A stretch of 64,000 bases of DNA, taken from assembly GCF_916619195.1 (NCBI RefSeq), contig NZ_CAKAKL010000002.1, forward strand, positions 746,001 to 810,000, read 5' to 3'. The notes under the pieces are model-generated. The model ran no database searches, had not been told where the DNA came from, and saw nothing but the letters and a program-made list of their open reading frames with translations. The DNA is from Inquilinus sp. Marseille-Q2685. Its GTDB lineage: Bacteria > Pseudomonadota > Alphaproteobacteria > DSM-16000 > Inquilinaceae. The position numbers and the translations under genes are program-made. Positions 1-64,000 of the stretch are shown piece by piece; position 1 is the stretch's first letter; each line of letters begins with the position of its first letter.

Positions 1-120
1 GGCGGCGGTCACGGTCGCCCCCAGCCGCGCCAGCCCGGCCGCGATGGCGGCGCCGATGCCCTGGGTGCCGCCGGTGACCAGCGCGGTGCGGCCGGCGAAG
101 AGGTCGGGCTGGAAGGTCAT
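1..120 (-). CDS. Short-chain dehydrogenase/reductase, N-terminal fragment (cut by window edge)
   Basis: Only the first 40 codons are in the window. The start ATG is at the complement of 118-120 and overlaps the stop of the upstream MFS gene as ATGA, so the two are translationally coupled. The visible part holds the Rossmann start of an SDR: a beta strand ALVTGG followed by the glycine-rich TGGTQGIG, the NAD(P)-binding motif of classical SDRs. The active-site Tyr and Lys lie outside the window, so the substrate cannot be inferred. By position it is the third gene of the cupin-MFS-SDR operon and probably oxidises or reduces a catabolic intermediate of whatever the MFS carrier imports. Confidence 0.8.
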   Translation of the reverse strand, partial: MTFQPDLFAGRTALVTGGTQGIGAAIAAGLARLGATVTAA

Positions 121-1418
121 GCGGGTCTTCCCTCCGGGACGGCCGCCGCCCGGTCCTCGATCGGGTTCCGCACCAGCACGATGAGCGCCAGGGCGGCGAC
201 CGCGGCGACGGCGGCGCTGATCAGCAGGGCGTCGACGAAGGAACCGGTCCGGTCGAGCACGAAGCCGGTGATGATCGGCGCGAAGGAGCCGGCGAAGTAG
301 CCGCCGAAGTTCTGGATGCTGCCGAGCGACGCCACCTGGCGCGACGGCGCCGCGGCGCTGACCAGCATCCAGGCGGTGGAGCTGGCGTAGTTGATGCAGA
401 ACATGGCCAGCGAGATGTAGACCACGGCCATGGTCAGGCTCGGCGTATAGGCCGCCGGCAGGGTGAAGACCGCACCGCCGATCAGTCCCGCCGCCATCGG
501 CCATTTGCGGCTGGCGACCGCGCCGACCCCGCGGGCCAGCAGGAAGTCCGCCACCTTGCCGGAGCAGAGCATGCCGAGCGCGCCGACGAGATAGGGGATG
601 GCCACCACCCAGCCGGTGCGGGCGATGCTGAGGCCCCGTTCATGCTCCAGATAGCCGGGCAGCCAGGTCAGGTACAGCCAGACCATGTAGATCACGCCCA
701 TGAAGCCGAACACCATGCCCCAGGTGGTGCGATTGGCGAACAGCCCGGCCCAGTCGGCAAAGCTCTGCCGCGGCCGGGCCTGGGCCGGGCGGCCGTCGTC
801 GAGGAAGGAGCGCTCGGCCTCGGTCAGGGCCGTCTCGCCGCGGTTGCGGTAGATCAGGTACCACCCGATGGCGACGATCACCCCGAGCACGCCCATCAGG
901 ACGAACATCGGGCGCCAGCCGAAGGCCAGCATGATCGCGGTCAGGATCGGCGGCGCGATGGCGGGGCCGATGCAGGAGGAGGCGATGAAGACGCCGGTCG
1001 GCATGCCGCGTTCGCGCATCGGGAACCATTCGCTGATCACCTTGGCGCCGGCCGGAAACTGCGGCGCCTCGCCGACGCCCAGCACCGCCCGGGTGCCGAT
1101 CAGCTGGCCCAGAGACTGGGCCAGCCCGCCGGCCAGCTGGGCCAGCGACCAGAAGAACATGCCGGCGCCGAGCATGATGCGGGCGCCGAAACGGTCGAGC
1201 ATCGCCCCGACCGGCAGCTGCGAGAAGGCATAGGCCCAGGAGAAGGCGGAGAGCAGCAGCCCCATCTGCGTGCCGGACAGGCCGAGCTCGGCCGAGATGT
1301 CGTGGTTGGCGATCGAGAGGGTGCTGCGGTCGAGATAGTTGACGATGCCGGCCGCGGTCAGGAAGGCGACGGCGACCCACTGGATCCGGCGGATCCGCGG
1401 CGGCTTGCCGGATGACAT
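117..1418 (-). CDS. MFS transporter, anion:cation symporter (ACS)-like
   Basis: This is a 433-residue integral membrane carrier of about 12 hydrophobic segments. The first helix ends in NYLDRSTLSIA and the loop between helices 2 and 3 carries GAMLDRFGAR, the MFS signature loop. The sequence FPAGAKVISEWFPMRERG resembles the ACS family, which takes up organic anions such as hexuronates, glucarate and aromatic acids. A central hydrophilic loop near residues 190-220 separates the two six-helix halves. AGGAAA precedes the ATG. It lies 50 bp downstream of the cupin dioxygenase gene and overlaps the SDR gene by 4 bp, so it is probably the uptake system of that catabolic operon. An aromatic or sugar-acid substrate is inference. 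Confidence 0.85.
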   Translation of the reverse strand: MSSGKPPRIRRIQWVAVAFLTAAGIVNYLDRSTLSIANHDISAELGLSGTQMGLLLSAFSWAYAFSQLPVGAMLDRFGARIMLGAGMFFWSLAQLAGGLAQSLGQLIGTRAVLGVGEAPQFPAGAKVISEWFPMRERGMPTGVFIASSCIGPAIAPPILTAIMLAFGWRPMFVLMGVLGVIVAIGWYLIYRNRGETALTEAERSFLDDGRPAQARPRQSFADWAGLFANRTTWGMVFGFMGVIYMVWLYLTWLPGYLEHERGLSIARTGWVVAIPYLVGALGMLCSGKVADFLLARGVGAVASRKWPMAAGLIGGAVFTLPAAYTPSLTMAVVYISLAMFCINYASSTAWMLVSAAAPSRQVASLGSIQNFGGYFAGSFAPIITGFVLDRTGSFVDALLISAAVAAVAALALIVLVRNPIEDRAAAVPEGRPA

Positions 1419-1468
1419 GAGACGGTTTCCTCGGAACTCGGGATCTTATGGTTTTTCGGGCGGCGCGA

Positions 1469-1990
1469 TCAGCGGATGAACTGATCGACGTAGTCGGCGC
1501 CCAGACCTGCTTCGGCGTAGTGCTTGCGGCACATATCCAGCTTGGTGAACACGTCCTCGTAGCCGGTGTGCTTGCCCCAGGGGTCGACGTAGTACATGAC
1601 GCCGTTGACCTGGAAATAGGTGATCATCTCCTCGACGTCCTCGTCGACCACCAGGGTGTGGGTCTCGCCCGGCGGCTCAAAGACGTAGCTGCCCTCGGTG
1701 GCGATCCAGTCGTGCTCCAGGTAGCGCCAGCTGCCCTTCAGCACGAAGCCGTGCACCGGCCCGGGATGGCGGTGGCGGCTGAGCACCCCGGCCTTCCGCA
1801 CCCGCAGCAGGTTCATCCAGTAGCCGCTGGAGATGTTGAGGCAGAGCGGCCGGAACCAGACGTTCTCGGCCTGCGGCACCCAGACCCGCTCGTCCTGCGG
1901 CACGGCATGGGGCACGACGATATCCCGCAGCGCTTCGGGCGGGTTCGGATACTGGTAGGGCATCCGCTTGGTGTCAGCGTCGGTTGGCAT
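1469..1990 (-). CDS. Cupin-fold 2,4'-dihydroxyacetophenone dioxygenase-like protein
   Basis: This is a 173-residue single-domain cupin. The start chosen is the ATG at 1990, preceded by GGAGGAAAG; an in-frame ATG at 2014 would add eight residues and lacks a good ribosome site. The metal motif is H73-x-H75 in RHRHPG, with H111 in PGETHTLVV. The 36-residue spacing of the last two fits the three-histidine Fe site of 2,4'-dihydroxyacetophenone dioxygenases (family knowledge). Those enzymes cleave a side-chain C-C bond with O2, giving 4-hydroxybenzoate and formate. It is the first gene of an operon with an MFS carrier and an SDR, and sits behind a tandem operator. Another cupin substrate is possible. 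Confidence 0.75.
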   Translation of the reverse strand: MPTDADTKRMPYQYPNPPEALRDIVVPHAVPQDERVWVPQAENVWFRPLCLNISSGYWMNLLRVRKAGVLSRHRHPGPVHGFVLKGSWRYLEHDWIATEGSYVFEPPGETHTLVVDEDVEEMITYFQVNGVMYYVDPWGKHTGYEDVFTKLDMCRKHYAEAGLGADYVDQFIR

Positions 1991-2007
1991 GACGCTTTCC
2001 TCCGTTT

Positions 2008-2044
2008 TGTCCACATTATGGACATACTATCCATTTTGTGGACA
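2008..2044 (-). promoter_or_regulatory. Tandem dyad operator upstream of the cupin operon
   Basis: Two inverted repeats of the form TNTCCA-N5-TGGACA lie at 2008-2024 and 2028-2044. The right half-sites are identical and the centres are 20 bp apart, about two helical turns. They begin 18 bp upstream of the cupin start codon, where a repressor would block transcription or initiation. The dyad looks like sites bound by IclR- or GntR-type regulators. The adjacent LysR protein would normally use a T-N11-A site, so it is not the obvious ligand. Confidence 0.6.
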
Positions 2045-2190
2045 GACACTGGACCCGGGATCAGCCGCCTGTCAATGCCGGACAAATATGCGCGCCACGA
2101 CCAGCGCCGTCATCTCGGAGGCAGACATGCGGCGACCGACCGGAGGGGCCCGTTTCCCGCCGGCCTGGAGCCGTACGGCCTCGGACGACC

Positions 2191-3093
2191 TCACGGCGTC
2201 ACGGCGCTCGCCTTGACGAAGTCGATGAACGCCCGCAGCGCCGGAGCCATCTGGCGCTGCCGCGGATAGCAGAGATAGAGGCCCGGGAACGGAGCCGAGT
2301 GGTCCTGCAGCAGCGGCACCAGCTTCCCCTCGTCGATCAAAGGCTGTACGGCATGCTCGACCCAGAAGGCGATGCCGATCCCCTCGACGGCCGCGTCGAT
2401 GGCCATCTGCTGTTCGCTGACGATCAGCGACCCGTCGACCTCCACCTCGACCCAAGTGCCGTTGCTGAAGAACTCCCAGTTGTACGGCAGGCTGCGTCCC
2501 GGCCAGCGCCAACGGATGCAGTTATGGCCATGCAGGTCCTTGGGCGTGGCCGGGCGGCCATGCCTGGAGATGTAGCTCGGCGCGGCCACCGCGATCTGCC
2601 GGATCTCGGCTCCGAGCTTCACGCCGACCATGTCCTTCTCCAGCACCTCGCCGAGCGTGAACCCGACATCGAAGCCGCCGGCGACAAGATCGACGATGGC
2701 GTCATCGACCAGGATGTCGAGCGTGATCTCCGGATAGGCGTCGTGGAACGCGGCGAGGATCCGCTCGACATAGGTTCGGAACGCCAGCCTCAGGCACCGC
2801 ACGCGCACGAGGCCGGCCGGCCGGTCACGGAAATGGCCGACATCCCGCAGGGCGGCGTCGAGCTCATCGAGCGCAGGCCGGATGCGCAGCAGCAGCCGTT
2901 CACCGGCCTCGGTCAGCGCCACGCTGCGGGTCGTGCGCTGCAGCAGGCGGACGCCGAGGCGTTCCTCCAACGCGCGGATGATCTGGCTGAGCGATGACGG
3001 CGACAGCCCGAGCCTCTCGGCCGCCTTCGAGAAGCTGCCCTGCTCGGCAACCGCCACGAAGGCACGAAGATCGTTGGTCCCGCTGGCTTTCAT
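2191..3093 (-). CDS. LysR-family transcriptional regulator
   Basis: This is a 300-residue protein of normal LysR length. Residues 8-65 form the winged helix-turn-helix, with FVAVAEQGSFSKAAERLGLS and then SLSQIIRALEERLGVRLLQRT, the LysR DNA-binding and dimerisation pattern. Residues from about 90 form the periplasmic-binding-like effector domain, resembling the group that often controls divergently placed SDR genes. The start codon lies 158 bp from the SDR at 3252, which is transcribed in the opposite direction. Autoregulation and control of that SDR are therefore the simplest inference. The effector is not predictable. Confidence 0.9.
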   Translation of the reverse strand: MKASGTNDLRAFVAVAEQGSFSKAAERLGLSPSSLSQIIRALEERLGVRLLQRTTRSVALTEAGERLLLRIRPALDELDAALRDVGHFRDRPAGLVRVRCLRLAFRTYVERILAAFHDAYPEITLDILVDDAIVDLVAGGFDVGFTLGEVLEKDMVGVKLGAEIRQIAVAAPSYISRHGRPATPKDLHGHNCIRWRWPGRSLPYNWEFFSNGTWVEVEVDGSLIVSEQQMAIDAAVEGIGIAFWVEHAVQPLIDEGKLVPLLQDHSAPFPGLYLCYPRQRQMAPALRAFIDFVKASAVTP

Positions 3094-3251
3094 AGGGCTC
3101 GTCGGCTGCCACTCGGATTTATGTCGGTCAACCTAAAGAACCTTTTCCGGATACGGCAGATTAATCGGGACGTCGTCTCCTCCCAGGTTTGTGGCACGGC
3201 GACGGACGGCCCTGCCTCCCTGGCCGGCAGATCAAGCAAGGAGACCCGATC

Positions 3252-4007
3252 ATGAACACCTCCCCCGCGACCGATGTCGAAGGAAAGATCGCCATCGTGA
3301 CCGGCGCCGCCAGCGGCATCGGACGCGCCATCGCGGAGCTTCTGCACGCCCGCGGCGCCAAGGTGGTGGCTGAAGACATCAATCCCGACGTCGAACGCCT
3401 CGCGGGGCCGGGCATCGTGCCGCTGGTGGCCGACGTCTCGAAGGAGGACAGCGCCCAAAAAGCCGTGGCGCTCGCTGTCGAGACGTTCGGCAGGCTCGAC
3501 ATCCTGGTCAACAACGCGGCGCGGATCATGAGCAAGCTCGTGGTCGACATGACGCGGGAGGACTGGGACGCGATCATGTCGGTGAACGTCACCGGTGCGT
3601 TCCTCCACTCGCGGGAGGCGATGAAGGCGATGATCCCGAACCGCAGCGGCGCGATCGTCAACATCGCCTCCTACGCAGCCTACTTCGCTTTCCCGCAGAT
3701 CGCGGCCTACACCGCCTCGAAGGGCGCCCTGGTGCAGCTGACGCGCACCCTGGCCTTGGAGGCGATCGAGCACGGCATCCGTGTCAATGCGGTCGGCTCC
3801 GGCGACGTGGTCACCAACATCTGGGCCGGCAAGATGGACAACGGGTCGGAGTTCCTGGCCGATCACGGCCGCAAGGCCCCGATCGGCCGCGCGGCGCGAG
3901 CCGAGGAGATCGCCGAGGTCGTCGCCTTCCTGGCGTCGGACCGCGCCAGCTTCATGGTCGGCTCGGTGGTGATGGCCGATGGCGGGATGAGCGTGAAGAT
4001 CGGCTGA
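3252..4007 (+). CDS. SDR family oxidoreductase
   Basis: This is a 251-residue classical SDR. TGAASGIG (17-24) is the cofactor loop, NNAA (87-90) replaces the usual NNAG, and the catalytic set is S140, Y153 and K157 (YTASK). The C-terminal part contains the typical MVGSVVMADGG. The start used is the ATG at 3252, 7 bp after GGAG in AAGGAGACCCGATC; an upstream in-frame start at 3189 has no comparable site. Residues after the second beta strand (EDIN) suggest NAD rather than NADP preference, which is inference. It is divergent from the LysR gene and probably its target. A role in polyol, sugar or aromatic alcohol oxidation is possible but cannot be fixed. Confidence 0.88.
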   Translation: MNTSPATDVEGKIAIVTGAASGIGRAIAELLHARGAKVVAEDINPDVERLAGPGIVPLVADVSKEDSAQKAVALAVETFGRLDILVNNAARIMSKLVVDMTREDWDAIMSVNVTGAFLHSREAMKAMIPNRSGAIVNIASYAAYFAFPQIAAYTASKGALVQLTRTLALEAIEHGIRVNAVGSGDVVTNIWAGKMDNGSEFLADHGRKAPIGRAARAEEIAEVVAFLASDRASFMVGSVVMADGGMSVKIG

Positions 4008-4397
4008 AGGCCATTCGCCGGGGGCCGCGTCAGCTCATCCCTCTGCGGAGCGCCGGCGCGGCCCCTCCTTCCGATCAGCACCATTGGACCAAGCCGCTGC
4101 CTGAGCCACGCCATCCCCGGGACACGGTCCGATCATCCTCGGGCGGCCGCGGGACGGCGCTCTGAATATTGCGATGCAAATGGCGGTTCACATCCCGGTC
4201 ACAGGTCTGAACATCGCCATGCGCAAATAGGAACATAAGCTGAGCGATAGAGATTAAAGACAGCAACGTCTGAATATTACTTTATGCCAACCCCGGAATT
4301 GCGAGGCCGGGCGGCCGATCGGGCCGATGAGAGTTTCGAGCATGACCGGAGGCCGGCAGCCAAAGGGGCTCGGGCGATCGTCGTCCGGATCGAGTTC

Positions 4398-4419
4398 TGT
4401 CGGGGCGGCCGCCCCGACA
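4398..4419. repeat. Perfect 22-bp palindrome
   Basis: TGTCGGGGCGG is followed directly by its exact reverse complement with no spacer. It lies about 190 bp upstream of the small gene at 4607. It could be a protein-binding site or a cruciform or hairpin in the 5' leader. There is no following T-run, so it is unlikely to be an intrinsic terminator. Confidence 0.6.
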
Positions 4420-4486
4420 TGTCGTGGATCACAATGAAATTCGACGGCCCGCGATCCCGTGGACCGGCGCAGCGCGTGCGGCGCGT

Positions 4487-4504
4487 CATTTCCCCGGGGA
4501 AATG
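4487..4504. repeat. Perfect 18-bp palindrome
   Basis: CATTTCCCC is followed by its exact reverse complement GGGGAAATG. It lies about 100 bp upstream of the ATG at 4607. The arms are as expected of a symmetric operator, and the placement fits the promoter or leader of the small-gene pair. No regulator is assigned. Confidence 0.6.
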
Positions 4505-4606
4505 CTTGCCGGCCAGAACCGGCCGGACGGGCCACCCTGTCCCCCTTGCACCGGGCTGCTGCGCCCTTGTCGACGCCCGAGTGCCCGTCACAGCAGGAGA
4601 ACCGTC

Positions 4607-4954
4607 ATGGGTTTCTATCAGAGCGAACCGTTCGACACCGCCAAGGCCAGCTTCGTCCAGCGCCCGGACGGCTTCGGCGTGTTCCTGGTCGAGGTCCAGG
4701 GCAATGCCCCGAACTACACGACCGGCATCACCCTGGTCCGGGACCCGCACTGGGTCGGCGGCCTGAAGATCGACGTCATGGGCTGGACCGGCCCCCTCGG
4801 CCAGGGCACCACGCCCTATGTGGTCAGAGGCAGCTTCCCCGGCCAGTACGTGCCGAAGATCATCGTCTCAGGTTCGAACGGCGACCGCGTCGTGCCGGTC
4901 GAGGCGATCCCGGCGGAGCAGAGCGACAGCTACGTGCAGCGGCTGGCCGGCTGA
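4607..4954 (+). CDS. Small protein of unknown function
   Basis: This 115-residue protein was not recognised. The start at 4607 is preceded by AGGAGA with 6-7 bp spacing, which decides it over longer upstream frames. There is no signal peptide or transmembrane segment. The composition (alternating hydrophobic and polar stretches such as FGVFLVEVQGN and KIIVSGSNGD, with many Gly and Pro) suggests a compact all-beta protein, perhaps a lectin-like or immunoglobulin-like fold; that is inference. It is followed 49 bp later by the DUF1842-like gene, each with its own ribosome site, so the two probably form a bicistronic unit ending at the terminator near 5500. Confidence 0.7.
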   Translation: MGFYQSEPFDTAKASFVQRPDGFGVFLVEVQGNAPNYTTGITLVRDPHWVGGLKIDVMGWTGPLGQGTTPYVVRGSFPGQYVPKIIVSGSNGDRVVPVEAIPAEQSDSYVQRLAG

Positions 4955-5003
4955 CGGCCCGGCCGAACGCCCGATCCACCAGCAGACAAAAAGGGACACG
5001 TCC

Positions 5004-5450
5004 ATGAGCAAGGCTACAGGTACCGAGAGCGTTGGGCTGTTTCACGCCAGTTACCGGATCGGCGAGAGCCGGCCCGGCGGGAAGCTGTTCACCCTGGACC
5101 TCGTCGTCGACACGCCGACGAAGCGGATCAACGGCCTCGGCCGCATCACCCAGGCGGTGAGCCCGCCGCTCGACATCCCCACGACGCTCCAGGGGAACTA
5201 CAGCCAGCTGCCGACGCTGCCGCCGGCGCCGTCCCTGCTGCTGGTGGTGCTGACCGGGTATCCGCCGATCCATTGGCCGCCCCATGGCGGGATCGGGCCG
5301 GTGATCCCGCCCAATGTCGAGCTGCGGATGACGCTGACGCCGGACTGGAAGTCGGGCACGGCCTCGTATCGCTATCTCGACGACAAGGGCCAGTGGCATG
5401 AGGTCGAGGCCGCGCCGGTGACCCTGATCGCACCGGCGCTGGCCGCCTGA
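5004..5450 (+). CDS. DUF1842-domain-like small protein
   Basis: This is a 148-residue protein with start at 5004, preceded by AAGGGACACG. It contains GLFHASYRIGE near the N-terminus, VDTPTKRINGLGRITQAVSPP in the first third, and TGYPPIHWPPHGGIGPVIPPN in the middle. I recognise this pattern as the DUF1842 family, small proteins of unknown role known from Burkholderia and Pseudomonas, often in accessory gene pairs. This attribution is from memory and was not searched. There is no export signal. The unusually aromatic and proline-rich central loop looks like a conserved binding surface. It is co-oriented with the gene at 4607 and ends 30 bp before a strong terminator. Confidence 0.65.
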   Translation: MSKATGTESVGLFHASYRIGESRPGGKLFTLDLVVDTPTKRINGLGRITQAVSPPLDIPTTLQGNYSQLPTLPPAPSLLLVVLTGYPPIHWPPHGGIGPVIPPNVELRMTLTPDWKSGTASYRYLDDKGQWHEVEAAPVTLIAPALAA

Positions 5451-5479
5451 CCGCGGCCGGGCGTCCCGAGACTGGAGGC

Positions 5480-5507
5480 AAGGCCCCGCCCGGAGCGGGG
5501 CCTTGTT
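5480..5507 (+). terminator. Intrinsic terminator after the small-gene pair
   Basis: AAGGCCCCG (5480-5488) pairs perfectly with CGGGGCCTT (5496-5504) around a 7-nt loop and is followed by a short T-containing tail. It separates the small-gene pair from the large regulator gene that begins at 5635. Confidence 0.8.
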
Positions 5508-5634
5508 GCCGCCGCGGCCCGTGAATGGATGCGGCGAGCAGAGCGGACCCGGCCGCCATCGCCGGAAGACGGCCGTCCTCAGGCGTGCCAAAGCCGTCCC
5601 CGGCGCGGTATGCTCGCCAGGAGCCTGAAGACGG

Positions 5635-8322
5635 TTGCGCCCGATGCTGCTCGAGCGAGAGGGTCCACTGGAAGCCTTGCTGGCGGCCGCCCGAAGCGCT
5701 GCGGCGGGCGTCGGCCGCACCGTGCTGCTCGAAGGTGAGGCCGGCATCGGGAAGACGTCCCTGCTGCAGGAGTTCGCGGACCGTGCGGGCGGAAGCTGCC
5801 GGGTGCTGTGGGGCTGGTGCGAGGCGCTGTTCACGCCGCGCCCGCTCGGCCCCCTGCAGGACATGGCGCGGTCGCTCGACCCGCGCGTGGCGGCCCTGCT
5901 CGACCAGGCGTCGGCGCCCGAGCGGCTGTTTCCGGCACTGCTGAGCGCCCTCCAGGCCGCGGAGGGCACGACGGTGCTCGTCTTCGAGGACGTGCATTGG
6001 GCCGACAACGCGACGCTCGATCTCATCAAATACCTGGGCCGCCGCATCTCCGTCCTGCACACGATGATGGTGCTCAGCGCCCGCAGCGACGAGGTCGACG
6101 CCGACCATCCCCTGACGCATGTGCGTGGCGACCTGCAGCCGGCCTCGGTCACCCGCATCAGGCTCGAGCCGCTGTCTCCCGGAGCGGTCGCCGCGCTGGC
6201 GGAGCAGGCGGGCCGCGCCGCCGCGGATCTCCACCGCATCACCGAAGGCAACCCGTTCTTCGTCTCCGAGCTGCTGGCGAGCCGGGAGTTCGAGCTGGGT
6301 CAGATCCCGGATTCCATCCGCGACGCGGTGTGGTCCCGCCTGTCGCGCCTGACGGCCGGCGAGCGCGAGGTGCTGGACCTGATGAGCATCATTCCGGGAA
6401 GTGCCGAACCGGGGCTGATCCGGGCGCTACTCGGCGGCGAGGCCGAGATTCTGGCGGACCAGTGCGTGGCCCGCGGATTGCTGCGGCGGGACGGCAAGGG
6501 CGCCCTGACGTTCCGCCACGACCTGGCCCGGCAGGCGACGCTCGATCGGCTGTCACCAAGCCTGCAGCGGTCGCTCCATGCCAAGATGGACGCGGCGATA
6601 TCGAGGCTCCTGACGGCCCAGGCGAGCGCCCTGCTCTCCCGCCGGATGCACCACGCCGCCGGGGCCGGCGACGGTGCGCGGGTGCTCGAGCTCGCGCCGC
6701 AGGCCGCCGCGCAGGCCTCGCGCATGGGCGCGCATCGCGAAGCGGCCTCGCACCTGGCCACGGCCCTCACCTATGTCGCGCAGGCGCCGCAGGCGCTGGC
6801 GGCCCAGCTCTACGAGGACTGGGCCTACGAGGCCGGGCTGGTGCTGCTGGTCTATGACGAGATCATCGAAGCGCGGCACCGCGCCATTGCGATCTGGCGC
6901 GACCTCGGGCGGATCGACAAGGTCGCCCTCAACCTGCGCTGGCTGTCACGGCTGCACTGGCGCCGCGGCGAAGGCGAGCAGGCGGAGCATTTCGCCAACG
7001 AGGCGGTGCGCGAGGTCGAAGGCATGCCGCCGGGGCCGGAACTGGCCATGGCCTACAGCACGCGCTCGCAGCTCCACATGCTGCACTATCGCTTCGACGA
7101 GGCCGTCGACTGGGGCCTGCGCGCGATCGCGCTGGCCGACCGGCTGGGCGAGATCGAGACGCGCGTCCACGCCCTGAACAATGTCGGCACCGCGCTTCTC
7201 TTCGCCGGCCGGCCGGGCGGCCGCGAGCGACTGGAGGAAGGCCTCGCGCTGGCGCTCGAGCACGGGTTCCACGACCATGCGGCGCGGGCCTACACCAACT
7301 TCGCCGAATATGCGGTGGTGTCGAAGGACTTCGCCCTGGCCGAACGGCTGCTGGCCGAAGGCATCGCCTTCTGCAGCCGGCACGACCTCGATTCGGCGGC
7401 CCAGTATCTGCTCGGCCGGCAGGCGCAGTTCCGCCTGGAGCAGGGCCGCTTCCGCGAGGCGGAGACCATCGCCCAGGGGGTCATGAGCCTGGAACGCCTG
7501 CCGGTGGTGATGCATCTGCCGGCCCTGACGGCGCTCGGCAGGGTGCGCGTGCGGCTGGGCCAGCCCGACGGCCCTGCCTTGCTGCAGCAGGCGCTCGAGG
7601 AAGGATCGCCGACCGGCGAGCCCCAGCGGATCATACCGGTCCGGCTGGCGCTGACCGAAGCCGCCTGGCTCGCCGAGGATCCCGACGCCGGCCGCGCACA
7701 GCTGAAGGCTCTCGCGGCGATGGGCCTCGACGCCTTCAGCCCCTGGGACGTCGGCGAGCTGGCGGTCTGGTGGCGACGATGCGGGATGGCGGAGGCGCCG
7801 CCGGCGCCCGGGGTGCGGATCCTCGAGGCGCGGTCGCTCGAGCTCCGCGGCGATCCGGCCGCGGCCGCGGCGGAATGGACACGGCTGGGCCTCCCCTACG
7901 AGGCGGCGCTCTCCCTGATGCAGGTCCGGGGCACCGATGCGGGGACGGCCTTGGCCGGCGCGGTGACCATGCTCGAGGCGATCGAGGCGCGGTCCGCGGC
8001 CGCGCTGGCACGAAAGCTCGCCCAGCGCCTGGGTGTCGCGGTCCAGCTGCCGAAGGCGCGTCGCGGACCCTATACGGCCGCCCGCCATCATCCGCTGGGC
8101 CTGACACAGAACGAGCAGCAGGTGCTGGCCCTGATCGCCGAGGGCAAGAGCAACAAGGAAATCGCCCGAAGCCTGTCGCGGTCGCCGCGCACGATCGAGC
8201 ACCAGGTGTCGGCGGTGCTCGGCAAGTTCAGTGCCGCCAACCGGATGGAAGTCCTCCTGCGCCTGCGCGGCGAGCCGTGGCTGTTGTCGGCCGCCGGCGC
8301 GCGCCCATCCCTCGAAACTTAG
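5635..8322 (+). CDS. Large ATPase LuxR-type (LAL) transcriptional regulator
   Basis: This is an 895-residue STAND-type regulator. Residues 34-41 form the Walker A GEAGIGKT and residues 113-123 the Walker B VLVFEDVHWAD, the AAA-16-type ATPase head. The middle (about 330-780) is rich in Ala, Leu and Glu helices like TPR repeats. The C-terminal 75 residues carry a GerE/LuxR helix-turn-helix (LTQNEQQVLALIAEGKSNKEIA, then SPRTIEHQVSAVLGKF). Such proteins hydrolyse ATP on sensing a ligand and activate transcription. The start is TTG at 5635 with GGAG about 11 bp upstream, or ATG at 5644. It follows the small-gene pair in the same direction and converges on the RTX gene; either could be its target. 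Confidence 0.88.
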   Translation: MRPMLLEREGPLEALLAAARSAAAGVGRTVLLEGEAGIGKTSLLQEFADRAGGSCRVLWGWCEALFTPRPLGPLQDMARSLDPRVAALLDQASAPERLFPALLSALQAAEGTTVLVFEDVHWADNATLDLIKYLGRRISVLHTMMVLSARSDEVDADHPLTHVRGDLQPASVTRIRLEPLSPGAVAALAEQAGRAAADLHRITEGNPFFVSELLASREFELGQIPDSIRDAVWSRLSRLTAGEREVLDLMSIIPGSAEPGLIRALLGGEAEILADQCVARGLLRRDGKGALTFRHDLARQATLDRLSPSLQRSLHAKMDAAISRLLTAQASALLSRRMHHAAGAGDGARVLELAPQAAAQASRMGAHREAASHLATALTYVAQAPQALAAQLYEDWAYEAGLVLLVYDEIIEARHRAIAIWRDLGRIDKVALNLRWLSRLHWRRGEGEQAEHFANEAVREVEGMPPGPELAMAYSTRSQLHMLHYRFDEAVDWGLRAIALADRLGEIETRVHALNNVGTALLFAGRPGGRERLEEGLALALEHGFHDHAARAYTNFAEYAVVSKDFALAERLLAEGIAFCSRHDLDSAAQYLLGRQAQFRLEQGRFREAETIAQGVMSLERLPVVMHLPALTALGRVRVRLGQPDGPALLQQALEEGSPTGEPQRIIPVRLALTEAAWLAEDPDAGRAQLKALAAMGLDAFSPWDVGELAVWWRRCGMAEAPPAPGVRILEARSLELRGDPAAAAAEWTRLGLPYEAALSLMQVRGTDAGTALAGAVTMLEAIEARSAAALARKLAQRLGVAVQLPKARRGPYTAARHHPLGLTQNEQQVLALIAEGKSNKEIARSLSRSPRTIEHQVSAVLGKFSAANRMEVLLRLRGEPWLLSAAGARPSLET

Positions 8323-8381
8323 GAAGACGGTCGCCAAACCGGGGAGGCCGTCCGGCCAAACTTGGAACGGCGACTCTCGCG

Positions 8382-10586
8382 CTACAGCACGAAGTCGGCA
8401 GCCTGCGGGCTGCCGACGTTGCTGAGCACGATGTTGAAGTCGGAGACCTTGTCGCCATTGACGTCGCCGGCGATCACGGCGTCGCTGCCGGAGAGGACGT
8501 ATCGCAACTGTCCGGCCACGCCGGTATAGGCGGCGGTGCCGATGAAGCTGAAGCTGCCGTTCCCGGCGATCCCGCTGCCATTGGCGTCGATCTGCGACAG
8601 GTCGATCCTGTCTGCCTGGGCATGGCTGAAATCGGTGATCCGGTCGGCATTGGCCATCCCCGTCGCGCTGTCGCCGGCGGCGGCGAAGACGAAGCGGTCG
8701 GCGCCGCTGCCGCCGGTCAGCAGGTCTTTCCCGCCTGCTCCCCGGAGCGCGTCGTTGCCCGCCCCGCCGCTGAGCGTGTTGGCGGCACTGCTGCCTGCGA
8801 TGGCGTCGGCATGGGCCGAGCCGGTGACGGCCTCGATCGAGACCAGCCGGTCGCCGAAGGCGGTGCCGCTGCTGCCGGTGCCGGTGGCGAGGTTCACGGT
8901 CACGCCCGTGCTGCTGTCGGCATAGCTGGCGGTATCGAAGCCGGCCCCGCCGTTGAAGACATCCGCCCCCGCCCCGCCGGAGAAGACGTTGGCAGCGGCG
9001 CTGCCGGTCAAGGCGTCGGCATGGGCGGAGCCGGTGATCGCCTCGATCGAGACCAGCCGGTCGCCGAAGGCGGTGCCGCTGCTGCCGGTGCCGGCGGCGA
9101 GGTTCACCGTCACGCCCACGCTGCTGTCGGCGTAGCTGGCGGTGTCGAAGCCGGCGCCGCCGTCGAGCCAGTCGGCCCCGGCGCCGCCGCGGAGCGCGTC
9201 ATTGCCGGCGTCACCCGTCACGATGTCGTCGCCGCCGTTCCCGACCAGCCGGTCGTTGCCGCCGAGGCCCCGGATGCGCTCGCCGCCGGCGCCGCCCTGC
9301 AGGAGGTCGGCGGCGGCGGAGCCCGTCAGCGTCGCCACGGTGACGCCGGAGTACACGCGGCCACCGATCCCGTCGTCGTCGCCGTCGAGACCCTCGCTCT
9401 CATAGGCCACGAAGAACCCGCCGGTCTCCAGCGCCGTGACCGACGGCCACTCCTGGTTGCCGACGAAGGACTGGTTGACCAGGAAGTTGCCGCCGACCTT
9501 GCGCCCGTCCTCGAAGAAGTACTGGCCGAACACCTCGTTGAAGTGCCGGTCCGGAAGCGGCAATTCGTCCGGGCCCCACTGGTCCCAGACCACGGCAAAG
9601 CCGCCGCCCGCCAGGCCGACCACGCTCGAATGGTCCGGGATCTCGCCGTCGAAGGTGTTGATCTGGAACGTCGCCGCCTCGGGCCGTCCGTCGGCCGAGA
9701 AGATCCGGCCGTAGAGCCGGAAGGCGGTGTCGCCATCCGGCCGGCCCTCGAGAACCGTCTCCACCCAGGTGGCGACGAAGCGGCCGCCGGTGAGCGCCGC
9801 GACCGAGATGTCCGTGTTGGTGAGCGCGAAGCCCTCATTGGGGCCGTTCGCCTCGGGGGACAGGCCGAACTCCGCCGTGACCGGCCGCCCGTCGGGGCCG
9901 AGGATGCGCGCGCGCAGATCCGAGGGGGTGCCGTACGGACTCTGGCCGGCATACTCGCTTTCCCAGACCGTGACGATGTTGCCGTTGGAGAGCTGCACCG
10001 CGCGCACATCGTGCTGGTCGCCGAAGGTCCGCTGGTTGAGCTGGAAGACGGCGTCGATCGGCGCGCCGGCCGCCGAGAAGCTCCTGGCGAAGGAGTTGTC
10101 ACCATGAAACGCCGGTTCGCCGTCGGCCATGCCTTCCCGCGACCAGATGACGGTGTAGCCGCCATCCGGGCGGGAGACGATCTCGGGAGCGAAGTAATAG
10201 TCGTCGGTGGGCTGGTTGACCTTCTGGATCGCGCTGACGCGGTTGCCGCTGTCGTCATAGACGGCGGTGTAGATGTCGGCCCGTTCCAGGACCGAATCGG
10301 GACTCCCTTCCCACACCGCCGCGAAGCCGCCGCCCTCGAGCGCCTCGATCCGGGCGTAGTTGGCGACGAGGGCGAGGTCCGACAGGATCTTCTCGCCCCC
10401 GACCGGCGTGCCGTCGGGGCGGAAGACCTGGGCCGCGGCGTATTGGACGTCCAGGCCGTCCTCCAGGTACAGCGAATCCCAGATGACGACGATGTTGCCG
10501 TTCGCGAGCGTCGTGATGTCCGGGTTGTCCTGCCACGCGCCGTTCCAGGTGTTGACGACGAATTCGGGTGTGACGGGTCCCGGCAT
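8382..10586 (-). CDS. RTX-type secreted protein with seven propeller-like repeats
   Basis: This is a 734-residue protein. The start is the ATG at 10586 after GGAGGGCTGAGCTC; a longer frame to 10667 adds an Arg-rich stretch without a ribosome site. The N-terminal half contains seven spaced copies of L-x-x-G-(G/N)-(F/I/Y)-x-x-x-(W/Y), for example LANGNIVVIW and LAGGGFAVVW, suggesting a seven-bladed propeller. Residues from about 425 carry GGxGxDxLxGG nonapeptide repeats, which bind calcium. Two near-identical 70-residue units lie inside this part. The C-terminus (DRITDFSHAQADRIDLSQID onward) resembles peptidase M10 serralysin C-terminal secretion regions. It has no Sec signal and is expected to leave by a type I system, none of which is in the window. 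No catalytic domain was recognised. Confidence 0.85.
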   Translation of the reverse strand: MPGPVTPEFVVNTWNGAWQDNPDITTLANGNIVVIWDSLYLEDGLDVQYAAAQVFRPDGTPVGGEKILSDLALVANYARIEALEGGGFAAVWEGSPDSVLERADIYTAVYDDSGNRVSAIQKVNQPTDDYYFAPEIVSRPDGGYTVIWSREGMADGEPAFHGDNSFARSFSAAGAPIDAVFQLNQRTFGDQHDVRAVQLSNGNIVTVWESEYAGQSPYGTPSDLRARILGPDGRPVTAEFGLSPEANGPNEGFALTNTDISVAALTGGRFVATWVETVLEGRPDGDTAFRLYGRIFSADGRPEAATFQINTFDGEIPDHSSVVGLAGGGFAVVWDQWGPDELPLPDRHFNEVFGQYFFEDGRKVGGNFLVNQSFVGNQEWPSVTALETGGFFVAYESEGLDGDDDGIGGRVYSGVTVATLTGSAAADLLQGGAGGERIRGLGGNDRLVGNGGDDIVTGDAGNDALRGGAGADWLDGGAGFDTASYADSSVGVTVNLAAGTGSSGTAFGDRLVSIEAITGSAHADALTGSAAANVFSGGAGADVFNGGAGFDTASYADSSTGVTVNLATGTGSSGTAFGDRLVSIEAVTGSAHADAIAGSSAANTLSGGAGNDALRGAGGKDLLTGGSGADRFVFAAAGDSATGMANADRITDFSHAQADRIDLSQIDANGSGIAGNGSFSFIGTAAYTGVAGQLRYVLSGSDAVIAGDVNGDKVSDFNIVLSNVGSPQAADFVL
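8802..9168. repeat. Tandem intragenic duplication in the RTX gene
   Basis: Segments 8802-8958 and 9012-9168 are nearly identical and 210 bp apart, equal to 70 codons. Each encodes GGAGFDTASYADSS, VTVNLA-TGTGSSGTAFGDRL and VSIEA-TGSAHADA. The near identity at DNA level points to recent duplication or gene conversion and makes copy number variation through recombination likely. Confidence 0.85.
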
Positions 10587-10756
10587 GAGCTCAGCCCTCC
10601 TCGATCCGCCGCCACCCCGGGCGGCCCCCTTCCGGCGGATCCGTCGGGCCGCGACGCGCTGCGGCACCTCGGACCGCCATGTTGCTTGTCCGCAATCTAC
10701 GGGCGCTCGGTGGCGCTTTCATGACAGGACCGATCGGACGATCCGGCCGCCGCCTG

Positions 10757-11884
10757 TCAGCCGGGAGTCAGCGAGACCCAGTAGCCGGGCCGGTACTCGA
10801 CCGGCAGGAAGCGCTCGTGGAAGGCGCGGAAGGTGGCGTCCGGGTCGAGGTCGGCGAACAGGTCGGGATGGATCCATTTGGCCAGCGCCTGGATCGCCAC
10901 GAATTGATAGGGGCTGTCGTAGAACTGATGCCAGATGGCATGCACCCGGCCGCTCTGCGTCGCCGGGATGGTGGTGAAGGCCGGCCGCTTCATCAGCGCC
11001 TCCAGCCGGGCGCGGCTGGCGTCGCGGTCGGCGCCGGGGCCGACGCCGACCCAGGCGCCGGCGGTCTCGTAGAGGGTCCAGTTGCTGCCGGTGACGACCA
11101 CCACGTCCGGCTTCGACGCCACGATCTGCTCCGGGTTCAGCGTGCCGAAGGTGCCGGGGATCAGCTCCTTGGCGATGTTGTCGCCGCCGGCCACCTCGAC
11201 CATCCGGCCGAAATTTTCGTCGCCGAAGGACATGCAGCATTCGTCGCTATAGCCGCCGGCGCGGTCGATCATCACCTTCGGCCGCGGCCCGGTGTAGGAT
11301 GCGAGCCGACTCGTCACCTTCTCGATCTCGGCGCGGCGGAAGGCGATCAGTTCCTCCGCCCGCGCCTCCCGCCCGATCACCCGGCCGAGGATGCGGATGC
11401 TCTTCTCGGCATTCTCGAAGGGTCTCTCGCGGAAGTCGATGAACACCACCGGGATGCCGACGGCGGCCAGCTTGTCGATCAGCCCGCCCTCGTCGGTCGC
11501 CAGCTTCGATTCGAGGTTCATCACCACCACGTCGGGATGCAGCGACAGCGCCTGCTCGACGTCGAAGGTGCCCTCCTTCGCGCCGCCGAAGCGCGGCAGG
11601 TCGGCGATGAAGGGGTATTTCGCGCGGTAGATCTCATAGCCGTCGCGGTCGGCCTTCTCGAGATCGTCACGCCAGCCGACGACGCGCTGGAACGGCGCCT
11701 CGGTGTCGAGCGCCGCCAGCAGATAGATCTGCCGCCCCTCGCCCAGGATGATCCGCTTGGCCTCGGCCGGGATCTGCACGGTACGGCCGGCAACGTCTTC
11801 GATCGTCTGCGTGTCAGCCGCCGACGCTGCGCCGGCGGCGAACAGAAGGACGGCGGCAAGGCCGAGGAAGCGCCGGGAGATCAT
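10757..11884 (-). CDS. Iron/siderophore-type ABC transporter substrate-binding protein
   Basis: This is a 375-residue periplasmic protein. A Sec signal, MISRRFLGLAAVLLFAAGAASA, is followed by TIEDVAGRTVQIPAEAKRII, the entry strand of class III (BtuF/FhuD-like) binding proteins for ferric siderophores, heme or cobalamin. The start at 11884 is chosen because it gives a complete signal peptide; the frame runs on to 11926. The central linker has DECC followed by FGDENFGRMVEVAGGDNIA, a pattern shared with the second binding protein at 54429. No permease or ATPase gene is adjacent, so the partner transporter lies elsewhere. A Fur-like site lies about 55 bp upstream, so iron repression is likely. 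Confidence 0.85.
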   Translation of the reverse strand: MISRRFLGLAAVLLFAAGAASAADTQTIEDVAGRTVQIPAEAKRIILGEGRQIYLLAALDTEAPFQRVVGWRDDLEKADRDGYEIYRAKYPFIADLPRFGGAKEGTFDVEQALSLHPDVVVMNLESKLATDEGGLIDKLAAVGIPVVFIDFRERPFENAEKSIRILGRVIGREARAEELIAFRRAEIEKVTSRLASYTGPRPKVMIDRAGGYSDECCMSFGDENFGRMVEVAGGDNIAKELIPGTFGTLNPEQIVASKPDVVVVTGSNWTLYETAGAWVGVGPGADRDASRARLEALMKRPAFTTIPATQSGRVHAIWHQFYDSPYQFVAIQALAKWIHPDLFADLDPDATFRAFHERFLPVEYRPGYWVSLTPG

Positions 11885-11935
11885 GGGGGCTGTTCCGGAG
11901 TGGTGAGTCGCGTCGGGCGCACCCAATGGAACAAG

Positions 11936-11957
11936 TGAAAGTGATTATCAATAGCCA
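11936..11957 (-). promoter_or_regulatory. Candidate Fur (iron) box upstream of the binding protein
   Basis: The stretch contains the symmetric core TGATTATCA (11942-11950), which matches the centre of the classic Fur box, in an A+T-rich island immediately upstream of an iron-type binding-protein gene. The outer arms match less well, so an Irr or RirA-type iron regulator is an alternative. Confidence 0.55.
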
Positions 11958-11984
11958 TTCTTCGGGCCTGCAACCCTTTTCCAC

Positions 11985-12070
11985 TGTCATTGCGAGCGCA
12001 GCGAAGCAATCCAGGGGCCGGTGCGCACCGGCCCCTGGATTGCTTCGTCGGCTTCGCCTCCTCGCAATGA
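11985..12070. repeat. REP-like palindromic element (type A)
   Basis: This 86-bp imperfect palindrome begins GTCATTGCGAGCGCAGCGAA and ends CCTCCTCGCAATGA, with arms meeting at CCAGGGGCCGGTGCGCACCGG. The same sequence recurs at 28265-28348. Such elements are widespread in alphaproteobacterial intergenic regions. It lies between the upstream ends of the iron-binding protein gene and the 3' end of the amidase gene. Confidence 0.85.
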
Positions 12071-12095
12071 TATTGAGGGAAGCTGGCGTTGGCCT

Positions 12096-13481
12096 TTACA
12101 GCACTGGCCAGGGCCGCTGCGGGCCGCGGCGATCCTCATAAGCCTTGGCCAGGCGCAGCACGCCGAGGTCGTCGAAGCGCCGGCCGACGATCTGCAGCCC
12201 GATCGGCGCCCCGGCCCGCGTATAGCCGCAGTTGATCGACACCGCCGGCTGCTCCGACATGTTCCAGGGCACGGTGTAGCCGATATGCTCGAACGGCTTC
12301 TCCGGGTCGTCGACCGGCGAGGCCCACTCCGCCGGGAAGCGGGCGACCGGCGCGGTCGGCGACAGCACGAAATCCAGCGAGGCGAACAGCGCGGCGGCCG
12401 CCTTGCGGATCGCCATGGTCTGGTTGAAGCCGCGGATCACGGCGAGGCCGGAACGCCGCGCCCCCGATTCCGCCCAGGCGCGGATATAGGGCAGGATCTT
12501 CGCCCGGCTTTCCTCCGGCAGCTTCTCGACATCGTCCCAGGACCGGGCCCGCCAGAAATCATCGAGGCCGTCCAGCATCTCGCGGGTCAGGATCGCCGGC
12601 ACCGGCTCGACCACCGCGCCCGCCGCCTCCAGCAGCCGGGCGGCGGCGGTCACCGCCTCTCCCACCTCCGGGTCCAGCCCCAGGCCGGCGCCGATCTCCA
12701 TCATCAGGCCGATGCGCAGCCCCTTCGGGTCGATCGCCAGGTCGGACCAGTCGATGTCGGCCGGCGGCAGGCTCATGCCGTCGCGCCCGTCCGGCCGCGC
12801 CAGCACCGACATGGCCAGCGCCGCGTCGGCCACCGTCCGCGTCATCGGCCCGGCGACGCGGCCGACATAGGGCGGGTCGATCGGGATCCGCCCCAGGCTG
12901 GGCTTCAGTCCGACGATGCCGCACCAGCCGGCCGGCAGCCGGATCGACCCGCCGATGTCGGTGCCGACATGGATCGGCCCGTAGCCGGCCGCGGCTGCCG
13001 CTCCGGCCCCGGCGCTGGAGCCGCCCGGATTGGTCGACAGGTCCCAGGGGTTGCGGGCCAGCTTGTGGAAGCTGGAGAGGCCGGAGGACAGCATGCCGTA
13101 ATCCGGCATGGTGGTCTTGGCCAGGATCACGGCGCCGGATTCGCGCAGCCGGGCGGCGGGCGGCGCGTCATCGGCGGCCGGGCCCAGCGGCGTCGCGGCG
13201 GTGCCGACCGGCACCGGCACGCCCCTGGTCGCGATGTTCTCCTTGATCGTCACCGGCACGCCGTCGACCGGGCCGAGCGGCCGCCCCTCGGCCCAGCGCG
13301 CGGCCGACTCCCTGGCGGCGGCGCGGGCACCGGCCGGGTCCAGCGCCCACAGCGCCTGCAGCTTCGGCTCCCAGGCCTCGATCCGCTGCAGCACCGCCTC
13401 GGTCACCTCGACCGGCGACAGGCTGCGGTCGCGGTAGCGGGCGACGAGATCGACGGCGGAGAGATCGGCAAGCGAGGTCAT
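12096..13481 (-). CDS. Amidase-signature family hydrolase
   Basis: This 461-residue enzyme has the full amidase-signature triad: K80 in VTIKENI, the cis-Ser S156 in NPGGSSAGAG and the nucleophile S179 in GTDIGGSIRLPAG. These enzymes hydrolyse amide bonds of small molecules or act in GatA-like transamidation. The absence of gatB and gatC neighbours and the size favour a catabolic or general amidase (EC 3.5.1.4 type). It starts at 13481 with GGTGA upstream. It is on the same strand as the tctCBA-type transporter, 116 bp downstream of tctA, so joint transcription is possible, with uptake of a carboxylate or amide and its hydrolysis as an inferred link. Confidence 0.88.
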   Translation of the reverse strand: MTSLADLSAVDLVARYRDRSLSPVEVTEAVLQRIEAWEPKLQALWALDPAGARAAARESAARWAEGRPLGPVDGVPVTIKENIATRGVPVPVGTAATPLGPAADDAPPAARLRESGAVILAKTTMPDYGMLSSGLSSFHKLARNPWDLSTNPGGSSAGAGAAAAAGYGPIHVGTDIGGSIRLPAGWCGIVGLKPSLGRIPIDPPYVGRVAGPMTRTVADAALAMSVLARPDGRDGMSLPPADIDWSDLAIDPKGLRIGLMMEIGAGLGLDPEVGEAVTAAARLLEAAGAVVEPVPAILTREMLDGLDDFWRARSWDDVEKLPEESRAKILPYIRAWAESGARRSGLAVIRGFNQTMAIRKAAAALFASLDFVLSPTAPVARFPAEWASPVDDPEKPFEHIGYTVPWNMSEQPAVSINCGYTRAGAPIGLQIVGRRFDDLGVLRLAKAYEDRRGPQRPWPVL

Positions 13482-13597
13482 GCGTCACCGCTGGGCAAGA
13501 AGACGGATGTCCTGCCAGATAAGCGCAAATCCGGCGCCTCAGCCAGCCGAATGGCCGGACATTATCCTGCCCTCATGGAAGGGTTGCGGCGGAACCG

Positions 13598-15106
13598 CTA
13601 CCCTGCCTCCTCCTGGAACGCCTCCTCGCGCTTGCGGCGGATCGCCGGGCTGACCATCACCAGCAGCACGCCGACGGTCAGCAGCAGCAGCACGGCGCTG
13701 ATCGGCCGGGTGAGGAACACCGTGGCGTCGCCGCGCGCCAGCAGCATGGCGCGGCGCAGGTTCTCCTCCATCATCGGCCCCAGGATGAAGCCGAGCAGCA
13801 GCGGCGCCGGCTCGCAGTCCAGCTTCACCAGGATGTAGCCGACCAGGCCGAAGACCACCGTCAGGTAGACGTCGAAGACGTTGTTGTTGAGGCTGTAGAC
13901 CCCGATGCAGCAGAAGGCCAGGATCGCCGGGAACAGCAGGTGGTACGGCACCTTCAGCAGCCGCACCCAGATGCCGATCAGCGGCAGGTTCAGCACGATC
14001 AGGAAGAAGTTGCCGATCCACATCGAGGCGATCAGGCCCCAGAACAGGTCCGGCTGCTCGGTCATCACCATCGGGCCCGGCTGGATGCCCTTGATGATCA
14101 TGGCGCCGACCATCAGCGCCATCACCGGCGTCGGCGGGATGCCGAGCGTCAGCATCGGGATGAAGGAGGTCTGGGCGCCGGCGTTGTTGGCCGATTCCGG
14201 CCCGGCCACGCCCTCGATCGCGCCCTTCCCGAACTCCTGCGGCCGGCGCGACAGCTTCTTCTCCAGCGAATAGGCGGCGAAGGAGGACAGGATCGAGCCG
14301 CCGCCCGGCAGGATGCCGAGGATCGAGCCCAGCGTGGTGCCGCGCAGGATCGCCGGGGCCATGCGCCGCGCCTCCTGCCGCGTCGGCAGCAACCCAGAGA
14401 CCTTGCGCACCATGACGTCGCGCAGGTGCTCGGCCTCCAGGTTGCGGATGATCTCGGCGATGCCGAACAGCCCCATCGAGATGGCGACGAAGTTGATGCC
14501 CTGCGACAGCTCGGGGATGCCGAAGGTGTAGCGCGGCGTGCCGGTCTCGACATCCTGCCCGACCAGGCCGAGCAGGAGGCCGAGCGCGATCATGCCCAGC
14601 GCCTTCAGGACCGAGCCGTGCGCCAGGGCGACCGAGGCGACGAGGCCCAGGACCATCAGCGAGAAGTACTCCGCCGGTCCGAACTTCAGCGCGACGGCGG
14701 CCAGGGGCGGCGCGAACAGCGCGATCAGCAAGGTGGCGACGGTGCCGGCGAAGAAGGAGCCGATGCCGGCGGCGGCCAAGGCGGCGCCCGCCCGGCCCTG
14801 CTTGGCCATCTGGTAGCCGTCGATCGCGGTCACCACCGACGCCGATTCGCCCGGCAGGTTGATCAGGATCGCGGTGGTCGAGCCGCCGTATTGCGAGCCG
14901 TAATAGATGCCGGCCAGCATGATCAGGGCGGCGATCGGCGGCAGCACGAAGGTGGCCGGCAGCAGCATGGCGATGGTCGCGGTCGGGCCCAGGCCCGGCA
15001 GCACCCCGACCAGCGTGCCGAGCAGCACCCCGACGAAGCAGTAGGCGAGATTGGTCGGCGTGAAGGCGACGCTGAAGCCGAGGATCAGGTCGTGCAGGAG
15101 ATCCAT
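13598..15106 (-). CDS. tctA: Tripartite tricarboxylate transporter, large permease TctA
   Basis: This is a 502-residue permease with about 11-12 hydrophobic segments. It has the TctA hallmarks: GVLPGLGPTATIAMLLP near residue 40, YYGSQYGGSTTAILINLPGE near residue 70, and an internally related second half with ILPGGGSILSSFAAY and FIPMLTLGIPPTPVMALM. It forms the ion-coupled channel of the TTT system for citrate or other carboxylates. It begins 7 bp after the end of tctB, which shows a shared message. The substrate is not determined by sequence. Confidence 0.93.
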   Translation of the reverse strand: MDLLHDLILGFSVAFTPTNLAYCFVGVLLGTLVGVLPGLGPTATIAMLLPATFVLPPIAALIMLAGIYYGSQYGGSTTAILINLPGESASVVTAIDGYQMAKQGRAGAALAAAGIGSFFAGTVATLLIALFAPPLAAVALKFGPAEYFSLMVLGLVASVALAHGSVLKALGMIALGLLLGLVGQDVETGTPRYTFGIPELSQGINFVAISMGLFGIAEIIRNLEAEHLRDVMVRKVSGLLPTRQEARRMAPAILRGTTLGSILGILPGGGSILSSFAAYSLEKKLSRRPQEFGKGAIEGVAGPESANNAGAQTSFIPMLTLGIPPTPVMALMVGAMIIKGIQPGPMVMTEQPDLFWGLIASMWIGNFFLIVLNLPLIGIWVRLLKVPYHLLFPAILAFCCIGVYSLNNNVFDVYLTVVFGLVGYILVKLDCEPAPLLLGFILGPMMEENLRRAMLLARGDATVFLTRPISAVLLLLTVGVLLVMVSPAIRRKREEAFQEEAG

Positions 15107-15113
15107 GGTCGCC

Positions 15114-15575
15114 TCAGCTCCCGAACCAGCGGCCGAAGACGGGGATCGGCAGGCCGAGCCCCCAGATGAAGACGGCGATGCAGAAAAGGGTCATGGCGAC
15201 CGCGGCGGCGGCCGCCACCGGCGCCCGGAACCGGACGCTCGCGGCGGCGCCGACGAGGACCACCACCGGCACCGAGACGGCGAGGCCGCCGCCGCGCAGC
15301 AGCAGGCCGAACAGCAGCATCGCCCCCAGCACGATCGCCCCGCCGCGCCAGGCCCACTGGCCGACGCCCTCGCCCTCCAGCACGAAGGATCGCAGCAGGG
15401 TGATCAGCCCGATCAGGGCCAGGATCCCGGCCAGCACGATCGGGAAATAGCCCGGCCCCATCTTGATGGCGCGGCCCATGGAATAGCCCTGGGCGATCCA
15501 GCCGAAGCCGATCGCCAGGGCCAGGAAGATCAGCCCGGACCAGAAGTCCTTGGGATGACGGATGGAGAGGCGCAT
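15114..15575 (-). CDS. tctB: Tripartite tricarboxylate transporter, small membrane subunit TctB
   Basis: This 153-residue protein has four hydrophobic segments. The first is preceded by DFWSGLIFLALAIGFGWIA and followed by MGPGYFPIVLAGIL, the usual TctB start; this family is poorly conserved elsewhere. It sits between tctC (40 bp upstream) and tctA (7 bp downstream), which is the standard gene order. It is expected to assemble with TctA in the inner membrane. Confidence 0.92.
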   Translation of the reverse strand: MRLSIRHPKDFWSGLIFLALAIGFGWIAQGYSMGRAIKMGPGYFPIVLAGILALIGLITLLRSFVLEGEGVGQWAWRGGAIVLGAMLLFGLLLRGGGLAVSVPVVVLVGAAASVRFRAPVAAAAAVAMTLFCIAVFIWGLGLPIPVFGRWFGS

Positions 15576-15615
15576 CGCGGCTCCTGGATCCGGTGGCGGG
15601 GCGGGAGACGCGAAC

Positions 15616-16599
15616 TCAATCGGCGTAGACGCCGGCGGCCGTGATCACCGGCTGCCACTTGGCGATCTCGGCCTTGAGATGGGCGTCGAGCGCCGCCGGG
15701 GTGGCCTGGTCGAGCGGCACCGGCTCGGTGCCCAGATCGGCGAAGCGGGCGACCACGTTCGGGTCCTGCAGCGCCTGCTTCAGCGCGGCCTCGAGCTTGT
15801 CGATCACCGGCTGGGGCGTGCCCTTCGGCGCGTAGAGCCCGTGCCAGATGCCGATCCTGAAATTGGGCAGCCCGGCCTCGGTGGTGGTCGGCACGTCCGG
15901 CAGCGACGGCACCCGCTTGTCGGTGGTGACGGCGTAGACCTTGATCTTGCCGCCCTTGATCTGGCTGGTCGTGTTGGTGGTCTGGTCGCACATGAAGTCG
16001 AACACGCCGCCCAGCAGGTCGTTCATCGCCGGGCCGGTGCCCTTGTAGGCGACGGTGGTCAGCGGCGTGCCGATCGCATCCATGAACAGCATGCCGCAGA
16101 GATGCGAGGCGGATCCGACGCCGGCATTGGCGATCGTCACGTCGTCCTTGTGCGACTTGGCGTACTCCACCAGCTCCTGCATCGACTTCGCCTCGAAATC
16201 GCCGCGGGCGACGAAGGTCATCGGCACGTCGGTGACCAGGCCGATGCCGGCGAAGGCCTCGCCCGGCTTGTAGTCGAGGTTGCGGTACAGCGTGGCGCTG
16301 GTCGCCTGCCCGATATGGTGCAGCAGCAGGGTGTAGCCGTCGGCTTCGGCCTTGGCGACGCGCGAGGCGCCGATGGTGCCGCCGGCGCCGCCGACATTCT
16401 CGACGATCACCTGCTGGCCGAGGGTCTTGCTCATCGGCTCGGCGATCAGCCGCGCCACCGTGTCGGTCGGCCCGCCGGCCGCGAAGGGCACGACCATGGT
16501 GATGACGCGGTTCGGATAATCCTGGGCGGCGGTCGGCAGGGCAAAGGCAAGAGCCGTGGCGGCAAGCAGGCCGAGGCCGATCCGGCGGCAAAGCTTCAT
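15616..16599 (-). CDS. tctC: Tripartite tricarboxylate transporter substrate-binding protein (TctC/Bug)
   Basis: This is a 327-residue periplasmic receptor. The start at 16599 gives a clean signal peptide, MKLCRRIGLGLLAATALAF then ALPTAAQ; the frame extends to 16725 without a ribosome site. The mature protein starts DYPNRVITMVVPFAAGGPTD, the Bug/TctC hallmark, and contains ENVGGAGGTIGASRVAKA and the second-lobe strand IKVYAVTTDKR. Bug proteins bind small carboxylates through this first loop. It is first in the tctC-tctB-tctA order. Confidence 0.93.
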   Translation of the reverse strand: MKLCRRIGLGLLAATALAFALPTAAQDYPNRVITMVVPFAAGGPTDTVARLIAEPMSKTLGQQVIVENVGGAGGTIGASRVAKAEADGYTLLLHHIGQATSATLYRNLDYKPGEAFAGIGLVTDVPMTFVARGDFEAKSMQELVEYAKSHKDDVTIANAGVGSASHLCGMLFMDAIGTPLTTVAYKGTGPAMNDLLGGVFDFMCDQTTNTTSQIKGGKIKVYAVTTDKRVPSLPDVPTTTEAGLPNFRIGIWHGLYAPKGTPQPVIDKLEAALKQALQDPNVVARFADLGTEPVPLDQATPAALDAHLKAEIAKWQPVITAAGVYAD

Positions 16600-16739
16600 A
16601 GACGTGACCCCCTTCGTGTCATGAACCCGGCCGATTCTCTCGGCCTTCAATTTTATGCAATGTAGCCCGTCCTTCCCGGATGGCACAGTTGCTTTTCCGG
16701 CCTCTGGCGCGGCAGCCGGGCCCATGCCAGTGTCCTGAC

Positions 16740-17654
16740 ATGCTGCGCCCGAACTTCTACGTCCATCCGTCGCTCGACCGCGCCGGCCGCTACCGCCGCG
16801 ACACCGAGTGGATAGCCCGCGTCACGGTCAGCGAGCACACCCGGATCCTGCCGGTATGGCAGGGCCGCAACCTGATCGCCGGGCCGCCGGAGGCGCCGCA
16901 GGCCGCCTATCTTCCGGCGACCGAGGCCTGGTGGCGCGAGGCCGCGGCCGAGGTCGTGATGCTGGGCGTCAACGGCGACGTCACCTATCTCGCGGTCGAT
17001 GTCAGCGGCGTCGCGGATCCGGCCGCGGACCCGATTCTGGCCGGGATGGGCAGCTTCCTCGACCTGCGCGCCGTGGGGCCGCTGCTGCCGCATGACGAGG
17101 GCGCCCTCCTGGCCTATGCCCGCGGCATGGTCTGGTGGCACTCGCGCCACCGCTTCTGCGGCGTCTGCGGCCACCCGACGGCCAGCAGCGACGCCGGCCA
17201 CCGCCGCGACTGCACCAACCCCGACTGCCGCACCCAGCATTTCCCGCGCACCGACCCGGCGGTGATCATGCTGATCCATGACGGCGACCGGGTGCTGCTG
17301 GGCCGCCAGAAGGCCTGGCCGCCCGGCATGCATTCGGTGCTGGCCGGGTTCCTGGAGCCGGGCGAGAGCCTGGAGGACGCGGTCAAGCGCGAGGTGCTGG
17401 AGGAGGCCGGCATCCGGGTCGACGACGTCCGCTATCACTCCAGCCAGCCCTGGCCCTTCCCGCAGTCGCTGATGGTCGGCTTCACCGGCCGCGCCGTGAC
17501 CGCCGAGCTGCAGGTCGACGAGGACGAGCTGGAATCGGCCGCCTGGTTCGAGCGCGATTGGCTGCGCCGCCATGTCGACGACGAATCGTTCCGCCGGCCC
17601 CGCCGCGACAGCATCGCCCGGCGCCTGCTGGAGGACTGGCTGGCGGAGGAGTAG
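16740..17654 (+). CDS. nudC: NADH pyrophosphatase / RNA decapping-type Nudix hydrolase
   Basis: This 304-residue enzyme has the complete NudC layout. A zinc ribbon has C140, C143, C158 and C163. The Nudix box (203-225, GFLEPGE then REVLEEAGI) matches GX5EX7REUXEEXGU. SQPWPFPQS (235-243) is the motif that separates NADH pyrophosphatases from other Nudix enzymes. It cleaves NAD(H) to NMN(H) and AMP, and in E. coli removes NAD caps from RNA. The start was placed at 16740 because the extra 20 codons to 16680 are not family-like; the upstream start cannot be excluded. Confidence 0.92.
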   Translation: MLRPNFYVHPSLDRAGRYRRDTEWIARVTVSEHTRILPVWQGRNLIAGPPEAPQAAYLPATEAWWREAAAEVVMLGVNGDVTYLAVDVSGVADPAADPILAGMGSFLDLRAVGPLLPHDEGALLAYARGMVWWHSRHRFCGVCGHPTASSDAGHRRDCTNPDCRTQHFPRTDPAVIMLIHDGDRVLLGRQKAWPPGMHSVLAGFLEPGESLEDAVKREVLEEAGIRVDDVRYHSSQPWPFPQSLMVGFTGRAVTAELQVDEDELESAAWFERDWLRRHVDDESFRRPRRDSIARRLLEDWLAEE

Positions 17655-17673
17655 CCGACCAGCCGTTCCGGCG

Positions 17674-18540
17674 TCACTCGTCGGCAGCGATCTGGCTCGG
17701 GTCGCGGCGGAAGGGGTGGGCCGGGTAGACGCCGAGCAGGTGGAAGTTGCGGGTGAAGAACTGCAGCTCCTCCAGCGCGAAGCGCAGCGGCTGGTCGTCC
17801 GGATGGCCTTCGACGTCGGCGTAGAACTGGGTCTGGCTGAACCGGCCGCCCAGCATGTAGCTCTCGAGCTTGGTGATGTTCACGCCGTTGGTGGCGAAGC
17901 CGCCCAGCGCCTTGTAGAGGGCGGCCGGCACCGACCGCACCTCGAACACGAAGCTGGTCATCACCGGGCCGTTGTTCGGCTTCGGCCGCACCGGGTCGCG
18001 CGACAGCACGACGAAGCGGGTGGTGTTGTGCTCAGCATCCTCGATGTCGCCGGCCAGGATCTCCAGTTTGTAGATCTCCGCCGCCAGCCGGCTGGAGATG
18101 GCGGCAATGGCGGGGTCGCCCCGCTCGGCCACCATGCGCGCGGCGCCGGCGGTGTCGGCATGGTTGACCGGCTTCAGCCCGCGGGCCCGCAGCCACTGCC
18201 GGCACTGGCCCAGCGCCTGGACATGGCTGTGCACCTCATGGATATCCGCCAGCTTCGCGCCGGGCACCGCCACCAGCTGGTGGTTCACCCGCAGGAAGTG
18301 CTCGCCGATGATGTGCAGGCCCGATTCCGGCAGCAGGTGGTGCATGTCGGCGACGCGGCCGGCGATCGAGTTCTCGATCGGGATCATGCCGAGATCGGCG
18401 CGGCCGTCATGCACGGCCGCCAGCGCCTCCTCGAAGGACGGGCACGGCACCGTCTCCGCATCCGGGAAGGCCTGGCGCGACGCCATGTCGGAATTGGCCC
18501 CGGGCCAGCCCTGGAACGAGATCCTCTTGGCGCGGGTCAT
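17674..18540 (-). CDS. pheA: Prephenate dehydratase
   Basis: This 288-residue stand-alone prephenate dehydratase makes phenylpyruvate in phenylalanine synthesis. The catalytic part begins [20 protein letters not shown] and contains [18 protein letters not shown]-type [11 protein letters not shown], and NTTRFVVLS with the catalytic Thr. The last 90 residues form an ACT regulatory domain ([21 protein letters not shown] then NITKLESYM), implying feedback inhibition by phenylalanine. It overlaps kdsB by 4 bp (ATGA), so the pair is translationally coupled; this kdsB-pheA pairing is common in alphaproteobacteria. Confidence 0.95.
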
Positions 18541-19298
18541 CGCGCGGTTCCTTCCGCCAGCAGGCGCCGGGCGCGCTCCAGTTCCTCCTGGGTGTCGACG
18601 CCGAGCGGCACGGTGTCGACGATGGCGACGTCGATCCGCATCCCGGCGGTCAGCGCCCGCAGTTGCTCCAGCTTCTCGCGCCGCTCCAGCGCCGCGGGCG
18701 GCAGCGTCACGTAGCGCTCCAGCGCCGCCCGGCGATAGGCGTAGAGGCCGATATGGTGCAGCAGCGGCCCCTCGCCCGACGGCGCCGTGGTCCGGGTGAA
18801 GTAGAAGGCGCGGCCGGTCCGCGCCCCCTCCTCCCGCTCGACGATCGCCTTGACGATGGCGGGATTGGTCTTCTCCTCCTCGCGCACGATCACCGCGGCC
18901 AGCGTGCCGATATCGACCGCAGGGTCGTCCAGCAGCGCCACCGCGGCCCGCGGCAGGGCGGGATCCAGCGTCGGCAGGTCGCCCTGAACGTTGACCACGA
19001 TGTCATGGCGGCCGTCGGGGTCGATGCTGCGCAGCGCCTGGGCGATGCGGTCGGAGCCCGAGGGCAGGTCCGGGTCGGTCAGCACCGCGGTGCCGCCCGC
19101 CGCCTCGATCGCCTCGGCGATCGGCGTGTCGCCGCAGGCGACCACCACGGGGCCGAGGCCGGCCGCGACCGAGCGGCGCCAGACATGGACGATCATCGGC
19201 TCGCCATGGATGTCGGCCAGCGGCTTGTTCGGCAGGCGGGTCGCGGCCAGGCGCGCGGGGATGACGACGATGGGGTTGGAGGCGGCGGATGGGCTCAT
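18537..19298 (-). CDS. kdsB: 3-deoxy-manno-octulosonate cytidylyltransferase (CMP-KDO synthetase)
   Basis: This 253-residue cytoplasmic enzyme activates KDO with CTP for lipopolysaccharide inner core synthesis. The N-terminus [20 protein letters not shown] is the nucleotide-binding signature, with [10 protein letters not shown]-like [13 protein letters not shown] following. The motif [16 protein letters not shown] carries the metal-binding Asp, and [19 protein letters not shown] is the sugar-binding region. It is upstream of pheA in a coupled pair and divergent from the cytochrome c gene. Confidence 0.95.
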
Positions 19299-19539
19299 GA
19301 TGCCGCGTCATCCACCCTTGCCGCGACGGCGTCAAGACCGGGCCGAATCCCGGATCGCCGGATGATCGCCGGGACGGGCCACGCGGCCGTCCTCCGCGGC
19401 GGCGGCAAAGGGTGTCGCAGCCGGACATCGCCCCTTGCCAGACCGATTGGAACGCCTCTACAAGACCCGCGGGCCCGCACGGCCGAATCGAGTCGTGCGT
19501 CCGGGGAGGTTGCCGTCGCGCTTCGAGGTGAGATCCGGC

Positions 19540-20172
19540 ATGGAATTCAATAAAATATTCGCTGCTGTCCTGCTGGCCGGCATCATCGGAATGGCGACCG
19601 GCATCGTTGCCGACGTCCTGGTCTCGCCGGAACCGCTGAAGGAAAACGCATTCAAGGTCGACACCAGCGCCGTCGCCACCGCGCCGGCCGCCGGCGCCGA
19701 GCAGGCCGGGCCGTCGATCCCGCCGATCGCGCCGCTGCTGGCCAGCGCCGACCCGGCCAAGGGGCAGCAGCTGTCCAAGGCCTGCACCGCCTGCCACACC
19801 TTCGAGAAGGGCGGCGCCAACAAGGTCGGCCCGAACCAGTGGAACCTGGTCGACGCGCCGATGGGCCACAAGGAAGACTTCAACTACTCGGCCGCGATCA
19901 AGAAGAAGCACGAGGAAGGCGCGAAATGGACCTATGAGGAGCTGAACGAGTTCCTCGCCGGCCCGAAGGCGCACATCCCGGGCACGACCATGACCTATGC
20001 CGGGATGAAGAGCGAGAAGGACCGTGCCGACCTGATCGCCTGGCTGCGCACCAACGCCGACACGCCCGCACCGCTGCCGAGCCCGGATGCCGCCCCCGCA
20101 GGCGGTGCCGCCCCGGCGGGCGGCGAGGCGCCGGCCGGCGGGTCGGAACAGGCGCCGAAGAGCGGCGGCTGA
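19540..20172 (+). CDS. cycM: Membrane-anchored cytochrome c (CycM-type)
   Basis: This 210-residue protein has the uncleaved N-terminal anchor FNKIFAAVLLAGIIGMATGI and one class I haem c domain. The haem motif is CTACH (C82, C85, H86) and the axial Met is M151 in PGTTMTYAGM. It should sit on the periplasmic face and carry electrons to a terminal oxidase such as cytochrome aa3. The start at 19540 follows GAGGTGAG and begins just before the anchor. The last 40 residues form a Pro/Ala/Gly-rich tail absent from many homologues. Its divergent position next to kdsB and pheA is conserved in alphaproteobacteria (recalled, not searched). Confidence 0.88.
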   Translation: MEFNKIFAAVLLAGIIGMATGIVADVLVSPEPLKENAFKVDTSAVATAPAAGAEQAGPSIPPIAPLLASADPAKGQQLSKACTACHTFEKGGANKVGPNQWNLVDAPMGHKEDFNYSAAIKKKHEEGAKWTYEELNEFLAGPKAHIPGTTMTYAGMKSEKDRADLIAWLRTNADTPAPLPSPDAAPAGGAAPAGGEAPAGGSEQAPKSGG

Positions 20173-20197
20173 TCGCCGCAGCCCTGCCTTTCCGGAG

Positions 20198-20223
20198 CGG
20201 GACCGCCAAAAGCGGTCCCGTTT
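20198..20223 (+). terminator. Intrinsic terminator after the cytochrome c gene
   Basis: CGGGACCGC (20198-20206) pairs perfectly with GCGGTCCCG (20212-20220) around CAAAA and is followed by TTT. It lies 25 bp after the stop codon. Confidence 0.85.
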
Positions 20224-20320
20224 CCATTTATGTTTGGCTTTATTCCGCGCCGTGGGATTCCCTAGACTCCGCCCATCGACCGGCGCCATGGCGGCGCCGG
20301 ATGTCCGGCCCGGGAGCCTC

Positions 20321-22168
20321 ATGCGCATCGTCACCGCCCTCCTGCTCGTCCTCGCCCTCGCGGCCCCGGCCGTCGTTCGCGCGGAGGAGCCGGCGGCGAG
20401 CCATGCCCTGGCCCTGTTCGGCCAGCCGAAATACCCGGCCGGCTTCGCCCATTTCGACTATGCCGACCCGGACGCGCCGAAGGGCGGCAGCCTAGTGCTG
20501 AGCACGGTCGGCACCTTCGACACGCTGAACGTCATCCCCGACACGACATGGCCACGGTCGATCGGTCTGCTCAATGATTCGCTGATGGTGGAGAGCCAGG
20601 ACGAATCCGGGGTCTATTACGGCCTGCTGGCGGAGAGCGTGACGGTTCCGGACGACGCCGCCTGGGCGATCTTCACCTTGCGGCCGGAAGCGCGCTGGCA
20701 CGACGGCGTGCCGGTGACGGCCGAGGACGTGGTGTGGAGCTGGGAAACGGTGCGCGACAAGGCCGAGCCGTTCCTGAAGTCCTTCTTCCGCGACGTCACC
20801 GGCGCGGAAGCGCTGGACGACCGCCGGGTGCGCTTCACCTTCGCCAGCCGCAACACCCGCAAGCCGATCGGCCAGGTGGCGAACTCGCTGCCGGTCCTGC
20901 CGAAGCACTGGTGGACCTCGAACGGCCGCGATGTCGGCCAGGGCACGGTCGAGCCGCCGCTCGGCAGCGGCCCCTACCGCATCGCCTCGGTCGATCCCGG
21001 CCGGACCCTGACGTGGGAGCGGGTGCCGGACTATTGGGGCCGCGACCTGCCGGTGAACCGCGGCCAGTGGAATTTCGATCGCATCCGCTACGACTATTAC
21101 CGCGACCGCGACGCCGAGTTCGAGGCGTTCAAGGGCGGCAACTCCGACTTCCGGCAGGAGTTCACCTCGCTGTTCTGGGCCACCGGCTACGACATCCCGG
21201 CGGCGCGCGACGGGCGCCTCATCCGCGCCGAAATCGCCAGCGAGGATCCTCGCGGCATGCAGGGATACTTCTTCAATCTGCGCCGGGCCCCCTTCTCCGA
21301 TCCCAAGGTGCGCGAGGCGCTGGGCTGGCTGTACGATTTCGAGTGGGTGAACAAGACCCTGTTCTCCGGCCTGTACGACCGGCTGACCAGCTACTTCAAC
21401 GCCGAGGGCTTCCGTTCCTCCGGCGTGCCGGAGGGCGAGGAGAAGGCGCTGCTGGAGCCGTTCCGCGGCCAGGTGCCGGATGCGCTGTTCGACACCCCCT
21501 TCGCCCTGCCGAAGACGGATGGCAGCGGCAACATGCGCGACAACATTCGCACCGCGCTGCGCCTGTTGAAGGAGGCGGGGTGGGAGCAGCGCGACGGGGT
21601 GATGACCAACATCGCCACCGGCGAGCCGATGCGGTTCGAGATCCTCGACGACACACCGCAGTTCGAGCGGGTGACCCAGCCCTTCATCGAACGGCTGCGG
21701 CAGGTGGGCATCCAGGCGAGCCTGCGCATCGTCGACGCGGCGCAGTTCCAGCAACGCTACAAGAGCTTCGATTTCGACGTCACGATCTTCGCCTACACCT
21801 TCTATCCCCCGCCGGGCAGCGAACTGCGCACCTATTTCGGCTCCGAGGCGGCGGGCATCGACGGCTCCGGCAACCTGATGGGGATCCGCAACCCGGTGGT
21901 GGACGCGCTGATCGACAAGGTCGTGGCCGCCCGCGACCTGTCGTCGCTGCAGGTTGCGACCCGCGCGCTCGATCGCGTGTTGTTGTGGAACCGCTACCTG
22001 ATCCCGCAATGGGGCAAGGCCGACGCCTGGGTGGCCTACTGGAACCGCTTCGGCCAGCCGAAGACGCAGCCGTCGCACCGCTTCGGCGACCCCAATGGGA
22101 TCGCGTTCCCCTCGACCTGGTGGATCGATCCGGCGAAAGATGCGGCGCTGAACCGGGCAAGTCGATGA
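20321..22168 (+). CDS. Peptide-type ABC substrate-binding protein 1 (YejA-like, Sec signal)
   Basis: This 615-residue family 5 solute-binding protein begins MRIVTALLLVLALAAPAVVRA, a Sec signal, with GGGAGC upstream of the ATG at 20321. The mature part shows YPAGFAHFDYADPDAPKGG and the DGVPVTAEDVVWSWE helix, typical of the YejA branch that binds peptides such as microcin C in enterobacteria. Binding-lobe sequences GSGPYRIASVDPGR and GYFFNLRRAPFSDPKVREAL are intact. It is the first of three tandem paralogues that precede yejB, yejE and yejF, and its stop overlaps the next start (ATGA). Confidence 0.9.
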   Translation: MRIVTALLLVLALAAPAVVRAEEPAASHALALFGQPKYPAGFAHFDYADPDAPKGGSLVLSTVGTFDTLNVIPDTTWPRSIGLLNDSLMVESQDESGVYYGLLAESVTVPDDAAWAIFTLRPEARWHDGVPVTAEDVVWSWETVRDKAEPFLKSFFRDVTGAEALDDRRVRFTFASRNTRKPIGQVANSLPVLPKHWWTSNGRDVGQGTVEPPLGSGPYRIASVDPGRTLTWERVPDYWGRDLPVNRGQWNFDRIRYDYYRDRDAEFEAFKGGNSDFRQEFTSLFWATGYDIPAARDGRLIRAEIASEDPRGMQGYFFNLRRAPFSDPKVREALGWLYDFEWVNKTLFSGLYDRLTSYFNAEGFRSSGVPEGEEKALLEPFRGQVPDALFDTPFALPKTDGSGNMRDNIRTALRLLKEAGWEQRDGVMTNIATGEPMRFEILDDTPQFERVTQPFIERLRQVGIQASLRIVDAAQFQQRYKSFDFDVTIFAYTFYPPPGSELRTYFGSEAAGIDGSGNLMGIRNPVVDALIDKVVAARDLSSLQVATRALDRVLLWNRYLIPQWGKADAWVAYWNRFGQPKTQPSHRFGDPNGIAFPSTWWIDPAKDAALNRASR

Positions 22169-24057
22169 AGAGCATGCTGACGCGACGTGAATTCGGCCGG
22201 ATGGCCCTGGCGACGGGCTTCGCCGCCCCGCTTCTGGGCGGCGTTCCTGCCCTGGCGCGGCCCAAGCTGGCGGCAGGTGCGGGCAACCTGACGACGCTGA
22301 AGAGCTTCGCAGAGTTCGGCGACCCGGTCTATCCGGCGGATTTCACGCAGTTCAAATACGTCGATCCGGCGGCGCCGAAGGGCGGGACCATCCGCCTCGC
22401 CGCGATCGGGACCTTCGAGCGCCTGGACACCATCCGCGTCGGCGGCGACTGGGCCGCGGGCATCGGCAATACCATGAGCAGCCTGATGACCGGCTCGGGC
22501 GACGAGCTGTCCAGCTACTATCCGATGATCGCCGAAAGCGTCTCCGTCCCGGACGACCTGTCCCATGCCGTGTTCACCCTGGATCCCCGGGCGACATGGC
22601 AGGACGGCACCCCCATCCTGGCCGAGGATTTCGTCTTCGCCTTCGACTTCATCAAGGCGAATGCGCGCCCGCTGCTGAAGCAGTTCTGGGTCGATATCGA
22701 GAAGGCGACGCTGGTGTCGGAACGCCAGGTCCGCTTCGACTTCGCCACCCGGGACAATTGGCGGACCCTCGGCAAAGTCTGCGGTTTCGGCCCGATGCCG
22801 AAGCGGTGGTGGGAGGCGTCCGGCCGCGACATCGCCAAATCCTATGTCGAGCCGGTGCTGTCCGAGGGGCCGTATCGGATCACCAAGGTCGAGCCGGGTC
22901 GCGGCATCACCTATGAGCGCGTCGACGACTGGTGGGCGAAGGACCTGCCGGTCAATGTGGGCCAGAACAACGCCGATCGGATCTCTTACACCTATTATCG
23001 CGACCAGGACGTGATGTTCGAGGCGTTCATGGCCGGCGAATTCGACTTCTGGGCCGAGAACCAGGCCAAGCGCTGGGCCACGGAGTACGATCGGGACGTC
23101 GTCAAGTCGGGTCGGGTCCAGAAGCTGCTGCTGCCCGACAACACCCCCAGCGGCTTCGTCGGCTTCGTCTTCAACACGCGGCGCCCGATCTTCCAGGATA
23201 TGCGGGTCCGGCAGGCGATCGCGCTGCTCTACGACTTCGAGTGGACGAACCGGAACGTCTTCTACAGCCAGTATGTCCGGGCGAAGAGCTATTTCCCGAA
23301 TTCGGATTACGGTACCACGGATTTCCCGCTGCCGGAGGGTGAGGAGAAGGCGATCCTGGAGCGCTTCGGCGACCGGATCCCGGCAGAGATCTTCACCACC
23401 CCCTTCACGGTGTCCGAGACCGACGGGTCGGGCCAGATCCGGCCGCAGTTGCGCGAGGCCTGGCGCCTGCTCAAGGAGGCTGGCTGGGAGGTGCGGAACG
23501 GCACCCTGACCAATAGCGCGACCGGCCAGCCCTTCCGGTTCGAGTATCTGGATAATGACGACGGCCTGCAGCGGATGGTCCAGCCCTTCGTGGCCAATCT
23601 GGCGCGGGCGGGGATCAAGGCCGAGATCCGCATCGTCGACACGCCGCAATACCAGCGGCGCGTGCAGGATTTCGACTACGACATGATCTATATCGCGGCG
23701 AACTTCTTCCCGCCGCCCGGCCCGGAGATGGAGGGCTATTTCATGTCGACCACGGTCGACCAGCAGGACAGCGGCAACTGGGCCGGGATCAAGGACCCGG
23801 TCGTCGATGCGCTGGTCAAGGAGATCATCGCCGAGCATGAGGATCTCGACAGGATCAAGGCCACCACCCGGGCGCTCGACCGGGTGCTGCTGCGCGGCCA
23901 CTACATCATCCCGTCCTACTATCTGAACAAGACTCGCCTCGCCTTCTGGGACAAGTTCGCTCGGCCAGAGACGCCGCCCTATTACGGCACAGGCTTCCCC
24001 GACGCGTGGTGGATCGATCCAGCGAAGGATGCGGCGTTGAAGCGCGGACAGGGATGA
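22165..24057 (+). CDS. Peptide-type ABC substrate-binding protein 2 (YejA-like, Tat signal)
   Basis: This is a 630-residue paralogue of its neighbours. Its N-terminus TRREFGRMALATGFAAPLL carries a twin-arginine motif (T-R-R-x-F), so export in folded form by Tat is predicted, unlike the Sec-type first copy. YPADFTQFKYVDPAAPKGG and DGTPILAEDFVFAFDF mark the family, and the lobe motif reads EGPYRITKVEPGRGITYERV. The ATG at 22165 overlaps the previous stop by 4 bp. It probably feeds the same YejB/E/F permease with a different ligand, which is inference. Confidence 0.9.
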   Translation: MKSMLTRREFGRMALATGFAAPLLGGVPALARPKLAAGAGNLTTLKSFAEFGDPVYPADFTQFKYVDPAAPKGGTIRLAAIGTFERLDTIRVGGDWAAGIGNTMSSLMTGSGDELSSYYPMIAESVSVPDDLSHAVFTLDPRATWQDGTPILAEDFVFAFDFIKANARPLLKQFWVDIEKATLVSERQVRFDFATRDNWRTLGKVCGFGPMPKRWWEASGRDIAKSYVEPVLSEGPYRITKVEPGRGITYERVDDWWAKDLPVNVGQNNADRISYTYYRDQDVMFEAFMAGEFDFWAENQAKRWATEYDRDVVKSGRVQKLLLPDNTPSGFVGFVFNTRRPIFQDMRVRQAIALLYDFEWTNRNVFYSQYVRAKSYFPNSDYGTTDFPLPEGEEKAILERFGDRIPAEIFTTPFTVSETDGSGQIRPQLREAWRLLKEAGWEVRNGTLTNSATGQPFRFEYLDNDDGLQRMVQPFVANLARAGIKAEIRIVDTPQYQRRVQDFDYDMIYIAANFFPPPGPEMEGYFMSTTVDQQDSGNWAGIKDPVVDALVKEIIAEHEDLDRIKATTRALDRVLLRGHYIIPSYYLNKTRLAFWDKFARPETPPYYGTGFPDAWWIDPAKDAALKRGQG

Positions 24058-24067
24058 GGAGCCAGCG

Positions 24068-25954
24068 ATGAGGGATCCGAGAGTCACCCGCCGGCAGTTC
24101 ACGCTGGGCTCGATGCTCGCCGCGGCGGCCCAGGCCATGCCCTGGCCCCGCGCCTTCGCCCAGGCCGCCCCCGCCGTCCGGGCCGGATACAAGCCGCCGA
24201 GCCACTTCCTGTCGCTGCTGGGCCGCCCCGCCCAGTATCCCGCGAACTTCGCGCATTGGGATTATGTAAACCCGGATGCGCCCAGGGGCGGCCAGTTGAT
24301 CCTCGGCACGCGCGGCACCTTCGACACGCTCAACGACTATTCGGCGCTCGGCACGGGGACCAGGGTCGTGATGGGCGCGCTGTACGAATCCCTGATCACC
24401 TCCAATCTCGACGAGCTCGCGGTCGAGTACGCCAATCTCGCCGAAAGCATCGAGGAGTCGGAGGACAAGCTCTCGCTGATCTGCCGGCTGCGGGACGGCC
24501 CGCATTTCCACGACGGCAAGCCGATCACCACGGACGACATCCTGTTCACTCACGAGACCTTCCGCGAAAAGGCGGCTCCCTATTTCAAGGCGACCTATTA
24601 CGAGTATCTCGACCGGATCGACGTGCTGGACGACCGCACCGTCCGCTTCACCGCCAAGGATCTGTCGAATCCCGAACTGCTGATGGGCGTCGCCTCCCTG
24701 CCCATCCTGCCCAAGCACTGGTGGTCGACCCGCGACTTCAGCGCGCCGATCCTGGAGCCGATGCTGGGCAGCGGCCGGCGGCGCCTCAAGGCCGTCGACC
24801 CCGGCCGCTCCTTCACGCTGGAGCGCGTCGAGGACTACTGGGGAAAGGATCTGCCGCAGAATATCGGGACCGGGAACTTCGACCAGATCACCTATCAGTA
24901 TTATCGCGACTTCAACGTCCTCTATGAGGCGCTGAAGGCGGGCGAGTTCGATTTCATGAGCATCACCTCGCCGCAGGAATGGACGACCGGCTTCAACAGC
25001 CTGCCGGCCTTGAAGACCGGTGCCTTCAAGAAGGAGGAGTTTCCGTCCCAGGCGCCGGAATCCTACGGGATGCTGATCTTCAACCTGCGCCGGCCGCTGT
25101 TCTCGGATGTGCGTGTCCGCCGCGCGCTCAACTACCTCTACGATTTCGAGACGACGCAGAAGACCAGCTATTACGGGCTCTATCAGCGGGCGCAGGGGCA
25201 TTTCCCCAATACGGAGTTCATGTTCGAGGGCCTGCCCCAGGGCCGTGAGCTGGAGATCCTGGAGAAGTACCGGGGCCGAATCCCCGACGAGATCTTCACC
25301 ACCGAATTTCGCCAGCCGACCACCGACGGCAACGGCAATATCCGGTCGAACATGCGGGCCGCCCTCGACCTGCTGAAGCAGGCGGGATGGGAGCTGCGCG
25401 ACAACCGGCTGACCAACACCGCCACCGGCGACGTCGCCTCGATCGAGATGATCTTCTTCGATTCCGAGATGGAGAAGACGATCCTGCCGTTTACCCAGAA
25501 CCTGCGGCGCGTCGGCATCCAGGCGACGCCCAGACTGCTGGACGTCCCGCAATTCCAGACCCGGATGCACGAGTTCGAGTTCGACATCCTGCCCGGCTTC
25601 ATGCCGCCCGCCTATCCGCCCGGCGCGGAGCAGAAGTCCCGCTGGCATTCGCTCTATGCCGACCAAAAGGGCGGACTCAACATCCAGGGGACCCGCGACC
25701 CCGTCGTCGACGAGATGGTCGATTACCTGGTCGCCACGAACGAGTGGGATGAACGGGGGGCGGCCAGCAGGGCGTTCAACCGCTACATCACCTGGCAGTT
25801 CTATTCGATCATGCTGTATTACGATCCGGTCGACCGGATCGGGTACTGGGACATCTTCGGCAGGCCGGACAAGCGGCCCAAGATGAATCTCGGCTTCGCC
25901 ACCTGGTGGTACAGCGAGCACAACCCGCAAGCCCTGAGGGGACGGCGCCGGTGA
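24068..25954 (+). CDS. Peptide-type ABC substrate-binding protein 3 (YejA-like, Tat signal)
   Basis: This 628-residue third paralogue starts with VTRRQFTLGSMLAAAAQAM, a twin-arginine signal, and begins 10 bp after the second copy. The family motifs YPANFAHWDYVNPDAPRGG and DGKPITTDDILFTHETF are present. In the lobe loop where copies 1 and 2 have GSGPYRI or EGPYRI, this copy reads GSGRRRLKAVDPGR, replacing the usual Pro-Tyr by basic residues; this may change ligand preference. DLPQN also replaces the DLPVN of copies 1 and 2. It lies 58 bp upstream of yejB. Confidence 0.9.
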   Translation: MRDPRVTRRQFTLGSMLAAAAQAMPWPRAFAQAAPAVRAGYKPPSHFLSLLGRPAQYPANFAHWDYVNPDAPRGGQLILGTRGTFDTLNDYSALGTGTRVVMGALYESLITSNLDELAVEYANLAESIEESEDKLSLICRLRDGPHFHDGKPITTDDILFTHETFREKAAPYFKATYYEYLDRIDVLDDRTVRFTAKDLSNPELLMGVASLPILPKHWWSTRDFSAPILEPMLGSGRRRLKAVDPGRSFTLERVEDYWGKDLPQNIGTGNFDQITYQYYRDFNVLYEALKAGEFDFMSITSPQEWTTGFNSLPALKTGAFKKEEFPSQAPESYGMLIFNLRRPLFSDVRVRRALNYLYDFETTQKTSYYGLYQRAQGHFPNTEFMFEGLPQGRELEILEKYRGRIPDEIFTTEFRQPTTDGNGNIRSNMRAALDLLKQAGWELRDNRLTNTATGDVASIEMIFFDSEMEKTILPFTQNLRRVGIQATPRLLDVPQFQTRMHEFEFDILPGFMPPAYPPGAEQKSRWHSLYADQKGGLNIQGTRDPVVDEMVDYLVATNEWDERGAASRAFNRYITWQFYSIMLYYDPVDRIGYWDIFGRPDKRPKMNLGFATWWYSEHNPQALRGRRR

Positions 25955-26012
25955 TCATCAACCCTTGTTGTCATTCACCTCGACCCGCGTCGCCAGGGCG
26001 GGAGGCTGAGGC

Positions 26013-27122
26013 GTGCTAGCCTATATCATCCGGCGCCTGCTGCTGATCATCCCGACCCTGTTCGGGATCATGGTCATCAACTTCGTCATCGTGCAGTTCG
26101 CCCCCGGCGGTCCGGTCGAGCAGATGATCGCCCAGATCCAGGGCACCGCCACCGACGCGACCAGCCGGATCAGCGGCGGGGGCGGCGATTTCGGCCGCCC
26201 GGCGGACAATTCCCAGCTCGGCGGCAGCGCCGTCACCAGCAAGTATCGCGGCGCCCAGGGTCTGGACCCGCGCTTCATCGCCGAGATCGAGAAGCAGTTC
26301 GGCTTCGACAAGCCGCCGGTCGAGCGCTTCTGGCTGATGATCCGCGACTATCTGAGCTTCGATTTCGGGCGCAGCTACTTCAAGAGCGCACGGGTGGTCG
26401 ACCTCGTGAAATCCAAGCTGCCGGTGTCGATCTCGCTGGGGCTGTGGACCACGCTGCTGGTCTATCTGATCTCGATCCCGCTCGGCATCCGCAAGGCGGT
26501 GCGCGACGGGTCGCGCTTCGACATCTGGACCTCCGGCGCCGTCGTCGTCGGCTATGCGATCCCCAGCTTCCTCTTCGCCATGCTGCTGATCGTGACCTTC
26601 GCCGGCGGCCGCTACTTCGCCTGGTTCCCGCTGCGCGGCCTGACGTCCGACGGCTGGGCCCTGATGCCCTGGTACCAGCAGATCCTGGACTATCTCTGGC
26701 ACATGGTGCTGCCGATCACCGCCATGGTGATCAGCGGCTTCGCCACCCTGACCATGCTGACCAAGAACTCGTTCCTCGACGAGATCGGCAAGATGTACGT
26801 GCTGACCGCGCGGGCCAAGGGCCTGACCGAGCGGCGCGTGCTGTACGGCCATATCTTCCGCAATGCCATGCTGATCGTCATCGCCGGCTTCCCCAGCGCC
26901 TTCATCGGCGTGCTGTTCACCGGGTCGCTGTTCATCGAGGTGATCTTCTCGCTCGACGGGCTCGGCCTGCTCGGCTACGAGGCGGCGATCCAGCGCGACT
27001 ATCCAGTGGTGTTCGCCACGCTCTACGTCTTCACCCTGCTCGGCCTGGTGATGAAGCTGGTGCAGGACGTGACCTACACCCTGATCGACCCGCGGATCGA
27101 CTTCGAGGCCCGCAATGTCTGA
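26013..27122 (+). CDS. yejB: Peptide ABC transporter permease YejB
   Basis: This is a 369-residue inner-membrane permease. It starts with GTG at 26013, 7 bp after GGAGG. The N-terminus [20 protein letters not shown] followed by [16 protein letters not shown] is the YejB pattern, and the EAA loop [20 protein letters not shown] contacts the ATPase. About six transmembrane helices are visible. It overlaps yejE by 8 bp. With YejE and YejF it forms a peptide importer of the DppBC class. Confidence 0.93.
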
Positions 27123-28239
27123 GGCGGCTTTGCCCTCGGGCCGGGACTTCGCCCATCCACGCTTCCTCGGAGTCCGCATCCGGCCGATCACCGCGCGCCG
27201 CATCGCCAATTTCCGCGCCAACCGGCGCGGGCTGATCGCCCTCTGGCTGTTCCTGGCGGTGTTCCTGGTCACCCTGTTCGCCGAGTTCATCGCCAACGAC
27301 CGGCCGCTGCTGGTCAAGTATGACGGCCACTACTACGTGCCGGTGCTGGCGACCTATCCGGAGACGGCGTTCGGCGGCGAGTTCGAGACCGAGGCGGATT
27401 ACCGCGACCCCTTCGTGCGCGAGCTGATCAGCGCCAAGGGCTGGGCGGTCTGGCCGCTGATCCCCTTCTCCTACCGCACCATCAACTACGACCTCGACCA
27501 GCCCGCCCCCTCCCCGCCCTCGGCGGTGAACTGGCTCGGCACCGACGACCAGGGCCGCGACGTGCTGGCCCGGCTGATCTACGGCCTGCGCATCTCGATC
27601 CTGTTCGGCCTGACCCTGACCGCGATCGCGTCCGTCATCGGCGTCTTCGCCGGTGCCATCCAGGGCTACTTCGCCGGCTGGACCGACCTGATCTTCCAGC
27701 GGGTGATCGAGATCTGGTCCGGCATGCCGCAGCTGTACCTCCTGATCATCATGTCGTCCTTCTTCGTGCCGGGCTTCTGGACGCTCCTGTTCATCATGCT
27801 GCTGTTCGAGTGGATGAGCCTGGTCGGCGTGGTGCGGGCGGAGTTCCTGCGCGCCCGCAACCTGGACTATGTCCGCGCCGCCCGGGCGCTGGGCCAACCG
27901 GACCGGGTGATCATGTGGAAGCACGTGCTGCCCAACGCCGTGGTCGCCACCATCACCTTCCTGCCCTTCAACCTGACCGGCAGCATCGGCCTGCTGACCG
28001 GCCTCGACTTCCTCGGCCTCGGCCTGCCGCCAGGCTCGGCCTCGCTCGGCGAGCTGGTCAGCCAGGGCAAGGCCAACCTGCAGGCGCCGTGGCTCGGCTT
28101 CACCGCCTTCTTCTCGCTGGCCATCCTGCTCAGCCTCCTCGTCTTCATGGGCGAGGCGCTGCGCGATGCCTTCGACCCGCGCAAGACCGTGGCGGCCGGC
28201 CCCACCCCCGTCACCGACCCCAAGGCCCAGACGCCATGA
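27115..28239 (+). CDS. yejE: Peptide ABC transporter permease YejE
   Basis: This 374-residue permease carries the YejE-specific long periplasmic segment after its first helix, including [20 protein letters not shown] and [20 protein letters not shown], the DppC-type entry to the membrane domain. The EAA loop is [18 protein letters not shown]. It is translationally coupled to yejB by an 8-bp overlap. It is separated from yejF by 142 bp that contain a REP element. Confidence 0.93.
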
Positions 28240-28264
28240 ACGCCCCCTTCAGGCTTTCAATCCC

Positions 28265-28348
28265 GTCATTGCGAGCGCAGCGAAGCAATCCAGGGCCGCA
28301 CGCATTGGCCCCTGGATTGCTTCGTCGGCTGCGCCTCCTCGCAATGAC
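28265..28348. repeat. REP-like palindromic element (type A) inside the yej operon
   Basis: This 84-bp element is a near copy of 11985-12070, running from GTCATTGCGAGCGCAGCGAA to CCTCCTCGCAATGAC. It lies between yejE and yejF. As RNA it would fold into a long hairpin and may stabilise or attenuate the message between permease and ATPase genes. Confidence 0.85.
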
Positions 28349-28381
28349 GGTTTGGGACGGCCCTGCCGAAGAGGTTTCGCG

Positions 28382-30028
28382 ATGAACGACACACCAGCCT
28401 CCGGCGAAAGGCTGCTCGAGATCCGCGACCTGGCGGTGGAGTTCCGGGTGCCCGGCGGCGCGGTGCCGGCGGTGAAGGGCGTGTCGCTGCATCTCGACCG
28501 CGGCGAGACCCTGGCGCTGGTCGGCGAGAGCGGATCCGGCAAGTCGGTCACCGCCCTGTCGGTGCTGCAGCTGCTGCCCTATCCCAGCGCCCGGCACCCG
28601 AGCGGCAGCATCCGCTATCGCGGGCAGGAGTTGCTGGGCGCGCCGGAGAAGGTGCTGCGCGAGGTCCGCGGCAACAAGATCGCCATGGTGTTCCAGGAGC
28701 CGATGACCTCCCTGAACCCGCTGCACACGATCGAGAAGCAGGTCGGCGAGGTGCTGTCGGTGCACAAGGGCATGGGTCGCGCCCAGTCCCGCGCCCGGGT
28801 GCTGGAGCTGCTGCGCCTGGTCGGCCTGCCGAACCCGGAGCAGCGGCTGAACGCCTATCCGCACGAGCTGTCCGGCGGCCAGCGCCAGCGGGTGATGATC
28901 GCCATGGCCCTGGCGAACGAGCCCGATATCCTGATCGCGGACGAGCCGACCACCGCGCTGGACGTTACCATCCAGGCCCAGATCCTGGAGCTGATGCAGA
29001 GCCTGCAGCGCCGCTTCGGCATGGCGCTCTTGCTGATCACCCACGACCTCGGCGTCGTCCGCAAGATGGCGGACCGGGTCTGCGTCATGAACAAGGGCGA
29101 GATCGTCGAGGCGGGCGGGACCGAGGCGGTGTTCACCGCGCCGCAGCACCCCTACACCCAGCGCCTGCTGGCCTCCGAGCCCAAGGGCACCCCGGCCCCC
29201 GCCCCGGCCGACGCCCGCACCGTGGTGGCGGCCCGCGAGATCAAGGTCTGGTTCCCGATCAAGGCCGGCGTGCTGCGCCGCACGGTCGACCATGTGAAGG
29301 CGGTGGACGGCATCGACGTCGCCGTGCGCGAGGGCCACACGGTCGGCGTGGTCGGCGAGAGCGGGTCGGGCAAGACCACGCTCGGCCTCGCCCTGCTGCG
29401 CCTGATCTCCAGCCAGGGGTCGATCCGCTACGGCGACAGGGAGCTGCAGGGCCTGCAGTTCCGCGACATGCGCCCGCTGCGGCGGGAGATGCAGGTGGTG
29501 TTCCAGGATCCCTACGGCTCGCTCAGCCCGCGCATGTCGGTGGCCGAGATCATCGAGGAAGGGCTGCAGGTGCACCGCATCGGCGGCTCCGCGGCGGAGC
29601 GCGAGCGGATGATCGTGGCGGCGCTGGAGGAGGTCGGCCTCGACCCCGCCAGCCGGCACCGCTATCCGCACGAATTCTCCGGCGGCCAGCGGCAGCGCAT
29701 CGCCATCGCCCGGGCGATGGTGCTGAAGCCGAAATTCGTGGTGCTGGACGAGCCGACCTCGGCGCTGGACATGTCGGTCCAGGCCCAGATCGTCGACCTG
29801 CTGCGCGGGCTGCAGGAGAAGCACCGCCTGGCCTATCTGTTCATCAGCCACGACCTGAAGGTGGTGCGCGCCCTGTCGGACGAGGTGATCGTGATGAAGG
29901 CCGGCAAGGTGGTCGAGCACGGCTCGGCGACGCAGATCTTCGACGCGCCGCAGCACCCCTACACCCAGGCCCTGCTGAAGGCCGCGCTGGAGATCAAGAC
30001 GGCGGACACGGCCGAGGTGGCGGTCTGA
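28382..30028 (+). CDS. yejF: Peptide ABC transporter ATPase YejF (two fused ABC domains)
   Basis: This 548-residue protein is two ATPases in one chain. Domain 1 has Walker A GESGSGKS near residue 48, Walker [13 protein letters not shown] and signature LSGGQRQRV. Domain 2 has Walker A GESGSGKT near residue 324, Walker [12 protein letters not shown] and signature FSGGQRQRI. Both domains end with the oligopeptide C-terminal pattern HPYTQ. The start at 28382 follows GAAGAGGTTTCGCG; an in-frame extension to 28166 reads through the REP element and is rejected. It energises the YejB/YejE channel. Confidence 0.93.
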
Positions 30029-30055
30029 TCCGTTCCGAATGGATGGATCGGCGCC

Positions 30056-30184
30056 GCCCCCTCACCCGAAATCGCTGACGCGATTTCGACCTCTCCCCAA
30101 GGAGAGGTGATAGGGCCGTGGCTCGTATTCCCCTCTCCTTGGGGAGAGGGAGGGGCCCGCCGCTCGCGGCGGGAGGGGGAGTCC
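30056..30184. repeat. Palindromic intergenic repeat (type B)
   Basis: This region between yejF and the radical SAM gene folds into several hairpins. CCTCTCCCCAAGGAGAGG (30090-30107) is itself a near-palindrome and recurs inverted as CCTCTCCTTGGGGAGAGG (30131-30148). GAAATCGCTGACGCGATTTC (30068-30087) and CCCGCCGCTCGCGGCGGG (30156-30173) are further hairpins. It probably also terminates transcription from both convergent genes. Confidence 0.75.
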
Positions 30185-30205
30185 CGATGGCGCCGTTAGG
30201 ACCGA

Positions 30206-31990
30206 TCACTCCGCCGCCGTGGCGCCCTGCGGCTGCGACGCCGGCTTGGTGTGCGCCCGGGCTGCGGCGGCGCGGGCGCCCTGGGTCACCGAGAACATCT
30301 CCAGCGTGTCCAGCTCCTCCTCGCTCACCGGTGTCAGCGCCAGGTCGCGATAGGCCTTGCGGTTCGGGTCGGCCTTGATCCGCCGGCGGACCTGGTTGAA
30401 GCGCCACCACAGCCGCGCCATGGTCCAGTGCTTGGCCACGGTCTCGCCGGCATAACGCAAATAGAAGGGCAAGGCGGGCTCGATCGGCAGGCCCGGACGG
30501 CGCTGGGTCCGCACCTTGCGGCGCAGATAGCCGCCCTCCAGCGGGTGCAGCCCCTCGACAGTGATGCAGGTGGTGAACCACAGCAGCAGGAACAGGATCT
30601 TGCCGACGCTGATCCCGGTCGCCGCCGCCCGGCGCATCACCGTCTCCATATGCTCGGGCGAGTAGTAGGTCTGCCAGGCCAGCCTGTAGGCCCGCTGCCA
30701 CTCCTCGCGCGACATCAGCGCATGGCCGGTGGTGACGTGGTTCAGGTCGTAGCGGTTCAGGTCGGGGTCCATCGGGATGCCGGCCTGGAACAGGTTCTTG
30801 TGGTCCTCCGACCCCGGCAGCGGCGTCAGGAAGAAGAACTCCAGCAGGTCAACCGGCAGCTCGCGCTGGATGATGCCGATGTCGCGGACGATGCTCTCCG
30901 GCGTGTCGGTCGGGAAGCCCAGGATGTAGCCGGCATAGGTCATGGCGCCGACCGATTTCCAGGCCAGCAGCATCTTCCGGTACTCGGTGATCTTGTTCTG
31001 CCGCTTCTTGGCGCCGACCAGGCTGTCCGGGTTGATGTTCTCCAGCCCGATGAACACCCGGGTCACCCCCGCCCGGCCCGCCTTCTCGATGAAGTGCGGG
31101 ATGCGGTGGCACATGGTGTCGACCTGGATGATCATGCGGAAGGACAGCTTCTCCCGCTCGCGCAGCTCGATCAGCCGGTCGAAGATCGGCTCCCAGTCCT
31201 TGTTGCGCGCGAAGTTGTCGTCGGTGATGAAGAAGCGGCTGATGCCGCTTTTCACGTTCTCGCGGATGATCCGCTCGACATCGTCGGGCGACCGGCGGCG
31301 CGACTTGCGGCCCTGGACGTTGATGATGGTGCAGAACGAGCACTGGAACGGGCAGCCGCGGCCGGCGTCGAAGCTGGTGTGCTGGCCGGCGGTGCGGCGC
31401 ACCCGCGCGATCGGCAGCACCGGCATCGGCACGCCTTCGATGTTCGGCAGGTCGTCCATGAAGTTGTAGAGCGGCTTCAGCCGGTTGTTGAAGGCGTCGA
31501 CCAGCACCTCGTCGAGCCGCCCTTCGGCCTCGCCGGCGAACATCGAGATGCCCAGCGCCTGCGCCTCCGCCACCTCGGGCTGCAGGCCGGGCAGCATGGC
31601 GATGGTGCCGGAGACGTGGAAGCCGCCGATGCCGACCTGGATCCCCGCCGCCCGCAGCGGCCGGGCAATGTCGACCGCCCGCGGGAACTGGTTGGACTGC
31701 ACCCCGACCAGCGCCACCATCCCGGACCCGGCGCGCCGGATCCGGCGGATGATCGCGTCGGGCCGCACCCTTGTGTTGGTCTCGTCGATCGCGCTGATGG
31801 CGATGTCGACATCCGCGCCGAGGATCCGGCGCTCGGCGCAGTCGCGGGCCAGGCCGTACAGCACCGCCAGCGTGTTCGACGGGATCGCCGACCGCAGCCA
31901 TTGGATGACATAGCCGTCGTCGTCGTAATGCGACGGCTTGATCAAGACGAGTTCGAACACCCGCCGCGCGCTCGTCCCCACCGCCATCAT
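30206..31990 (-). CDS. Radical SAM enzyme with cobalamin-binding-type N-terminus
   Basis: This 594-residue protein has a B12-binding-like N-terminal domain (about 10-170; GMVALVGVQSNQFPRAVDIAR and AAGIQVGIGGFHVSG) followed by a radical SAM core. The 4Fe-4S cysteines are C213, C217 and C220 in RGCPFQCSFCT. The layout matches class B radical SAM proteins (BchE and hopanoid-modifying relatives), which methylate or rearrange lipids and cofactors; the substrate is unknown. The C-terminal 170 residues contain a hydrophobic stretch (ISVGKILFLLLWFTTCITV), suggesting membrane association. Two adjacent ATGs (31990 and 31987) follow AGGGGACGCCC; the first is used. Confidence 0.82.
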   Translation of the reverse strand: MMAVGTSARRVFELVLIKPSHYDDDGYVIQWLRSAIPSNTLAVLYGLARDCAERRILGADVDIAISAIDETNTRVRPDAIIRRIRRAGSGMVALVGVQSNQFPRAVDIARPLRAAGIQVGIGGFHVSGTIAMLPGLQPEVAEAQALGISMFAGEAEGRLDEVLVDAFNNRLKPLYNFMDDLPNIEGVPMPVLPIARVRRTAGQHTSFDAGRGCPFQCSFCTIINVQGRKSRRRSPDDVERIIRENVKSGISRFFITDDNFARNKDWEPIFDRLIELREREKLSFRMIIQVDTMCHRIPHFIEKAGRAGVTRVFIGLENINPDSLVGAKKRQNKITEYRKMLLAWKSVGAMTYAGYILGFPTDTPESIVRDIGIIQRELPVDLLEFFFLTPLPGSEDHKNLFQAGIPMDPDLNRYDLNHVTTGHALMSREEWQRAYRLAWQTYYSPEHMETVMRRAAATGISVGKILFLLLWFTTCITVEGLHPLEGGYLRRKVRTQRRPGLPIEPALPFYLRYAGETVAKHWTMARLWWRFNQVRRRIKADPNRKAYRDLALTPVSEEELDTLEMFSVTQGARAAAARAHTKPASQPQGATAAE

Positions 31991-32113
31991 GGGCGTCCCC
32001 TGCTGGGTCGTGCTGATTCTGAATAGCACGAATGCGGGGGGCTGGGCGACGATTGCCGCGGCCGGCGGCGAAGTTCATACAGGAGTCATCAAGGCCGGTC
32101 CGGGGATGGAAAC

Positions 32114-32887
32114 ATGGCGAGCGTCGATCTGAACTGCGACATGGGCGAAGGCTTCGGCGCCTGGGAGATGGGCGACGACGCGGCGATGCTGGAGATCGTC
32201 ACCTCCGCCAATGTCGCCTGCGGCTTCCATGCCGGCGACCCGATCGTGATGCGGCGCACCCTGACCCTGGCGCGCGACCGCGGCATCGGCGTCGGCGCCC
32301 ATCCCGGCTATCTCGACCTGTGGGGCTTCGGCCGCCGGGTGATCAAGGGCGACACGCCGGAGGAGCTGGAGGCCCAGGTGGTCTACCAGATCGGCGCGCT
32401 GCAGGGCATCGCCAAGTCCGTCGGCCACCGCGTCACCCACGTCAAGGCGCATGGCGCGCTGAGCAATGTGGCGATGGTCGAGGACGCGGTGGCGCTGGCG
32501 ATCGGCCGCGCCATCAAGTCGGTCGACCCGACCCTGGCCTATATGGTCCTGCCCGGCACGGCGCTGGAGCGCGCGGCGGTGGAGCTGGGCCTGCCGGTGG
32601 TGCGCGAGGTCTTCGCCGACCGCACCTATGAGGACGACGCCACCCTGACCTCGCGCAAGATCGCCGGATCGGTGATCCACGATCCCGAGGTCGCGGCCGA
32701 GCGGGTGCTGCGCATGGTCGAGGAGCAGGCGGTCACCAGCCGCAGCGGCAAACGCATCCCGGTGCCGGTCGACACGGTCTGCGTCCATGGCGACACGCCG
32801 GGCGCGGTCGGCATCGCCCGCCGCATCCGCGAACGGCTCGAACAGGCCGGCATCCGCCTGGTGGCGCTGAAGGACCGGCCGGCCTGA
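32114..32887 (+). CDS. pxpA: 5-oxoprolinase subunit A (LamB/YcsF family)
   Basis: This 257-residue protein starts [19 protein letters not shown], the LamB/YcsF signature, and contains [30 protein letters not shown] and VKAHGALSN. PxpA acts with PxpB and PxpC to cleave 5-oxoproline to glutamate using ATP. No pxpB or pxpC is in the window, so here it stands alone. It is divergent from the radical SAM gene, with 123 bp between the two starts. Confidence 0.9.
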
Positions 32888-33017
32888 TCCGGCGGAATCG
32901 TTGGGAATTGGCCGCAAAAGCATGGCAGACGAGCGCTGCGGAACGCGCTCTTGTAACCGAAGCTTAACACGTCCATCTCCGGGACCACGCCGCCCCTGCC
33001 GTCCGGAGACGGAAACC

Positions 33018-34049
33018 ATGACTCTCGACCGCCGCCGCCTTCTTGCCGGCATCAGCCTGGCCGTGGCCGGCCTGTCCGTGATGGCCGCCGCCGATCCCGA
33101 CGGGGTGTTGCGCGGCGGCGGCAACGAGGAGGCGCCGGTCAAGCCAGGCGTCGTCTACGCGCTGGGCGACAAGCGGGACGGCGGCTTCAACGAAGGCGCG
33201 ATGCACGCGCTGGAGTTCTTCCGCAACGAGACCGGCGAGGCCTATCTCGAGGCCGAACTGCAATCGGTCGACGGCTTCGCCGGGGCGGTGGACGGCATGG
33301 TGCGGCAGGGCGCCAACCTGATCATCGCCGTCGGCTTCTACTATGCCGATGCGGTGAAGGCGTGCGCCGCGGCCCATCAGGACATCCGCTTCGTCCTGGT
33401 CGACGGCGTCGCCGACGGGCCGAACATCCGGTCGATCGTGTTCCGCGAGCAGGAGGGCGCCTATCTGGTCGGCGTGCTGGCCGCCCTGGCCTCGAAGACC
33501 GGCACGATCGGCTTCGTCGGCGCCGCCGACATCCCGCTGATGCAGAAATTCGCCGCCGGCTACGCCGCCGGGGCCCGGGCGACGCGGCCGGAGACCGCCA
33601 CCCTGGTCGACTATATCGGCACCGACGCCGCCGCCTTCCGCGACCGGGACCGGGCGGCCGCGGTCGCGCGCGGCCTGATCGGGCGCGGCGCCGACGTCCT
33701 CTTCGCCGTCGCCGGCGAGGCCAATCTCGGCGTGTTCCAGGCGGCGCGGGAGGGGGAGAAGCTCGCGATCGGCGTCGACAGCAACCAGAACGGCGCGGTG
33801 CCCGGCACCATCCTGACCTCGATGCTGAAGCGGGTCGACATCGCCGTGCTGCGGTCGCTGGACGACATGCGGGCCGGCACCTGGAAGGCCGGCCTGGTGA
33901 CGCTGGGCGTGCGCGAGCACGCGGTCGGCTGGGCGATCGACCAGAACAACCGGCCGCTGGTCACCCCGGAGATGGAGGAAGCGGTCGAGACCGCCCGCCG
34001 CGCCATCGCCGACGGCAGCATCACGGTGGCCGACCCGACGGGGCATTGA
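33018..34049 (+). CDS. BMP-family ABC substrate-binding protein
   Basis: This is a 343-residue predicted periplasmic protein. The start at 33018 follows GGAGACGGAAACC and begins MTLDRRRLLAGISLAVAGLS, an export signal with consecutive arginines. The mature part has the BMP/PnrA order: VVYALGDKRDGGFNEGAMHA, then DGMVRQGANLIIAVGFYYAD, then FVLVDGVADGPNIRSIVFREQEGAYLVGVLA, and GVDSNQNG near the C-terminus. The family binds purine nucleosides or related compounds. It has no permease or ATPase beside it, so the partner genes must be elsewhere or lost. Confidence 0.88.
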   Translation: MTLDRRRLLAGISLAVAGLSVMAAADPDGVLRGGGNEEAPVKPGVVYALGDKRDGGFNEGAMHALEFFRNETGEAYLEAELQSVDGFAGAVDGMVRQGANLIIAVGFYYADAVKACAAAHQDIRFVLVDGVADGPNIRSIVFREQEGAYLVGVLAALASKTGTIGFVGAADIPLMQKFAAGYAAGARATRPETATLVDYIGTDAAAFRDRDRAAAVARGLIGRGADVLFAVAGEANLGVFQAAREGEKLAIGVDSNQNGAVPGTILTSMLKRVDIAVLRSLDDMRAGTWKAGLVTLGVREHAVGWAIDQNNRPLVTPEMEEAVETARRAIADGSITVADPTGH

Positions 34050-34081
34050 GTCCCGAACCATAGAATTGATCTAAATTCTAT

Positions 34082-34161
34082 TGTCATTGCCGGGGCTTGA
34101 CCCGGCAATCCAGAGGGTCTCGACAGTCTCCGGATGCCCGGGTCAAGCCCGGGCATGACAA
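34082..34161. repeat. REP-like palindromic element (type C)
   Basis: This 80-bp element has outer arms TGTCATTGCCGGGGCTTGACC and, at the other end, GGTCAAGCCCGGGCATGACA. It belongs to the same family as the elements at 43883-44201. It sits in the 276-bp gap between the BMP gene and the nuclease gene. Confidence 0.85.
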
Positions 34162-34325
34162 CGGGAAATTGAGCCATCTTCAGAAAATCGCCTTATGGCT
34201 GTCTTTTCTACCGAGACGACCGCTTCCGCTATCGGAGTCATGCGAATGCAACCGAAGCCCCTTAGAGGTGTTTCGGGAGCGGCAAGGGATTCGGCCCTTG
34301 CCGATGAAGAAGGGGGGACTTCGTC

Positions 34326-37166
34326 ATGGCCGATCCGTTGCTCAACGAGTTCGTCGCCAACCATGTCGGCACCGACAGCTCGGAATATATCGAGATCAAG
34401 GGCGACGCCCTGGCCGACTACAGCGGCTGGACCCTGGTGCAGATCGAGGGCGATGCCGGCGGCACCGGCCGCATCATCTCCGCCACCGAGATCGGCAGCA
34501 CCGACGCGGACGGATACTGGAGCAGCGGCTTCCAGTCGAACCTGCTGCAGAACGGCAGCGGCACCCTGCTGCTGGTGGAGAACTACAGCGGCACGATCGG
34601 CCAGGATCTCGACACCAATGACGACGGCGTGCTCGACGCCTCGCCCTGGGGCCGGATCGGCGACGGCGTCGCGATCGACGACGGCGGCAGCGGCGACCGC
34701 TTCTACAGCAGCACGGTGCTGACGCCGAGCTTCGACGGCGCCGGCCTCACCGTCGGCGGCGCCTCGCGCCTGCCCGACGGCGCCGACACCGACAGCCCAT
34801 CGGACTGGACCCGCAACGATTTCGACCTGGCCGGCCTGCCGGGCCAGGCCGGCACCCCCGCCCCCGGCGAGGCGCTGAACACCCCGGACGCCGAGAACGC
34901 GCCGGTGCCCGTCGACGAGCCGGACTTCCACGCGATCTACGAGATCCAGGGCGCCGGCCACCGCTCCGAATTCGAGGGCGACCGGGTGGCGACGCAGGGC
35001 GTGGTCACCGCCATCGCCGCCGACGGCTTCTACATCCAGGACGCGCAGGGCGACGGCAACACCGACACCTCGGACGCGGTCTTCGTGTACACCGGCAGCG
35101 GCAACGTGCCGGCCGAGGTCCAGCTCGGCGTCAGCCTCGACGTCACCGGCACGGTCACCGAATACAAGCCGGGCGGCGCCTCGACCCACAACCTGACGGT
35201 CACCCAGATCACCGGCGCCGACATCGAGGTCTCGGCCGTGCAGCAGACCGTGCCGGTCGCGGTCAGCGTCGGCGCCGGCGGCTACGCCCCGCCGACCGAG
35301 ACGATCGACGATGACGGCCGCACCGTCTACGACCCCGGCCATGACGGCGTCGACTACTGGGAGAGCCTGGAAGGCATGCTGGTCGACATCCCGGCCCCGG
35401 TGGTGATCGGCGCGACCAACAATTTCGGCGAGGCCTATGTCCTGGCCGACAACGGCGACCACGCCACCGGCACCCGCAGCGGCGCCGGCGGCCTGTTGAT
35501 CTCCGAGACCGACCAGCAGCCGGAGCGGATCCAGATCGACGACGACCTGCTGGGCAGCTTCATGCCGGACTTCAATACCGGCGCCAAGCTGGGCGATATC
35601 ACCGGCGTCGTCAGCTACAATTTCGGCTGGTACGAGGTCCAGGCGACCCGGGCGGTCACGGTCGAATCCCCCGGCACGCTGACGCCGGAGACGACGGCGC
35701 TGGCCGGCGACCGCGACCACCTGACCGTCGGCTCGATCAACCTCGAGAATCTCGACCCCAAGGTCGAGGACGTGAACCTGGTCGAAGACCAGGACCCGGA
35801 CAATGTCGACGACGACATCGGCAGCGGCAAGTTCGACCGGCTGGCCGAGCAGATCGTCGGCAACATGGGCTCGCCGGACATCGTCGCCCTGCAGGAGGTG
35901 CAGGACAGCGACGGCGCCGAGATCACCGGCGTCACCTCGGCCGCCGAAACGGCGCGGGTGCTGATCGAGGCCATCGTCGCGAATGGCGGCCCGCGCTACG
36001 AATATGTCGACGTGGCGCCGGCGGACGGCACCTCGGGCGGCCAGCCCGGCGGCAACATCCGGGTCGGCTACCTGTACAACCCGGACCGGGTCGACCTGGT
36101 CGAAGGCTCGGTCAAGGCGCTGACCGACCCCGACCTGTCGGACGGCGACGCCTTCGCCGCCAGCCGCCTGCCGCTGGCCGCCGACTTCGTCTTCAACGGC
36201 GAGACGGTGACGCTGGTGAACAACCACTTCACCTCGAAGAGCGGCAGCTCGCCGACCTACGGCGAGGACTTCCCGCCGCTGAACCGCGGCGAGGACCAGC
36301 GCGAGGCCCAGGCGGCGATCGTCAACGCCTATGTCGACGGCCGGCTGGCCTCCGATCCCGACGCCAAGGTGATGGTGGTCGGCGACCTCAACGAGTTCTC
36401 ATGGAACGACCCGCTGAAGGTGCTGCGCGGCGACACCGACGGCAGCCACGTGCTGAAGGACCTGGCCGACGAGCTGCTGTCGCCGCAGGAGCGCTGGAGC
36501 TACGTGTTCGAGGGCGCGAGCCAGGAGCTCGACCACATGCTGGCGACCGACGGCGTGTACAGGTCGGGGCTGGAGTTCGACATCGTCCACACCAATGCCG
36601 GCTTCGCCGACCAGGTCAGCGATCACGATCCATCGGTGGCGCGACTGCACATCCCGGCCGAAGGCACGCCGGAGAACCCGAACATCATCGTCGCCGACAC
36701 GCCGACCTTCTTCTTCAACTTCGCTATCGTGAAGGGCACCGGGGAGTTCGACGAGGTCCGCGCCTCGGTCAACGTCAAGGCGAACGACGCGGTCGAGCGC
36801 ATCGTGCTGCAGGGCGACCGCGACCTGATCGTCTGGGCCGGCGACACCGACACCCAGATCATCGGCAACAGCGGAGACAACACGCTCTATGGCGGCTCCG
36901 GCAGCGACCGCATCGCCGGCAGCGGCGGGAACGGCCGGCTGATCGGGGGCCGGGGCGCCGACGGCTTCGCCTTCGGCCATGGCGACGGCCGCGACGTGAT
37001 CGCCGATTTCGACGTCCGCCAGGACAAGCTGCTGATCGCCGACGGCGCCGACGTCACGGTCCGGGCCGGGCTGCTGAGCACGGTGGTCGAGCTCGACGAC
37101 GGCACCCGCGTCACCCTGCTCGGCGTCCGCCCGGACCAGATCGAGCATGCGGACTGGATGGTGTGA
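34326..37166 (+). CDS. Secreted multidomain nuclease (lamin-tail, OB-like, EEP nuclease, RTX)
   Basis: This 946-residue protein begins at 34326 after GAAGGGGGGAC. Residues 1-135 form a lamin-tail-like domain (LLNEFVANHVGTDSSEYIEI). Residues about 195-290 are an OB-like domain as in ExeM/NucH nucleases (RVATQGVVTAIAADGFYIQD). Residues about 455-780 are an endonuclease/exonuclease/phosphatase domain with catalytic motifs VALQEVQD, NNHFTSK, GDLNEF and SDHDPS. The C-terminus carries a short RTX block (NTLYGGSGSDRIAGSGG, then GGRGADGFAFGHGDG) expected to guide type I secretion. It should degrade extracellular DNA for phosphate or nucleotide scavenging, or biofilm remodelling. No T1SS genes are nearby and no Sec signal is visible. 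Confidence 0.87.
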   Translation: MADPLLNEFVANHVGTDSSEYIEIKGDALADYSGWTLVQIEGDAGGTGRIISATEIGSTDADGYWSSGFQSNLLQNGSGTLLLVENYSGTIGQDLDTNDDGVLDASPWGRIGDGVAIDDGGSGDRFYSSTVLTPSFDGAGLTVGGASRLPDGADTDSPSDWTRNDFDLAGLPGQAGTPAPGEALNTPDAENAPVPVDEPDFHAIYEIQGAGHRSEFEGDRVATQGVVTAIAADGFYIQDAQGDGNTDTSDAVFVYTGSGNVPAEVQLGVSLDVTGTVTEYKPGGASTHNLTVTQITGADIEVSAVQQTVPVAVSVGAGGYAPPTETIDDDGRTVYDPGHDGVDYWESLEGMLVDIPAPVVIGATNNFGEAYVLADNGDHATGTRSGAGGLLISETDQQPERIQIDDDLLGSFMPDFNTGAKLGDITGVVSYNFGWYEVQATRAVTVESPGTLTPETTALAGDRDHLTVGSINLENLDPKVEDVNLVEDQDPDNVDDDIGSGKFDRLAEQIVGNMGSPDIVALQEVQDSDGAEITGVTSAAETARVLIEAIVANGGPRYEYVDVAPADGTSGGQPGGNIRVGYLYNPDRVDLVEGSVKALTDPDLSDGDAFAASRLPLAADFVFNGETVTLVNNHFTSKSGSSPTYGEDFPPLNRGEDQREAQAAIVNAYVDGRLASDPDAKVMVVGDLNEFSWNDPLKVLRGDTDGSHVLKDLADELLSPQERWSYVFEGASQELDHMLATDGVYRSGLEFDIVHTNAGFADQVSDHDPSVARLHIPAEGTPENPNIIVADTPTFFFNFAIVKGTGEFDEVRASVNVKANDAVERIVLQGDRDLIVWAGDTDTQIIGNSGDNTLYGGSGSDRIAGSGGNGRLIGGRGADGFAFGHGDGRDVIADFDVRQDKLLIADGADVTVRAGLLSTVVELDDGTRVTLLGVRPDQIEHADWMV

Positions 37167-37180
37167 GGCGGTAGGCTCGT

Positions 37181-37234
37181 TCGGTTGCCGATCAGGGGAA
37201 TCATAACCCCCTGATCGGTGATTCAAACAACCGA
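37181..37234. terminator. Long inverted repeat between convergent genes, likely bidirectional terminator
   Basis: CCGATCAGGGG (37188-37198) pairs with CCCCTGATCGG (37208-37218) and an outer arm TCGGTTG (37181-37187) pairs with CAACCGA (37228-37234). The structure lies between the 3' ends of the nuclease gene and the RelA/SpoT-domain gene. There is no strong T-run, so termination is probable rather than certain. It also marks the sharp change from high to low GC. Confidence 0.6.
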
Positions 37235-37258
37235 AACCGAGCAGAGCTATCGACGTTC

Positions 37259-38341
37259 TCAGGTCTGGACGGAGTTGATTTCAGCGGGGACAGGATCGGG
37301 AAACTCTGACCTAAGTACGCGCTCAACGAGCTTTGAAAATAGCGCCGTATCAAGAAAATAGTTCGGGTACGCGCGCTTCAAAGCATTGATATCCGCCACG
37401 GACACGAGGACCACTTGCTGCCTGGAATCGTCCGCAATCTGACTCTCTAGATCCGTATAAACCCGGTTGGCTTCGGCAGACTCTTTGGCTTTATACCGTC
37501 GGACCGTCACTCTCCCAGCCTCCGGATCGAGCTGAACAATAAAATATTTGGCATCTTTTGAAGAGCCAAGGGTATCCAATGTAGTATTGTAAGCTCGAAG
37601 CATCTCGCGTGCTCGGAGTTTGGCCGCCAGTCGTTTCAATTCGGCAACCAGTTCCGACTTTTTTGTAGGAGTATCAGGCACACATGGAGTTCCCTCTATG
37701 GCTGCGATTGCCGAGCTCATAAGAGCAAAAAAGCGTAACCAATCTTCATCTCCCTGATTGGATTTTAATGCCTGACGTGTGAATATACCGACAGCTTCAA
37801 CGGCCGTAGCCCAAGAATGCTGAAGCTGAGTTCGGATTTGAATTTCTACACGAAGCCCATCGTAAACTTTTGTCTGTTGAGTACCGACATATTCGTAAAC
37901 CAAATGAAATGATCGATAACCATCCACTTTTGGCGATACTATGTAGTCCTTCTCATTTCGGAATTTATGGTCAAATTTCCCACTCTTGTAGGCATCTACC
38001 AATTTATAGACATTCTGCAGTCGAACGAACACGGCTCGGCAGCCTGCGATATCCTGCATTTGCGTCATTCGCATGGTGAGCTTAGAAGCTAGCTTCCGAT
38101 GTATGGAATCTAGTCGCTTGGCTCGTTGAGCGATGACGACGTCAGATTCGATCTTGCGAGCACGATGACGAAGCGTGATCTGAAAGGTATTCAACGGATA
38201 AGCATGAGCAGCGCGCCAATTATTGATCACCTTCAGAGCATCGAAACCCTCGTCGGTGACAACCGGGAACTCCATTTTACCGAGCGCCTTGCCAGCGGCA
38301 TTCACTATCTCGGGTTTGTACTCCGGCACTGCCCAGGCCAC
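37259..38341 (-). CDS. RelA/SpoT-domain protein, putative (p)ppGpp/pGpp synthetase
   Basis: This 360-residue protein has a synthetase domain (about 40-190) but no N-terminal HD hydrolase. Functional residues of the family are retained: R73 and K75 in QRAKRLDSIHRK, D97 in QDIAGCR, Y142 in VDGYRSFH and E166 in VEIQIRTQLQHSW, so it is probably active. Residues 230-360 form an unrelated C-terminal domain ending in RAYPNYFLDTALFSKL. It starts with GTG at 38341, with AAGGGG upstream. Codon use and base composition are visibly richer in A+T than every neighbour, a sign of transfer. Solitary alarmone synthetases of this size can act as stress or anti-phage effectors; that role is inference. Confidence 0.8.
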   Translation of the reverse strand: MAWAVPEYKPEIVNAAGKALGKMEFPVVTDEGFDALKVINNWRAAHAYPLNTFQITLRHRARKIESDVVIAQRAKRLDSIHRKLASKLTMRMTQMQDIAGCRAVFVRLQNVYKLVDAYKSGKFDHKFRNEKDYIVSPKVDGYRSFHLVYEYVGTQQTKVYDGLRVEIQIRTQLQHSWATAVEAVGIFTRQALKSNQGDEDWLRFFALMSSAIAAIEGTPCVPDTPTKKSELVAELKRLAAKLRAREMLRAYNTTLDTLGSSKDAKYFIVQLDPEAGRVTVRRYKAKESAEANRVYTDLESQIADDSRQQVVLVSVADINALKRAYPNYFLDTALFSKLVERVLRSEFPDPVPAEINSVQT

Positions 38342-38490
38342 TTCCTATCCCCTTGTCAATGGACCACTCGCTACCCCATTGAGCTGCGGGTGGATGCGGC
38401 AGGTATATCACGCGAACTGCGTTAGGGAGGGGTTCGCTGCAGAGGCGGATAACGGAAATGGCTCCGTAGCCGTGGATTGGCGAACCTGAT

Positions 38491-39750
38491 CTACAGCCGC
38501 TCCCCCTCCCCCAACCCCTCCAGCCGCCGCAACAGAAATCTCCGCTCCGACTCCTGCTGCGTCAGGTCGAGCGCCCGCTCATAAGCCGCGCGGGCCTCTG
38601 CCCTCCGCCCCAGCCGCCGCAGCAAATCCGCCCGGGCGGCGTGGGCCAGACGGTAGCCGCCGAGATGGCCATGCGCCAGGATCGCGTCGATCAGCGCCAG
38701 CCCCGCCGCCGGGCCGTCGCGCATCGCCACCGCCACCGCCCGGTTCAGCGCCACCACCGGCGACGGGTCGGCCTGCTGCAGCAGGTCGTAGAGCGCGACG
38801 ATCTCGGCCCAGTCGGTCGCCGCAGCGTCGGGCGCCTCGGAATGCACCGCCGCGATCGCCGCCTGCAGGGCATAGGCCCCCACCTCCGGCCCCGCCAGCG
38901 CCCGCCGCACCAGCGCCGTGCCCTCGGCGATCAGGCCGCGGTCCCACAGGCGGCGGTCCTGGTCGGCCAGCAGCACCAGGTCGCCGGTCGGGGAGCTGCG
39001 GGCGGCGCGGCGGGAATCCTGCAGCAGCATCAGGGCCAGGAGGCCGATCGCCTCCGGCTCCGGCAGCAGCTCGACCAGGAGGCGGCCCAGGCGGATCGCC
39101 TCGCCCGACAGGTCGGGCCGGGTCAGGTCGGCGCCGGAGGACGCCAGGTAGCCCTCGTTGAAGACGAGATAGATCACCTGCAGCACGCTGTCCAACCGGT
39201 CCGGCAGCTCGGTCTTCGGCGGCACCTGGTAGGGGATGCCGGCGTCGCGGATCTTCGCCTTGGCCCGGACGATGCGCTGCGCCACCGTGGTCGGCGCGGC
39301 CAGGAAGGCGTGGGCGATCTCCTCCGTCGTCAGGCCGCACATCTCGCGCAGGGTCAGCGCCAGCCGGGCCTCGGGCGCCAGGGCCGGATGGCAGCAGGTG
39401 AAAACCAGCCGCAGCCGGTCGTCCTCGATCTCCTCGGCCTCGTGCTCATGCGGGTCCTCGGCCTCCTCCAGATGCTTGGCCAGCTCGGCCCGCGCCGCGT
39501 CGAGGCGGGTGCCGCGGCGCAGCCCGTCGATCGCCTTGAACCGGCCGGAGGAGACCAGCCAGGCCCGGGGATTGGCCGGCACGCCGTCGCGCGGCCACTG
39601 CTCCGCCGCCGCGCGGAAGGCGTCGTGCAGCGCCTCCTCGGCCAAGGTGAAGTCGCCGAGCAGGCGGATCAGCGTGGCCAGCACCCGGCGCGACTCCGTC
39701 CGGTAGACCGCCTCGATCCTCCGCTGCATCGCCCGGGCCGGATCGGTCAT
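38491..39750 (-). CDS. RNA polymerase ECF sigma factor (ECF42/DUF6596 type)
   Basis: This 419-residue protein has sigma region 2 ([25 protein letters not shown] then [17 protein letters not shown]), region 4 ([20 protein letters not shown] then [22 protein letters not shown]), and a long C-terminal extension with TPR-like helices that defines the large group paired with DGPF/YCII proteins. The start ATG at 39750 overlaps the stop of that partner gene. These sigma factors lack a classical anti-sigma factor; the C-terminal extension is thought to control activity. The regulon is not predictable from the window. Confidence 0.9.
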
Positions 39751-40106
39751 CTGCCGCCGCAATGCTCCCACACCGGCCGCACCTCGATGCTGCCCATCCG
39801 CGCCATCGGGATGTTGGCGGCAAGCTGCAGCGCCTCGTTCAGGTCCCGCGCCTCGATCATGATGAAGCCGGACAGGAACTCCTTGGTCTCGGCGAAGGGC
39901 CCGTCGCTGGTGATGACCCGGCCGCCGCGGATCCTGAGCGTGGTGGCGGCGCTGGTCGGCTGCAGCGCCTGGGCGGCGACGAACTGGCCGCGGCGGCGCA
40001 TCTCCTCGTCATTGGCCATGGATTCGCGGATCAGCGCGTCGAGCTCGCCGGGCGCCATGGCGTCCAGGGTCCGCTGCTCCATATAGACCAGGCAGAGATA
40101 CTTCAT
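39747..40106 (-). CDS. YCII/DGPF-domain protein, partner of the ECF sigma factor
   Basis: This 119-residue protein begins [17 protein letters not shown] after GGGAGGACCCGCC (start at 40106) and contains the family motif [23 protein letters not shown] proteins are ferredoxin-like dimers, nearly always next to ECF42 sigma genes, and may sense a small molecule. The 4-bp overlap with the sigma gene shows a single operon with this gene first. Confidence 0.9.
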
Positions 40107-40248
40107 GGCGGGTCCTCCCGGCTCTCGAGTGTGGATGCAGGCTGGTCGTTCCGGGAAGCGCGAAATCGACATCGGCCGACGCGGCCCGGCCGGCAGGGTT
40201 GCGGCCGCGGCGGTTTACGCCGGGCCGCCGCAGGCCTAGATAAGCGCC

Positions 40249-41265
40249 ATGCCCGAAGCCCTGACCATCGGTTCCGTCACCGTGCCCGGACGGGTCTGGA
40301 TCGCCCCGATGACCGGGGTGTCCGACCTGCCGTTCCGCCGCGCCGCGTCGCGGCTGGGGGCGGCCTATGTCTCGACCGAGATGGTGGCCTGCGCCGAATT
40401 CGCCCGCGGCCGGCCCGACGTGGTGCGCCGCGCCGCGGTCGGCGACGGGCTGCCGCTGATGGTGGTGCAGCTGATCGGCCACGACCCCGCCGCCGTGGCC
40501 GAAGGCGCCCGGTTGGCTGCGGCCGCCGGGGCGCAGATCATCGACCTGAATTTCGGCTGCCCGGCGCGCGAGGTCACCGGGGTTCAGTCCGGCTCCGCCA
40601 TGATGCGCGACCCGGATCGGGCCGAGCGGCTGGTGGCGGCCGCGTCCGACGCCGTCGACGTCCCGGTCACGGTCAAGATCCGGCTGGGCTGGGACGACGC
40701 GAGCCGCAACGCGCCGGACTTCGCCCGCCGCTGCGTCGCCGCCGGCGCCCGGGCGGTGACGGTGCACGGCCGCACCCGCTGCCAGTTCTACAAGGGCACG
40801 GCCGACTGGGGCGCGGTGCGCGCGGTGAAGCAGGCGGTCGACGTGCCGGTGATCGTCAACGGCGACATCGTCGACGGCGCCACCGCGCGGGAGGCGCTGG
40901 CACTGTCCGGCGCCGACGGCGTCATGGTCGGCCGCGGCGTCACCGGCAAGCCCTGGATCGCCGCCGCGATCGAGGCCGCGCTGGACCGGCCCGAGGCCGA
41001 AAGCGCCGCCGAACCCGGCCCCGAGGACCGGCTGGCCGTCGCCCTGCAGCATTTCCGCGAGACGCTTTCCTTCTACGGCGATCCTCACGGGCTGCGCGTG
41101 TTCCGCAAGCATCTGGCCGCCTATATCGACGCCGCGCCCTGGCCGGCCGCCGCCGACGACCGGCGCGAGGCCCGCCGCGTGCTGTGCCAGACCGAGTCCC
41201 CGGCCGAGGTCGAGGCCGGCCTGGCCGCGCTGTGGACCGGCCGGGCGCAGCGTCTGGCGGCCTGA
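40249..41265 (+). CDS. dusB: tRNA-dihydrouridine synthase
   Basis: This is a 338-residue FMN enzyme that reduces specific uridines in tRNA. It has the Dus features: VWIAPMTGVSDLPFRRAASR at the N-terminus, the catalytic Cys in DLNFGCPAREV, VKIRLGWDD, and the phosphate-binding GADGVMVGRGVTGKPW. The subgroup (DusB rather than DusA or DusC) is suggested by the overall layout; the exact modified positions are not assigned. Alphaproteobacteria often carry another dusB beside the ntr genes, so this may be a second copy. It converges on the DHA2 transporter gene with only 5 bp between stops. Confidence 0.88.
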   Translation: MPEALTIGSVTVPGRVWIAPMTGVSDLPFRRAASRLGAAYVSTEMVACAEFARGRPDVVRRAAVGDGLPLMVVQLIGHDPAAVAEGARLAAAAGAQIIDLNFGCPAREVTGVQSGSAMMRDPDRAERLVAAASDAVDVPVTVKIRLGWDDASRNAPDFARRCVAAGARAVTVHGRTRCQFYKGTADWGAVRAVKQAVDVPVIVNGDIVDGATAREALALSGADGVMVGRGVTGKPWIAAAIEAALDRPEAESAAEPGPEDRLAVALQHFRETLSFYGDPHGLRVFRKHLAAYIDAAPWPAAADDRREARRVLCQTESPAEVEAGLAALWTGRAQRLAA

Positions 41266-41270
41266 CACCC

Positions 41271-42827
41271 TCACTCGGTGGCGTGGGCTTCGGCGCCCCG
41301 CCGGGGCGGCCCCAGCACCGTCGCGGCCAGCACCGCGGCGGCGACCGCGATGCCGGCGCTGACCAGGGCCGCCAGGCCGAAGGCGTGGGTGAAGGCGCCG
41401 CGCGCCGCATCGGCCAGGGCCCGGCCGGTCTCGTCCGGCAGCTCCCGCGCCGCCGCCAGCGCGCCACCCAGCGTCGCCCGGGCCGCTTCCGCCGCCTCCG
41501 GCGGCACCCCGGCCGGGACGCCGTCGGCCATCACGCCGCGATACAAAGCGGTGGCGATGCAGCCCAGCACGGCGATGCCCAGCGCCCCGCCGAACTCGGC
41601 CCCGGTCTCGGAGATCGCGGCGGCCGACCCTGCCCGCTCCGGCGGCGCGGCGCCGACGATCAGGTCGGTGGTCAGGGTGAACACCGGCGACAGCCCGGTG
41701 GCGAAGACCACCGCGGCGCCGGCCAGCAGCGCCGGGCTCGAGACATGGTCGACCAGCGTCAGCGCCAGGAATCCCGCCGCCGCGACCATCAGCCCGCCGG
41801 CCATCAGCACCACCGGCCGGGTCCGGCGCAGCGCCATCGGGGTCAGCATCGACCCGGCGACGAAGGCCAGCGACGAGGGCAGCGTCCACAGCCCGGCCTC
41901 CAGCGGCGACAGCCCCAGCACCAGCTGCAGGTACTGCGCCACGAACAGGAAGGTGCCGAAGACCGCGAACAGGCCCAGCACATTCACCGCCAGCGCCGCG
42001 CCGAAGGCCGGCGACCGGAACAGGCGCAGGTCGATCAGCGGGTCGTCCAGCCGGGCCTGCCGGCGGATGAACACGGTGCCGACGGCCAGGCCGGCCAGGA
42101 TCCACAGCAGCGGCGGCCAGCCGGGCCCGTGCTCGGCCAGCATCTTGACGCCATAGATCGCGGCCAGCACCGCCACCAGCGACAGCACGGCGCTGGCCAG
42201 GTCCAGCCGGCCGGCCTGCGGGTCGCGGTATTCCGGCAGCAGGATCGGGGCGACGATCAGCAGCAGCACCATCACCGGCACCGCCAGCAGGAACACCGAG
42301 CCCCACCAGAAATGCTGCAGCATCACGCCGCCCAGCAGCGGCCCGATCGCGCCGCCGACGGAGTAGCTGGTGATCCAGACGCTGATGGCGAAGGTGCGCT
42401 GCTGCGGGTCGTGGAACATGTTCCGGATCAGCGACAGGGTCGACGGCGCCACGGTGGCCCCGGCGACGCCCAGCAGCGCCCGGGCGGCGATCAGCGTCTC
42501 GGCCGTGTTGGCGAAGGCGGCCAGCAGCGAGGCCAGGCCGAACACCGCGGCGCCGATCATCAGCAGCCTGCGCCGGCCGATGCGGTCGCCCAGCGTGCCC
42601 ATGGTGATCAGCGATCCCGCCACCAGGAAGCCGTAGATGTCGACGATCCACAGCAGCTGCGCCGCGCTGGGCCGGAGGTCGGCGGTCAGCGTCGGCACCG
42701 CCAGGTTCAGCACCGTCAGGTCCATCGAATACAGCAGGCAGGGCAGCGCGATCACGGCCAGGCCGATCCATTCGCGGCGCGTCGCCCGCGGGCCGGGGGC
42801 GAGCGTCTCGGGCGTGTCCTCCGGCAT
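41271..42827 (-). CDS. MFS drug efflux transporter, DHA2 (14-TMS) family
   Basis: This is a 518-residue carrier with about 14 hydrophobic helices. The first helix region reads LLYSMDLTVLNLAVPTLTADL, the DHA2 motif D1; the loop GTLGDRIGRRRLLMIG is the MFS signature; ALLGVAGATVAPSTLSLI is the antiporter motif C region. It resembles SmvA/QacA-type exporters of cationic biocides or dyes. The start at 42827 is preceded by an A+T-rich segment with a double TetR-like operator. No repressor gene is adjacent. A longer frame up to 43607 would run antisense through the next gene and is rejected. Confidence 0.9.
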   Translation of the reverse strand: MPEDTPETLAPGPRATRREWIGLAVIALPCLLYSMDLTVLNLAVPTLTADLRPSAAQLLWIVDIYGFLVAGSLITMGTLGDRIGRRRLLMIGAAVFGLASLLAAFANTAETLIAARALLGVAGATVAPSTLSLIRNMFHDPQQRTFAISVWITSYSVGGAIGPLLGGVMLQHFWWGSVFLLAVPVMVLLLIVAPILLPEYRDPQAGRLDLASAVLSLVAVLAAIYGVKMLAEHGPGWPPLLWILAGLAVGTVFIRRQARLDDPLIDLRLFRSPAFGAALAVNVLGLFAVFGTFLFVAQYLQLVLGLSPLEAGLWTLPSSLAFVAGSMLTPMALRRTRPVVLMAGGLMVAAAGFLALTLVDHVSSPALLAGAAVVFATGLSPVFTLTTDLIVGAAPPERAGSAAAISETGAEFGGALGIAVLGCIATALYRGVMADGVPAGVPPEAAEAARATLGGALAAARELPDETGRALADAARGAFTHAFGLAALVSAGIAVAAAVLAATVLGPPRRGAEAHATE

Positions 42828-42836
42828 GGTTGGATA

Positions 42837-42854
42837 AACCTTTTGGTTAACCAA
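42837..42854 (-). promoter_or_regulatory. Overlapping dyads upstream of the DHA2 transporter
   Basis: TTGGTTAACCAA (42843-42854) is a perfect 12-bp palindrome, and AACC-TTTT-GGTT (42837-42848) overlaps it. The site lies 10-27 bp upstream of the start codon, as expected for a TetR-family repressor of an efflux pump. The cognate regulator is not in the window. Confidence 0.55.
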
Positions 42855-42909
42855 TTGATGCCTGGATACGAGCCGCCGCCGGGGGCTGTCAAGCGCGCGG
42901 CGGTTCCGC

Positions 42910-42938
42910 TTGACTCTATGTTCCTGATTTGTTCTAAT
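42910..42938 (+). promoter_or_regulatory. SOS promoter with embedded LexA box
   Basis: TTGACT (42910-42915) and TCTAAT (42933-42938) are separated by exactly 17 bp. The LexA box GTTC-CTGATTT-GTTC (42920-42934) fills the spacer and overlaps the -10. GTTC-N7-GTTC is the established alphaproteobacterial LexA site. The same design is found upstream of uvrB at 44249-44277. Transcription should start near 42945, at or next to the proposed start codon, giving a very short or leaderless mRNA. Confidence 0.85.
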
Positions 42939-42944
42939 CCGGGG

Positions 42945-43745
42945 ATGGTCGATGATATCGTCAATGCCGGAACTCCCTCTGCCGCTTCGCCGGCCACGGA
43001 CGAGGCCGACATTGCGATGCTGTCCGAGCTCGTGGGGTTCGCCCTGGAGCTGGCCCGCGGCTTCCAGGCCCAGGGCGTCGCCGCCCTTGAGGCCGGCGAT
43101 CTCGACCGCGCCGGGGAGGCGGAGACCCGCTTCAGCAGTCTCTTCCTCGGCATCCGCCGCGCCGTCGCCCTCAAGATGAAGCTGCGGGAGCAGCGGGAGA
43201 AGGCACAGCGCGAGGCCGAAAGCCGCAGGGGCCAGAAGGACGACCGGCGCCGCGCCGTCGCCGAGCGCCTCTCCCGCGCCATCGCCGCCGAGAAGCCCGA
43301 GGCCAAGGAAAGGCTCACCGCCGAGCTCTGGGAACGGCTCACCGAGGACGAGCGCATCGACGCCGACCTCGCCGACACCGCCCTGCCGGTCGAGGTCCTG
43401 ATCCAGCGTCTCCGCTGCGAGATCGGCCTCTTCCGCCGCTCCTTCGACCACGACGGAACCGCCGGCACCGATGACGCCGGCCCGAAGCCGCCGGGCGGGA
43501 CCATCGGCAGGATCGCCACCCCGCCGCCGCGGGCCACGTCGGTCCCCGACGAGCCCGTCATCCGGGCCAGCGATCTCGGCGGATCCGAAGGCGAGCACCG
43601 GCGGCACGACCTCGCCGCCGGTGAGGTCTGCGACGGGTCGGGTAACGTCGTCCGCACCCTGCCCGTATCCGCCCGGCCCCGGCGCTGCGATCCAACCGGC
43701 ATCGCGCCGCCAGCCCCCCGGCCGCCGCCCGACCGGCGAACATAG
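42945..43745 (+). CDS. SOS-controlled protein of unknown function, helical and highly charged
   Basis: This 266-residue protein matches no function I recognise. Residues about 25-165 are predicted helical: SELVGFALELARGFQAQG, then ALEAGDLDRAGEAETRFSSL, then a strongly charged segment rich in Arg, Glu and Lys (KLREQREKAQREAESRRGQK) that could be a coiled coil. The last 90 residues are Pro, Gly and Arg rich and probably disordered. It has no signal peptide or membrane segment. ATG at 42945 is preferred because the ATG at 42918 lies inside the promoter. The LexA-box promoter directly in front predicts induction by DNA damage. Its orientation matches uvrB and uvrC. Confidence 0.75.
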   Translation: MVDDIVNAGTPSAASPATDEADIAMLSELVGFALELARGFQAQGVAALEAGDLDRAGEAETRFSSLFLGIRRAVALKMKLREQREKAQREAESRRGQKDDRRRAVAERLSRAIAAEKPEAKERLTAELWERLTEDERIDADLADTALPVEVLIQRLRCEIGLFRRSFDHDGTAGTDDAGPKPPGGTIGRIATPPPRATSVPDEPVIRASDLGGSEGEHRRHDLAAGEVCDGSGNVVRTLPVSARPRRCDPTGIAPPAPRPPPDRRT

Positions 43746-43840
43746 GTCTGAGCGGATCGCCGCCCGTGCCTGCCCGCGATGCGAATCGCAGCGCAGATAC
43801 GGGATCTCGGCGCTGCTCCCTCCGTCGGTCGGAGACCGTG

Positions 43841-43868
43841 GGTTGGGTTCGCCAGGGCGGACCCAACC
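43841..43868. repeat. Short palindromic repeat (type D)
   Basis: GGTTGGGT (43841-43848) pairs with ACCCAACC (43861-43868) and the interior CGCC/GGCG extends the stem. A related hairpin is found at 61861-61896. It lies about 95 bp after the SOS-controlled gene and could serve as its terminator or be a dispersed repeat. Confidence 0.6.
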
Positions 43869-43882
43869 GCATGAAAGAGAAT

Positions 43883-44201
43883 TGTCATCCTCGGGCTTGA
43901 CCCGCGGCTGTCCGGTTGAGGTTCAGCAGCAACCAGCGGAAGAACTTCAGATCATGACCTTCTATTTATAACTGTCATGCCCGGGCTTGACTCGGGCATC
44001 CAGGAATGTCGATGCCGCTCCGGGCGGCCCCTGGATCGCCGGGTCAAGCCCGGCGATGACAATATAAATTGAGCCCTACTCCTCGTCCGCACCCCGAAAC
44101 CCCTCAACCGGACAGCCGTGAGCTTGACCCGAGGATCCAGGGGCCGCCAGAGCGGCTCTCGGTGGCCCTGGATTGCCCGGTCAAGCCGGGCAATGACAGA
44201 A
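43883..44201. repeat. Cluster of nested REP-like elements (type C)
   Basis: An outer REP arm starts at 43883 (TGTCATCCTCGGGCTTGACC), is interrupted at 43905, and appears to resume at 44123 with CTTGACCCGAGGATCCAGG, ending at 44201 with GTCAAGCCGGGCAATGACA. A complete inner REP occupies 43973-44061. The arms match those at 34082-34161. Together with flanking sequence the cluster fills most of the 607-bp gap between the SOS-controlled gene and uvrB; no gene is present in it. Confidence 0.8.
43905..44118. mobile_element. Putative 214-bp MITE-like insertion in a REP element
   Basis: CGGCTGTCCGGTTGAGG (43905-43921) and its exact reverse complement (44102-44118) form 17-bp terminal inverted repeats. 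The 9-mer CTTGACCCG flanks the unit on both sides (43896-43904, and 44123-44131 after four extra bases), resembling a target duplication. The flanking sequences together rebuild one REP element. There is no coding capacity, so mobilisation would need a transposase in trans. The alternative is recombination between REP copies. Confidence 0.5.
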
Positions 44202-44248
44202 AGGGGGAACCTTCTGGTCTCTGAAACTCGGAGCCCAGCGCTCCCCGC

Positions 44249-44277
44249 TTGACGTCATGTTCCCCCTATGTTCCTAT
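44249..44277 (+). promoter_or_regulatory. uvrB SOS promoter with LexA box
   Basis: TTGACG (44249-44254) and TCCTAT (44272-44277) are 17 bp apart, and the LexA box GTTC-CCCCTAT-GTTC (44259-44273) lies in the spacer. This explains DNA-damage induction of uvrB, known in other alphaproteobacteria. The predicted transcript starts near 44284, so translation begins at the ATG at 44353. Confidence 0.88.
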
Positions 44278-44352
44278 CGACGCTCCAACCCTTCGCGTTC
44301 CGCTTCGCCGGCGGCCCTTCCCCTCCGCCCCTGCCGGACCGATAGTGTCGAC

Positions 44353-46578
<2,226 letters not shown>

Positions 46579-46582
46579 GCCG

Positions 46583-47383
46583 ATGAGCCCTGCCGAACGT
46601 CCCCTGCCGCCGACCGGCCGGGCCATGCCGCGCGTCGCCGTCGTCACCGGCGCCGCCAAGCGGATCGGCCGGGCGATCGCGATCGACCTCGCCAGCCATG
46701 GCTGGCGGGTGGCGATCACCTACCACAGCTCCGCCGAGGAGGCGGCGCAGACGGTGCGCGACATCGAGGCGGCCGGGGCGCAGGGCGTGGCGATCCAGGC
46801 CGACCTGACCGACGAGGCCCAGGTCGAGACGGTCATCCCGAAGGCCGCGGCGGCGCTTGGATCCGTGTCGCTGCTGGTCAACAACGCCTCGGCCTTCCGC
46901 ATGGACACGGTGGCGACGGCGACACGGGCCAGCTGGGACGAGCATCTCGAGACCAATCTGCGCGCGCCCCTGGTGCTGACCCTGGCGCTGGCGCGGCAGC
47001 TGCCGGCAGACTGGCCGGGCAACGTCGTCAACATGCTCGACCAGCGGGTGTGGAACCCGACCCCCTATTTCCTGTCCTACACCGTCGCCAAGATCGGGCT
47101 GTGGACCCTGACCCGCACCCTGGCCCAGGCGCTGGCGCCGCAGATCCGCGTCAACGGCATCGGCCCCGGCCCGACGCTGAAGAGCGATCGGCAGAGCGAG
47201 GAGCATTTCGCCCGGCAGTGGGACGCCGTGCCGCTGCGCCGGCCGACGGCGCCGCAGGAGATCTGCGATGCCATCCGCTTCATCCTGTCGGCGCCGGCGA
47301 TGACCGGGCAGATGATCGCGCTGGACGGCGGCGAGCATCTCGGCTGGGCCCAGCCCAGCCGCGGCATCGTGCCGATGGAATGA
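46583..47383 (+). CDS. SDR oxidoreductase, pteridine-reductase (FolM/PTR1)-like
   Basis: This 266-residue SDR has the cofactor loop TGAAKRIGRAIA; TGxxxRIG with a basic residue is typical of pteridine reductases and FolM and suggests NADPH use. The catalytic set is the Asp in NMLDQRV and the Tyr and Lys in SYTVAK. Substrates in this group are dihydrobiopterin, dihydromonapterin or dihydrofolate. The start at 46583 is four bases after the uvrB stop, so it is probably transcribed from the LexA-controlled uvrB promoter; whether that link is functional is unknown. Confidence 0.75.
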   Translation: MSPAERPLPPTGRAMPRVAVVTGAAKRIGRAIAIDLASHGWRVAITYHSSAEEAAQTVRDIEAAGAQGVAIQADLTDEAQVETVIPKAAAALGSVSLLVNNASAFRMDTVATATRASWDEHLETNLRAPLVLTLALARQLPADWPGNVVNMLDQRVWNPTPYFLSYTVAKIGLWTLTRTLAQALAPQIRVNGIGPGPTLKSDRQSEEHFARQWDAVPLRRPTAPQEICDAIRFILSAPAMTGQMIALDGGEHLGWAQPSRGIVPME

Positions 47384-47889
47384 ACGACATGGCCGGGCCG
47401 GCATTCGCATCGAAATTATCTCAAGCTTGCGATCGAACGCCCTTGACCCGCTCCCTCCGTCGCGGCAGCCCGGGGCTGCCCGCGATGCTGCGCCCGGACG
47501 CCGCAGGCAACCGCTCTGCGGTAGTCGCTATCGCCTTGGATTTCCTGGCCTCGCCGCTTCGCCACGACCGGGAGTTGTGCACAGGCGAAATCCGAATCGG
47601 AGACGTCCGCAATTTTCCGGCCCGCACATAGCGTGTGATGCTTCTGTTTCAACTTGACTTGGAATTTGTCTCTATTTCTCAATAGCTTAGATTTTTTGCC
47701 TATTTTTTGAGCAACAACGATGACACTTAGGCGGCGCCTCGATTGCGGGTCGTTCGCAGACGGTTCCCCACAAAGTTATCCACAGATTCGGTGGATATCA
47801 CCGAAGCGTCATCGCCCCGCTTCGCCGACTCAGTTGGACGTTCACGATCCGGTCTAGACGCCGCGCCCGGACCGGCCGACATTGCGGCC
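47384..47889. other. Upstream region of uvrC: A+T-rich tract, DnaA box and dyad
   Basis: This 506-bp gap holds no convincing gene. The tract 47635-47725 is strongly A+T-rich, with near-repeats ATTTTTTGCC and ATTTTTTGAG and a possible -35 TTGACT at 47654-47659 without a good -10. TTATCCACA at 47776-47784 is a perfect consensus DnaA box. A second dyad, TTCGGTG-GATAT-CACCGAA, lies at 47787-47805. A palindrome GGCAGCCC-G-GGGCTGCC occurs near 47464-47480. No LexA box was found here, unlike uvrB. Confidence 0.6.
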
Positions 47890-49821
47890 ATGAGCGACAC
47901 CGTCACCGACCTTCCGCCCGGCAGCCCGCCACCCGAGCGCCCGAAGCCCGCGGGCCGTTCGAAGGCGCGGGCGCATAGCATCGCCGACGGAGTCGCGGTG
48001 ATCCAGGCCCATCTGCGCACCCTGCCCAGCTCGCCCGGCGTCTACCGGATGCTCGACGAGGCCGGCAACGCCCTCTATGTCGGCAAGGCGCGCAACCTGA
48101 AGAAGCGGGTCTTCGCCTACACCCAGACCGGCAAGCAGCCGGCGCGCCTCCTGCGCATGATCGCCGACACGGTCGCCATGGAATTCGTGGTGACCCGGTC
48201 CGAGGTCGAGGCGCTGCTGCTCGAAGCCAACCTGATCAAGCGGCTGAAGCCCCGCTACAACGTGGTGATGCGGGACGACAAGACCTTCCCGCACATCATG
48301 ATCTCCGGCGACCACGCCTTCCCGCGGATCGCCAAGCACCGCGGCGCGACGGGGCCGAGCGGCCAGTTCTTCGGCCCCTTCGCCTCGGCCGGGTCGGTCA
48401 ACCGCACCATCACCGCGCTGCAGCGCGCCTTCCTGCTGCGCAACTGCTCGGATTCGGTGTTCTCCAGCCGCAGCCGGCCCTGCCTGCAGTACCAGATCAA
48501 GCGCTGCACCGCCCCCTGCGTCGGCTACGTCACCGAGGCGCAGTATGCCGAGCAGGTGGCGAGCGCGGTCGACTTCCTGAGCGGCCGCAGCCAGGGCGTG
48601 CAGGCCCGCTTCGCCGAGCAGATGATGGCGGCCAGCGAGCGGCTGGATTTCGAGCAGGCGGCGCGCTGGCGCGACCGCATCCGGGCCCTGACCAACGTCC
48701 AGTCGCATCAGGACATCAATGTCGAGGGCATCGGCGACGCCGACGCGCTGGCGATCCACGAGGCCGGCGGCCACAGCTGCGTCCAGGTCTATTTCTTCCG
48801 CGGCGGCCGCAACTACGGCACCCGCGCTTATTTCCCGAGCCATGACAAGTCGGCGGAGCCGGCCGAGATCCTGGCCGCCTTCCTGGGCCAGTTCTACGAC
48901 AACCATCCGCCGCCGCCCCTGGTGCTCTTGAGCCACGAGGTGGCCGAGACCGAGCTGCTGGCCGAGGCGCTGACCCTGAAGGCCGACCGCCGGGTCGAGA
49001 TCGCGGTGCCGAAGCGCGGCGACAAGCGGCGGCTGATCGAGCATGCGCTGAACAACGCCCGCGAGGCGCTGGGCCGCCGCATGGCCGAGAGCGCGACCCA
49101 GGCGGTGCTGCTGGAGGGCGTGGCCCGGGTCTTCGGCCTCGACGCGCCGCCGCGCCGGATCGAGGTCTACGACAACAGCCATCTGGGCGGCACCAACGCG
49201 CTCGGCGCCATGATCGTCGCCGGGCCGGACGGCTTCATCAAAGCCGCCTACCGCAAGTTCAACATCAAGGGCGCGGTCACCCCCGGCGACGACTACGCGA
49301 TGATGCGCGAGGTGCTGACCCGCCGCTTCGCACGGGCGCTGAAGGAGGATCCGGACCGCGAGCAGGAGGGCTGGCCCGACCTGGTGCTGATCGACGGCGG
49401 CCAGGGCCAGCTGAACGTCGCCTGCGAGGTGTTCGCCGAACTCGGCCTGGCCGAGATCGCCCTGGTGTCGATCGCCAAGGGGCCGGACCGCGACGCGGGG
49501 CGGGAGCGCTTCTTCCTGCCGAACCGGCCGCCCTTCGGCCTGGAACCGAAGGACCCGGTGCTGTATTTCCTGCAGCGGCTGCGCGACGAAGCCCACCGCT
49601 TCGTCATCGGCGGCCAGCGCACCCGGCGCGCGGGCGACATCACCAGGTCGCCGATCGACGAGATCCCGGGCATCGGCCCGCGCCGCAAGAAGGCGCTGCT
49701 GCTGCATTTCGGCTCGGCCCGCGAGGTCAGCCGCGCCAGCCTGCAGGACCTCGAGGCGGTCGACGGCATCAGCAAGGCGGTCGCAAGCCTCATCTACCGA
49801 CATTTCCATCCCGACGCCTGA
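47890..49821 (+). CDS. uvrC: Excinuclease ABC subunit C
   Basis: This 643-residue nuclease makes both incisions in nucleotide excision repair. The N-terminal GIY-YIG domain is seen as [29 protein letters not shown] cysteine-containing region ([15 protein letters not shown]) and a UVR motif ([14 protein letters not shown]) follow. The C-terminal RNase H-like part has [11 protein letters not shown] and [10 protein letters not shown] with catalytic Asp residues. Tandem HhH motifs ([18 protein letters not shown]) end the protein. The start at 47890 was chosen over a frame opening at 47743, which would place coding sequence over the DnaA box and dyad. pgsA follows 48 bp downstream. Confidence 0.95.
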
Positions 49822-49869
49822 GGCGCCATGTGCTAGCGTTCGAAAGCCCCTGAAGTCAGTGCCGTCGCC

Positions 49870-50484
49870 ATGGTTACCAGCCTGCCGAACCTCCTGACCT
49901 ATTCGCGCATCGCGGCCATCCCCGTGCTGATCGCGCTGTTCTACGTGCCGGACGCCTGGGCTGCGTGGGCCTGTCTCGTGATCTACGCCGCCGCCGCCAT
50001 CACCGATTATTTCGATGGCAAGCTGGCGCGGGCCTGGAACGAGACCTCGCTGATCGGCCGGCTGCTCGATCCGATCGCCGACAAGATGCTGGTCACCGCG
50101 GTGCTGTTCATGCTGGCCGCCTTCGGCCGGCTGCAGGGTTGGTCGGTGATCCCGGCGGTGATCATCCTGCTGCGCGAGGTGCTGATCTCCGGCCTGCGCG
50201 AGTTCCTGGCCGGGATGAATGCGCGCGGCCTGCCGGTCACCGCGCTGGCCAAATGGAAGACCACGATCCAGATGCTGGCGATCGGTTTCCTGATCGTCGG
50301 CGATGCCGGCACCCGCGCCTTCGACGGCCAGGTGCCGGTGACCCAGATCGGCATCGCCGGGATCTGGGTCGCCGCGGTGCTGACGCTGGTGACCGGCTGG
50401 AGCTATCTGCGCGAGGGCGTGCGCCAGGCCATCACCGAAGATCCAGGTACGCCCCCGGCCAAGGCCGCCAGGACCACCGGTTGA
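49870..50484 (+). CDS. pgsA: CDP-diacylglycerol-glycerol-3-phosphate 3-phosphatidyltransferase
   Basis: This 204-residue membrane enzyme makes phosphatidylglycerophosphate, the first committed step to phosphatidylglycerol and cardiolipin. It contains the CDP-alcohol phosphotransferase motif ITDYFDGKLARAWNETSLIGRLLDPIADK (DG-x2-AR-x8-G-x3-D-x3-D, with metal-binding Asp residues). About four transmembrane helices follow. The placement after uvrC is conserved in many proteobacteria. Confidence 0.95.
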   Translation: MVTSLPNLLTYSRIAAIPVLIALFYVPDAWAAWACLVIYAAAAITDYFDGKLARAWNETSLIGRLLDPIADKMLVTAVLFMLAAFGRLQGWSVIPAVIILLREVLISGLREFLAGMNARGLPVTALAKWKTTIQMLAIGFLIVGDAGTRAFDGQVPVTQIGIAGIWVAAVLTLVTGWSYLREGVRQAITEDPGTPPAKAARTTG

Positions 50485-50489
50485 CCCCG

Positions 50490-50990
50490 ATGCGCGTGCT
50501 CGGCATCGCCGGCTGGAGCGGCAGCGGCAAGACCACGCTGCTGGCGAAGCTGATCCCGGCCCTGATCGGCCGCGGCCTGACCGTCTCCACCGTCAAGCAC
50601 GCCCATCACGATTTCGACATCGACCAGCCGGGCAAGGACAGCGGGCGCCACCGCGAGGCCGGGGCGACCGAGGTGCTGGTCTCCTCCGACCGGCGCTGGG
50701 CCCTGATGCACGAGCATCGCGGCGCCGCCGAGCCGCCGCTGGCGGCGCTGCTGGCGAAGCTGCAGCCGGTCGACCTGGTGCTGGTCGAAGGCTTCAAGCG
50801 AGAGGCTTATCCGAAGCTGGAGGTGTGGCGGGCCGCGACCGGCAAGCCGCCGCTGCATCCCGAGGATCCCGGCATTATCGCGGTGGCCAGCGACGGGCCG
50901 ATCGCCGACCCCGCCCTGCGGCGGCTGGACATCGACGACATCGAGGCGATCGCCGATTTCGTCGCCGACTTCGCCCGCAAGGCCGGCTGA
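50490..50990 (+). CDS. mobB: Molybdopterin-guanine dinucleotide biosynthesis protein B
   Basis: This is a 166-residue P-loop GTPase-like protein. [16 protein letters not shown] is the Walker A loop, followed by STVKHAHHDFDIDQPGKDS and VDLVLVEGFKREAYPKLEVWR, the MobB hallmarks. It assists conversion of molybdopterin to the guanine dinucleotide cofactor. It starts 5 bp after pgsA and ends 2 bp before moeA, so the three are co-transcribed. Confidence 0.92.
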   Translation: MRVLGIAGWSGSGKTTLLAKLIPALIGRGLTVSTVKHAHHDFDIDQPGKDSGRHREAGATEVLVSSDRRWALMHEHRGAAEPPLAALLAKLQPVDLVLVEGFKREAYPKLEVWRAATGKPPLHPEDPGIIAVASDGPIADPALRRLDIDDIEAIADFVADFARKAG

Positions 50991-50992
50991 GC

Positions 50993-52249
50993 GTGGCCAA
51001 GCTCTCCGACGACTGCTTCGCCCTGGGCGACCGGCTGCTGTCGGTCGAGGAGGCGGTGGCCGAGTTCCGCTCCCGCCTGGCCGCGGTCGCCGGGGCCGAG
51101 ACCGTGCCGCTCGCCGCGGCGGAGGACCGGTTCCTGGCCGGGGATCTGGTGGCAGACCGGCCGGTGCCGCCGCACGCCAACGCCGCGGTCGACGGCTACG
51201 CCGTTCATTTCGACGACCTGTCGCCCGGCTCTCCGACCACCTTGCCGGTGGTCGGCCGCGCCGCCGCCGGCCATCCGCTCGGCCGGCCCGGCCGGCGGGG
51301 CGAGGCGATCCGCATCTTCACCGGCGCGCCGCTGCCCGACGGGCCGGACACGGTGGTGATGCAGGAGGACTGCAGGGTCGCCGACCGCCGCGTGACGTTC
51401 CCGCCCGGCCTGCGGCGCGGCGCCCATGTCCGGCAGGCCGGCGACGACATCCGCGCCGGCGACACCGTGCTGACCGCCGGGTGCCGACTGGGCCCGGCCG
51501 AGATCGGCCTGGCCGCCTCGCTCGGCCGCGCCGCCCTGCCCGTTCGCCGGATGCTGCGGGTGGCGGTGCTGTCGACCGGCGACGAGGTGCGCGACCCGGG
51601 CCTGCCGGTGGCCGAGGGCCAGATCTACGACGCCAACCGCTATCTGCTGGCGGCGCTGCTGCGCCGGCTGGGCTGCGACGTCGCCGACCGCGGCATCGTG
51701 CCGGACCGGGCCGAGGCGGTGCGGTCGGCCCTTGTCGCCGCCGCGGCGGAAGCCGACGCCATCGTCACCTCCGGCGGCGTCTCGGTCGGCGACGAGGATC
51801 ACGTCAAGGCGGCGCTGGAGGCGGCGGGCGGCCAGCTGCACCACTGGCGCCTGGCGATCAAGCCGGGCAAGCCGGTGGCGCTGGGCCAGCTCGGCGACGT
51901 GCCGTTGCTGGGCCTGCCCGGCAATCCGGTCGCGGCGATGGTGACCTTCCTGCTGGTGGCGCGGCCGCTGCTGCTGCACCTGGCCGGCGCCGAGCCGACG
52001 CCGCTGCGCCGCTTCCCGGTCGCCGCCGGCTTCGCCCACGGCAAGAAGACGGGCCGCCGCGAGTTCCTGCGCGCGGTGCTGGAGACGGGCCCGTCCGGCA
52101 CCCTGGTCGCCCGCCGCCACGGCCGGGAGGGCTCCGGCATGTTGAGCTCCCTCGCCGGCGCCGAAGGGCTGGTCGAGCTGCCGGAGGACGTCACCGCCGT
52201 GGCGCCGGGCGATCCGGTTGCCTATATCCCGTTGAGCGCCCTGATCTGA
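50993..52249 (+). CDS. moeA: Molybdopterin molybdenumtransferase
   Basis: This 418-residue enzyme inserts molybdate into adenylylated molybdopterin. It has PPHANAAVDGYAVHFDDL near residue 60, IFTGAPLPDGPDTVVMQED, then the MoCF-binding domain VLSTGDEVRDPG, TSGGVSVGDEDH and GLPGNPVAAM. It starts with GTG at 50993, two bases after mobB; no better ATG is available in frame before the conserved N-terminus. Length is normal for the family. Confidence 0.93.
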   Translation: MAKLSDDCFALGDRLLSVEEAVAEFRSRLAAVAGAETVPLAAAEDRFLAGDLVADRPVPPHANAAVDGYAVHFDDLSPGSPTTLPVVGRAAAGHPLGRPGRRGEAIRIFTGAPLPDGPDTVVMQEDCRVADRRVTFPPGLRRGAHVRQAGDDIRAGDTVLTAGCRLGPAEIGLAASLGRAALPVRRMLRVAVLSTGDEVRDPGLPVAEGQIYDANRYLLAALLRRLGCDVADRGIVPDRAEAVRSALVAAAAEADAIVTSGGVSVGDEDHVKAALEAAGGQLHHWRLAIKPGKPVALGQLGDVPLLGLPGNPVAAMVTFLLVARPLLLHLAGAEPTPLRRFPVAAGFAHGKKTGRREFLRAVLETGPSGTLVARRHGREGSGMLSSLAGAEGLVELPEDVTAVAPGDPVAYIPLSALI

Positions 52250-52257
52250 GAACCGGC

Positions 52258-52509
52258 ATGAAGCTCCTGTATTTCGCCTGGGTCCGCAGCAAGATCGGCA
52301 CGGCCGCCGAGACGGTGTCGCCGCCGGAGTCGGTGCGCGACGTCGCCGGCCTCCTGGATTGGCTGCGCGCCCGCGGCGCCGGCTATGCCGACGCCCTGGC
52401 CAATCCGGCGGTGATCCGGGTCGCGGTCAACCAGCGTTTCGCCAGGCCGACCGACCCGGTGGCACCGGGCGACGAGATCGGCATCTTCCCGCCGGTCACG
52501 GGGGGCTGA
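52258..52509 (+). CDS. moaD: Molybdopterin synthase small subunit
   Basis: This 83-residue ubiquitin-fold protein ends in Gly-Gly (FPPVTGG), the C-terminus that is thiocarboxylated to donate sulfur to precursor Z. The N-terminus MKLLYFAWVRSKIGTAAE is typical. It starts 8 bp after moeA and its stop is followed one base later by moaE, with which it forms the MoaD2-MoaE2 complex. Confidence 0.95.
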   Translation: MKLLYFAWVRSKIGTAAETVSPPESVRDVAGLLDWLRARGAGYADALANPAVIRVAVNQRFARPTDPVAPGDEIGIFPPVTGG

Positions 52510-52510
52510 G

Positions 52511-52960
52511 ATGGCGGTGCGCGTGCAGGAAGCCGATTTCGATCCCGGCGCCGAGATGGCCGCGCTGTCGGACGGCCGCACCGATGTCGGCGGCGTCGCC
52601 TGCTTCGTCGGGCTGGTGCGCGACATCGCCGGCGGCACCGCGGTCACGGCGATGACGCTGGAGCACTATCCCGGCATGACCGAGCGCCAGCTGGCCGAGA
52701 TCGAGGCCGAGGCGCGGGACCGCTGGCCGCTCCTGGAGGTGCGGATCGTCCATCGCGTCGGCCGGCTGGGGCCGGGCGACCGGATCATGTTCTGCGGCGT
52801 CGCCTCGGCCCATCGCGGCGCCGCCTTCGAGGCCTGCGCCTTCCTGATGGACTGGCTGAAGACCAAGGCCCCCTTCTGGAAGAAGGAGGAGACGCCGCAA
52901 GGCGAGCGCTGGGTCGAGGCCCGCGCCGAGGACGACGAGGCCGCGGCGCGCTGGCGCTGA
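52511..52960 (+). CDS. moaE: Molybdopterin synthase catalytic subunit
   Basis: This is a 149-residue protein with the MoaE motifs GGVACFVGLVRD, LEHYPGMTERQL, VRIVHRVGRLGPGD, and the catalytic region DWLKTKAPFWKKEETPQGERWVEA, which contains the active-site lysines. It receives the MoaD thiocarboxylate and forms the dithiolene of molybdopterin. It is the last gene of the uvrC-pgsA-mobB-moeA-moaD-moaE series. Confidence 0.95.
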   Translation: MAVRVQEADFDPGAEMAALSDGRTDVGGVACFVGLVRDIAGGTAVTAMTLEHYPGMTERQLAEIEAEARDRWPLLEVRIVHRVGRLGPGDRIMFCGVASAHRGAAFEACAFLMDWLKTKAPFWKKEETPQGERWVEARAEDDEAAARWR

Positions 52961-53038
52961 CGGCAGTCCTGCCGACTCCACGCTTCTCATCGTGCCGGCG
53001 GCGGTGTAGCCCCGACGGTAACGAAGGGGAAACGCAAC

Positions 53039-54469
53039 ATGGTGCAGGTCTCGGCGCAACCGCCGGCGGGCTGGGCGGATCTGCTGGCCGAAGGCCGGCT
53101 GCCGCGATTCGCGATGGTCTGCCTGGGCATCTGGCTGAACGCGGCCGACGCCCTGGTCACTGCCACCATCATGCCCAGCGTCGGTGCCGACCTGGGCGGC
53201 TATGCCTATTTCAGCTGGGCCACGGCCGGCTTCCTGGTCGGCGCGATCCTGGCCGGCGCCAGCGCCGGGCGGCTGTCGGAACGGTTCGGGCTGCGCTGGG
53301 CCTCGGCCATCGCCGGCCTGGCCTTTGCGCTCGGCTGCGTGCTCAGCGCCGCCGCCCCGACCATCGGCGTGTTCCTGGCCGGGCGGGTGCTGCAGGGCGT
53401 CGGCAGCGGCTGGGTCGCCGGCTTCTCCATGGTCGCGATCGCCCTGCTGTTCCCCGAGCGCCATCTGGCCCGGATGTTCGCCGTGGCGTCGGGCATCTGG
53501 GGCATCGCCACCATCCTGGGACCTCTGGTCGGCGGCCTGTTCGCGCAGGCCGGCGACTGGCGCGCCGTGTTCTGGCTGTTCACGGCGCAGTCGCTGGTCT
53601 TCGCCGCCGCCTCGCCCTGGCTGCTGAAGGGCACGGTGCGCAGCGGCGGCCAGCCGGGCGTGCCCTGGGCGCAGATCGGCGGCCTGACACTCGGCGTCGG
53701 CGCCATCGCCATGGCGGATGTCAGCCCGAACCCGGCGATCGCCCTGGCGCTGGTTATCGCCGGCCTCGGCATCCTGGTGCTGGTGCTGCGGGTCGACTCC
53801 GGCGCCCGGGTGCGGCTGATGCCGCGCCAGGCGGGAAACCTGCGCACGGTCTGCGGCACCGCCTATGCCGCCATCTTCGCCCTGATGGCGACCTCGATGG
53901 GCCTGAACGTCTACGGCCCCGCCATCCTGCAGACGCTGCACGGCCTGTCGCCGCTCTGGGCCGGCTATGTGGTCGGGGGCATGGCGCTGGCCTGGACCCT
54001 CGCCGCCTTCGTCGTCGCCGGCGCCACCGGCGCCGGAGAGCTGCGCTGGCTGCTGCGCGGCGCCGGCTGCATCCTGGCCGGCGCCGTGCTGCTGGTGCTG
54101 GTGATGCGCGACGCGCCGCTGATCTGGATCGTCGCCGCCGCCCTGCTGATGGGGGCGGGCTTCGGCTTCTCCTCCAGCCTCCTGAACCGCCGGCTGATCG
54201 GCACCCTGGCCGATGACGACAAGGCGATCGGCAGCTCGGCGCTGATCGCGGTGCGCCAGACCGGCGGCGCGGTCGGCGCCGCCATCGCCGGCGCCACCGC
54301 CAACCTGGTCGGTTTCGGCGGGGGCCTGACGGTGGAGACCGCCCGGGCGGCGGCGCTGTGGGTGTTCGTCACCGCCCTGCCGCTGGCCCTGTTCGGCGCC
54401 TGGGCGGCCTGGCGGCTGACCGTCGCGGCTAATGCGCCGACGGCCGGTCGCGAGCCGGGTCGAGGCTGA
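53039..54469 (+). CDS. MFS transporter, probably linked to siderophore traffic
   Basis: This 476-residue membrane carrier of the DHA type has the signature loop GRLSERFGLRWASAIAG and the antiporter-like GRVLQGVGSGWVAGFSMVAIA. About 12-14 hydrophobic segments are present. It starts at 53039 after AAGGGGAAACGCAAC. The last 41 bp overlap the 3' end of the convergent iron-binding-protein gene. With that gene and the TonB receptor beyond it, a role in siderophore export or uptake across the inner membrane is a reasonable inference, but the substrate is not shown by sequence. Confidence 0.85.
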   Translation: MVQVSAQPPAGWADLLAEGRLPRFAMVCLGIWLNAADALVTATIMPSVGADLGGYAYFSWATAGFLVGAILAGASAGRLSERFGLRWASAIAGLAFALGCVLSAAAPTIGVFLAGRVLQGVGSGWVAGFSMVAIALLFPERHLARMFAVASGIWGIATILGPLVGGLFAQAGDWRAVFWLFTAQSLVFAAASPWLLKGTVRSGGQPGVPWAQIGGLTLGVGAIAMADVSPNPAIALALVIAGLGILVLVLRVDSGARVRLMPRQAGNLRTVCGTAYAAIFALMATSMGLNVYGPAILQTLHGLSPLWAGYVVGGMALAWTLAAFVVAGATGAGELRWLLRGAGCILAGAVLLVLVMRDAPLIWIVAAALLMGAGFGFSSSLLNRRLIGTLADDDKAIGSSALIAVRQTGGAVGAAIAGATANLVGFGGGLTVETARAAALWVFVTALPLALFGAWAAWRLTVAANAPTAGREPGRG

Positions 54470-55571
54470 CCCACAGCGCGCCGTCGAACGGCATGGCGGC
54501 GAAGCGGCTGTTGATCTCGGCCAGGGTGGCGCCGGGATCGAGGTCGCCGAAGATCTCCGGCCGCACCCAGCGCGCCACCGCCTCCACCGCCACGATGTTC
54601 AGCGGCACGGCGTTGAAGAAGTTCCACAGCCCGTGCACCCGGCCGTCGCGGGCCGCCGCGAGGCCGGAGAGGCCCGGCGCGGCCAGCACCCTGGCGAGCC
54701 CCTGCCGGGCGGTCTCGGCGGGGACGCCCGGGCCGATCGAAAAGCCCCGCCCACCCTCCGCCTCCGGCAGGCCGGTGGCGATATAGACCTGCGGGTCCTG
54801 CCCGATCACGTATTCCAGGCTCAGCACCCCGCCCCCGGCATCCGGAAACCGGTCCGCGGCGATGTTGCGCCCGCCGACCAGCGACACCAGCTCGCCCAGC
54901 CCGGTCTCCCCGATCGCCCAGCAGCAGTCCTCCGGCTGCGGATAGGCGTGCATCAGCACGGCCGGGCCGGGTTCCGGATGCTCCGCCACGCGCCGGCGGA
55001 TGCGGTCGATCCGCGCCTCCCAGAAATCGGCGAAGGCGTTGGCCCGGTCCTCGCGGCCGAGCACGCGGCCGAGCAGCCGCATGCCCGGCGCCGTGTTCGC
55101 CAGCGGCCGGTGGTTGAAGTCGACCACCACCGCCGGCACCCCCGCCGCCGTCAGCCGGTCCAGGATCTGCCGCCCCTGCTCGGTCTCGGCCTGCCAGGCG
55201 CCGAAGATCGCGAGGTCCGCCCCGACCGTCAGCGCCCTCTCCAGCGAGAAGCTCTCATCCGTGCCGCCGCCCACCACCGGCACCTTGGCCAGGCGCGGGA
55301 ACTTCGCCAGGAAGGCGGCGTAGAGGCCGGGGTCGTATTGCCGCGTGTCGTCGGCCCAGCCGACCAGCAGCGACACCGGATCGGGGTCGATCAGCGACAG
55401 GGCGACCAGGTTGATGCCCGCCCCCAGCAGCACCGCCCGCGGCTGGTGCGGCACCGTGACCTGCCGGCCGGCGGCGTCGGTCACGGTGACGGGCCATTCC
55501 GCCCGGACCGACGGGGCCAGCAGGCAGGTCAGCAGCAGAAGGGCGCAGGCCAGCGCCTTGCATCGATTCAT
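54429..55571 (-). CDS. Iron/siderophore-type ABC transporter substrate-binding protein
   Basis: This is a 380-residue periplasmic protein with signal MNRCKALACALLLLTCLLAP then SVRA. It belongs to the same subgroup as the protein at 10757. Shared features are TVTDAAGRQVTVPHQPR, a paired cysteine EDCC followed by GLGELVSLVGGRNIAADRFP, VIGQDPQVYIATG, and an end segment ALWVSLDP matching YWVSLTP. It is divergent from the TonB-dependent receptor across a 123-bp region with a Fur-like site, so the two are probably co-regulated. No permease or ATPase gene is nearby. Its 3' end overlaps the MFS gene by 41 bp. Confidence 0.87.
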   Translation of the reverse strand: MNRCKALACALLLLTCLLAPSVRAEWPVTVTDAAGRQVTVPHQPRAVLLGAGINLVALSLIDPDPVSLLVGWADDTRQYDPGLYAAFLAKFPRLAKVPVVGGGTDESFSLERALTVGADLAIFGAWQAETEQGRQILDRLTAAGVPAVVVDFNHRPLANTAPGMRLLGRVLGREDRANAFADFWEARIDRIRRRVAEHPEPGPAVLMHAYPQPEDCCWAIGETGLGELVSLVGGRNIAADRFPDAGGGVLSLEYVIGQDPQVYIATGLPEAEGGRGFSIGPGVPAETARQGLARVLAAPGLSGLAAARDGRVHGLWNFFNAVPLNIVAVEAVARWVRPEIFGDLDPGATLAEINSRFAAMPFDGALWVSLDPARDRPSAH

Positions 55572-55610
55572 GGTGGATCCTGGTCACGTTCCCAAAACGA
55601 CCTAGACGAG

Positions 55611-55630
55611 AATGAGAATTGATGTCAATT
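55611..55630 (+). promoter_or_regulatory. Candidate Fur box between binding protein and TonB receptor
   Basis: AATGAGAATT followed by GATGTCAATT resembles the Fur consensus for TonB receptor genes, and contains the dyad AATTGA-TG-TCAATT (55617-55630). It is positioned to control both divergent genes (starts at 55571 and 55695). Confidence 0.7.
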
Positions 55631-55694
55631 AGCCCGCCGTTTGAACCCGGCGATCCCTGCCGGGCCTCCCTCGCGATCGGAGCCGACCTTCCCC

Positions 55695-57854
55695 ATGCGA
55701 CATCGACCAGGATCCCGCACCTATCTTCTGCTCGGGCTGCTCGCCACCACGGCGCTGGCGCCGACGGCGATCCTGGCCCAGGCCGCGACACAGGGCGCGG
55801 AACCGGCTCCGGCCACCGACACCGGGGTGACCCTCGCCCCGATCGTCGTTCAGGGCAGCACGGAGACGCCGACGACCGAGGTGCGCGGCTTCACCGCCAC
55901 GAGGAGCGCCAGCGCCACCAAGACCGACACGCCGCTGATCGAGACGCCGCAATCCGTCTCGGTCGTCACCCGCGGCCAGATGGACGCGCGCAACGTGCAG
56001 AGCCTGCAGGAGGCCCTGGTCTACACGCCCGGTATCCTGACCGGCCTCTACGGCTTCTCGCCGCGGCTCGACCAGTTCTGGATCCGCGGCTTCGACGCCG
56101 CCTATTTCGGCATCTTCCGCGACGGGCTGCGGCAGCCGACCGGCCAGGTCTTCGCCGGCATCCGCACCGAGCCCTACGGCCTGTCGGCGATCAACGTGCT
56201 GCGCGGCCCCGCCTCGGCCAATTACGGCCTGTCCTCGCCGGCCGGGCTGGTCGACCTGGTCACCAAGCGCCCGCCGGACGAGCCGCTGCGCGAGGCCGAG
56301 CTGCAGTTCGGCAACCACGACCGCTATCAGGGCCAGTTCGACGTCGGCGGGCCGCTGGACGATCGCTTCTCCTGGCGCCTGACCGGGCTGTTCCGCGACA
56401 GCGACACCCAGATGCCGGCGGTGCCGGACGACCGCGCCTATATCGCCCCGGCCTTCACCTGGCGACCGAACGAGGACACGACGGTCACCTTCCTCGGCGC
56501 CTACCAGAAGGACAAGACCGGCGGCAGCCTGTTCAACTACTACTCGCCGGCCACGGGCCTGCTCGACATCCGCACCGCGGATTCCGCCTGGAACGACCTC
56601 GACATGGAGAGCGTGCGGGCGGGCTACGAGATCGAGCACCGGGTCGACGACACGCTGACGCTGCGGCAGAACTTCCGCTACGCCCATGTCGATTCCAACA
56701 CCCGCTACGTCTACATCACCGGCCTGTCCGATGACGGCAACACCGTCTTCCGCCGGGCCGGGCAGGACCGCGAGAGCCTGGACACGGTGTCGGTCGACAA
56801 CCAGGCGCAGCTGCGTTTCGACACGGGACCGGTGCAGCACACGCTCCTGGCCGGGCTCGACTACACCTTCCTCGACACCACCAACATCGCCGGCGACGGG
56901 CCGGCGCCTGATCTGGACCTGGTCACGCGGAACTACGGCAAGCAGCACATCGACCAGCCGCCGGTCTATGCCCGCACCCTGCAGCAGCAGCAGCAGATCG
57001 GCGTCTATCTGCAGGACCAGATCCGCTTCGGCGGCTGGCTTCTGACGCTGAGCGGCCGGCACGACTGGCTCGAGACCACGAGCCAGGAGCGCATCGCCGG
57101 CACCGATCAGGACGCCTCCGACAGCGCCTTCACCGGCCGCGTCGGCCTGAGCTATCTTACCGATTTCGGCCTCGCGCCCTATGTCTCCTACGCCACGTCC
57201 TTCACCCCGAACACGGGGACTGACTGGCAGGGCCGCCTGTTCAAGCCGACGACCGGGGAGCAGATCGAGGCCGGCGTCAAGTACCAGCCCGAGGGGCTGA
57301 ACAGCCTGATCACCGCCTCGGTGTTCCAGATGACCCAGGAGAACGGGCTGATCGCGGACTCGGCCCATGTCAACTTCCGGGCCGCCCGCGGCGAGGTGCG
57401 GGTGCGCGGCATCGAACTGGAGGGCCTCGCCGATCTCGGCGACGGGCTCAGCCTGCAGCTGGCCTACACCTATCTCGATCCGGAGGTGACCAAGGGCACC
57501 GAGGCGACGGAGGGCAAGGACCCGTCCGGCATCCCGAACCACATCGTCTCCGCCTGGGCCGACTACCGGGTTCCGGACACGATCGTGCCGGGGCTCAGCC
57601 TGGGCGCCGGCCTGCGCTATATCGGGTCGAGCTACCGCGACGACGACAACACCACCGGCCGGAACGAGGCGGTGACCCTGTTCGACGCCGCGATCCGCTA
57701 TGATCTCGGCGCGGTCGAGCCGCGGCTGGACGGGGTGCAGCTGGCGGTCAACGCCACCAACCTGTTCGACCGCGACTACACCACCTGCGCCCAGGGCTAC
57801 TGCTACGAAGGCCAGGGCCAGACGGTGATCGGCAGCATCCGCTACCGGTGGTAA
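55695..57854 (+). CDS. TonB-dependent siderophore receptor
   Basis: This 719-residue outer-membrane receptor has the signal segment TYLLLGLLATTALAPTAILA, then VTLAPIVVQG as probable TonB-box region. The plug domain has KTDTPLIETPQSVSVVTRGQM and INVLRGPASANYGLSSPAGLVDLVTKRP, the hydroxamate-type siderophore receptor pattern. The barrel ends with the terminal aromatic YRW needed for assembly, and NATNLFDRDYTT is the usual pre-terminal motif. The start at 55695 gives a proper signal peptide; the frame opens at 55641. A Fur-like site lies 65-85 bp upstream. It pairs functionally with the divergent iron-binding protein. Confidence 0.92.
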   Translation: MRHRPGSRTYLLLGLLATTALAPTAILAQAATQGAEPAPATDTGVTLAPIVVQGSTETPTTEVRGFTATRSASATKTDTPLIETPQSVSVVTRGQMDARNVQSLQEALVYTPGILTGLYGFSPRLDQFWIRGFDAAYFGIFRDGLRQPTGQVFAGIRTEPYGLSAINVLRGPASANYGLSSPAGLVDLVTKRPPDEPLREAELQFGNHDRYQGQFDVGGPLDDRFSWRLTGLFRDSDTQMPAVPDDRAYIAPAFTWRPNEDTTVTFLGAYQKDKTGGSLFNYYSPATGLLDIRTADSAWNDLDMESVRAGYEIEHRVDDTLTLRQNFRYAHVDSNTRYVYITGLSDDGNTVFRRAGQDRESLDTVSVDNQAQLRFDTGPVQHTLLAGLDYTFLDTTNIAGDGPAPDLDLVTRNYGKQHIDQPPVYARTLQQQQQIGVYLQDQIRFGGWLLTLSGRHDWLETTSQERIAGTDQDASDSAFTGRVGLSYLTDFGLAPYVSYATSFTPNTGTDWQGRLFKPTTGEQIEAGVKYQPEGLNSLITASVFQMTQENGLIADSAHVNFRAARGEVRVRGIELEGLADLGDGLSLQLAYTYLDPEVTKGTEATEGKDPSGIPNHIVSAWADYRVPDTIVPGLSLGAGLRYIGSSYRDDDNTTGRNEAVTLFDAAIRYDLGAVEPRLDGVQLAVNATNLFDRDYTTCAQGYCYEGQGQTVIGSIRYRW

Positions 57855-57858
57855 CGAA

Positions 57859-57885
57859 AGGGCGCGGCCGAGATGGCCGCGCCCT
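57859..57885. terminator. Strong hairpin terminator between receptor and ilvE
   Basis: AGGGCGCGGCC (57859-57869) pairs perfectly with GGCCGCGCCCT (57875-57885) around a 5-nt loop. It starts 4 bp after the receptor stop and lies 20 bp from the stop of ilvE on the opposite strand, so it can serve both convergent genes. Confidence 0.85.
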
Positions 57886-57905
57886 GTCCTATTCTGACCG
57901 ACCGA

Positions 57906-58802
57906 TCAGGCCGCGGCAGCCGCCGGGGCCTTCCTGACCTCGGCGCTGTAGGCGTCGATCATGGTCTTGCAGATCTGGCCCGGGGTGAAGCGGTGCGCCC
58001 CGATCTCGCCGACCGGGGTGATCTCGGCCGCGGTGCCGGTCAGGAACACCTCGGTCGCCTTCGCCAGCTCCTCCGGCTGGATGTGCCGCTCGACCACCTC
58101 GATGCCGTTGCGCCGCGCCAGCTCGATCGCGGTCTGGCGGGTGAGGCCGTTCAGGAAGCAGTCGGCGGTCGGCGTGTGCAGCTTGCCGTCGATGGCGAGG
58201 AAGACGTTGGCGCCGGTCGCCTCCGCGACATAGCCGCGATAGTCGTACATCAGCGCGTCCTGGTAGCCCGCCGCCTCGGCCTTGTGCTTGGCCAGGGTGC
58301 AGATCATGTACAGGCCGGCCGCCTTGGCGTGCACCGGGGCGGAGTCCGGCGACGGCCGCCGCCAGTCGGACAGGGTCAGGCGGATGCCCTTCATCTTCGC
58401 CTCGGCCGAGAAGTAGCTCGGCCATTCCCACACCGCGATCGCGACATGGATGGTGTTGGCCTGGGCCGAGACGCCCATCATCTCCGACCCGCGCCACGCC
58501 ACCGGGCGGATATAGGCGTCGGTCAGCCCATTCTTCTCGAGGGTCAGCTTCTTGGCCGCGTCGAGCTCCGCCGTGCTGTAGGGCAGCTTCATGCCCAGGG
58601 TCGTCGCCGAGAACTCCAGCCGCTTCGAATGCTCCGTGCCCTTGAAGATCCGGCCGTTGTAAGCCCGCTCCCCTTCGAATACAGAACTGGCGTAGTGTAA
58701 GCCGTGAGTCAGGACGTGGATGTTGGCGCTACGCCATTCGACCAGCTTGCCGTCCATCCATATCCAGCCGTCACGGTCGTGGAAGGGAGGAGTCGTCGAC
58801 AT
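57906..58802 (-). CDS. ilvE: Branched-chain amino acid aminotransferase
   Basis: This 298-residue PLP enzyme of fold type IV does the last step of valine, leucine and isoleucine synthesis. It has IHVLTHGLHYASSVFEGERAY near the N-terminus, AYIRPVAWRGSEMMG, the PLP lysine region in VHAKAAGLY, GYVAEATGANVF and TGTAAEITPVGEIG for phosphate binding. The start at 58802 follows AAAGGCCCATC; longer frames up to 58868 are possible. It is divergent from the MarR gene with 77 bp between starts, a pairing I recall from other alphaproteobacteria. Confidence 0.93.
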   Translation of the reverse strand: MSTTPPFHDRDGWIWMDGKLVEWRSANIHVLTHGLHYASSVFEGERAYNGRIFKGTEHSKRLEFSATTLGMKLPYSTAELDAAKKLTLEKNGLTDAYIRPVAWRGSEMMGVSAQANTIHVAIAVWEWPSYFSAEAKMKGIRLTLSDWRRPSPDSAPVHAKAAGLYMICTLAKHKAEAAGYQDALMYDYRGYVAEATGANVFLAIDGKLHTPTADCFLNGLTRQTAIELARRNGIEVVERHIQPEELAKATEVFLTGTAAEITPVGEIGAHRFTPGQICKTMIDAYSAEVRKAPAAAAA

Positions 58803-58879
58803 GATGGGCCTTTCCCGCATTGTCATTTGTGTCGCCGTCGGACCGTGAGCGGTAACATTCGGGGTCAAAACAAGTCAAC

Positions 58880-59401
58880 ATGGCTGACATAAAATCGCCC
58901 GTGAACCCGCTCTTCCTCCGCGAGGAGGAGATCCGCCAAGGCATCGAGCTGCTATTCTACGCCTATCGCGGCTTCACTGCCGAGCCCGATGCGCTGCTGG
59001 CAACCCTGGGTCTCGGCCGGGCCCATCACCGCGCGCTTTATTTCATCGGACGGCATCCGGAGATCACGGTCAGTGCGCTGCTGGCGATCCTGCGCATCAC
59101 CAAGCAGAGCCTGGGCCGAGTCCTGAACGACCTGGTCGAGCGCGGCTATGTCGAGCAGCGCCAGGGCCAGCGCGACCGGCGCCAGCGCCTCTTGACCTTG
59201 ACCGACACGGGCGCGGTGCTGGAGCGCCAGCTGTTCGAGAGCCAGCGCAAGCTGATCGGCCAGGCCTACCGCAACGCCGGGGCCGAGGCGGTGGACGGCT
59301 TCCGCAAGGTGCTGGAAGGGCTGATCGCGCTGAGCGAGCCGGCCGCCGCGGAGGAGGAGCCGGAAGCCCCGGCCTCCGCCCCCCGGGTCGCCAGCCGGTA
59401 G
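58880..59401 (+). CDS. MarR-family regulator, PetP-like
   Basis: This 173-residue winged-helix protein has GRAHHRALYFIGRHPEITVSAL, then LLAILRITKQSLGRVLNDLVERGYVEQR and the wing QRDRRQRLLTLT, all typical of MarR. The C-terminal 25 residues are acidic and Pro/Ala rich. It is followed 6 bp later by an OmpR-type response regulator, the arrangement of Rhodobacter petP-petR, where the pair is needed for cytochrome bc1 expression; no petABC is in this window. A partial dyad GTCA-N7-TGAC (58874-58888) overlaps the start codon and could serve autoregulation. Confidence 0.85.
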   Translation: MADIKSPVNPLFLREEEIRQGIELLFYAYRGFTAEPDALLATLGLGRAHHRALYFIGRHPEITVSALLAILRITKQSLGRVLNDLVERGYVEQRQGQRDRRQRLLTLTDTGAVLERQLFESQRKLIGQAYRNAGAEAVDGFRKVLEGLIALSEPAAAEEEPEAPASAPRVASR

Positions 59402-59407
59402 CCGGCC

Positions 59408-60106
59408 ATGACCATGACCGCCGACGAGCCCGCCCATATCCTGGTCGTCGAGGACGACCGCCGCGTCCGCGAACTGCTGCGCAAATACCTGGTCGAGAAC
59501 GGCTTCCTGGTGACGGCCGCGGTCGACGCCGCGGATGCGCGCGAGAAGCTGGCGGCGATCGCCTTCGACCTGATCGTGCTGGACGTGATGATGCCGGGCG
59601 AGACCGGGCTGCAGCTGACCGCCGATCTGCGCCAGCGCATGAGCACGCCGATCCTGCTGCTGACCGCCCGCGGTGAGCCGGAGGACCGGATCGCCGGGCT
59701 GGAGAGCGGCGCCGATGACTACCTGCCGAAGCCGTTCGAGCCGCGCGAGCTGGTGCTGCGCATCAACAGCATCCTGCGCCGCCTGGCGCCCCCGCCGCCG
59801 CGGGCCGCCGGCACCATCCGGCTCGGCGCCTTCACCTTCGACATCGAGCGCGGCGAATTGCTGCAGGAGGGCGAGCGTGTGCGCCTGACCACCGGCGAGG
59901 AGAACCTGCTGCGCATCCTGGCGCAGCACGCCGGCGAGACCGTGTCGCGCGAGGCGCTGACCGAATCCGGCACGATCGACGGCGGCGTGCGGGCGGTCGA
60001 CGTGCAGGTGACGCGGCTTCGGCGTAAGATCGAGCCGGACCCGCGCCTGCCCCGCTATCTCCACACCGTGCGCGGCGAAGGCTATGTGCTGAGACCCGAC
60101 GGATGA
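59408..60106 (+). CDS. OmpR-family response regulator, PetR-like
   Basis: This is a 232-residue two-component regulator. The receiver domain has the acidic pair in VVEDD (15-17), phosphoacceptor D59 in IVLDVMMPG, and the conserved Lys in YLPKPFEPREL. The C-terminal winged helix shows FDIERGELLQEGERVRLT and VDVQVTRLRRKIEPDPRLP. It overlaps the kinase gene by 4 bp (ATGA), so the two are coupled. A second in-frame ATG at 59414 is an equally possible start. Confidence 0.93.
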   Translation: MTMTADEPAHILVVEDDRRVRELLRKYLVENGFLVTAAVDAADAREKLAAIAFDLIVLDVMMPGETGLQLTADLRQRMSTPILLLTARGEPEDRIAGLESGADDYLPKPFEPRELVLRINSILRRLAPPPPRAAGTIRLGAFTFDIERGELLQEGERVRLTTGEENLLRILAQHAGETVSREALTESGTIDGGVRAVDVQVTRLRRKIEPDPRLPRYLHTVRGEGYVLRPDG

Positions 60107-61464
60107 TGCGAGCTCCTGCCGCCCTGCCCCGGCTGTCCACCCCTTTCCGGCTGCGGGCGCGGATCAAGCGGTTCCTGCCGCGGACCCTGTTCGGCCGGGC
60201 CCTGGTGATCATCGTCACGCCGATGATCCTGGCCCAGGCGATCTCCACCTACGTCTTCTTCGGCCGCCACATCGACGTGATCACCACGACGATGGCCCGC
60301 ACCGTCTCCGGCGAGATCGGCCTGACCATCGACGAGATCGCCGACGGCATGACGCCCGTCGCCCGCGGCGCCGTGTTCCTGCGGGCGCAGCGGAATACCG
60401 GCCTGGTCTACAGCTTCGATCCCGGCGTCGAGCTGGGGCCGACCGGAAGCGATGCGCTGGACGAGGGCCAGCGCGCCCTCGCCCGGGCCATCCGCGCCTC
60501 GCAGCCCTACGACTTCACCATCCAGTCCTCCAGGGAGGACGACACCGACGTCGTCCGCATGCAACTGCCGGACGGCGTGCTGACGGTGGAGGTGCCGTCG
60601 AAGCGGCTGTCCAGCTTCACCACCAACCTGTTCTACCTGTCGATGCTGGGGTCGACGGTGATCCTGTCCGCCGTCGCTATAATCTTCATGCGCAACCAGC
60701 TGCGCCCGATCCGGCGCCTCGCCATCGCCGCAGACCGCTTCGGCAAGGGCCGCGACATGCCGGGGTTCCGGCCGCATGGGGCGGAGGAGATCCGCCAGGC
60801 CTCCGAGGCCTTCATCGACATGCGCGACCGCATCCGCCGTCAGATCCAGCAGCGCACCGAGATGCTGGCCGGGGTCAGCCACGACCTGCGCACGCCCCTG
60901 ACCCGGATGAAGCTGCAGCTCGCCATGCTCGGCGACGGGCCGGACATCGACGAGCTGCGCGCCGATGTCGACGAGATGCGGCAGATGATCGACGCCTATC
61001 TCGCCTTCGCCCGCGGCGAGGGCACCGAGGAGGCGACGCCGACCGACCTCGCCGCCTTCCTCGAGGAGGTGGTGGTGGCCGCCCGGCGGGAGGGCGCCGA
61101 CATCGCCTTCGACACGCCGGAGAGCCACGTGCTGCCGCTGCGGCGCGAGGCGCTGCGGCGCTGCCTGGCGAACCTGCTGTCCAATGCGCGGCGCCACGCC
61201 CGGCACATCAGGCTGTCCGTGGTCCAGGACGACGGCGCCGTCGCCCTGGTGGTGGACGACGACGGCCCGGGCATCCCGCCGAAGCAACGCGAGGAGGCGA
61301 TGAAGCCCTTCGTCCGGCTGGACGAGTCGCGCAACCAGGAGACCGGCGGCACCGGCCTCGGCCTCGCCATCGCCCGCGACGTCGCGCGCAGCCACGGCGG
61401 CGACCTGGTGCTGTCGACCTCGCCGATGGGCGGGCTGCGCTGCACGGTGCGGCTGCCGCTCTGA
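60103..61464 (+). CDS. Sensor histidine kinase (EnvZ-type)
   Basis: This 453-residue inner-membrane kinase has two membrane segments (about 28-48 and 170-195) bounding a periplasmic sensor domain, then a HAMP domain (FMRNQLRPIRRLAIAADRFG). The H-box is VSHDLRTPLTRMK with the phosphorylated His near residue 265. The ATP-binding domain shows the N-box NLLSNARRHARH, G1 VVDDDGPGIP and G2 GGTGLGLAIARDV. It is translationally coupled to the response regulator. The periplasmic domain has no recognised ligand motif. Confidence 0.93.
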   Translation: MMRAPAALPRLSTPFRLRARIKRFLPRTLFGRALVIIVTPMILAQAISTYVFFGRHIDVITTTMARTVSGEIGLTIDEIADGMTPVARGAVFLRAQRNTGLVYSFDPGVELGPTGSDALDEGQRALARAIRASQPYDFTIQSSREDDTDVVRMQLPDGVLTVEVPSKRLSSFTTNLFYLSMLGSTVILSAVAIIFMRNQLRPIRRLAIAADRFGKGRDMPGFRPHGAEEIRQASEAFIDMRDRIRRQIQQRTEMLAGVSHDLRTPLTRMKLQLAMLGDGPDIDELRADVDEMRQMIDAYLAFARGEGTEEATPTDLAAFLEEVVVAARREGADIAFDTPESHVLPLRREALRRCLANLLSNARRHARHIRLSVVQDDGAVALVVDDDGPGIPPKQREEAMKPFVRLDESRNQETGGTGLGLAIARDVARSHGGDLVLSTSPMGGLRCTVRLPL

Positions 61465-61481
61465 CCCTGGGAGAGAAAGCA

Positions 61482-61865
61482 ATGGGCCGATTGCGGGAGA
61501 TCGTGTTCGAAAGCCGCTCGGCGCCGGCCCTGGCCCGGTTCTGGGCCGCGGCACTCGACGGCTATGCCGTGCGCGCCTATGACCAGGCGGAGATCGAGCG
61601 TCTGGCCGCGCTGGGCCTGACGCCGGAGACCGACCCCGTGGTCCTGGTCGACGGGCCGGGCTCCAGCCTGTGCTTCCACCAGGTGCCGGGGCGCGACTAC
61701 ACGAACAACCGGGTCCATCTCGACATCACCGCGCCGGACCGCGCCGCCGAGGTGCGGCGCCTGCTGGCCCTCGGCGCCAGGGTCCAGCGCGAGGCCGAGG
61801 GCTACACGGTGATGGTCGATCCGGAGGGCAATCAGTTCTGCGTCGTCGAGGAGCGGACGGCGTAG
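61482..61865 (+). CDS. VOC (glyoxalase-like) family protein
   Basis: This 127-residue single-domain protein starts after GGGAGAGAAAGCA at 61482. LREIVFESRSAPALARFWAAAL and VHLDITAPDRAAEVRRLLALGA followed by VMVDPEGNQFCVVE are the paired beta-alpha-beta modules of the VOC superfamily. The final DPEGNQFCVVE is the usual glyoxalase/dioxygenase-like end with a metal-ligand Glu. It is 17 bp after the kinase gene. The reaction is unknown. Confidence 0.85.
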   Translation: MGRLREIVFESRSAPALARFWAAALDGYAVRAYDQAEIERLAALGLTPETDPVVLVDGPGSSLCFHQVPGRDYTNNRVHLDITAPDRAAEVRRLLALGARVQREAEGYTVMVDPEGNQFCVVEERTA

Positions 61866-61896
61866 GTTGGGTTCGCAAGGGCGAACCCTACCTACG
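61861..61896. repeat. Hairpin overlapping the ends of two convergent genes (type D repeat)
   Basis: CGTAGGTTGGGTTCGC and GCGAACCCTACCTACG form a stem with one mismatch around AAGG. It includes the stop codons of the VOC gene (61863-61865) and of the ROK gene (61892-61894), and resembles the repeat at 43841. It probably terminates both transcripts. Confidence 0.7.
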
Positions 61897-63100
61897 ATGC
61901 AGCGGTTCTCCGACCCGCGATCAGCCGGTCGACCGCCTGCGGCTGCAGCCTGGTGTCGACCACCAGCCGGGCCGCGCCCAGCAGGCCGGCCATTTCGCCC
62001 GACCGGGCGGTGGTGATGGTCAGGTCGCCGGTCGCCAGCGGCAGGCAGCGCTGGTAGACGAACTCGCGGACCCCGGCCAGCAGGTGCTCGCCCGCCTCGG
62101 CCAAGGTGCCGCCGACGACGATGACGCCGGGGTTCAACACCGCGACCACATCGGCCGCGACCTCGCCCAGCACCCGGCCGGCCTGGCGCACCAGACTGAT
62201 CGCCTCCGGCCGGTTGCGCTGGACCAGCGCCATCACGTCGCGCGCGTCCCGCGCCTCGAAGCCCCGGGCCCGCAGGTCGCGGGCGATCGCCCAGCCGGCG
62301 GCATAGGCCTCGACGCAGCCCAGCTTGCCGCAGCGGCACAGCGGCGCCTCGGCGTCGCGCAGCTGGATGTGGCCGATGTCGCCCGCCGCCCCGCGGGCGC
62401 CGCGATGCATCCGGCCGTCGGTGATGATGCCGCTGCCGATGCCGGTGCCGGCCTTGATGAAGACCAGCTGCCGCTCCTCCGGCCAGAACTGCCGGTGCTC
62501 GGTCAGGGTGCGCAGCCGCACGTCGTTCTCGGCCAGGACCTGCGCCGCATAGTCGGGAGCGAACCAGCCGGGAATGTCGAAATCGTCCCAGCCGGTCATC
62601 ACCGACGGCCCCACGACCCGTCCGCCGGCATGGTCGACCGGCGCCGGCAGGCACAGGCCGATGCCCAGCACGTCCGATGCCGGCCGGCCGATCTCGGCCA
62701 GGAGATCGCGGAACTGCTGCGCGATCCAGGTCAGGATCGGCACCGGCCCGCTGCCGACCTCGAGATCCCCGAGCCGTTCGGCCAGGACATGCGGCCCCAG
62801 ATCGGTCGCCGCCACCCGGATCCGGCTCTCGCCCACATCGGCCGCCAGCACCACGCCGAACCCCTCGTTCAGCTTGAGAACGCGGGCGGGTCGGCCGCCG
62901 CTGGCCTGCGTCTCCTCCGCCTCCCGCAGCAGCCCGGACTCGAACAGCACGCCCAGGCGCTGGGTGATGGTGGCGCGGGAGAGATCGGAGATACGGGCGA
63001 GGTCGGCCCGCGACCGCGCCTGGCCGGACAGGATCAACGACAGCACATGGCCGGCGCCGGCGGTACCCAGGGCATGGATCTCGGGGTCTGAAACAGCCAT
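61892..63100 (-). CDS. ROK-family transcriptional repressor, FrcR-like
   Basis: This is a 402-residue protein. The N-terminal winged helix (about 15-80) shows QARSRADLARISDLSRATITQRL and SGGRPARVL. The ROK domain follows, with the ATPase-like start VVLAADVGESRIRVAATD, the ROK signature RGARGAAGDIGHIQL, and the zinc site CRCGKLGCVE. Such repressors are released by a sugar or sugar phosphate. It is divergent from a fructose-type binding protein with a dyad between them, matching the frcR-frcBCA layout of Rhizobiales (family knowledge). Confidence 0.88.
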   Translation of the reverse strand: MAVSDPEIHALGTAGAGHVLSLILSGQARSRADLARISDLSRATITQRLGVLFESGLLREAEETQASGGRPARVLKLNEGFGVVLAADVGESRIRVAATDLGPHVLAERLGDLEVGSGPVPILTWIAQQFRDLLAEIGRPASDVLGIGLCLPAPVDHAGGRVVGPSVMTGWDDFDIPGWFAPDYAAQVLAENDVRLRTLTEHRQFWPEERQLVFIKAGTGIGSGIITDGRMHRGARGAAGDIGHIQLRDAEAPLCRCGKLGCVEAYAAGWAIARDLRARGFEARDARDVMALVQRNRPEAISLVRQAGRVLGEVAADVVAVLNPGVIVVGGTLAEAGEHLLAGVREFVYQRCLPLATGDLTITTARSGEMAGLLGAARLVVDTRLQPQAVDRLIAGRRTAAS

Positions 63101-63145
63101 CGCTCATTTATGATTGTTTTCGTGCAAAAGATCCAGAAGATCAGA

Positions 63146-63159
63146 TTGACTCTCGTCAA
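63146..63159. promoter_or_regulatory. Candidate operator for the ROK repressor
   Basis: TTGAC-TCTC-GTCAA is a perfect dyad in the 156-bp region between the ROK gene and the divergent sugar-binding-protein gene. Half of it also reads as a -35 hexamer (TTGACT), so bound repressor would block the promoter. Confidence 0.55.
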
Positions 63160-63256
63160 AAGTCGGAATTATCGTTCCGCTTGCCGGTCAATCGTCCGGC
63201 CAATCCGCAGGGCCGGCGCCGCAGAAGCGCCGGCCCGCAAACAGGAGGAAACCGCG

Positions 63257-64000
63257 ATGATCCGATCGCAGACGCCCAAGGCTGCGCTGTCCGTGAACCG
63301 CCGTCGCCTTGCCGGCCTGCTCGCCGCCGGCGCCGTCGGACTGGCCCTGGCCGCCGGCAGCACCGCCGCGATGGCGCAGGAGGCCATCGTCGGCCTCGTC
63401 ACCAAGACCGAGGTCAACCCGTTCTTCGTAAAGATGCGCCAGGCGGCCGAGGCGGAGGCCAAGGCCAAGGGGCTGAAGCTGATCGCCCGGGCCGGCAAGT
63501 TCGACGGCGACAACGAGGGCCAGGTAGCAGCGATCGAGGACCTGATCAGCGCCGGCGCCAAGGGCATCCTGATCACCCCGAACAACTCGACCGGCGTGCT
63601 CGGCGCGGTCAAGAAGGCGCGCGACGCCGGCATCCTGGTGATCGCGCTCGACACCGCGACCGACCCGCCGGACGCGGTCGACGCCACCTTCGCCACCGAC
63701 AATTTCGAGGCCGGGGTGCAGCAGGGCCAGTACGCCCGCAAGGCGCTGGGCGACAAGGCGCCGAAGCTGGCGATGCTGGACGGCACGCCGGGCGGCACGG
63801 TCGACACCTTCCGCCATGACGGCTTCCTGAAGGGCTTCGGCATCGCCGAGGGCGACGCCGTGATCGTCGGCAAGCAGAACACCAACGGCGCCCAGGACAA
63901 GGGCCAGACGGCGATGGAGAACCTGCTGTCGGCCCATCCCGACATCAACGTCGTCTACACCATCAACGAACCCGCGGCGCAAGGCGCCTATGCCGCCATC
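63257..64000 (+). CDS. frcB: Sugar ABC transporter substrate-binding protein, fructose type (cut by window end)
   Basis: The first 248 residues are present. The start at 63257 follows AGGAGGAAACCGCG. An Arg-rich export signal (NRRRLAGLLAAGAVGLALAA, with TAAMA as probable cleavage end) precedes AIVGLVTKTEVNPFFVKMRQ, the entry of the ribose/fructose-binding periplasmic family. ISAGAKGILITPNNSTG, LVIALDTATDPPDAVDATFATDN and LDGTPGGTVDTFRHDGFLKG follow the FrcB pattern. The permease and ATPase genes should lie beyond 64000. FrcB is chosen over RbsB from this pattern and the divergent ROK gene; the substrate is inferred. Confidence 0.8.
   Translation, partial: MIRSQTPKAALSVNRRRLAGLLAAGAVGLALAAGSTAAMAQEAIVGLVTKTEVNPFFVKMRQAAEAEAKAKGLKLIARAGKFDGDNEGQVAAIEDLISAGAKGILITPNNSTGVLGAVKKARDAGILVIALDTATDPPDAVDATFATDNFEAGVQQGQYARKALGDKAPKLAMLDGTPGGTVDTFRHDGFLKGFGIAEGDAVIVGKQNTNGAQDKGQTAMENLLSAHPDINVVYTINEPAAQGAYAAI

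Follow-up and report, generated by a model that had tools for sequence, protein, structure and literature searches.

A dispersing, genus-specific gene family of Inquilinus that appears to live in the SOS regulon

Introduction

SOS regulons usually comprise small sets of mostly single-copy repair genes. In this study we analysed a stretch of 64,000 nucleotides from Inquilinus sp. Marseille-Q2685, hereafter the window, in which a gene for a protein that matches no known family lies behind a LexA-type promoter and close to uvrB. This locus raises the question whether the gene is a single damage-response factor, as a sequence-only reading of the window had suggested, or whether promoter and gene belong to something larger.

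Results

The window gene and its promoter

The promoter, the perfect GTTC-N7-GTTC box and the 266-residue ORF on which the earlier suggestion was built are all present in the window. The features of the locus are as follows.

42903..44242, + strand: block of about 1.34 kb, absent from two relatives, with promoter, gene and a repeat-rich 3' stretch (alignments to relatives)
42910..42938, + strand: promoter TTGACT-N17-TCTAAT, -35 at 42910-42915, 17-nt spacer, -10 at 42933-42938 (sequence; -35 and -10 positions kept in 19 A-type promoters)
42920..42934, + strand: LexA-type box GTTCCTGATTTGTTC in the spacer, sharing two bases with the -10 hexamer (sequence; half-sites in A-type promoters)
42945..43745, + strand: family gene of 266 aa, ATG at 42945, 6 nt past the -10 hexamer, predicted leaderless mRNA (aligned homologues; dN/dS)
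42993..43292, + strand: helical hairpin formed by residues 17-49 and 53-116; residues 77-117 are rich in K/R (AlphaFold2 pLDDT 79-95 in blocks of ten, residues 21-120)
43425..43742, + strand: low-confidence proline-rich linker (161-207), short strand-containing module (208-240) and tail (AlphaFold2; sequence)
43880..44198, + strand: interspersed TGTCATGCCCGGGCTTGACCCGGGCATCCAGG-type repeats within the block; similar stretches are numerous elsewhere in these genomes (comparison with the genus)
44249..44273, + strand: uvrB promoter, TTGACG with box GTTCCCCCTATGTTC (sequence; box at the equal place in five relatives; uvrB by Pfam)

The window is GC-rich and contains many overlapping ORFs; the reading frame of the window gene is backed by the alignment of homologues from the start codon onward, and dN/dS was 0.44-0.68 in four comparisons with near relatives. 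With only 6 nt between TCTAAT and ATG, the start codon falls approximately at the expected start of transcription. The layout had been described as the same as that of uvrB, which holds for the similar promoter at 44249-44273, but not for the start codon, since that of uvrB lies 80 nt downstream of the uvrB box.

The box in the genome and LexA as its putative regulator

GTTC-N7-GTTC occurs three times in the window against 0.97 expected, and because 7 of 100 shuffles also reach three or more, the window count alone is weak. The third occurrence, GTTCGCAGACGGTTC at 47752-47766, matches the box perfectly and lies near the beginning of uvrC (named by eye); with no T ahead of its second half-site, it is probably due to chance. 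Across the window's genome, GTTC-N7-GTTC was found 147 times against 37 for the reversed pattern, and the strict form with T before the second half-site, GTTC-N6-TGTTC, 82 times against 6. An excess of the strict form was seen in all six genomes of the genus (47-89 versus 3-10 reversed), and the pattern GTTCNTGNTATGTTCYATG, with 31 occurrences in the window's genome, turns up elsewhere in the class in 3 of 384 genomes, once in each. This genome-wide enrichment, together with the conservation of the box upstream of homologues and its -35/-10 frame, indicates that the box is more than chance.

GTTC-N7-GTTC is the published LexA motif of Alphaproteobacteria (PMC3323433) and is also given as the LexA motif of Caulobacter (PMC12700426). 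In the window's genome the same box precedes uvrA, uvrB, dinB and the genes for an AlkZ-like glycosylase, an HhH-GPD protein, a DUF763 protein, a DUF72 protein and a radical SAM protein, as well as imuA-imuB-dnaE2 (at L107, genes named by eye), and a single LexA_DNA_bind match marks lexA (G000 C1:768265). Four marks of an alphaproteobacterial LexA regulon were found here: an operator over the promoter, an encoded LexA, the operator at SOS genes and its conservation at homologues. Since uvrA, uvrB, dinB and other repair genes share the box and one lexA gene is present, established knowledge makes LexA control of the family very likely.

The boxes also lead to loci of another kind. Large-subunit genes matching Terminase_3 (Pfam) stand behind boxes at L077, L093, L096, L110 and L111, parts of contigs C2, C4, C6, C11 and C12 of the window's genome (G000), and L077 also has a portal gene behind its box; by eye, the box of this group abuts TTGAC and is followed by a dyad. 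These terminase loci are a second multi-copy box group.

A multi-copy family behind the box

For each of the 82 strict boxes in the window's genome, the flanking sequence was analysed. Thirty-six box-ORF loci, the window gene included, form one connected family at E < 1e-3 (37 names, one locus appearing twice), and another two boxes (L103, L110) front copies that a contig end cuts off, so that family members stand behind 38 of the 82 sites. Four more copies have a C before the second half-site (C9, C6, C12, C4). Counting truncated and broken ones, and several copies are indeed broken or cut short, the family occupies at least 42 loci in this genome. The window gene, taken earlier for a single damage-response factor, is thus one of at least 42 dispersed copies, and what the locus represents is a family expansion.

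Relatives of P0001 were found in 6 of 143 genomes, all of them in the window's genus and with several relatives per genome. A search with L068 gave matches in 7 of 192 genomes, six of them of the genus; the seventh (G034, E 7e-4) is a DsbA-like ORF by eye and was rejected as a relative. With at most seven candidates scored per genome, so that distant relatives can be missed, profile A1 matched in 2 of 385 genomes and profile A2 in 5 of 385 at E up to 0.01, the latter including G260 (E 3.4e-11), whose interrupted frame looks like a broken distant relative, and three others near 0.009. The related-locus search gave one weak match outside the genus, L015 (E 1e-5). Plasmids searched with two family proteins yielded no relative, and firm support was not found for similar hypothetical proteins in other Alphaproteobacteria. 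None of the publications listed in our literature searches appears to describe the family. Judged by these sequence searches, the family is clearly present in one bacterial genus only, Inquilinus.

Conservation of operator and start codon

Whether homologues keep the box had been proposed as a check on the regulatory claim. Protein-query loci gave 80 hits at 61 distinct places, and 60 of these 61 copies carry a perfect box; the family profile behind this count was built from box-selected members, some of the loci came from alignments of such members, and the loci fetched were the best matches of each search. A script placed a perfect box near the match start at 59 of the 61 places and the reversed pattern at none. 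The sixtieth copy is the window's own, where the box is known and a long open frame misplaced the match start, and the remaining one, L026, has a single mismatch. The proposed check thus did not refute the regulatory claim. The box played no part in selection in the search for relatives with P0001 alone.

The subfamily of the window gene (A-type) allowed the promoter to be resolved position by position. Among 22 upstream regions found, 19 were used, with at least one half-site required for entry; one with a mis-called start and two with the box one base nearer the ATG were left out. The first half-site is present in all 19 promoters and the second in 18, with 1.7-2.0 bits at half-site positions, and the -35 and -10 are conserved as well. 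Within the spacer, variation is seen at the first four positions (-21 to -18; 0.1-0.8 bits), and the last three (-17 to -15) are mostly T (1.7-2.0 bits). In the window's genome, the spacer reads ATGNTAT in 30 of the 36 box ORFs. The conserved positions -17 to -15 and the near-uniform spacer of the other copies exceed what plain LexA binding demands.

This uniformity, and the fact that the promoter of lexA itself has near matches to the box only (by eye), would fit another regulator that recognises the same direct repeat. However, known repair genes also stand behind this motif, a single LexA match was found in the genome, and A-type copies differ freely in part of the spacer, all of which makes a regulator other than LexA most improbable. 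In many non-A copies, for example L070, L083 and L106, a dyad, CAATGTTCATTG with TTAAC or alternatively CGCAGTAGTATTATCGG, is conserved before the box at about -50 to -28 from the ATG, and may possibly be a second regulatory element.

The start codon follows the operator closely throughout. The ATG stands one base after the box in 31 of the 36 box ORFs and 10 bases after it in two (the window gene and L075), and in three the start is altered; 33 of 36 start codons thereby lie approximately at the expected transcript start, which predicts leaderless mRNAs. On established knowledge of such spacing, a leaderless start is likely.

The uvrB site and the spread of copies

In two relatives (G005, G003) the alignment to the window breaks off at about 42902 and resumes at about 44243, the two flanks being 14-17 bp apart, and in two others (G004, G002) the uvrB site is occupied by 1.2-1.3 kb of other sequence; in G001 a transporter gene is missing there as well. 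The block at 42903-44242 is best read as a putative insertion. None of the five other genomes of the genus has a family gene in front of uvrB, so the neighbourhood of uvrB means little; a conserved link between the two genes is not supported, and the nearness of the window gene to uvrB appears accidental or recent.

Block limits, taken from the 45 most similar pairs, vary between copies. L070, L083 and L106 have in common a block that runs from about -50 to about 8-12 nt beyond the stop codon, and other pairs have more 3' sequence in common, up to +245. The neighbourhood of L083 showed a complex pattern and was left out of the comparison. The intergenic site of L053 (L053:3881-4813; L226-L230) has a family copy in the window's genome, is empty in two genomes and filled with other sequence without box in three, which marks it as an apparent variable insertion spot. 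No transposase or recombinase hit was obtained for the window protein (Pfam, NCBIfam, PHROGs), nor among other members (five searched in Pfam, four in NCBIfam) or four further ORFs from the window's block (Pfam). By eye, no terminal repeats were seen, and target duplication was limited to one 7-bp candidate with a mismatch at the L053 site, with none at the window block. Across 17 family pairs, dN/dS was 0.24-0.68 in 15, and 0.92 and 1.07 in the other two.

These observations lend good support to a dispersal of the family together with its operator. A mobile cassette is the simplest reading of it and, in our judgement, a probable one in preference to ordinary duplication; duplication or recombination through repeats are the alternatives.

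The protein

The AlphaFold2 model and residue counts agree with the charged helical core and loose tail that had been deduced earlier from the residues of the window protein: the stretch 77-117 has 15 K+R against 8 D+E, and the hairpin is followed by a weaker helical part up to about residue 160. The model is moderate as a whole (mean pLDDT 73, pTM 0.40). The hairpin recurs in the model of L068 (mean pLDDT 77), and some relatives carry it twice. While the proteins are otherwise divergent, 25 of the 34 members collected in the window's genome end in PDTG, PDSS or SDSS; the window member does not. Synonymous codon changes among the PDTG ends suggest selection on the protein end, which may be a short recognition tail.

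Searched against Pfam, NCBIfam and PHROGs at E up to 10, the window protein gave chance-level matches only, in line with the earlier statement that it has no recognisable function. The best Pfam match of other members, CSRNP_N (E 0.0023), lies below its cut-off and was taken as chance, and these members had no NCBIfam match. No fold match at E <= 0.001 was found for the window protein in the PDB or for L068 in the PDB and a viral library. An oligomeric protein that binds nucleic acid or a partner would fit the anatomy, as a tentative guess.

Discussion

We propose, with a probability of roughly 0.7, that the window gene belongs, as one of many copies, to a genus-specific family that is dispersing and has its place in the SOS regulon. 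With LexA on GTTC-N7-GTTC, the promoter spacer and part of the -10 hexamer would be covered and the gene kept off. DNA damage would remove LexA, and a leaderless mRNA would be made simultaneously with those of dozens of sister copies. The product would be a small protein built on a helical hairpin whose stem is basic and whose tail is loose, perhaps forming oligomers that bind nucleic acid or a common partner in the response to damage. The spreading unit would be promoter plus gene, so that each new copy would already be under LexA on arrival. We give somewhat better than an even chance to the wider suggestion that the SOS regulon of one genus has been taken over, with more than 40 operator-carrying units in one genome releasing a swarm of hairpin proteins with diversified tails upon damage, either as a new damage-response layer or as damage-timed selfish genes.

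The family may instead be no more than a selfish cassette, spreading for its own sake, whose SOS promoter times expression to broken DNA and high recombination and whose protein aids copying or brings the cell no benefit. Dispersed copies with copy-free sites in relatives, promoter and gene within common block limits in some copies, broken or truncated copies, and clear matches confined to one genus would all be expected of such an element. However, nothing like a transposase or recombinase was hit with the members and block ORFs searched, dN/dS of 0.24-0.68 in 15 of 17 pairs speaks against it, and the box has been kept by subfamilies over deep divergence, and we regard a purely selfish cassette as possible though unlikely. 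Another alternative is an SOS-induced inhibitor of growth or division, a damage checkpoint like SidA of Caulobacter or SulA of Escherichia coli. Lineage-specific SOS genes often are checkpoint proteins, and the LexA-type promoter and small helical proteins agree with this, but no known inhibitor was matched in Pfam or NCBIfam, no membrane segment is obvious by eye in this long, charged and proline-rich protein, and joint induction of dozens of such genes would presumably be costly; a division inhibitor thus seems improbable.

Induction by SOS is likewise what remnants of prophage genes, switched on together with prophages, would show. The phage-type terminase genes and the portal gene behind GTTC-N7-GTTC boxes in the window's genome point in this direction, as does a fold similarity, though a very weak one (E 8), to a small terminase. 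On the other hand, the best PHROGs E-value of the window protein was 0.15, one family protein had no match among 50,697 phage records, one subfamily profile found no relative in viral contigs, and L068 had no viral fold match at E <= 0.001, so that a phage origin is highly improbable.

Nearly half of the strict operators in one genome lead into one uncharacterised family, whose tested members match no Pfam or NCBIfam family above cut-off and which is seemingly spreading with its operator attached. With this family one could test directly how a stress regulon is rewired by genes that spread, and what a cell gains or loses from dozens of related proteins induced by DNA damage.

Three known systems invite comparison. 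SOS accessory genes of the SidA/SulA type resemble the family in narrow distribution, in LexA control, which is very likely here, and in having no enzymatic domain in sight. However, they are single genes, whereas here there are at least 42 related copies, with long charged hairpins, proline-rich tails and no family match. With the alphaproteobacterial LexA (SOS) regulon the family shares an operator of GTTC-N7-GTTC form placed in the promoter, like that of uvrA, uvrB and dinB; what differs is that 38 of 82 strict boxes front one multi-copy family and that the start codons mostly lie at the expected transcript start. Non-autonomous mobile cassettes, MITE-like or REP-associated, likewise have dispersed copies, copy-free sites in relatives, no transposase found, and a conserved block with limits that are defined in some copies; terminal repeats or a clear target duplication were not found here, and, in contrast to such cassettes, each unit of the Inquilinus family contains a complete protein gene together with a LexA-type promoter of its own.
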